DNA of 24,276 nucleotides. It comes from a virus. Positions 1 to 24,276 of this stretch are shown here, piece by piece. The notes under the pieces were generated by a model that had not been told where the DNA came from, did no database searches, and saw only the letters and a list, made by a program, of their open reading frames with translations. How positions within the stretch are numbered: position 1 is the first letter of the stretch; the number at the start of each line of letters is the position of its first letter. The stretch spans positions 1-24,276 of the IMG/VR virus record IMGVR_UViG_3300023087_000099; one strand, given 5' to 3'. The position numbers and the translations under genes are program-made.

Positions 1-495
1 ATCTGATGAAAAAGCATCGATACGATAAAGGTAATAACAATGGTCGGCAGGAACTGAAAAATGAGATGCTTGATTTCTTCCATCACCAACTCTAATACCT
101 GCATACTTTTCTGTTTTACCAGCATTTTGTACTGTAATTAAACCAACATTTTCAATTCCACTTGTTAATATAACATCATTAATTCTTAAGAATGAATTAT
201 CTGTGACTACATCTCCACCACCAACAAGTGTGACTGTTTCTGTTAAAACATTCCAATTAGCATCTAAACCTTTAATTAATAAACTCTTGCCGTCGTCACT
301 ACCACTTGCTGATGTGACAGTTAATGGAATCGCGCTCGAAGGAAATAATAAATCAGTAGCAGCAAATTCCCACACTACTCTGAATGTTGTATCTGCAGCC
401 TCTTGATAACCAAAGATATTTTTTACTTCAGCACCTTTAATTAATCCACGTGATGCGTTTAAATATGTATCTTCAGTTGGATAATATTTAGCCAT
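1..495 (-). CDS. Virion structural protein, N-terminal part (runs off left edge)
   Basis: The ATG at 495 opens a frame of 165 codons with no stop before base 1, so the C-terminal part is missing. The N terminus (MAKYYPTEDTYLNASRGLIKG) is followed by beta-rich, Thr/Gly-rich sequence such as ISGLD-like 'IKGLDANWN' and 'ETVTLVGGG', with one Cys. This composition is typical of structural proteins in marine T4-like phages. The stop codon of the upstream 411-residue gene lies directly against this ATG, so the two are probably co-transcribed and translationally linked. Both would be read from the late promoter at 2750-2757, which fits a virion role. I cannot tell which virion part it belongs to. Confidence 0.7.
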   Translation of the reverse strand, partial: MAKYYPTEDTYLNASRGLIKGAEVKNIFGYQEAADTTFRVVWEFAATDLLFPSSAIPLTVTSASGSDDGKSLLIKGLDANWNVLTETVTLVGGGDVVTDNSFLRINDVILTSGIENVGLITVQNAGKTEKYAGIRVGDGRNQASHFSVPADHCYYLYRIDAFSSD

Positions 496-1731
496 TTACT
501 TTTGCCAGCCTTTAATGTATTCTGTTGAGAAATTTGCTTTACTGAATTCGAGACGATCAACAAGTTTCAATGAGTTTTTACCAAGGTGATCGATCGCAAC
601 AAATCCCTCCTGGCCAGTTGCTACAAACCCCGTTTTAGTTTTAAGTAACGTGGTTAAACCTTCAACAGTGTTAAGCTTTTCAATCACTATATGTTTTGCA
701 TCGACCAATAGATTATATAGGGTGAACACTTTCTCAAGTTCTCTTAGATTGCGCTTGGTAAAGATTTTAAGCGCTGCATCTCGATTTTTAATTTGTGCGT
801 CTTTCCCTCGTTGTGATTTTTTACTGTCGATTTGAGATTGATAAAACTCTTCAAGCTCACGTTGAAGTTCGATAACAAAGCCCGAAGCATCACCAATACG
901 TGAACCTTCGCGGACTTTCTTGTTAATAAAGACATTGAGCCTTGCATTAAGTGGATCAGCACTCAGGCTGTTCAACACTTTAGCGTTAATTGTTCTAAAC
1001 AATCTACCCGCCTGAGCAAGAAGCTCTGTGAATTCTGCTGTTTCTGTACCCGTGAATGTAGCTGTACCAGCCCTATCTTCGAATGTTGCGTCTACCGCCC
1101 AGACTGACGGGGTGGCTTGGAGACTTGGGACAATCGCCTTTCCAAAACTTGCTTGCATTGACTCAAAGTCTGATCCTCTGTACGTTGTGTGCCAAACCAC
1201 ACCGATTTTGGATCGTTTAATTTGTTTAGCGAGATCGCTTTTTGCTGGTATCGCATAAACAATCGTATTAGGATGGAAAGTAATATACGATTCTCCATCA
1301 ATAGTTTCCGTTTGTATATCTTCTGACGTATAGAGGAAATCACCTTGTATTACTCCTTCACTAATTCCAAGCTTTGAAAGCTCAGCAAGGGCTACCTTGA
1401 ACTTAGCGTTAAGGTCACCCGACAAATCATTATCAATCTCTGCATTCGTTTTATAAATTTTTGGAGTTTTATTGAATACACCTTTTTTAGCGACAAAGAA
1501 TTTACCGTCACTAGGATCAATACCCGCGAAGATGGCAGGTGCACCATCCCACTTTACAGTAATAGTCATTGGTGCCGAAGCATTACCAGACAGCATATCA
1601 CGAAGAGCACGTAAATAATTAATGACGTTTCGAGTTCCTTTTACTCCGCCATCAATAACCGCGTCTTCGAGATGCGTCATGTGCAGGTTTTTACCTGCCG
1701 CTTCTTCGAGATATTGCTTAAACTTAATCAT
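496..1731 (-). CDS. Nucleotidyltransferase/ligase-like protein with capsid-targeting-like N terminus
   Basis: 411 residues. Several short motifs appear in the order seen in covalent nucleotidyltransferases (DNA/RNA ligases): KWDGA at 60-64 (motif I, KxDG), FFVAKKG at 78-84 (like motif Ia), VIQGDFLY at 127-134 (like motif III), EGFVAI at 375-380 (like motif IV) and LKLVDR at 388-393 (like motif V). About 190 residues, partly helical and charged, separate the last two from the first three, which is longer than in small RNA ligases. I recall this as a protein family of unknown function in marine myophages. The ligase relationship is my inference. The first ten residues, MIKFKQYLEE, match the T4 internal-protein capsid-targeting pattern ending in LxE. 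Its ATG overlaps the upstream stop (ATGA at 1728-1731) and no good ribosome site is visible, so translation is probably coupled. Confidence 0.75.
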   Translation of the reverse strand: MIKFKQYLEEAAGKNLHMTHLEDAVIDGGVKGTRNVINYLRALRDMLSGNASAPMTITVKWDGAPAIFAGIDPSDGKFFVAKKGVFNKTPKIYKTNAEIDNDLSGDLNAKFKVALAELSKLGISEGVIQGDFLYTSEDIQTETIDGESYITFHPNTIVYAIPAKSDLAKQIKRSKIGVVWHTTYRGSDFESMQASFGKAIVPSLQATPSVWAVDATFEDRAGTATFTGTETAEFTELLAQAGRLFRTINAKVLNSLSADPLNARLNVFINKKVREGSRIGDASGFVIELQRELEEFYQSQIDSKKSQRGKDAQIKNRDAALKIFTKRNLRELEKVFTLYNLLVDAKHIVIEKLNTVEGLTTLLKTKTGFVATGQEGFVAIDHLGKNSLKLVDRLEFSKANFSTEYIKGWQK

Positions 1732-2717
1732 ATGAGTTTCGCTGTTTTAGCCGCCTTTGCTCGTGGGAATACACCAATACGCGCGTTCTCAATAAATTCA
1801 CCGGCGACTCGAGCACCTCTGTCACCAGTATAGCGTGCATAATAGATAGGCTCATATCCACCTTCATCGAGTGGATCACCGTTCGTTCCTTTGTGAGAAG
1901 AAACAATTTCATAAACGGCGTTGCCCGGAAGCTTCTTCAGCTTCATCGAGCCCTGATGGAATTCGTCAACATTCTCGTGGCCGGGTTCTGTTCCATAAGA
2001 TGTTCCATATACTGACATGTTAATAATTGATAAATCATTACATGGACGATAAACAGAAACACCGCGATCTAAACCATTTGGATACAATGCTTTCAAATCT
2101 TTTACAAACTGCTGTACTTCTGCGTTATCTTTAAATGCGGAGTCAGAAAGACCACCGTACTGCTGGAATTGAGTAGGCTTGGTCCCATCTTTATGAGAAA
2201 GCCAAGCAACTTCTTTACCCTTCGAGTCGATAATCGAGAAATCAGACTTTGGTGCACGCCTTCCCTTCTGAGGAGTTGAGATAATACCCATGCACTCGAC
2301 TTCTCTATTATTAATAGCAAGAGTAATGATAGGTTGATTTTCTGCAGCGAATGCTTTGTCGAGCTCTTTTGTAAAGTTTTTCAAATGAGCATCTTCGGCA
2401 GCCGTACCTGACCCAGCACCTTTACCACCAAACTCTGGTGTCTTTAAAAATTCTTTTGAATAATTTACGCGAGTAGATCGACGAGTAGAAACATCGGTTG
2501 CTTTGAAAGTATCTTTATAGCCACGCTTCTGCATGCCCTGTTCGATGTCATCAATATGTGTTTTGTCAATAACAACGGCGCCCTTCTTAGTCATGAAGGG
2601 TTCACCGTCCTTTACCTTATTGATAAACACTTGAGTACGAGCTCCACCTCGCTTTGTGAGATCTGAGTGTTTGAGATCAACATAAAGCTCATTGAGGAAT
2701 TGCTTGAAGCGTATCAT
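1728..2717 (-). CDS. PD-(D/E)XK nuclease-like protein with capsid-targeting-like N terminus
   Basis: 329 residues, first gene after the late promoter at 2750-2757, with ribosome site AAGGGAAG just before the ATG. Residues 156-192 contain PKSDF (D159), then 14 residues later S174-H-K176-DG and FQQYGGLSD at 184-192. A Glu lies upstream at 109 in AAEDAHL. Asp followed by a short spacer and S/ExK is the layout of PD-(D/E)XK nucleases, so a DNA-cleaving role is plausible but inferred. The N terminus MIRFKQFLNE matches the T4 internal-protein leader MKTYQEFIAE position by position and ends in LxE, the T4 prohead-protease signal. The downstream 411-residue gene overlaps it by 4 bp. Alternative: a DNA-binding or toxin-like internal protein. 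Confidence 0.65.
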   Translation of the reverse strand: MIRFKQFLNELYVDLKHSDLTKRGGARTQVFINKVKDGEPFMTKKGAVVIDKTHIDDIEQGMQKRGYKDTFKATDVSTRRSTRVNYSKEFLKTPEFGGKGAGSGTAAEDAHLKNFTKELDKAFAAENQPIITLAINNREVECMGIISTPQKGRRAPKSDFSIIDSKGKEVAWLSHKDGTKPTQFQQYGGLSDSAFKDNAEVQQFVKDLKALYPNGLDRGVSVYRPCNDLSIINMSVYGTSYGTEPGHENVDEFHQGSMKLKKLPGNAVYEIVSSHKGTNGDPLDEGGYEPIYYARYTGDRGARVAGEFIENARIGVFPRAKAAKTAKLI

Positions 2718-2749
2718 TATCTTCCCTTGTTATAATTAGACTTCTTGCC

Positions 2750-2757
2750 TATTTATA
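2750..2757 (-). promoter_or_regulatory. T4-type late promoter, perfect TATAAATA
   Basis: The minus strand reads TATAAATA, the exact T4 late -10 box recognised by the gp55 sigma factor with gp33 and the clamp. It lies in the 43-bp gap after gene 41 and 32 bp upstream of the 329-residue gene, which gives a leader of about 25 nt containing AAGGGAAG. It is placed to switch on the operon 2717-1 late. Confidence 0.85.
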
Positions 2758-2760
2758 ATT

Positions 2761-4200
2761 TTACCTCAGCTCTACTGAATCGTCAAATACACCTCGTCGT
2801 CTTTTTCCTCTCAAGCTTTGACCAATGTCGGTTTTATCGAATACTGGAGAATCGTCTTGCGGTCTTCCTCCACTATTGTTGCCGCCACCATTACCATCAA
2901 TGTTAATGTTCTGCTGTGCACTTTCTTCTAGGTCATAAATTTTCATTTTAGAACGATCAATACCAACAAGGAATCGACGATAGTAGCCAAGGTCACCCCA
3001 CCGATTTTTGAGCTGCTTAAGCATTACCTGCCCAAGGTCGTCAAGTGCTTCAGAAGTTACGATTCCAAGAATGCAATCAGCAGTGTGAGTGATACCCATA
3101 GACTCAGAGGTATTGGTGAGATCCACATCAGAGTTGCCGTAGCCGTCACGATTAAACTGAGAACTAGTAACAACGGCACAATTAAATTCCATAGCGAGAC
3201 CACGTATTTCCTCCGCAATTGATTTGACAAGTGTGTATGAATTGGCAGCTGCAGCGCCACGGACACGAGAGGATGCACAGATGTTGAGGTAATCAACAAA
3301 CACCACGTCAGGTACAAAGCCCTTCTTCATTCGTAATTCATTTAGAAGATGCCGAAAATGACCAGCATGTGCCGATCCAGTCGGATATTCCTTAATCACC
3401 AGTTTACCCGGTGTCTTGGTCTTATATCGACCCATTCTTTTTTCATAAACGTCTCGTGGACACTCACCAAGTTCATCTAGTGTGATATCCATGATATTGG
3501 CATCAATACGTCTACCAATTTCTTCTTCAGCCATTTCCATGGTGATATACAACACATTCTTGCCATACATCAAATGGTTGGCTGCAAAGTGACATTTCAA
3601 AAGAGATTTACCACCACCAGTAGTGGCAAGTAGTACAGTCATTGATTTCCGAGGTAGCCCACCCTTGGTGATCTTGTTCAAAATATCGATATCAAACGGA
3701 ATTCTTTCTTCCTTTCGATGATAGTATTCATATCGATCTTCAAACTCTTCAAGGAAGTCGTGACCAACACTAGAATCAAAGTTGATTCCTAGCGAATCAG
3801 ATAAGATTTTTGGTATCGATCCCTTATCGTTTTCTTTATCTTGGCCATCAAGAATCAGAATCGCCTTACGGATTGAATTGTATAGGTCTTTATCTTGGCA
3901 AAATTTCTCTGTTTCAGCAATCAAAAATTCATTGCTGGTATCCTTGTCGACCTCTAATTGATCGACAGCTTGCATTACATTCGTATAAGTGTCTTCGTTT
4001 AAATCTTTTCTTTTATCGATGCTGAGTTTAAGAGCCTCCACTGAGGGAGGCTCCTTGTATTGCTCAACATAATCAACAAACGTTGAAAAGATTTTTTGAA
4101 GAGAGATTTCGTCGAAATAATCTTCCTTAATATAGGGATATACCTTACGGTAGTAGTCCCCATTAAGAATCAAATTCGACAGTATCGTCTTCTCTAACAT
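2761..4200 (-). CDS. 41: Replicative DNA helicase, T4 gp41-like (DnaB family)
   Basis: 479 residues from the ATG at 4200; a TTG two codons upstream is in frame but less likely. The N-terminal helical domain (1-145) is followed by a RecA-like ATPase with Walker A ATTGGGKS at 192-199. The later motif SSQFNRDG followed by a nucleotide-sensing segment fits DnaB-type helicases. It unwinds DNA 5'-3' on the lagging strand as a hexamer, loaded by gp59 and working with primase. The tail is Gly/Asn-rich and disordered-looking. It overlaps the end of uvsX and has its own promoter inside uvsX (4358-4387). The length is close to T4 gp41 (475 residues). Confidence 0.95.
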   Translation of the reverse strand: MLEKTILSNLILNGDYYRKVYPYIKEDYFDEISLQKIFSTFVDYVEQYKEPPSVEALKLSIDKRKDLNEDTYTNVMQAVDQLEVDKDTSNEFLIAETEKFCQDKDLYNSIRKAILILDGQDKENDKGSIPKILSDSLGINFDSSVGHDFLEEFEDRYEYYHRKEERIPFDIDILNKITKGGLPRKSMTVLLATTGGGKSLLKCHFAANHLMYGKNVLYITMEMAEEEIGRRIDANIMDITLDELGECPRDVYEKRMGRYKTKTPGKLVIKEYPTGSAHAGHFRHLLNELRMKKGFVPDVVFVDYLNICASSRVRGAAAANSYTLVKSIAEEIRGLAMEFNCAVVTSSQFNRDGYGNSDVDLTNTSESMGITHTADCILGIVTSEALDDLGQVMLKQLKNRWGDLGYYRRFLVGIDRSKMKIYDLEESAQQNINIDGNGGGNNSGGRPQDDSPVFDKTDIGQSLRGKRRRGVFDDSVELR

Positions 4201-5227
4201 CCTCAACCTCGTCAGCCATTAGTAGTTTAAATTTACGTTCAACGAATTCATTGAATCGGGGATCCGCAACCAGACCTTCGAAAAATTCATCATCAGTCTC
4301 AATGTCTTTAGCGCGTTTCTTAGGTTCAATGATTTCACCAGTATCCATATCTACCTTATTATACCATCCTTGATTGGCCTTTGTCAAGTGCCCAGATTCA
4401 AGTGCGAGATCAAAAAGGGAAGACCATTTCTGAATGCCGGTATCGTATAGTACCTTGAATGGAAGTTTTGATTTCTCTTTTACATAGCGAGATTTTTCAA
4501 TGTTGATCGTAAATTTAAATCCAGCAAGGTCGGTACCATCTTTCTCTTGTGCCTTTGAGATAATAAAAATCTGATTGGCAGAATAGTAGATGCCCGTACC
4601 ACCGGATACGATATTTTTCGGGAACAAGCCAATCTCTTTATAGGTATGATTGATTGCAACCAATGGAATGTCTTTTCCGGTAAGTTTGGGTGTGACGATG
4701 CGGAAGAGTGATTTCAATTGTTTTGCCCGAGACATATCGGCAACTGATTTCTCATTTTCAGCATCTTCGACCTCTTTACGAGAAGCAAGGTTACCGACAG
4801 AGTCGATCATAATAAAAACTTTATCACCCTTATCAATCTCGTTCAATCGCTTAGTCAAATCAAATTTGAGTTGTTCAACGTCTTCGATTGGGATGTGTAG
4901 AACACGATTTGTATCGATGCCGATTCCTTCTAGGTATTCAGGTGTAATACCATATTCAGAATCATACAGCATCGCAATGCCGTCATCGTATTTCTTTAGA
5001 TATGCTTTCATGCAATAGAGTGACAAAAGAGTTTTGAAACTCTTTGATTCACCAGCAATCACGGTCAAACCAGGGATCAGACCACCCTTGAGTGAACCAC
5101 TGAAAGCAATATTCACAATTGGCAACTCTGTCTGGATAGGATCTTTCTCATTGAAGAATGTGCTCTTCGACAAGATAGATGAACCCTTGACAGAACCTGC
5201 CTTGAGCATTTTATCAAGCAGACTCAT
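4163..5227 (-). CDS. uvsX: UvsX recombinase (RecA family)
   Basis: 354 residues. Walker A is GESKSFKT at 59-66, and a hydrophobic strand ending in Asp (VFIMIDSVG) forms Walker B. The acidic C-terminal tail (EDVREDDTVEFDS) is typical of UvsX. It coats single-stranded DNA and promotes strand exchange in recombination-dependent replication and repair; UvsY, encoded at 22744, loads it over gp32. The ATG at 5227 directly follows the stop of the 92-residue gene. Its 3' end overlaps the gene 41 start by 38 bp and also carries a promoter for gene 41. Confidence 0.95.
   Translation of the reverse strand: MSLLDKMLKAGSVKGSSILSKSTFFNEKDPIQTELPIVNIAFSGSLKGGLIPGLTVIAGESKSFKTLLSLYCMKAYLKKYDDGIAMLYDSEYGITPEYLEGIGIDTNRVLHIPIEDVEQLKFDLTKRLNEIDKGDKVFIMIDSVGNLASRKEVEDAENEKSVADMSRAKQLKSLFRIVTPKLTGKDIPLVAINHTYKEIGLFPKNIVSGGTGIYYSANQIFIISKAQEKDGTDLAGFKFTINIEKSRYVKEKSKLPFKVLYDTGIQKWSSLFDLALESGHLTKANQGWYNKVDMDTGEIIEPKKRAKDIETDDEFFEGLVADPRFNEFVERKFKLLMADEVEDVREDDTVEFDS
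4358..4387 (-). promoter_or_regulatory. Sigma70 promoter inside uvsX (TTGACA-18-TATAAT)
   Basis: On the minus strand both hexamers are perfect, with an 18-bp spacer. It lies inside the uvsX coding sequence, about 155 bp upstream of the gene 41 ATG, and would give gene 41 extra early transcription. It could be chance in coding DNA, but two perfect hexamers at an allowed spacing rarely arise that way. Confidence 0.6.
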
Positions 5228-5228
5228 A

Positions 5229-5507
5229 TTATTCTCCCTTCAGAATTTGATATAGCTTATCTGCAAAGGCATCAAGTTTATCATAACGGTCAGGCCAATA
5301 GATATAATCTTTCTCGGGATTAGCCTTAAGATTATTCAGCAGAGGCATGACGGCATCATAGATAAGTTGAGCTTTGGCTGCATTCGATTCAGCAGATGCA
5401 CTGGTTGATTCAGCGACTGCTTTTGCCTCACGAACTACATCGAGTTCATCAGCATCGACTGCGGTAAAGCCAAAATCAAAATCAAGTATAGTTTCTTGTT
5501 TATCCAT
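5229..5507 (-). CDS. Small conserved phage protein between genes 32 and uvsX
   Basis: 92 residues. The acidic N terminus contains LDFDFGFTAVDADEL, then an Ala/Ser/Glu-rich helix (about 25-55), then a conserved-looking NPEKDYIYWPDRYDKL segment and a final helix. I recall similar proteins in the same place in other marine T4-like phages, but no function is established to my knowledge. GGAG precedes the ATG by 7 nt. Position between the ssDNA-binding protein and the recombinase suggests a replication or recombination accessory role, which is inference. Confidence 0.85.
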   Translation of the reverse strand: MDKQETILDFDFGFTAVDADELDVVREAKAVAESTSASAESNAAKAQLIYDAVMPLLNNLKANPEKDYIYWPDRYDKLDAFADKLYQILKGE

Positions 5508-5528
5508 ACGGATCTCCGTTATTGATGT

Positions 5529-5546
5529 GGGGGCCCGAAGACCCCC
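5529..5546 (-). terminator. Very stable UUCG-tetraloop hairpin after gene 32
   Basis: On the minus strand the sequence folds as GGGGGUC-UUCG-GGCCCCC, with one G-U pair and a canonical C(UUCG)G loop. It sits in the 54-bp gap after the gene 32 stop. No U-run follows, so it may stabilise the gene 32 mRNA 3' end or reduce downstream transcription rather than act as a full terminator. Confidence 0.6.
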
Positions 5547-5561
5547 GACGAATTAGTTATC

Positions 5562-6491
5562 TTATCCTCGTGCAAGTTCTTTAAAGATAGACAGGTCGTC
5601 GTCATCATCAGTAACAGAGTTATCTTCAGAAACAGCAGGAGCTTCTGCAAAGGTAGGCTCTGGAGCCACTTGAGCAAAAGATTTGCCTAGATCAAGATCA
5701 TCTGATTCTTCCATGGGTGAAGCCGCAACCGGTTCATCTGCGGTGAGATCAAGTACTCGGTAGAGCTTGGTCTTCAATTCAGCATATGATTTGAAGTTCT
5801 TAGGATCAATCACTTCATTAAGAGAGTGCTCTTGAGTCCATACGCTTTCCATTTCAGAGTCGTCATCAAAGAGAGGTGCCGGAGCATCAAACTCAGATTT
5901 GTCATAGTTGGGGTAACCTTCGAACTGTCGAATCTTCAGTCGGAAGTTTGCACCCTCCCATAGATCAAAAGGATTTACGGGATCTTCATCTTCGAAGCTA
6001 GGATTCATCAAATCATTCAGCTTGTCGAAAATCTTCTTGCCGAACTGATAAAGGAATACCTTGCCTTCGTTTTCGGGATTCGCAGAATCCTTTACAACGT
6101 AGATGTTGGAGATATACTTGAGTCGACGCTTCTGCTTACGAGCCTGTTCTTTGTCAGCCTCGACACCAGAATTCCAGAGTTTAGAGTTGAACTCAGATAC
6201 TGGATCATCTTGGTTGAGAGTGGTCAGAGAGTTTTCGATATACCAAAGACCAGTGGGGCCTTGGAAACCGTGATCCCAAATTCGCACGAACGGCATTTCT
6301 TCACCGGAAGGTGCGGGCAGGAAACGAATGATTGCGAAACCATTGCCAGCCTTGTCCTTCGTAGGCTTCCAAAATTTGCCTTCGTTTGGATCGGAGTAAG
6401 TCTTAGATGAGATTTTTTCAAGCTGCTGATTGAGCTTGTCGAGTGATTTACTGCGGTTCTTTTTGAGCGCTGCAAAATCTGTAGGTGCCAT
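5562..6491 (-). CDS. 32: Single-stranded DNA-binding protein, T4 gp32-like
   Basis: 309 residues from the ATG at 6491, chosen because AAGGAGA lies 7 nt upstream; the longer frame to 6539 has no such site. The N terminus LKKNRSKSLDKL is the basic cooperativity segment, the OB-fold core covers about 35-240, and the tail is Asp/Glu-rich (DDDDDLSIFKELARG), as needed to bind UvsX, gp59 and polymerase. The core has no Cys, so the zinc site of T4 gp32 is absent. Promoter 6618-6645 inside gene 59 gives gene 32 separate expression. A UUCG hairpin follows the stop. Confidence 0.95.
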   Translation of the reverse strand: MAPTDFAALKKNRSKSLDKLNQQLEKISSKTYSDPNEGKFWKPTKDKAGNGFAIIRFLPAPSGEEMPFVRIWDHGFQGPTGLWYIENSLTTLNQDDPVSEFNSKLWNSGVEADKEQARKQKRRLKYISNIYVVKDSANPENEGKVFLYQFGKKIFDKLNDLMNPSFEDEDPVNPFDLWEGANFRLKIRQFEGYPNYDKSEFDAPAPLFDDDSEMESVWTQEHSLNEVIDPKNFKSYAELKTKLYRVLDLTADEPVAASPMEESDDLDLGKSFAQVAPEPTFAEAPAVSEDNSVTDDDDDLSIFKELARG

Positions 6492-6535
6492 ATTAGTTTC
6501 TCCTTGTATAGCGTTATATGTGCGATGTATTATCA

Positions 6536-7138
6536 TCAACCAAAATGTTCGCGGACAATGTCTTTGAACTTCTTTTCATCAATTACTAGAAAGGGTCTGT
6601 ACTTTCTAGCAGTTCTTATTATATCACGCGAGACTATTTTGTCAACCAATTTTTTATCCCAATAATCAAAAATATTTGCAAAGTGAACCAGAAGAGTAAA
6701 AGTCTCTAATGAGATCTGCTTTCGCAAATATGTAGTCATCACAATTGGATGTTGGCCATCGTGTGATACAAAGTTTGCCTGATAACTATCATCAAGCAAT
6801 TTTAGATCGGATTTGAACGTATAGGAAAGTGATTCCTGCTTCTTTTTCCAATCTGTATACACCCGTTCACCTTCGTGTTCGAGTATATCTTTCACCCAAA
6901 TGTTAGGTTTGACTAACATATTGGATAGAATTCTATTTATATAGTCTTCTTTCTGTGCTAATTTCGCAAAGAAAAATGCATCATTTCGGGCTCTAAAGGA
7001 ATCCATAGATGCTCTGACCTTACCGTTATACTTATGGTAGTCATACCCATCTGTGGTAAAATGTTTCTTTAAAGCAAGATATTTTACATACGCCTCAAAT
7101 GAGGTCTCATTCACATAAGTCGGTGATGTTGGGCTCAT
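6536..7138 (-). CDS. 59: Helicase loader, T4 gp59-like
   Basis: 200 residues, mostly alpha-helical and basic, close to the 217 of T4 gp59. It lies between genes 33 and 32 as in T4. The motif FEAYVKYLALKKHF near the N terminus and the pattern of aromatic and basic residues fit gp59. It brings gp41 helicase onto gp32-coated forked DNA. It overlaps gene 33 by 32 bp, suggesting coupled translation, and its 3' part carries the promoter for gene 32. Identification rests on synteny plus general sequence character. Confidence 0.85.
   Translation of the reverse strand: MSPTSPTYVNETSFEAYVKYLALKKHFTTDGYDYHKYNGKVRASMDSFRARNDAFFFAKLAQKEDYINRILSNMLVKPNIWVKDILEHEGERVYTDWKKKQESLSYTFKSDLKLLDDSYQANFVSHDGQHPIVMTTYLRKQISLETFTLLVHFANIFDYWDKKLVDKIVSRDIIRTARKYRPFLVIDEKKFKDIVREHFG
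6618..6645 (-). promoter_or_regulatory. Sigma70 promoter inside gene 59 for gene 32 (TTGACA-16-TATAAT)
   Basis: Perfect -35 and -10 hexamers on the minus strand with a 16-bp spacer that ends in TGA, giving an extended -10. It lies near the 3' end of gene 59, about 127 bp before the gene 32 ATG. T4 gene 32 likewise has promoters within the upstream genes. Confidence 0.7.
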
Positions 7139-7346
7139 CTCGTTTCACCATTTTCAAATCTACTGCTTCAGTTCGTACTTTCTCTTTTAAGATAGAGGAT
7201 TTCTTAACGATATCTGCGATTGACTCAATCTCTAGGTTGTTCTTTTCTGCGTAATGAACTAGTGCATCAATGTAAGGTACACCATCAGCAATCATCTTAG
7301 ATATTTCGTGGTGAATTTTTTCGGGCGTCATTTTCACGACAGACAT
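7107..7346 (-). CDS. 33: Late transcription coactivator, T4 gp33-like
   Basis: 79 residues from the ATG at 7346. AGGAGG lies 5 nt upstream; an in-frame TTG at 7349 is less likely. The helical sequence (MTPEKIHHEI, YAEKNNLEIESIADIV, SSILKEKVRTEAVDLKMVK) resembles gp33 of marine T4-like phages. The gene order 33-59-32 is that of T4. gp33 bridges host RNA polymerase and the sliding clamp so that gp55 polymerase can fire TATAAATA promoters, of which this window has at least five. Shorter than T4 gp33 (112 residues). Confidence 0.8.
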   Translation of the reverse strand: MSVVKMTPEKIHHEISKMIADGVPYIDALVHYAEKNNLEIESIADIVKKSSILKEKVRTEAVDLKMVKRDEPNITDLCE

Positions 7347-7374
7347 CAAAACCTCCTATAGTAAATGAATGATT

Positions 7375-7403
7375 ATTATATCAGGTTTTATGGCATTTGT
7401 CAA
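7375..7403 (-). promoter_or_regulatory. Early sigma70 promoter for the 33-59-32-uvsX-41 operon
   Basis: The minus strand reads TTGACA, 17 bp ending in TGA, TATAAT: both hexamers perfect, plus an extended -10. The start would be near 7368, giving a leader of about 20 nt with AGGAGG before gene 33. The U-run of the terminator lies directly upstream. Confidence 0.9.
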
Positions 7404-7411
7404 CCATAAAA

Positions 7412-7439
7412 AACGGCCTGACCAAACGATCAGACCGTT
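7412..7439 (-). terminator. Intrinsic terminator closing the bilin/exported-protein operon
   Basis: On the minus strand AACGG-t-CTGA pairs with TCAG-g-CCGTT around an 8-nt loop, followed at once by a run of T. This is a rho-independent terminator for transcription arriving from the 7476-9999 operon. It keeps that transcript out of the replication operon. Confidence 0.85.
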
Positions 7440-7440
7440 C

Positions 7441-7469
7441 ATTATAATACATTACCCGTATTATGTCAA
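7441..7469 (-). promoter_or_regulatory. Second early promoter, initiating inside the terminator stem
   Basis: The minus strand reads TTGACA, 17 bp, TATAAT, all perfect. Predicted initiation is near 7434, inside the first arm of the terminator at 7412-7439, so its own RNA cannot form the full stem. It is in tandem with the promoter at 7375-7403. Confidence 0.8.
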
Positions 7470-7475
7470 CCTATA

Positions 7476-7724
7476 TTATACAGTAGAAGTGTCTGTACAC
7501 AGATCCACAATAATAGGTCGATCAACGTCGATGATCTTGTGTCTACCTACAACAGGCTCACAAATCTCGACATTGTGTTGCACCATAGGGATGGCATGCA
7601 AGCCTGGCATCAACTTACTGTAGTATGATGGATTCATAAGTGGGATTACAAGACCTGCAAAAGAGGCTATAATCATCACAGCAATAATGAAGGCAGTAAC
7701 TCTCTCTTCAGTTTTGCTTGTCAT
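7476..7724 (-). CDS. Small single-pass membrane protein
   Basis: 82 residues with one hydrophobic segment at about 11-30 (FIIAVMIIASFAGLVIPLM) after a short charged N terminus. The remaining 50 residues, with two Cys, probably lie on the periplasmic side. The ribosome site is GGAGATCTAAA before the ATG, nearly identical to that of the exported protein at 8542. It follows the 74-residue exported protein by 3 bp and ends 7 bp before an early promoter. Family not recognised. Confidence 0.7.
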   Translation of the reverse strand: MTSKTEERVTAFIIAVMIIASFAGLVIPLMNPSYYSKLMPGLHAIPMVQHNVEICEPVVGRHKIIDVDRPIIVDLCTDTSTV

Positions 7725-7727
7725 TTT

Positions 7728-7952
7728 TTAGATCTCCACCTTCTCGCCCGTACTGGGGTCAGTAACAGTGTAACCAGCTTCGGCCCACTCTTGGAGGGTT
7801 CGACACTTACGTGTCATCAAAGATCCAGTACCGATTTGGATCTTAACTTTGGCGCAATATTCACCTTCTTCATTGATTGTCGCACGATAATCGTCAACAG
7901 CAAACGCAGAAGGAGCAATAAGCACACAGCACAATGCAATAAACCTTTTCAT
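7728..7952 (-). CDS. Small exported protein with C...TGS...CRTxxEW motif
   Basis: 74 residues. A Sec signal peptide (basic MKRF, hydrophobic core, PSAFA before the predicted cut after residue 18) leaves a mature domain of about 56 residues with two Cys at 33 and 50. The segment with C33, TGS at 42-44 and C50-RTLQEW resembles small secreted bacterial proteins with a CRR...TGSR...C.T..EW pattern, whose function I do not know. The pattern suggests acquisition from a bacterial host. AAGGAG lies upstream of the ATG. Confidence 0.75.
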   Translation of the reverse strand: MKRFIALCCVLIAPSAFAVDDYRATINEEGEYCAKVKIQIGTGSLMTRKCRTLQEWAEAGYTVTDPSTGEKVEI

Positions 7953-8090
7953 GGTTTCGGCTCCTTAAAATATATTTTGGGGGACTTGAGTGTGAAGAAA
8001 AGTAACATTTTACCTCTTTTCACGGTAATATATATACCCGTTCTAAGAGGTTAGTTCATATTTTTTTCATTTATTTTTCTCATATAATAT
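7953..8090 (-). other. A/T-rich leader of the 74-residue exported protein
   Basis: No gene fits this stretch on either strand. It holds a purine-rich leader with AAGGAG near the ATG and an imperfect inverted repeat around 8025-8045 (ACGG / CCGT flanking alternating TA). I see no convincing sigma70 or TATAAATA promoter, so the gene is probably read from further upstream. Confidence 0.5.
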
Positions 8091-8127
8091 ATTCCCAGTA
8101 GGAATAATGGGGGCATTGCACCCCCAT
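8091..8127 (-). terminator. Tandem hairpins after the 136-residue exported protein
   Basis: ATGGGGG pairs with CCCCCAT around 7 nt at 8107-8127, just after the stop. A second stem ATTCC/GGAAT lies at 8091-8105. The A/T-rich run after them is not a clean U-tract, so termination may be partial or the hairpins may protect the 3' end. Confidence 0.55.
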
Positions 8128-8131
8128 GAGT

Positions 8132-8542
8132 TTAGCTAGATGGGCATGCAGCTCCATCTGATGAGGCATCGTATTTCTCGTCACCACAACCATACTTGTT
8201 ATCGTTGTTAGTATCGCATCCTCGTTGCCAATATTGCATTGTGAAAGTATAACCTTCGCTCCACGGTGTGTATGCTTTACACCACTCGTGAGTACCGAAC
8301 GCTTCACCGTCAGTGCCATTATCTGGTGGCACGTAATCTACTTTTTCGGTTGGTACGATTTTTTCATATCGCATCGTTTTACCGTTATTGTAGACTGAAC
8401 GTCTCCACAACTCAGATCGCTTCGAAACGAAAACATATTCGTCTTCAGCAACCGTATATACATCACCATTATCGTATGTAATGGTATGCGCCAATGCACT
8501 CGTCGAAACAAGTGCCATGATAACTAGCAAAAATTGCTTCAT
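8132..8542 (-). CDS. Exported Cys-rich phage protein
   Basis: 136 residues from the ATG at 8542, chosen because AAGGAGATCTAAA lies just upstream and the frame then begins with a clear signal peptide (MKQFLLVIMALVSTSALA, predicted cut after 18). The longer frame to 8611 has no such features. The mature part contains HTITYDNGDVYTV, a Trp/Tyr-rich middle, four Cys (88, 109, 119, 133) and an Asp/Asn-rich stretch CDTNNDNKYGCGDE that could bind a divalent cation. I recall similar exported proteins in marine myophages but no known role. It directly follows the bilin reductase gene. Confidence 0.75.
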   Translation of the reverse strand: MKQFLLVIMALVSTSALAHTITYDNGDVYTVAEDEYVFVSKRSELWRRSVYNNGKTMRYEKIVPTEKVDYVPPDNGTDGEAFGTHEWCKAYTPWSEGYTFTMQYWQRGCDTNNDNKYGCGDEKYDASSDGAACPSS

Positions 8543-8574
8543 TTTAGATCTCCTTAAGTTAGTAGCTGCTACGG

Positions 8575-8597
8575 CATGCACCCCCTCGGGATGCATG
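8575..8597 (-). other. Hairpin between bilin reductase and exported protein genes
   Basis: On the minus strand CATGCA-CCC pairs with GGG-TGCATG with a small bulge. It lies in the 69-nt gap after the bilin reductase stop and is followed by a GTAGC/GCTAC inverted repeat. There is no U-run. It could be an RNA-processing or stability element that sets the ratio of the two products. Confidence 0.45.
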
Positions 8598-8611
8598 AAT
8601 AGAAACTTCAT

Positions 8612-9355
8612 TTAAGGATTGGGATTGTAAAAAGTGCCTTGATCAACTGGATATAGCTTTACCTCTTCGAATAAAACGTCTTCTACATACTGCTTAATTT
8701 CTTCTTCACCCAATTTCATGGCCTTCAAAGAATTCCAGAGCTGTTGGTTCTTCTTTTGATTGATACAGTATCTATTGTGACTTTCCATACGATCCTCGCC
8801 CAACCAAAATTGTTGGTGTTCAATCTGTTCAAGATAATAATGGATCAATCTTATTGCAGTATCACAAAACTGCTCTGTCTCTTCACCCTCACGAACGTTT
8901 CCTGCTGCAACCATATGTGGAGAGAAAATTTCTTTTGCCCATTCAGGCAATTCCCTTTCTGTTTTCCACTCCAAGTCTCTGGTCGCAAGACCAAATGTAG
9001 TAATGATGGGGTGTGTTTCGTCGGATACTGGAGAGAAATCGAAAAATGAACCGCTGATCTTATTAGGTCCGGCCACAACATCCAATCCCAAGATCGGATA
9101 ATGGAATGATGTGCCGGGAAAGATATTAATGTGCATCAACCAAAGTTTTGGTTTACCCTCAATAGGCTCAATGATTTTCAAGTGTGCCTTACGAACGGGG
9201 CCAGATTGCCAAAACAGATCTGTCCAACCTTCGAATTCGTGTATGTGTTTTTCATTATCAAAGCGCTCCATGTGCTTATCAAATATCTCAATGATATCAG
9301 TAGACAGTTTGCGCAAACGATTCAGTAGGGGTGTGTCCATAATATATTCAGCCAT
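8612..9355 (-). CDS. pcyX: Ferredoxin-dependent bilin reductase (PcyX/PcyA/PebS family)
   Basis: 247 residues, the normal family length. Diagnostic blocks are FRK-like VRKAHLKII (54-62), LMHINIFPG (73-81), YPILGLDVV (86-94), SGSFFDFSPV (101-110) and, near the C terminus, RYCINQKKN (195-203) and VEDVLFEE (224-231). It reduces biliverdin IXalpha with electrons from ferredoxin. By alignment by eye with PcyA, the catalytic His (H75) and Asp (D106) are kept, the Glu76 position is K60, and the late Asp of PebS (LFD) is E230. Phage enzymes PebS and PcyX make phycoerythrobilin; the PcyX-like assignment reflects the non-cyanophage context and is inference. It begins 3 bp after the heme oxygenase stop, in the same late operon, so substrate is supplied by the neighbour. 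Confidence 0.88.
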   Translation of the reverse strand: MAEYIMDTPLLNRLRKLSTDIIEIFDKHMERFDNEKHIHEFEGWTDLFWQSGPVRKAHLKIIEPIEGKPKLWLMHINIFPGTSFHYPILGLDVVAGPNKISGSFFDFSPVSDETHPIITTFGLATRDLEWKTERELPEWAKEIFSPHMVAAGNVREGEETEQFCDTAIRLIHYYLEQIEHQQFWLGEDRMESHNRYCINQKKNQQLWNSLKAMKLGEEEIKQYVEDVLFEEVKLYPVDQGTFYNPNP

Positions 9356-9358
9356 TAA

Positions 9359-9904
9359 TTACTCGTTATTAAATAGTGTGTCCAATTCTTCAAACAGTTT
9401 TGTTGCGTATTGAAAACAAATAATTGCTTCATCTACCATACCATCATAAAGCAATTCACGAATGCCAGAGATTAACTCTCTCCTGTTTTCAAATTCGTAC
9501 ATGGTACCAGAACCAGGTACCCTCTTCTTAATTATCTGGCCACCGTGCATATCACCGAAGTGTCGTACATAAAGGTGTGCTAGGAGGTCGTCATTGTCCT
9601 CTAGTGAAAGGATATGGTCGATATATTCATCTACGGATCTGAGGTTTTCAGTGATCCATGGTAGATTATACTCTTCTTCTAGTTCACATAAATCTGATAA
9701 TATCTTATCTGCACGGAATACACCACGAAGATCCTGTGCCAGGTGAACTCTTTCTTCAAGGGTTTGATATATCTCATACTGCGACTTTAAATAGTATTGA
9801 TACTCGACCGGAGAGATATCACCACTTATTAGTTTGCCAGCAAATTTGGATTGCTCTGCCATATCGTGGTGTTTTTGAGTTAATTCTTTTAGACTAGATG
9901 CCAT
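9359..9904 (-). CDS. ho1: Heme oxygenase (biliverdin-forming)
   Basis: 181 residues from the ATG at 9904, chosen because GAGGAG lies 4 nt upstream; the longer frame to 9967 would need TTG and reads through the leader hairpins. The proximal heme ligand is H13 in KHHDMAEQSKF (HxxAE pattern). The distal helix is RHFGDMHGGQIIKK at 114-127 (GDxxGG at 117-122). It opens heme to biliverdin, CO and Fe2+ using reduced ferredoxin. It is shorter than plant or cyanobacterial enzymes (about 240) but normal for phage versions. It is first in the operon with the bilin reductase, read from the late promoter 9992-9999. Confidence 0.92.
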   Translation of the reverse strand: MASSLKELTQKHHDMAEQSKFAGKLISGDISPVEYQYYLKSQYEIYQTLEERVHLAQDLRGVFRADKILSDLCELEEEYNLPWITENLRSVDEYIDHILSLEDNDDLLAHLYVRHFGDMHGGQIIKKRVPGSGTMYEFENRRELISGIRELLYDGMVDEAIICFQYATKLFEELDTLFNNE

Positions 9905-9922
9905 ACGACTCCTCATAATAAG

Positions 9923-9983
9923 TTGGTGCCCCTGTTCGGTAGCAGGGCTGGGGCCACACCCTGTCAAGGCTGCGACTGCCTTG
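9923..9983 (-). promoter_or_regulatory. Structured 5' leader of the heme oxygenase-bilin reductase mRNA
   Basis: Two G/C-rich hairpins lie between the late promoter and the ATG: CAAGGC/GCCTTG around 7 nt (9965-9983), and a longer one with CCCTG/CAGGG (9930-9947) inside outer GGTG/CACC pairing (9925-9960). GCCCC/GGGGC allows an alternative fold. There is no U-run. Function unknown; a translational control or stability element is possible. Confidence 0.5.
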
Positions 9984-9991
9984 AGTGAATT

Positions 9992-9999
9992 TATTTATA
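9992..9999 (-). promoter_or_regulatory. T4-type late promoter for the bilin operon
   Basis: Perfect TATAAATA on the minus strand, about 88 bp upstream of the heme oxygenase ATG. It shares two bases with the plus-strand late box at 9998-10005. Confidence 0.8.
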
Positions 10000-10005
10000 T
10001 AAATA
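9998..10005 (+). promoter_or_regulatory. T4-type late promoter for the lipase operon
   Basis: Perfect TATAAATA on the plus strand, 29 bp upstream of the lipase ATG. With the minus-strand box it forms the 14-bp palindrome TATTTATATAAATA at 9992-10005. Confidence 0.8.
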
Positions 10006-10034
10006 TTCATTATTACTTTAGTGGAGTTTTTTAA

Positions 10035-10832
10035 ATGATGCTCAATGAGCTAGCCAAACAAGATAGAGAGCGATCTCAGGTGTTGGAATCTGGGAAGATA
10101 CACGCAGTATTGGCCGCAACGGCATATGAAGATCCTACACTAGCAAAACCAATTTATAAGTCTATGGGTTTCACCGGACTCAAGTTCTTTGAGCATGATG
10201 GTGCCCAGGCTTATGCAGTTTGGAACAAAGAACATATTGTTCTTTGCTTTCGAGGCACGGAGCCAACTGAGATCAGTGATCTAAAAGCTGATCTTAATGC
10301 TTGGCCGGATCGTGGAGAAGTTGGGGGACTTGTTCACAATGGCTTCCAAAACGAGGTAGAGAAAATCTGGAAGGATGTTCTCAAGACGATTGATTCTAAA
10401 TCTCATGCCTCAAAAAAGCTGACCATGTGTGGCCATTCGCTCGGAGGGGCAATGGCTACCGTGGCAGCGTCCAGACAAAAAGATAGAGTTCATTCTCTCT
10501 ATACATTTGGTTCACCCCGTGTTGGTAATAAAGAATTTGTCAACGCATTTAGTGATGTTAAACATTATAGGTTCGTGAATAACAACGACATCGTTCCTAC
10601 AGTTCCGTTCGCATGGATGGGTTATCGACATCATGGTGAATGCATGTATTTCAATTATAAGGGTTACCTGAAAAAATTTACTTACTGGGAAGACTTCATT
10701 GACGGTTGGAAAGGTAAGTGGAGAGCCTTACAGAAAGGTCAGGTATTTGACGGATTGTATGATCACGGTGCTAACTACTACTGTTTATATACAGCGAGCA
10801 ACTATGATCAAGAGAAAGATACAAAAGGCTAG
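10035..10832 (+). CDS. Class 3 lipase (alpha/beta hydrolase)
   Basis: 265 residues. The nucleophile elbow GHSLGGA is at 133-139 with Ser135, TFGSPRVGN at 157-165 is the typical following strand, Asp185 lies in NNNDIVPTVPF and His199 or His200 in YRHHGECMYF completes the triad. The oxyanion-strand motif VLCFRGTE (69-76) is also class 3. It would hydrolyse acyl esters of glycerolipids. There is no signal peptide, so it acts in the cytoplasm, at the inner membrane, or is released on lysis. It is first in a late operon with small membrane proteins. GGAG precedes the ATG. A role in membrane breakdown or lipid recycling is inference. Confidence 0.9.
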   Translation: MMLNELAKQDRERSQVLESGKIHAVLAATAYEDPTLAKPIYKSMGFTGLKFFEHDGAQAYAVWNKEHIVLCFRGTEPTEISDLKADLNAWPDRGEVGGLVHNGFQNEVEKIWKDVLKTIDSKSHASKKLTMCGHSLGGAMATVAASRQKDRVHSLYTFGSPRVGNKEFVNAFSDVKHYRFVNNNDIVPTVPFAWMGYRHHGECMYFNYKGYLKKFTYWEDFIDGWKGKWRALQKGQVFDGLYDHGANYYCLYTASNYDQEKDTKG

Positions 10833-11025
10833 AGATTTAATATTTGAAATTGTTGATCCATTTTGGGACTGGCGCATAGGTACGCCAAATGTTATTGAAA
10901 GATTAGAGCGACTAGAAAAAGATAGTCATCCACCAAAAGATCTCTGTGAGTTTGAACAGTGGGAATCTTTAGATAAACGTCTCAAACAAATAGAGCAAAA
11001 AATAAGAAAGTTGGAGAAGCAATAA
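10804..11025 (+). CDS. Small coiled-coil protein
   Basis: 73 residues from the ATG at 10804, overlapping the lipase 3' end by 29 bp. The frame extends further upstream inside the lipase gene, but that part is a shadow. The N-terminal half is amphipathic (IQKARDLIFEIVDPFWDWRIG), and the C-terminal half has heptad-like Leu/Ile spacing (LDKRLKQIEQKIRKLEKQ), predicting a coiled coil. Its stop overlaps the next ATG by one base (TAATG). Function unknown. Confidence 0.65.
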   Translation: MIKRKIQKARDLIFEIVDPFWDWRIGTPNVIERLERLEKDSHPPKDLCEFEQWESLDKRLKQIEQKIRKLEKQ

Positions 11026-11219
11026 TGGCTGATAACGATACTCAACGTGAGCTTATGAATCATTACAGTAATTATTTAATGGAAGAAGCTAAGTTTGAAA
11101 GCAAAGGAGTAAAGGCTGCTGCTGCGAGGGCCAGAAAACATTTAAGTGAAATCGGTAAACTGGCAAAGATACGCAGGGCCGAGATTCAACAAAAGAAAAA
11201 CGAGATGGAGGAAAAGTAA
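11025..11219 (+). CDS. Small basic histone-like protein
   Basis: 64 residues, helical. The N-terminal half is acidic and the C-terminal half is Lys/Arg/Ala-rich (KGVKAAAARARKHLSEIGKLAKIRRAEIQ). I recall similar short proteins in marine myophages annotated as histone-like. DNA binding or packaging is plausible but not shown. It overlaps its neighbours by one base at each end, so it is tightly coupled in the late operon. Confidence 0.7.
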   Translation: MADNDTQRELMNHYSNYLMEEAKFESKGVKAAAARARKHLSEIGKLAKIRRAEIQQKKNEMEEK

Positions 11220-11380
11220 TGGATTGGTTAAAAGATCGTTTGGAAGAGCGCACTACTTGGGACGGAGCTGTTCTGATTGGTGCTGGTGTTGCATTTCTAA
11301 TCTTCAAACCTATTGCAGGTTTGATTGCGTACGGTGCAATTGCTTACGGTGCATGGACAATCTATACTAAAGAAGATTAA
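11219..11380 (+). CDS. 53-residue two-segment membrane protein
   Basis: 53 residues, starting MDWLKDRLEERTTWDG and then hydrophobic from about 17 to 47 with one Lys-Pro in the middle (FKPIAG), so one long or two short membrane helices. It ends in TKED. I recall near-identical short proteins in many marine T4-like phages. The ATG overlaps the previous stop (TAATG), and GGAGG in the preceding codons can serve as ribosome site. Function unknown; membrane topology and late position allow a lysis role. Confidence 0.8.
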   Translation: MDWLKDRLEERTTWDGAVLIGAGVAFLIFKPIAGLIAYGAIAYGAWTIYTKED

Positions 11381-11590
11381 ATGAAATGGAAATTCTGGGA
11401 GGGCGACAGTCCTCCCACACCACCTCAGTCCATTGATGTGATGAAGGACGATACTGATCCTTCAGAGGTTAATATTGAAAACGCATATAAGACTAGGTGG
11501 ATATGGTATCATACCATTTTGGCATTGGAAATTTTGATGACGAATATATTATTGATCGCTATACTCATTGTTCTATCAATAAAATTATAA
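11381..11590 (+). CDS. Small membrane protein with Pro/acidic N terminus
   Basis: 69 residues. The N-terminal 35 are acidic and Pro-rich (GDSPPTPPQSIDVMKDD) and probably cytoplasmic. One strongly hydrophobic helix (about 42-67, ILALEILMTNILLIAILIVLSI) ends the protein. The ATG is directly adjacent to the previous stop, in the same operon. Family not recognised. Confidence 0.75.
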   Translation: MKWKFWEGDSPPTPPQSIDVMKDDTDPSEVNIENAYKTRWIWYHTILALEILMTNILLIAILIVLSIKL

Positions 11591-11601
11591 GGAATTATTC
11601 A

Positions 11602-11925
11602 ATGGCAGAAGAAGAAAACAAGACATATCACCCAGCCGATACTAATGGTGACGGTAAGGTAAGTGCAGAAGAAGAGCGTATGTATCTTGAGTTTAAGAGA
11701 AAGGAACTTGAAGATGCGGATGCAATGCGAGATGCTCAACGAAGTATGACATGGTTCGCACTATTTGGATTGCTTCTTTATCCCTTTGCAGTTGTACTTG
11801 CAGACTGGATTGGTCTTGACAGTGCATCTAAAATCTTAGGTGATATGGCTGCTACCTATTTCGTGTCTGTTGCAGCTATTGTGGCAGCATTTTTTGGTGG
11901 TCAAGCATACTCTGCTAAGAAGTAA
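11602..11925 (+). CDS. Two-helix membrane protein with a perfect EF-hand loop
   Basis: 107 residues from the ATG at 11602, with AAGGAA upstream; the longer frame to 11497 runs through the preceding gene. DTNGDGKVSAEE at 13-24 fits the canonical 12-residue EF-hand calcium loop (D13, N15, D17, S21, E24). A charged helix (25-47) follows, then two membrane helices at about 50-68 and 84-101 with a short loop. I recall similar EF-hand plus two-helix proteins in cyanophages. A calcium-sensing membrane protein or holin-like role is inference. Confidence 0.8.
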   Translation: MAEEENKTYHPADTNGDGKVSAEEERMYLEFKRKELEDADAMRDAQRSMTWFALFGLLLYPFAVVLADWIGLDSASKILGDMAATYFVSVAAIVAAFFGGQAYSAKK

Positions 11926-11930
11926 ACTAG

Positions 11931-11951
11931 GTGTCGGGCAATGCCCGACAC
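11931..11951. terminator. Hairpin between convergent operons
   Basis: GTGTCGGGC pairs perfectly with GCCCGACAC around AAT, 6 bp after the EF-hand gene stop and 8 bp before the end of the methyltransferase gene. The stem is symmetric, so it can serve both strands. U-runs are missing on both sides. Confidence 0.65.
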
Positions 11952-11958
11952 TTCCCCA

Positions 11959-12765
11959 TCACTCATTATAATCCAAAGATTCCACCGTAAAGAATTCTTT
12001 TATGAGTTCGATGTGCTCTGGCATCTTTTTAGATACCCAGACAAAATGTTTGTCACTCATCATTCCGGCCAAATGATAGTCGTGTTCTTCTAAAATGTCT
12101 TTGGTCTCGACCACATTATAGTCTTCGATTACGATAATTGGTTTGTATTTGTGTATCGTTCTGCGTGCACCTAAAAGAGCACTTCTTTCATGACCCTCTA
12201 CATCTAACTGCATCAATACGATATTTTCAAAATCGAACATATCTACTGTATATGAATTGGTACGAGCACCATCAGTTGCAAGTTGTAGACCACCACTTAT
12301 ATTTCCCTCTGAATCAACATCTTGCTGTGAGAGATCTGTATTCACTAGAATAGATCCAACCTCATCTCGTAATGCACCATGAAATAGCACCACATTAGAT
12401 AGGTCGTTTTCTTGAGTAGAAAGGTTTGATAGGTAGTAATTTTCCATCACGGGTTCAAAAGCAAAAATTTTGCCTTCTGGGTTTGCCTTTGAAAAAGATG
12501 GTAGCATATCACCAAAATAAGCCCCTGCATGAAGTACATCTTTGCCGGGAATTTTCGTGCATATATGATTGACTAGTTTATGTGTGAGTTCTTCGAATAA
12601 GAACCCTCTCATAATACACCGAGAAGCAGGATTATAAAGTGTAGTCTCAGGTACGTAGAACAGATCTGGCTTTGGATCCCATAGAGTCCACCATTCAACT
12701 TTTTTATATTCTATAGGGATCCTTTTATCCCTAATCAAAACTCTAAGAAAATTTGGTTGTGTCAT
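11959..12765 (-). CDS. FkbM-type SAM-dependent methyltransferase
   Basis: 268 residues. The SAM-binding motif is VLHAGAYFGDMLPSF (77-91), FAFEPVMENY (101-110) provides the acidic residue for the ribose, and LMQLDVEGHERSALLGA (about 184-200) is the FkbM signature. The family O-methylates sugars and small molecules, often in glycan or polysaccharide synthesis. A sulfotransferase-like gene nearby in the same direction (14658-15413) suggests modification of a surface or phage glycan, which is inference. No clear ribosome site beyond a weak purine run. It is last before the terminator, downstream of tRNA-Thr. Confidence 0.85.
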   Translation of the reverse strand: MTQPNFLRVLIRDKRIPIEYKKVEWWTLWDPKPDLFYVPETTLYNPASRCIMRGFLFEELTHKLVNHICTKIPGKDVLHAGAYFGDMLPSFSKANPEGKIFAFEPVMENYYLSNLSTQENDLSNVVLFHGALRDEVGSILVNTDLSQQDVDSEGNISGGLQLATDGARTNSYTVDMFDFENIVLMQLDVEGHERSALLGARRTIHKYKPIIVIEDYNVVETKDILEEHDYHLAGMMSDKHFVWVSKKMPEHIELIKEFFTVESLDYNE

Positions 12766-12791
12766 TTAATTCCCATCTCAAATACTAAAAT

Positions 12792-12867
12792 TGGTGCCGG
12801 ATGCAAGAATCGAACTCGCGACCTTCTCATTACAAGTGAGCTGCTCTGCCTGCTGAGCTAATCCGGC
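12792..12867 (-). tRNA. tRNA-Thr (TGT), CCA encoded
   Basis: The minus strand gives a full cloverleaf: acceptor GCCGGAT/ATCCGGC perfectly paired, loop CTTGTAA with anticodon TGT at 12834-12832, T-loop TTCGATT, discriminator A and encoded CCA. It reads ACA (and ACG by wobble). Confidence 0.95.
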
Positions 12868-12883
12868 TTGGTGATTTATTTAT

Positions 12884-13456
12884 TTAATCCCATAAATTCT
12901 CATAATACTTGCCAAAGAGTCTGAATCCATTTGAGATACGTTTTTGTTCTGCGCGCATTCCTTTCATATCATCTGCATCAAAACGCATGAATACATCATC
13001 TTTATTTGCTTTACAGTCAAAAGCATAGATCATCTCATCGAGTACCCAATCCCAGCGAGCAAAAAAGAATTCGTCAGTGTCCCATTCGTTTTCTTTGGGT
13101 GGTGCACTTGTACTGCGTAGATTTTTAGGCACATCTTTATCGTCTACATTAGGGCCACCGTGTTTGGTTTCTTTGAATTGAATCAGCATGGGAAGAATAA
13201 TAGGAGCAAGCGTATGGTCCATGCTCCAAGTGTCCCAACGATCAATGTGCACTTTTATTTTTTGTTGTCGTCTATCAAACCACAACCAGTTAAACACATT
13301 GTAAAAATCTTGGATACGATCATCCAACCAATTTAAACAGCGTTCGAATAGTGTGTAGTTTCTGGGCCAAGTCACATAACCATACTTTTTAACCATATAG
13401 TTATTGAATAGATTACACATCAGTCTGTTCGGGTAATTACCGATTTTGATTTTCAT
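12884..13456 (-). CDS. Conserved marine phage protein of unknown function
   Basis: 190 residues, soluble, very Trp/Asp-rich. The blocks VHIDRWDTWSMDHTLAPIILPML (from residue 69), KETKHGGPNVDDKDVP and RWDWVLDEMIYAF look strongly constrained. I recall the same blocks in other marine T4-like and related phages, always without a known role. The many His/Asp pairs could bind metal, but I see no standard catalytic motif. The ATG overlaps the stop of the 33-residue gene (TAATG), so it belongs to the operon coming from the GIY-YIG and tRNA genes. Confidence 0.8.
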   Translation of the reverse strand: MKIKIGNYPNRLMCNLFNNYMVKKYGYVTWPRNYTLFERCLNWLDDRIQDFYNVFNWLWFDRRQQKIKVHIDRWDTWSMDHTLAPIILPMLIQFKETKHGGPNVDDKDVPKNLRSTSAPPKENEWDTDEFFFARWDWVLDEMIYAFDCKANKDDVFMRFDADDMKGMRAEQKRISNGFRLFGKYYENLWD

Positions 13457-13557
13457 TATTTTTTACCATCGAAATAATCAGTCATCCATACAGCTGCATA
13501 CCATGCTGCGACAGGAATGACAAATAAAAGGATTACCGAAAAATGCCAGTATGTCAC
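13456..13557 (-). CDS. 33-residue single-pass membrane protein (GTG start)
   Basis: The minus strand reads GTG ACA TAC TGG and continues to TAA at 13458-13456, giving MTYWHFSVILLFVIPVAAWY followed by AAVWMTDYFDGKK. One membrane helix covers about 6-25. GTGA overlaps the stop of the upstream gene, AAGGAAG lies just before, and TAATG overlaps the next start. These junctions on both sides support a real, translationally coupled gene. Function unknown. Confidence 0.6.
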   Translation of the reverse strand: MTYWHFSVILLFVIPVAAWYAAVWMTDYFDGKK

Positions 13558-13736
13558 TCACTCTTCCTTAAAGTGTAGCCAGGATATTCTCCGGTGTCTT
13601 CACATATTAAAGTTTCTTCCCAAACTAATTCATCACCCTCACTCCAACCTACTTCAGCTAACAGTTCATCGGGGATGGGTAGAATCAGTTCTCCGGTCTC
13701 TGGATCTTCTTGAACTTTTACCGTATACTTACTCAT
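13554..13736 (-). CDS. Small AbrB/MazE-like protein
   Basis: 60 residues from the second ATG (13736), which has GGAGG at the better spacing. GELILPIPDELLAEVGWSEGDELVWEE (16-42) has the pattern 'xIPxELLxxxGWxxGDxLxW' of AbrB/SpoVT-type swapped-hairpin DNA-binding proteins such as MazE antitoxins. It lacks an obvious toxin partner. The C-terminal part, ICEDTGEYPGYTLRKSE, is different from antitoxins. It could be a small regulator; the family is only tentatively recognised. Confidence 0.7.
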   Translation of the reverse strand: MSKYTVKVQEDPETGELILPIPDELLAEVGWSEGDELVWEETLICEDTGEYPGYTLRKSE

Positions 13737-13749
13737 CATTTCCTCCGTT

Positions 13750-13825
13750 TGGTAGGACTGGATGGGATTGAACCATCGACCTCCCGCTTATAAGACGGAT
13801 GCTCTAACCTCTGAGCTACAGTCCT
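13750..13825 (-). tRNA. tRNA-Ile (TAT), CCA encoded
   Basis: Acceptor AGGACTG/CAGTCCT, D-stem GCTC/GAGC, anticodon loop CTTATAA with anticodon TAT at 13792-13790, T-loop TTCAATC, discriminator A and encoded CCA. UAU reads AUA directly, in contrast to the usual bacterial CAU tRNA that needs lysidine. Confidence 0.93.
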
Positions 13826-13829
13826 AAAT

Positions 13830-13906
13830 TGGTCCGAGATGAGGGATTTGAACCCCCGACCCCCTGCTCCCAAAGCAGGTGCACTACCAAGCTGTGCTAA
13901 TCTCGG
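13830..13906 (-). tRNA. tRNA-Pro (TGG), CCA encoded
   Basis: Acceptor CCGAGAT/ATCTCGG, anticodon stem CCTGC/GCAGG with loop TTTGGGA and anticodon TGG at 13872-13870, T-loop TTCAAAT, discriminator A and encoded CCA. It reads CCA and probably other CCN codons. Four bases separate it from tRNA-Ile. Confidence 0.95.
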
Positions 13907-13912
13907 GTTATC

Positions 13913-14620
13913 TTAAGAATAAAAATCATCGATGAATTGCAGCGCCACTTCCATGGTCATACCTTCATCGTCGATAGAATAGATTTCCCTGTTACCACTC
14001 TTCTGAATCTTATCTTCGGAAATACCGAAAGATTCACAAAACTTACGAAGCTGTTTGTGCCTCATGTTTAGTACGTCATCTTTCTTTGCCCAGACTGCAA
14101 CTTTAAGAGAAACAGAGTCCTCAGTAGAAACATCTAAGAAACATTGCATGTGTTGTCTCGTTGCAAGTTCCATAGAATGGTTTCCAGAGGTGATCGACAT
14201 TCTATTGATTCGATTCAAAAAGACAGAATAGTTTTCGGTAAACCAATCTGGCAACGATTCGAAATTATCGTGTTGATCTTTCTGGAACTCTTCAAAAAGT
14301 TCTGAGAATTTAGCCATTACAAAGCACTCCTTATGGTGTCCGGCTACGGAATTATCACGTGGATCATATAATGAAATCAAGTAAGATTCAAGTATGAATG
14401 ATTGCAAGTCGTCCTTATCGTCTCTAAACGATTCAAGATTTCTAGCAATGATGTATAAATTATCTGTACTGTAATCCTTGGATTTCACATGGGAGATGGC
14501 ACGATTTCTATTACCTTTCCCAATGTACACAAATTTATCATCTTCTCTGTATCCGTATACGTATTGACCAAGGGTTTCCCAAAAGGCCATAGGTATGGAT
14601 TCAAATTCATTCTCAAACAT
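13913..14620 (-). CDS. GIY-YIG nuclease, LEM-3-like
   Basis: 235 residues. The GIY-YIG domain occupies about 15-95: Y20-V-Y22 in the first strand, VYIGKG at 31-36, R38/R40 and H44 in NRNRAISH, E78 in FILESYL and N90. The GKGxxxR..H form is that of the LEM-3-like subgroup. The 140-residue C-terminal part is unlike common homing nuclease DNA-binding modules and ends in a helical, possibly DNA-binding region (MRHKQLRKFCESFGISEDKI). Free-standing, directly upstream of tRNA-Pro, like tRNA-linked seg genes of T4. It has its own strong promoter (14646-14674) that also feeds the tRNAs. Confidence 0.8.
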   Translation of the reverse strand: MFENEFESIPMAFWETLGQYVYGYREDDKFVYIGKGNRNRAISHVKSKDYSTDNLYIIARNLESFRDDKDDLQSFILESYLISLYDPRDNSVAGHHKECFVMAKFSELFEEFQKDQHDNFESLPDWFTENYSVFLNRINRMSITSGNHSMELATRQHMQCFLDVSTEDSVSLKVAVWAKKDDVLNMRHKQLRKFCESFGISEDKIQKSGNREIYSIDDEGMTMEVALQFIDDFYS

Positions 14621-14645
14621 AAATGTCTTCCCGATTTATGTTTTC

Positions 14646-14674
14646 ATTATAATAGGATTAAGAGTGCTTGTCAA
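14646..14674 (-). promoter_or_regulatory. Early sigma70 promoter for the GIY-YIG/tRNA operon
   Basis: The minus strand reads TTGACA, 17 bp, TATAAT, with A/T-rich DNA upstream. It overlaps the 3' end of the sulfotransferase-like gene. Initiation near 14639 gives a leader of about 20 nt with GGGAAGA before the nuclease ATG. Confidence 0.9.
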
Positions 14675-15413
14675 TAAAAATATAGTCTTTTTTATAATAA
14701 TTTTTTAACCATTCTTCTTGGTGTGGAGTTATCATTTCTCGTGTGATTTTGTAGTTGGTTCTATTCATCACCTCTTCGGTCTGGAAGAATTTACCGATAT
14801 CTTTTTTCCACACAAACTGAAACTCTTGGAAGTTCTTGGTATCAACAAACGAACACTGATCGTGGAAATGATGCACTTGATGAATATCACGAATTACATC
14901 CATATTCTCAAAGAATAAGTGCCATCGGGTCTCATAGTCGAAAGTTGCAAGGTTTGTGCCATTCAGGTGATGCAAGAATGCATGATTGCCATAACTCCAA
15001 TATCGCTCGGTCTCAACTAAATAAGCATTGACTGTAGAGAGAAACCTTTCGATGGGATCAGTAAATATAACGATAGGCTTTGCAGTCCTTACAATCTCGG
15101 GATATCGCGGATCTGATCTCTTTATTGCATGACCTCTATCCCCTCGGCCGTGCTTTCCGTTGAACAATTCCTTAATGGTAACGGAACCACTTCTTGGTAT
15201 CTCAAACCAATAGTTCTCTTCGTGTTCCGATAGTTTGTATAAGAGAGGCCACTTATTCTGATCGCAGTGCCAACATCTACAAAGAGTCTGTAGCGTCTTG
15301 GGTAATTGTAAGATATTAGGCCCCTGCTGTAAGTGATCAGCATTTTCGATTTTTACTGGTTGGGGGTGGCCTACTTGATTAAATTCTTTCAATAACTCAT
15401 TACGATTTAACAT
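14658..15413 (-). CDS. Sulfotransferase-like protein
   Basis: 251 residues. FEIPRSGSVTIKELF (70-84) matches the 5'-phosphosulfate loop of sulfotransferases (IPKTGSTS type), and VIFTDPIERFLSTVNAYL (115-132) matches the 3'-phosphate-binding segment (RDPxxRxxSxY type), here with Thr in place of the usual Arg. The N terminus has CRCWHC (45-50), a possible metal site. The family transfers sulfate from PAPS to sugars or proteins. No transport signal is seen. Together with the FkbM methyltransferase it suggests glycan modification, which is inference. It starts 3 bp after the 60-residue gene. Confidence 0.7.
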   Translation of the reverse strand: MLNRNELLKEFNQVGHPQPVKIENADHLQQGPNILQLPKTLQTLCRCWHCDQNKWPLLYKLSEHEENYWFEIPRSGSVTIKELFNGKHGRGDRGHAIKRSDPRYPEIVRTAKPIVIFTDPIERFLSTVNAYLVETERYWSYGNHAFLHHLNGTNLATFDYETRWHLFFENMDVIRDIHQVHHFHDQCSFVDTKNFQEFQFVWKKDIGKFFQTEEVMNRTNYKITREMITPHQEEWLKNYYKKDYIFIDKHS

Positions 15414-15416
15414 TTT

Positions 15417-15599
15417 CTAGCTCAATTCAAAAATTTCATTTACCTTATCTTTTGGAATATCAATGATCATACCATCGTGTCGCTTCAGAATCCACTGATC
15501 GCTTCCTTCATTGTTCAGTTCATCCGGCAATTCACCTGCTTGTTCAAGCTCCACACCCTCTTTCAATGGGTGTTGATATAAGATTCTTACCTTTCTCAT
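15417..15599 (-). CDS. Small acidic phage protein
   Basis: 60 residues, MRKVRILYQHPLKEGVELEQ then an acidic middle and IDIPKDKVNEIFELS at the end. Probably one small mixed alpha/beta domain; no motif recognised. The ATG overlaps the previous stop by one base (TAATG), so it belongs to a chain of coupled small genes. Confidence 0.7.
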   Translation of the reverse strand: MRKVRILYQHPLKEGVELEQAGELPDELNNEGSDQWILKRHDGMIIDIPKDKVNEIFELS

Positions 15600-15823
15600 T
15601 ACACCAGTACCCTATCGAATACTTGACTGGTAGAATAAGTATATTCTTTACCATTAGCATCGTACATGGTAAATGAGTAGTTCACCTCGCGGATATGATA
15701 ATCGCCACTAGCAGATTTATAAGTGGTCATCACACTCTTGTCTTGATACGATACATCAGTCTTTACAGCTGGGTTTACTCGGTAGACATCTCTAATGTCC
15801 ACGACGTTGTTATTTACTTCCAT
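15599..15823 (-). CDS. Small beta-rich phage protein
   Basis: 74 residues with alternating Tyr/Val/Thr (VMTTYKSASGDYHIREVNYSF), suggesting a small beta sheet. No Cys, no signal peptide, no motif recognised. It overlaps the upstream gene by 14 bp and the downstream gene by 1 bp. Confidence 0.65.
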   Translation of the reverse strand: MEVNNNVVDIRDVYRVNPAVKTDVSYQDKSVMTTYKSASGDYHIREVNYSFTMYDANGKEYTYSTSQVFDRVLV

Positions 15824-16034
15824 ACTTCTCTAACTCCGGTTTGTCTGCTTTATTGAAAACGTAATTCGAATAGTCTTCAAATAATCTGAGCAACATGCCG
15901 TTCTCTTGCACCATTGCCTGGATTTGCTTTCTCTCGTTCGAACCTTTCACGTAGTACCTGTGGTCGTCGCTGTACACATAATACCAATCATGTGCTTCTA
16001 GTAGATCCCACAACTTTTGTACTTCGTTATCCAT
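15810..16034 (-). CDS. Small conserved phage protein (HDWYYxYSDDHR motif)
   Basis: 74 residues, helical at both ends, with LWDLLEAHDWYYVYSDDHRYYVKG near the N terminus. I recall this motif in several phage proteins of unknown function. The acidic and aromatic middle may form a compact domain. It overlaps the upstream gene by 8 bp. Confidence 0.7.
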   Translation of the reverse strand: MDNEVQKLWDLLEAHDWYYVYSDDHRYYVKGSNERKQIQAMVQENGMLLRLFEDYSNYVFNKADKPELEKYGSK

Positions 16035-16218
16035 TCAGCACCTGTATCAAACCCCTATCCCAATTTTCTGATACGTCTTGTGCGTAATAGAAATTGTTAT
16101 CTGGTAGTTCTCTGGTTTGGATTAACTTGCCGTCTTCCCACAAATCAACCACATACATTTCACCCGACTCTGTACTGGGTGAGGGTACCTTTCGAATCTC
16201 GCTGTGTCTAATTGTCAT
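16027..16218 (-). CDS. Small phage protein of unknown function
   Basis: 63 residues from the ATG at 16218, which has GGGAG 6 nt upstream; the frame continues to 16266 inside the deaminase gene without a ribosome site. It has a beta-like segment, EMYVVDLWEDGKLIQTRELP, resembling a single antiparallel hairpin. Function unknown. Confidence 0.65.
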   Translation of the reverse strand: MTIRHSEIRKVPSPSTESGEMYVVDLWEDGKLIQTRELPDNNFYYAQDVSENWDRGLIQVLNG

Positions 16219-16675
16219 GTTTTTCTCCCATGTTGATGAAAGAGTATAGCATTCCAGCCTCATCAAACATTTGTTTTGAGTGCTGAAACTCTTTTTTCCA
16301 TTTGTCTGGGTATTTATTGCTTTCTGGCATCACGACTCTCATGATACCACTACTGATTACACCCTTTGCACACTCAGAGCAAACTGGCAATCCCCAAATA
16401 TAGAGAGTAGATCTGTGTAAAGAGACACCATTACCAGCAGCATTATAAATTGCGTTCATTTCTGCATGGACAGTATAACGGTACTTCTGCTCTTTATCTA
16501 ATAAACGTTCGGTGAGATCAGCAACCTTACGAGGAAATCCATTGTACCCAGTCGCTAGAACTCTACGATTCTCATTAATGATTACAGCCCCTACCTGAGT
16601 GCTAGGATCTTTACTCCAGGTTGCAACCTCGCGAGCAAGGCGAAGAAACCTAATGTCCCAGTGATCATCGATCAT
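16208..16675 (-). CDS. cd: Deoxycytidylate (dCMP) deaminase
   Basis: 155 residues from the ATG at 16675; GTG at 16687 is an alternative, but AAGGGTGG is better spaced for the ATG. The zinc site is H70-A-E72 with P97-V-C99-SE-C102. The N terminus WDIRFLRLAREVATWSKDPSTQVGAV is typical. It converts dCMP to dUMP to feed thymidylate synthesis during phage DNA replication. T4 Cd has 193 residues. It is in a minus-strand chain of small early genes and overlaps the 42-residue gene upstream by 11 bp and the 63-residue gene downstream by 11 bp. Confidence 0.93.
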   Translation of the reverse strand: MIDDHWDIRFLRLAREVATWSKDPSTQVGAVIINENRRVLATGYNGFPRKVADLTERLLDKEQKYRYTVHAEMNAIYNAAGNGVSLHRSTLYIWGLPVCSECAKGVISSGIMRVVMPESNKYPDKWKKEFQHSKQMFDEAGMLYSFINMGEKHDN

Positions 16676-16793
16676 TGGAATAACCACCCTTATGCTTGCG
16701 ATAACCCTTTGACGCAGCTTTCTTGCGATCAGTAAACGTGGCAGGTCGATTGAACTTTTCCATGTTCTTGGCCACGGGGTTACCTTTAATCAT
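16665..16793 (-). CDS. 42-residue basic protein of a conserved phage family
   Basis: Minus strand ATG at 16793 to TGA at 16667-16665: 42 residues with NPVAKNMEKFNRPATFTDRK, then KAASKGYRKHKGGYSNDR. I recall this RNPVAKNxxKFNRxxxxxDRKK...RKHKG pattern as a small family of unknown function in many tailed phages. It is strongly basic and could bind nucleic acid. It overlaps the genes on both sides (8 bp and 11 bp). The ribosome site is weak, so translation is probably coupled. Confidence 0.8.
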   Translation of the reverse strand: MIKGNPVAKNMEKFNRPATFTDRKKAASKGYRKHKGGYSNDR

Positions 16794-17025
16794 TCTCGGT
16801 TTCATCTTTCTTTATGTCCAGTACCTTACCGTCTTTAAAGGGTTGTACCTCGACAACCGTTTCGTTTTCAATCATTCGAATACACGTGAGTGTGATCTTA
16901 AGATCTTGTTCAAGGAAAGCAATTTTACGTTGAAGCTCTTGCAGATGTTCGTAGTATTGCTCGAGCTCTTTTTCTTTGCGTATCTTACTCTCAATGATAT
17001 CCGTTAATGTGATGATCTCACTCAC
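16786..17025 (-). CDS. Small coiled-coil protein
   Basis: 79 residues. LTDIIESKIRKEKELEQYYEHLQELQRKIAFLEQDLKITLTCIRMIENE spans most of the protein with heptad spacing, so a long coiled coil is expected. I recall similar proteins in the early region of marine myophages, without known role. It is 8 bp downstream of the 69-residue gene. Confidence 0.8.
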   Translation of the reverse strand: MSEIITLTDIIESKIRKEKELEQYYEHLQELQRKIAFLEQDLKITLTCIRMIENETVVEVQPFKDGKVLDIKKDETEND

Positions 17026-17033
17026 GAATCACC

Positions 17034-17243
17034 TCAAAGGCAGGCTGCAACTATTTCTCGTTGCTCCTTATGATCTCGTACAACACGGGCAAGGTGAGAT
17101 TTCAGCATGGTAATTGCCAGATCTTTATCATCCGTGCCATACTCATTGAGGTATTTATCAGCTAGGGCATCTACAAGGGCGTTAGACTCCTTATAGGTTA
17201 AGCCGGAACTAAATTTGAATGTGTCGATGTTATAACTACTCAT
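17034..17243 (-). CDS. Small helical phage protein
   Basis: 69 residues, helical, with a FSSGLTYKESNALVDALADKYL segment and a basic helix LKSHLARVVRDHKEQREIV. The ribosome site AAGGA lies 6 nt before the ATG. It is the first gene after tRNA-Arg. Function unknown. Confidence 0.75.
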   Translation of the reverse strand: MSSYNIDTFKFSSGLTYKESNALVDALADKYLNEYGTDDKDLAITMLKSHLARVVRDHKEQREIVAACL

Positions 17244-17274
17244 AATATATCCTTACATTGGTTTCAAATCAAAT

Positions 17275-17351
17275 TGGCACGCCCGAGAGGATTCGAACCT
17301 CTGACCGATGGCTTAGAAGGCCATTGCTCTATCCAGCTGAGCTACGAGCGC
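17275..17351 (-). tRNA. tRNA-Arg (TCT), CCA encoded
   Basis: Acceptor GCGCTCG/CGGGCGT with G-U pairs, D-arm AGCTCAGCTGGATAGAGC, anticodon stem ATGGC/GCCAT with loop CTTCTAA and anticodon TCT at 17317-17315, T-loop TTCGAAT, discriminator G, encoded CCA. It reads AGA and probably AGG. It lies 1 bp after the zincin-like gene. Confidence 0.95.
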
Positions 17352-17352
17352 A

Positions 17353-17784
17353 TTAGAGTCCATTCTCAAAGCCTTCGACCAGTTTCAACTGCAATCGTCG
17401 GGCTTCTTTTTCCCAAGGTTGATCCCAGTACTCTGCATTGGAGAAGTTGCGTTTCTTCCAATGGGTCAGTTGTGGGTTCAATTCACCACGGGCAAACTGC
17501 TTAATGTGTACAAATTCATGAGCAAGAATGCTCATCCAGTTGGAATACAGAGCAACATCGATGATGAATGCCCGGGTACTCAGGGGTTCACAAAGACCCT
17601 CTGTGGTCGTTCCTCGTTCAACGACAATGTTATTATGAACACGAATCTGAATGGTCGTTTTGAGACGGCTGATTCCTAGTTGCCTTGCAAAGCTTTCGCA
17701 AGCAAGGGTCACCATACCTTGTAGAGATTTGGGTAGTTCACCTTCTTTGGGTCCGCAAATCCATAAATCCATAAATCGACTCAC
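17353..17784 (-). CDS. Zincin-like metallopeptidase family protein
   Basis: 143 residues. HEFVH (89-93) in ILAHEFVHIKQFARGEL is the HExxH zinc motif, and YWDQPWEKEA, about 25 residues later, offers a third ligand Glu, as in gluzincin-type folds. I recall the HExVHxxQ...YWxQPWExEA pattern in many phage proteins of unknown role. The GTG start at 17784 is supported by the GTGA overlap with the upstream stop. A substrate cannot be named. It might process phage or host proteins early. Confidence 0.75.
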   Translation of the reverse strand: MSRFMDLWICGPKEGELPKSLQGMVTLACESFARQLGISRLKTTIQIRVHNNIVVERGTTTEGLCEPLSTRAFIIDVALYSNWMSILAHEFVHIKQFARGELNPQLTHWKKRNFSNAEYWDQPWEKEARRLQLKLVEGFENGL

Positions 17785-17936
17785 ATTATTAAAAGAAAGA
17801 AAAGGAACAGCACAACCAGGAGAATCGCATTATTGAATGCGAATTCCGCGACCTTGGCAACCAATCCCAATGCAACGGCGAATACAAATACAAACACCAT
17901 AATGCAAAAGAGAAAGGTCATGATCACGGGATCCAT
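17781..17936 (-). CDS. 51-residue two-helix membrane protein
   Basis: Minus strand ATG at 17936 to TGA at 17783-17781: MDPVIMTFLFCIMVFVFVFA then VALGLVAKVAEFAFNN and a second hydrophobic run AILLVVLFLFFLLIM. Two membrane helices with a short loop containing KVAEF. The stop overlaps the GTG start of the zincin-like gene (GTGA), and the gene sits 7 bp after the 68-residue gene. Function unknown; an early membrane protein, such as a superinfection or host-takeover factor, is possible but unproven. Confidence 0.7.
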   Translation of the reverse strand: MDPVIMTFLFCIMVFVFVFAVALGLVAKVAEFAFNNAILLVVLFLFFLLIM

Positions 17937-17943
17937 AATTGTC

Positions 17944-18150
17944 TTAATACTCTGCTTCACGGTAGGCTAGATCCTCTCGACCGATTTCGCTCAAATCGAA
18001 ATCTTCAGCCCTGTCTATATAAAGAACAAATTCAGAATTTGACTTGGTGAGATTCTTGAGAGCCTTTGCATTTTTGCGCTTCTCTCGTCGATCGGCCAAC
18101 TCCAATTCTCGCATTGCAAGTTCAACATCATCTAGGTCATTGTGGTACAT
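17944..18150 (-). CDS. Small highly charged early protein
   Basis: 68 residues, rich in Asp/Glu and Lys/Arg, with a helix ELAMRELELADRREKRKNAKALKNLTK. First gene after the tandem promoters at 18181-18329. The ribosome site is weak (AGAAGAG). Strong early position and small charged character suggest a host-takeover factor, which is inference. Confidence 0.7.
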   Translation of the reverse strand: MYHNDLDDVELAMRELELADRREKRKNAKALKNLTKSNSEFVLYIDRAEDFDLSEIGREDLAYREAEY

Positions 18151-18180
18151 AATATATATCTCTTCTCAATTGATGATATG

Positions 18181-18209
18181 ATTCTATCAAGCCCTAGGGC
18201 CCCTGTCAA
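18181..18209 (-). promoter_or_regulatory. Early sigma70 promoter with palindromic spacer
   Basis: The minus strand reads TTGACA, 17 bp ending in TGA, TAGAAT. The spacer holds the perfect palindrome GCCCTAGGGC (18191-18200). Initiation near 18174 serves the 18150-14658 gene chain. Confidence 0.85.
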
Positions 18210-18300
18210 CATCTTTTTTCGGTTTTCTTAGAATATTTTGGAATATCGATATAACCATTTGAGATGCACTTAGGAATAGATTCATTGTCTGATGGTAGAC

Positions 18301-18329
18301 ATTATATAGGGTAGCCGACCTACTGTCAA
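18301..18329 (-). promoter_or_regulatory. Early sigma70 promoter, upstream member of the tandem pair
   Basis: The minus strand reads TTGACA, 17 bp, TATAAT: both hexamers perfect. An A/T palindrome (18340-18358) lies directly upstream, like an UP element. The transcript would pass through the promoter at 18181-18209. Confidence 0.85.
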
Positions 18330-18339
18330 CCCTTTTTTG

Positions 18340-18358
18340 CAATTTTTTTCAAAAAAAT
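18340..18358. repeat. 19-bp A/T palindromic repeat, copy 1
   Basis: CAATTTTTTTCAAAAAAAT. The inner ATTTTTTT-C-AAAAAAAT is a perfect palindrome about the C. The identical copy is at 18408-18426. This copy lies 11 bp upstream of the minus-strand -35 box at 18324-18329. Confidence 0.9.
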
Positions 18359-18407
18359 TATGAACCGTAAGAAAATCAAATACTTAGCGGATTGACCCAA
18401 AAAATAT

Positions 18408-18426
18408 CAATTTTTTTCAAAAAAAT
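18408..18426. repeat. 19-bp A/T palindromic repeat, copy 2
   Basis: Exact copy of 18340-18358, offset by 68 bp, lying 2 bp upstream of the plus-strand -35 box at 18429-18434. Possible UP element, bent DNA or binding site. Confidence 0.9.
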
Positions 18427-18428
18427 GG

Positions 18429-18457
18429 TTGACAGCCGTGGTCAATCCTGATACTAT
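18429..18457 (+). promoter_or_regulatory. Early sigma70 promoter for topoisomerase genes 39-52
   Basis: TTGACA, 17 bp ending in TGA, TACTAT. Initiation near 18464 leaves a leader of about 20 nt with TGGAG before the gene 39 ATG. Confidence 0.88.
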
Positions 18458-18483
18458 ATGATAGTTGAAATGGAGTGGTGTGA

Positions 18484-20313
18484 ATGAAACAGACCGAAGA
18501 GTTCCGAATTCTAACAGCGAGACAACACGTCCGTGAACGGATCGGTATGTATATGGGTTCATCTTCTAAAGAGGAGATCGAACGTTTCGTGCTGGGACAG
18601 TGGAAGAAAGCCACGTACGTTCCTGCACTATCGAAGATGGTAGATGAGATCCTCGACAATGCGATCGATGAAGCAATTCGAACCAATTTCAAATTCGCCA
18701 ATAAGATTAATGTATCTATAGATGGCAACAAGGTGATCGTTACTGACAACGGTCGAGGCATTCCCCAAGATGAGGTGTATGATGAGACGTCGGGTCAAAA
18801 GATCCTGCGGCCCGTTGCAGCGTGGACCAAGGTCAATGCAGGTACTTCATTTGATGATGAAAGGGTAACGATCGGCACAAACGGTGTCGGGTCTGCTGCC
18901 ACCAATTTCCTATCGGCCCAGTTTATCGGCCGCACCTGGCAGAACGGCAACCTCATCGAGGTCAAATGTAAGGGTGGTGCTGAACATACCGATGTAAAAG
19001 AGAAACAGCGAGATGGGTCAGGTACGGAGGTGACCTTTGTTGCTGATTTTGACCTTTTCGAGGTTGACAGTCTTGATGAGCTAGATACGGTCGCTCTGAT
19101 TGAGGATCGATTGATCAGCCTTCAAATGGCCTTTCCTGAGATTGCATTCTCTTTCAATAAGCGCCGAGTAAAGGTATCAGACCTCAAGAGATATGCAGCT
19201 CTGTACAGTGAATCATGCGTGATTGAGAAATCGAATAACCTGTCATTCTTCTTTGCACCGTCTGAAGATGGTTTTCGAACCAACAGCTATGTAAATGGTG
19301 TGAATACTCGACAGGGTGGAACCTACGTCGACTACATCGTTAATGGTGTGATTGAAGAATTAGTGTCGATGATCAAACGGAAGCACAAGGTTGAGGTAGC
19401 AAAGACTACGATCAAAGGTGGTCTCACCTTCATCAAATTCAGCCGTAATTTCATCAACCCCAAATTCGACAGTCAGACGAAAGAACGGTTGACCAATCCC
19501 ATGTCAAATGTACGAGATCATTTCGAAGCAGCTGGGGTTAAAGATTTCCAGGCCCTTGCTCGAAAGATTATGGGTACTCCCGATATCATTGACCCGATTA
19601 TCGAGGCCCAACTAGCCAAGAAGATTGCAGCTGATAAACGTGCTGCAACACTTGCTCAGAAAAAGCTTCGAAAGGCCAAAGTGGCAAAACACATATCTGC
19701 TAACAGTGAAGATGCCACCCTTAAGATTGTCGAGGGTGATTCGGCCATGGGGTTCCTATTGAAGGTTCGGGATCCCAATAAGGTCGGGGCTTACCCTCTT
19801 CGTGGTGTCATTATGAACACCTGGGATATGGCTCCGGCCAATGTATTGAAGAACAAGGAATTGAGTGAATTGGTAGCCGTGTTGGGGTTAGATATCAACG
19901 ACCCAGATAGTGTCGATAATATGACCTATCGAAACGTTGCAACTCTAACCGATGCTGACCATGACGGTATTGGTCATATCAGCCCTCTACTGATTGCCTT
20001 CTTCTACAAATTCTGGCCTCGACTGCTCAGCGAGAAGAGAGTCAAGATAACCAGAACACCTATAATGATCTCTACAAAGGGCACGGATGTTAAGTGGTTC
20101 TATACCTATGAAGAGGCTAATTCATTCAAGGCGGAGAACACCAGCTGGAAACATAGATATATCAAAGGCTTGGGATCTCTCCGTGAAGATGAATACAACA
20201 GTATTATTAATGATCCGGTCTACGATACCGTGACAGTTGATGATGCTTCAATTTTCCAAATGATGTTTGGTTCTGATGCTCAATTACGAAAGGAGTTCAT
20301 GTTCAATGGTTGA
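18484..20313 (+). CDS. 39: DNA topoisomerase II large subunit (T4 gp39 + gp60 in one chain)
   Basis: 609 residues. The GHKL ATPase domain has DEILDNAIDEA (54-64, N59), DNGRGIP (88-94) and GTNGVGSA (131-138). The Toprim domain has EGDSAMG near 417 and TDADHDG near 489. In T4 the Toprim end is a separate gene, 60; here it is one uninterrupted frame. It pairs with gp52 to relax and decatenate phage DNA. Strong promoter 18429-18457 and TGGAG ribosome site. It overlaps gene 52 by 8 bp. Confidence 0.96.
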   Translation: MKQTEEFRILTARQHVRERIGMYMGSSSKEEIERFVLGQWKKATYVPALSKMVDEILDNAIDEAIRTNFKFANKINVSIDGNKVIVTDNGRGIPQDEVYDETSGQKILRPVAAWTKVNAGTSFDDERVTIGTNGVGSAATNFLSAQFIGRTWQNGNLIEVKCKGGAEHTDVKEKQRDGSGTEVTFVADFDLFEVDSLDELDTVALIEDRLISLQMAFPEIAFSFNKRRVKVSDLKRYAALYSESCVIEKSNNLSFFFAPSEDGFRTNSYVNGVNTRQGGTYVDYIVNGVIEELVSMIKRKHKVEVAKTTIKGGLTFIKFSRNFINPKFDSQTKERLTNPMSNVRDHFEAAGVKDFQALARKIMGTPDIIDPIIEAQLAKKIAADKRAATLAQKKLRKAKVAKHISANSEDATLKIVEGDSAMGFLLKVRDPNKVGAYPLRGVIMNTWDMAPANVLKNKELSELVAVLGLDINDPDSVDNMTYRNVATLTDADHDGIGHISPLLIAFFYKFWPRLLSEKRVKITRTPIMISTKGTDVKWFYTYEEANSFKAENTSWKHRYIKGLGSLREDEYNSIINDPVYDTVTVDDASIFQMMFGSDAQLRKEFMFNG

Positions 20314-21670
20314 TATCACCGCGTTTGCTGAAGAGGTCAACAATACAAACGACTACCCAATCTCGGCTGTTGCCAAGAATGAGTGGTTGTCTTTTGCCAA
20401 ATACACCGTAGAGGCTCGAGCAATCCCTAACATGATTGATGGGATGAAACCTGTTCAGAGGTTCTACCTCTACTCATCGATTATGAATTCCAAGCGAGAT
20501 TTCAAAAAGGTCTCTGCTGTATCTGGTATCATTTCTGATTATGGATACAATCATGGTGAATCCTCTGCTGCTGGTGCTGGACAGTTAATGGCTGCAGAAT
20601 GGAATAACAATATCTGCCTGGTAGAAGGTCGTGGTTCGTTTGGTACACGATTGATTCAAGAAGCTGGTGCACCTCGATACGTCTACACCCGACTCCACGA
20701 AAACTTTGACCGGTACATTAAAGACATTGATTTGTCCCCGAAACACGAAGACCCAGAACACGAACCCCCGGCATTCTATCTACCCACAATCCCTCTGGTT
20801 TTGGCAAATGGTACGAAGGGTATTGCAACTGGATTTGCAACTAACATCTTACCTCGATGCCCGAAAGATTTGCTCAAAAAGTGCGAAGACTACGTTACCT
20901 TCGGTAAGATTACACGAAACCCCAAAATCAAGTTTCCCGATTTTACCGGCAAGGTCTTGGCTGATCCTGAATCACCCAACAAGTGGATTGCATATGGCTC
21001 CTACGAGAAGACCTCGAAGACCGTAATGCAGATTACTGAGGTACCCTATGGGTTTGACCGAGAATCATATGTAAAGGTCTTGGATAAACTCGAAGAAGAT
21101 GGTGATATCGTCGGGTACGATGATCTATGTGATAAGAACGGTTTCCGTTTCGAAGTAAAATTGAAACAGGTCACATCAGCAAAATGGAATGATGCAAAGA
21201 TCATTTCCAAATTCAAGCTCAGTAAGTCGTTTGTGGAGAACCTTACTGTGATCGACTTCGATGGCAAACTTCGTGAATATGATGACCCTCGACAACTGAT
21301 TGCTGACTTCTGCGAATATCGTCTGGGTGTTTTGTCTCAACGAATTGATTTGAAAAAGAGTGAACTTGAAGAATTGAACCGATGGTTGAATATTAAGATT
21401 CAGTTCATTCAAGCAGTACTGGATAACCAAATTGAGTTTAAAAACAAAAAGAAGGCACAGGTTGGAAAGCAGATTCTTCAAAACACGGATGCAATGGAAA
21501 CTGATGTTGATCGTCTGCTCCGTATAAATATTATGAGCCTCACCGATGAGATGGTGAAAGATCTCAAAAAAGAAATTGCCCAAGCCAAGAAAGACCTGGC
21601 CTTTTGGAAAAAAGAAACACCAAAGAACCAGTTTATCTCCGACCTTGACGAATTGCGGAATCAAAAATGA
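20306..21670 (+). CDS. 52: DNA topoisomerase II medium subunit (T4 gp52-like)
   Basis: 454 residues from the ATG at 20306, with AGGAG 10 nt upstream; the longer frame to 20267 is inside gene 39. GyrA/ParC-type breakage-reunion domain: KPVQRFYLY (50-60) and APRYVYTRL with the catalytic Tyr at about 125. A long C-terminal coiled coil (about 345-450) fits the family. T4 gp52 has 442 residues. The stop overlaps the next ATG (ATGA). Confidence 0.95.
   Translation: MVDITAFAEEVNNTNDYPISAVAKNEWLSFAKYTVEARAIPNMIDGMKPVQRFYLYSSIMNSKRDFKKVSAVSGIISDYGYNHGESSAAGAGQLMAAEWNNNICLVEGRGSFGTRLIQEAGAPRYVYTRLHENFDRYIKDIDLSPKHEDPEHEPPAFYLPTIPLVLANGTKGIATGFATNILPRCPKDLLKKCEDYVTFGKITRNPKIKFPDFTGKVLADPESPNKWIAYGSYEKTSKTVMQITEVPYGFDRESYVKVLDKLEEDGDIVGYDDLCDKNGFRFEVKLKQVTSAKWNDAKIISKFKLSKSFVENLTVIDFDGKLREYDDPRQLIADFCEYRLGVLSQRIDLKKSELEELNRWLNIKIQFIQAVLDNQIEFKNKKKAQVGKQILQNTDAMETDVDRLLRINIMSLTDEMVKDLKKEIAQAKKDLAFWKKETPKNQFISDLDELRNQK
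21533..21540 (+). promoter_or_regulatory. T4-type late promoter inside gene 52
   Basis: Perfect TATAAATA on the plus strand within gene 52, 126 bp before the tail-tube-like gene. It would supply that virion gene late, after the early gene 52 transcript. Chance occurrence in coding DNA is possible. Confidence 0.55.
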
Positions 21671-22158
21671 TTACTAACTACCTATCACCGGCATCATTTA
21701 CAATCTCAATTGAGAGATTGCCAAACGTAGAGTTCTTCACACAGACTCTTACGATCCCGGATATCTCTACCTCTCCGGTCGAGGTAGCAAATCCACTAAA
21801 GGCACTGTATGCGACCGGTGATCGTGTCACCTATGGTGACCTAGACCTCAGCTTTGTCGTCGACGAAGATATGAATAACTATCTTGAGATTTTGGGTTGG
21901 CTCGAAGGTATTGGTTTCCCCGATGATAGCAATCAGTATAAGGCTCTTGAGAGTAGTAAAGCTGGTATTGTAAGTGATATTCGGGTGATCATTCAAAACA
22001 GCCACAAAAACCCGAACATAGAATTCGTATTCACAAACGCATTCCCCACAAGTATGTCGAGTGTCGAACTCGATATATCTCAATCTGATATCACATACCC
22101 AAAGGCAAATGTCTCATTTCGATATGATGATTTTAAAGTGAACAAAATTAATCGTTGA
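21667..22158 (+). CDS. Tail-tube-like virion structural protein
   Basis: 163 residues. FTISIERLPNVEFFTQTLTIPDI near the N terminus, and GDRVTYGDLDLSFVVDEDMNNYLEILGWLEGIGFP in the middle, follow the beta-strand pattern of phage tail-tube-like proteins (gp19/gp54 class in T4). I recall this pattern in many marine myophages annotated as virion structural or tail proteins. The start overlaps the gene 52 stop (ATGA), so it can be translated early, while a TATAAATA box inside gene 52 offers late expression. The stop codon is part of the -35 box at 22155-22160. Confidence 0.65.
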   Translation: MITNYLSPASFTISIERLPNVEFFTQTLTIPDISTSPVEVANPLKALYATGDRVTYGDLDLSFVVDEDMNNYLEILGWLEGIGFPDDSNQYKALESSKAGIVSDIRVIIQNSHKNPNIEFVFTNAFPTSMSSVELDISQSDITYPKANVSFRYDDFKVNKINR

Positions 22159-22183
22159 CAGCCTGGTTAAAACTTGATATAAT
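22155..22183 (+). promoter_or_regulatory. Consensus sigma70 promoter for the oxygenase-UvsY genes
   Basis: TTGACA, 17 bp ending in TGA, TATAAT: perfect hexamers plus an extended -10. Predicted initiation (about 22189-22191) is only 1-3 nt before the oxygenase ATG at 22192. Confidence 0.9.
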
Positions 22184-22191
22184 GATGAATT

Positions 22192-22734
22192 ATGAAACCA
22201 GTAATTCTATACAAGCACTTTGATCAAAAATTTGTCGATGAGATTTTAGCATTCCGAACAGGATCGAGTTGGTTCAAAGGTCATATTCAGACCCAACCCA
22301 ACTGGCCTACGATATATGATCCTATGACTCGACAAGTAGACTGTATCGAAATCAACGATCAGTCCGTAAAGGACTTGCTATTCAAAGCAGCCCAAGAATA
22401 TAACGATGGTATGGATATCACCCATATCGGCGAAGTACATCTTCTACGATATAATACTGGTGGTAAATTTATATGGCATTCAGATGTTTTAGAGAAAAGA
22501 GAACATCAAAGAAAGCTTACAATGGTCGTTCAGCTGTCAGAGCCAGAAAATTATGAAGGTGGAAAATTACAGGTTGCTGGGTTTGGAATGGAACCGTTTA
22601 GACATCTTGGTGATCTAACCATCTTCCCTTCTAATATGAGGCACAGGGTAACACCGGTTACCAAGGGAGTTCGATATTCCCTTATCACATGGATTTACGG
22701 ACCTCCCCGACCATTAGATGAGGATTGGCACTAG
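22192..22734 (+). CDS. 2-oxoglutarate/Fe(II)-dependent oxygenase (prolyl-4-hydroxylase-like)
   Basis: 180 residues. The iron site is H96-S-D98 in FIWHSD with H151 in SNMRHRV, and R161 in GVRYSLITW binds 2-oxoglutarate. QLSEPENYEGGKL (114-126) is the typical double-stranded beta-helix segment of P4H/PKHD hydroxylases. Such genes are common in marine phages; the substrate (protein, nucleic acid or small molecule) is unknown. No Shine-Dalgarno site is visible. It is followed 9 bp later by uvsY. Confidence 0.92.
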   Translation: MKPVILYKHFDQKFVDEILAFRTGSSWFKGHIQTQPNWPTIYDPMTRQVDCIEINDQSVKDLLFKAAQEYNDGMDITHIGEVHLLRYNTGGKFIWHSDVLEKREHQRKLTMVVQLSEPENYEGGKLQVAGFGMEPFRHLGDLTIFPSNMRHRVTPVTKGVRYSLITWIYGPPRPLDEDWH

Positions 22735-22743
22735 GAGTTTATA

Positions 22744-23181
22744 ATGAGTACTGAAGACATAAGTGAAATGTGGTCAAAGGATGCACCGATTGATGAAACC
22801 GATCTCGTATCTGAAAGTCGTCGAATACCCAAACTACACAGCAAATACTATAATATGTATTTCAAAGAAGTTTTGCGTATTAAGAAATTGAAAGCAGAAT
22901 ACAAGCAATTAGAACACGACAAACGAGAATACTATGATGGGTCTATGGCTGAAGAGGATCTGAAAGATCGTGGCTGGAGACCATACCAGAAAAAGGTTTT
23001 GCGAAATGAGGTCGACAAATATATCCAGGCAGATAAAGATATCATCCAGCACAGTTTAAAGATTGACTATCATACTGCTCGAGCATCTTATTTCGAAGAC
23101 ATCATTAAGATGATTCACTCTCGCAATTTCATTATTAAGAATATGCTGGATGTAATGAAATTCCAGTCCGGCGATTATTGA
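22744..23181 (+). CDS. uvsY: Recombination mediator, T4 UvsY-like
   Basis: 145 residues, all helical. It matches T4 UvsY (137) in length and layout: acidic N terminus, a central basic helix and DYYDGSM-like turn, a KxxLxxDKDI segment (here QADKDIIQHSLKIDY) and a C-terminal IHSRNFIIKNMLDVMKFQSG. It helps UvsX displace gp32 and form filaments. AGGAG precedes the ATG. It overlaps the next gene (TGATG). Confidence 0.9.
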   Translation: MSTEDISEMWSKDAPIDETDLVSESRRIPKLHSKYYNMYFKEVLRIKKLKAEYKQLEHDKREYYDGSMAEEDLKDRGWRPYQKKVLRNEVDKYIQADKDIIQHSLKIDYHTARASYFEDIIKMIHSRNFIIKNMLDVMKFQSGDY

Positions 23182-23405
23182 TGAAAGAGCAAACTAAGCG
23201 AATTCACAAAGAGACATTCACTCAGGTAATTACCGGCATTGTAATTAACTATCCGCTAAATCTTTTGATGCTCTATACCTTCATAGAGGTCTGGAAAATT
23301 CTCGACCCAGTGACAATCAGTATCATGACCACAATTGGATTCACTGTTGTGGCTTACGCTAGAATCTTTCTGCTCCGTTCCTATTTTTCCAAGAGGTATA
23401 AATAG
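23181..23405 (+). CDS. Two-helix membrane protein next to uvsY
   Basis: 74 residues from the ATG at 23181, overlapping the uvsY stop by one base. Two hydrophobic helices (about 15-36 and 45-62) and a basic end, RSYFSKRYK. The pattern INYPLNLLMLY ... GFTVVAYARIFLLRSYF resembles a small phage membrane family of unknown function. Its last codons contain the TATAAATA box for uvsW. Confidence 0.75.
   Translation: MKEQTKRIHKETFTQVITGIVINYPLNLLMLYTFIEVWKILDPVTISIMTTIGFTVVAYARIFLLRSYFSKRYK
23397..23404 (+). promoter_or_regulatory. T4-type late promoter for uvsW
   Basis: Perfect TATAAATA overlapping the last codons of the preceding gene, 32 bp before the uvsW ATG. T4 uvsW is also a late gene. Confidence 0.8.
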
Positions 23406-23436
23406 GTAAAACGGCAATGAAAGGTTTATCTAAATC

Positions 23437-24276
23437 ATGGGTGACGTGGTCAACGTCGAATATATCAATTCAGTTCACATGAAAGTTACTGCTGATCCAG
23501 GCATTCGACAAGAAATTTCCGAATACTTTTCGTTCAAACCTGAAGGGTGGCAATTCAACCCTAAGGTGAGAGCACGTGTTTGGGATGGCACCATTCGTTT
23601 GTATCAACCCATGAGACCAACTCTTTATGTGGGTCTATTACCCAAACTGAGAGAATTTTGCGAAGCCCGAGACTATCACCTGAATGTACCAGATGAGATC
23701 GGCTTAGATGAAAAGATCGACGATGATTACGGTATCGAGTTGGCAAAAGAGATCAACTGCAAATTCATACCTCGTGATTATCAGAATGATTATGTGGTCA
23801 ATGCACTCCGCAAGCGACGATCTCTGTCATTAAGCCCCACATCATCGGGTAAATCATTGATCATTTATTTGATCCAGCAGCATTATTACCAGGCGTTTGG
23901 CCATCGCACCCTAATCATTGTACCTACAATATCTCTGGTGCACCAGATGGCCGGGGATTTTATGGATTATGGTTGTGACGAGAGTTTGATTTACCGAATC
24001 CAAGGTGGTATTGATAAGAATACCAAATCACCTATTGTGATCAGTACGTGGCAGTCGATTGTGAAACAACCAAAAGATTGGTTTGCACAATTTAGAGTGG
24101 TGTTGGGTGATGAGGCACACACATTCCAAGCCAAATCTCTCACCACAATAATGGAAAAATTAGTCGACTGTGAGTACCGACACGGATTTACGGGCACATT
24201 AAAATCATCTGAAAGTAAAACTCACCAGATGGTGCTGGAGGGGTGTTTCGGCGAAGTGAAAAGATATGTTGCAACG
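23437..24276 (+). CDS. uvsW: UvsW-like DNA/RNA helicase, N-terminal part (runs off right edge)
   Basis: 280 codons to the window edge. The N-terminal domain (1-105) has the UvsW pattern (FSFKPEGWQFNPKVRARVWDG), followed by the SF2 helicase core: RDYQNDYVVNAL Q-motif region, Walker A SPTSSGKS, IIVPTISLVHQM (motif Ia), GDEAH (DEAH box) and GFTGTL (motif III). In T4 it unwinds R-loops and branched DNA and shuts off origin-dependent initiation late. The second helicase domain is beyond the window. The ATG at 23437 is the only long-frame start; the AAAGG ribosome site is 12 nt away, so the start is slightly uncertain. Confidence 0.93.
   Translation, partial: MGDVVNVEYINSVHMKVTADPGIRQEISEYFSFKPEGWQFNPKVRARVWDGTIRLYQPMRPTLYVGLLPKLREFCEARDYHLNVPDEIGLDEKIDDDYGIELAKEINCKFIPRDYQNDYVVNALRKRRSLSLSPTSSGKSLIIYLIQQHYYQAFGHRTLIIVPTISLVHQMAGDFMDYGCDESLIYRIQGGIDKNTKSPIVISTWQSIVKQPKDWFAQFRVVLGDEAHTFQAKSLTTIMEKLVDCEYRHGFTGTLKSSESKTHQMVLEGCFGEVKRYVAT

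Follow-up and report, generated by a model that had tools for sequence, protein, structure and literature searches.

A Heme Oxygenase and Lys-Type Bilin Reductase Pair, Probably Expressed Late, in a T4-Like Phage

Introduction

Phages that carry a heme oxygenase (HO), a ferredoxin-dependent bilin reductase (FDBR) and in part also a 5-aminolevulinate synthase (AlaS) were already published from marine and freshwater environments, with non-cyanobacterial hosts (Wegner 2024, PMC11480375, available text). In the same text the co-occurrence of HO and FDBR with AlaS on phage contigs is termed 'still enigmatic', Asp55 is called specific to PcyX, and the FDBR of the freshwater phage CB_2 is reported to make phycocyanobilin (PCB), to be without the PcyX Asp and to sit between PcyX and PcyA. 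PcyX is described as a phage enzyme producing phycoerythrobilin (PEB) in the available parts of three papers (PMC13197396, PMC6755814, PMC13193486). Glu76 is given as PcyA-specific and as essential to the 18-vinyl reduction leading to PCB (PMC10151467, in part), and it is said that how the structure of an FDBR relates to its function cannot be predicted reliably (PMC13193486, in part).

In this paper we looked at a stretch of viral DNA of 24,276 nucleotides (IMG/VR record IMGVR_UViG_3300023087_000099), here called the window. A sequence-only reading had noticed in it a two-step heme-to-bilin gene pair. The pair stands; its setting is not new, as HO–FDBR phages that infect hosts other than cyanobacteria have been published (PMC11480375, available text; Pelagibacter phage Mosig). 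What is new here is a clade of reductases with Lys at a key active-site position, its conserved late promoter and locus, and its pairing with AlaS, serine hydroxymethyltransferase (SHMT) and an alternative oxidase (AOX). A search of literature listings found no report of a Lys-type FDBR.

The Heme Oxygenase and Bilin Reductase Genes

The two genes lie on the minus strand, with the FDBR (8612..9355) placed 3' of the HO (9359..9967) after a gap of only 3 bp (9356-9358). This adjacency and the conserved motifs had been noticed before, and they were confirmed by Pfam, PDB matches and the sequence itself. The HO matches Pfam Heme_oxygenase (PF01126) with 3.9e-19 and 69.7 bits (cut-off 23) and contains the H..AE motif and GDMHGG; H..AE and GDxxGG/GDMHGG are presumably the defining catalytic residues of HOs. 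By its profile, proximal His and GDxxGG it belongs to the biliverdin-producing HOs of PF01126. The true HO start is probably ATG 9904, which stands behind the Shine-Dalgarno sequence GAGGAG, rather than the listed TTG 9967. In the Lys-type clade described below, GExxGG replaces GDxxGG in 59 of 132 HOs among the matches listed, and therefore HO chemistry may vary within the clade; the window HO is of the GDMHGG form.

The FDBR is a 247 amino acid protein that was identified by Pfam, by PDB sequence and fold, and by alignments. It matches Fe_bilin_red (PF05996) with 2.6e-18 and 66.9 bits (cut-off 31), and its nearest solved relative by sequence is PcyX (5owg, 2.3e-40), with PcyA at 6e-14 and weaker. 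Its AlphaFold model (pLDDT 88.7) resembles PcyA 4qcd with a Z of 24.4 and 2.4 Å over 215 residues, and PcyX 5owg with a Z of 22.5 and 1.7 Å over 177 residues, the PcyX chain in the library being 181 residues long. By profile and by this predicted fold, it can be placed among the ferredoxin-dependent bilin reductases.

Against their three nearest relatives the pN/pS was 0.10-0.18 for HO and 0.17-0.21 for FDBR, and against two more distant relatives tried it was 0.35-0.41; these values are rough because synonymous sites are close to saturation. Selection on both genes looks purifying. Judged from their sequences, HO and FDBR thus appear to have the family profile, the catalytic residues and the purifying selection of active enzymes, to which the FDBR adds its predicted fold.

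A Lys-Type Branch of Phage Bilin Reductases

The alignment places K60 of the window FDBR at the column of PcyA Glu76 and PcyX Asp55, and H75 and D92 at PcyA His88 and Asp105. The Lys position was assigned by alignment and not from model coordinates, and Asp55 was placed at this column by residue count with an 8-residue construct offset. The window FDBR therefore has Lys where PcyX has Asp55 and where PcyA has Glu76, and it scores 95 bits against the PcyA equivalog NCBIfam NF002760, the cut-off of which is 206. In the PcyX structure study of Ledermann et al. 2018, the Asp-His pair is reportedly critical while the Asp at the position 55 column is said not to be catalytic, which fits an active Lys enzyme.

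FDBRs were gathered from viral contigs with five queries (at most 80 loci each), to which Mosig, P-SSM4, ACG-2014j and one contig of a bacterial bin were added. Among the matches listed, 313 loci had an FDBR ORF, divided into 216 Lys, 82 Asp, 14 Glu and 1 broken. The 190 sequences among the matches listed that were distinct over their last 180 residues gave, together with two solved ones, 192 aligned rows. At the Glu76/Asp55 column 119 rows have Lys (the window included), 63 have Asp (the solved PcyX and phage Mosig among them) and 9 have Glu (Synechocystis PcyA and cyanophage PcyA among them), again among the matches listed, while one row with a broken frame is gapped. His88 and Asp105 are kept in all 191 remaining rows (119 K, 63 D, 9 E; among the matches listed). 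Lys and Asp rows are fixed or nearly fixed (>=97%) differently at 14 positions, of which the Glu76/Asp55 column is one. The split into K, D and E comes from the matches listed, and intermediate types may be missing from it.

A tree was made of 51 rows, with the Lys rows thinned to 35 and with PebS, a distant bacterial FDBR, the bin row and one long K row (L228) excluded. The Asp (PcyX) rows and the Glu rows form distinct groups with a support of 100/100 each, and the PcyX branch keeps 100/99 when the trait column is removed. The Lys rows fall on one side of a branch with a support of 90/76, or 84/70 without the trait column. An earlier quick tree that included far outgroups (PebS and the distant bacterial FDBR) showed extreme branches, and PcyX came out within the Lys rows at a support of 12 to 46. 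Based on these sequences, the placement of the window FDBR outside the PcyX clade is firm, and the Lys type is likely to be strictly monophyletic. The Lys type would thus be a third phage type of bilin reductase, on a branch that appears mostly phage-borne. In the phylogeny against PcyX and PcyA, which had been proposed as a check, the window enzyme lies outside the PcyX branch, and by its Lys at PcyA position 76 it is of neither type, so that PEB cannot be assumed as its product.

A bacterial origin of the Lys-type FDBR was also considered. A search of 394 Rhodobacteraceae genomes with profile A1 gave one match, the same bin that stands behind the sole match in genome_contigs. PF05996 was found in 3 of 385 Alphaproteobacteria genomes, two of them over the cut-off, and this bin is among the three; a plasmid search gave no match. 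The single Rhodobacteraceae match was itself the search centre. The three contigs of the bin are probably phage DNA inside a bacterial bin, and the bacterial origin was set aside.

Which bilin the Lys-type enzyme makes is a question that is raised directly by these residues. PEB is the most likely product, at about an even chance; it is our first guess because Glu76, reportedly needed for the 18-vinyl reduction, is absent and because no characterised enzyme is closer than PcyX. Phytochromobilin, dihydrobiliverdin or another two-electron product is about half as probable. Another option is that the Lys-type enzyme makes PCB, as the freshwater CB_2 enzyme does. The clade lies, like CB_2, outside PcyX yet nearer to PcyX than to cyanobacterial PcyA, and CB_2 could itself be of the Lys type; its FDBR was not met in the sequence collections searched. 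Since Glu76 is reported as needed for PCB (PMC10151467, in part) and is absent in all 119 K rows among the matches listed, we consider this option rather improbable.

A Late Promoter and a Conserved Locus

A T4-type late promoter, TATAAATA, is found at 9992..9999 on the minus strand, 83 bp before the HO ATG 9904, where the sequence-only reading had already seen it. It makes up one half of a perfect palindrome of 14 bp, TATTTATATAAATA (9992..10005), which forms two overlapping divergent late promoters, one facing HO and the other facing a class 3 lipase gene on the plus strand (10035..10832; Pfam Lipase_3, 2.1e-25). Among the matches listed, a lipase homologue lies near HO–FDBR in 41 of 148 clade loci, and the full palindrome was also found at 7 Lys-type loci, with copies of one phage counted. 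The single promoter is much more widespread: of 100 unique Lys-type HO leaders among the matches listed, 78 carry TATAAATA no more than 200 bp upstream, mostly 30-60 bp before the start used, compared with 115 of 4000 random windows drawn from these loci (2.9%), 2.3% of shuffled leaders and just 3 of 49 PcyX-type HO leaders (among the matches listed). On these sequence counts, its position before HO is not chance.

The GC-rich HO leader was also considered as a place for a riboswitch or another RNA element. This candidate was rejected: an Rfam scan gave only tRNAs and sub-threshold matches opposite them, and the folding energy of the leader is ordinary (z -0.70).

A larger view was given by G001, an IMG/VR contig of 169,742 bp that comes from the same or a very close phage and covers the greater part of the window (2749-24276 at 99.2-99.98% and 489-1733 at 86%, with no match reported elsewhere). 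The Pfam scan covered 30 of its 181 ORFs and ten window proteins, and further genes were named by likeness to Mosig or phiM12. TATAAATA occurs 20 times in G001 against 12 expected, and 18 of these sites have a co-oriented ORF at most 148 bp away; copies precede gp8, gp13, gp18, gp21, gp22, gp23, gp48 and uvsW. Perfect sigma-70 promoters, and not TATAAATA, precede gp33, gp32 and gp45. Homologues of gp55, gp33 and gp45 are encoded in G001, so that the pair has both marks of a T4-type late unit, namely the promoter before the gene and these three factors in the genome.

Downstream of the FDBR, and directly 3' of it, a small protein with an apparent signal peptide appears in the ORF list (8132..8611, minus strand). 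It is possibly part of the HO–FDBR transcript; Pfam and PHROG searches gave no match to it, and a homologue is present in only 7 clade loci among the matches listed. It is followed by a gp33-like late co-activator (7107..7349; the G001 copy matches phiM12 gp33 with 2e-9 and Mosig gp33 with 2.3e-8 in phmmer), the gp59 helicase loader (6536..7138; PHROG 269, 7e-52) and the gp32 single-strand binding protein (5562..6539; PHROG 224, 8.9e-118), all on the minus strand. Two perfect sigma-70 promoters (TTGACA-17-TATAAT) lie on the same strand between FDBR and gp33 (7375..7469) and therefore set gp33-gp59-gp32 apart from the late transcript. From its sequence, HO–FDBR looks like a late unit with its own gp55/gp33-type promoter, separate from the genes after it, and its late expression is well supported by the promoter evidence. 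The available parts of the published accounts make no mention of a late promoter for HO–FDBR cassettes.

The locus itself is conserved. Among the 148 Lys-type loci in the matches listed, a gp59 homologue comes after the pair in 135, a gp33 homologue in 127 and a gp32 homologue in 120, with gp59 as the anchor of the neighborhood (present in 128 of the 134 loci whose downstream sequence reaches 1500 bp or more); none of the three was found within six genes of the pair in 73 Asp-type loci among the matches listed. A co-oriented HO precedes the FDBR in 130 of 134 Lys-type loci with room, in all 56 Asp-type loci and in none of the 8 Glu-type loci, while 1-3 mechanically called ORFs of at least 50 aa, many perhaps spurious, stand between the two genes in 64 of 136 Lys-type loci (both among the matches listed). 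In the window the pair is upstream of gp33-gp59-gp32-UvsX and away from structural genes. A role in virion assembly, suggested earlier, thus finds no support in this position, nor in the four longest fibre-like ORFs of G001 (1533-3350 aa), for which no HxH iron-type motif was listed. On the same ground, iron for tail fibres was rejected.

The Rest of the Phage Genome and Its Host

The window has no tetrapyrrole gene besides the pair. G001 encodes an AlaS at 8092-9276 (TIGR01821, 566 bits, cut-off 338.6), about 28.5 kb from HO–FDBR, which places this phage with the hemO-FDBR-alaS phages. AlaS is above the cut-off in 9 of 26 Lys-type records, all typed K, including the two largest (169,742 and 221,447 bp), though three of the nine matches cross one or two stop codons. 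The other 17 records, below the cut-off, are mostly fragments, and one is cut by the contig end inside the gene; the profile search gave no AlaS in Mosig or P-SSM2. DUF454 follows AlaS in 19 of 20 AlaS loci, several of which are copies of one phage, and in the exception the contig stops after AlaS. The AlaS module of G001 is without its own TATAAATA, the nearest one upstream on its strand being about 8.6 kb off, which means that the entry to the pathway and the exit from it may act at different times. An SHMT is also encoded in G001.

One of the questions regarding HO is whether it serves to free iron from host heme for di-iron enzymes or particles of the phage. This was raised in print for HO–FDBR cassettes (PMC11480375, available text), and the phage does have iron enzymes (a class I RNR, an AOX and a 2OG oxygenase). 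Yet freeing iron needs no dedicated FDBR, the fibre-like ORFs have no HxH as described above, and the phage AlaS drives heme synthesis and so uses up the iron that HO returns. Ferrochelatase spends one iron for each iron returned by HO, and the net yield is bilin and CO. The path from AlaS through heme to HO is therefore iron-neutral, which favours the bilin as the purpose and weakens iron release, one of the roles suggested earlier, to a very unlikely one.

The main rival to the bilin as purpose is heme clearance with a respiratory switch, in which late HO would destroy heme and release CO, the FDBR would drain biliverdin against product inhibition of HO, the heme-free AOX would respire, and the bilin would be waste. 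AOX is CO-resistant, and HO is product-inhibited. G001 has an AOX between nrdA and nrdB, and an AOX lies near AlaS, at two different positions, in 8 of 20 AlaS loci (several being copies of one phage); Lys at position 76 also suggests that exact regiochemistry may not matter. However, AOX was found in 2 of 28 records searched and is missing from the other 26, while HO precedes FDBR almost throughout the clade, and the phage AlaS would counteract heme removal. We consider this explanation unlikely, though less so than the recovery of iron.

Another hypothesis is that the pair supports light harvesting of the host, as in cyanobacterial phages, a role that has been put forward for these two kinds of phage enzyme in cyanobacteria (PMC11480375, available text). 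No reaction-centre (Photo_RC) or phycobiliprotein (PF00502) family was found in the 26 K-type records, whereas P-SSM2 scored for Photo_RC and Fer2; Mosig scored for Fer2, and PF00502 in a control genome only. A search of the same 26 records for the Fer2 family of ferredoxins found none. Because most of these records are fragments, the absences are carried mainly by G001 and the 221-kb record. The earlier statement that no other photosynthesis gene and no ferredoxin is present thus extends to G001, which is without reaction-centre, phycobiliprotein and Fer2 genes. The reductase is also apart from cyanophage PcyA, and PebS of P-SSM2 is too distant to pass the FDBR collection search. The terminase is about 60% identical to those of Sinorhizobium phages, the nearest, followed by a Pseudoalteromonas phage at 55%, and phiM12 (Sinorhizobium) has a match for 56 and Mosig (Pelagibacter) for 60 of the 181 ORFs in G001. 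Judging from these matches, this is a T4-like phage whose host is likely an alphaproteobacterium. Light harvesting is the least probable of the explanations considered, and the absence of these families together with the terminase agrees with the earlier view that the purpose is other than boosting host photosynthesis.

Discussion

The explanation that we favour, with somewhat more than even confidence, is that HO and FDBR are a late-expressed, working heme-to-bilin cassette of a T4-like phage with a probably alphaproteobacterial host, and that the reduced bilin is its purpose. AlaS, together with SHMT through glycine supply, would raise 5-aminolevulinate, which host enzymes would convert to heme. 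Late in infection HO would open this heme to biliverdin, CO and Fe2+, and the FDBR would reduce the biliverdin with electrons from host ferredoxin or flavodoxin. The cassette might in addition remove heme, with respiration left to the heme-free oxidase. As its target, our best guess is that the bilin acts on a bacteriophytochrome or some other bilin-binding protein of the host; the analysis found no bilin acceptor. More speculatively, and as a tentative proposal that we hold to be well short of probable, the Lys type may be a bilin reductase of yet another kind, carried by phages and common among public viral contigs, whose product or mechanism differs from those of PcyX and PcyA. Its carriers might run the tetrapyrrole pathway from both ends (SHMT and AlaS in; HO and FDBR out, late) to obtain a bilin for action on a protein of the host, and in some of them a phage oxidase might sustain respiration under the CO derived from HO.

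A clade that is marked by one active-site residue and by a conserved late promoter and locus turns the enigma of HO, FDBR and AlaS on phage contigs into simple assays. The AlaS in the same genome provides an argument against iron salvage, and the late promoter indicates when to look in infected cells.

Comparison with Known Systems

Cyanophages with PebS or PcyA and HO likewise carry phage HO and FDBR as auxiliary metabolic genes. Yet in P-SSM2 the two genes are far apart, and Glu-type loci have no HO upstream (0 of 8 among the matches listed), whereas the Lys-type pair is adjacent in the window; P-SSM2 also has psbA and a ferredoxin, and the cyanophage FDBR belongs to a different clade. The bacterial pre-PcyA clusters (Rockwell et al. 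2023, PMC10151467, in part) are similar in that active FDBRs of heterotrophs are without Glu76. In these clusters His88 is reported absent, while the Lys type keeps it, and no phycobiliprotein-type globin (PF00502) was found with the Lys type, unlike in the clusters.

The hemO-pcyA/X-valaS cassettes (PMC11480375, available text) likewise combine HO, FDBR and AlaS in one phage genome. Here, AlaS is about 28.5 kb away, in the company of DUF454, AOX and SHMT, and the FDBR is of the Lys type, whereas the marine sequences of that work are assigned there to pelagiphages and PcyX.

Also close are the HO–PcyX marine phages (PcyX_EBK42635, 5owg; Pelagibacter phage Mosig EXVC030M), in which, as here, HO is followed directly by an FDBR from the PcyA/PcyX side. 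Mosig likewise has T4-type genes and a non-cyanobacterial host, and the catalytic His and Asp are kept in both. The HO–PcyX phages have Asp55, while the Lys type has Lys in all 119 K rows among the matches listed and forms a separate branch. Mosig has a Fer2 ferredoxin, unlike the 26 K records searched. The Mosig pair lies before the neck genes gp13-14-15 and behind a gene run with four 2OG oxygenases and a ferrochelatase, whereas the K pair lies before gp33-gp59-gp32. Based on these neighborhoods, the two would therefore be cassettes with fixed but different places in their genomes.

AlaS, DUF454 and alternative oxidase genes

In G001, a 169,742-bp IMG/VR contig of the same or a very close phage that contains most of the window, the gene for 5-aminolevulinate synthase (AlaS) is overlapped by a DUF454 gene (L086:7656-9357, minus strand). 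This pair is present in 19 of the 20 AlaS loci examined, several of which are copies of one phage, and the remaining locus ends just after AlaS. This pairing, kept down to about 40% DUF454 identity, suggests that the function of DUF454 is linked with tetrapyrroles. The phage also encodes an alternative oxidase (PF01786, 1.3e-63; L086:10845-11423 of G001, minus strand), flanked by nrdB and nrdA; in other AlaS phages (L363 and L369) this gene lies directly behind AlaS.

Promoters, a variable region and possible cargo

Three perfect (12/12) sigma-70 promoters precede gp33 and gp32 in the window (7375-7469 and 6618-6645, minus strand). The left end of the window (1-2748) showed 86% identity or no reported match to G001, whereas the remainder is about 99% identical; this variable region adjoins gp41. 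At the right end of G001, beyond gp23, genes for a TonB-dependent receptor and a reprolysin-like lipoprotein (L094:5036-9582, G001 165036-169582) represent either phage cargo or a chimeric join. Elsewhere, G001 encodes a pair of TET-associated glycosyltransferases together with an epimerase and a UDP-sugar dehydrogenase (L089:1221-5805, G001 61221-65805); these are possible DNA hypermodification genes.

The heme oxygenase–bilin reductase pair in its relatives

In a large part of the Lys-type clade, which carries Lys at the position of PcyA Glu76 and PcyX Asp55, the conserved Asp of the heme oxygenase is replaced by Glu, with GExxGG in place of GDxxGG in 59 of the 132 proteins (for example L069:8467-9069 and L077:1309-1872). 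The reductase of one relative is broken into two ORFs (L064:2551-3246), which may reflect a pseudogene or a sequencing error. The A1 profile matches three contigs (C105, C172 and C173) of the Rhodobacteraceae metagenome bin Water_Bin34 (G009; L095), and the single contig that was typed is Lys-type. These contigs are perhaps several phages within one bin, which hints at the host range. In the Pelagibacter phage Mosig (MT647606.1), which carries a heme oxygenase–PcyX pair, a ferrochelatase is located five genes upstream of the heme oxygenase and many 2OG-Fe(II) oxygenases are encoded.
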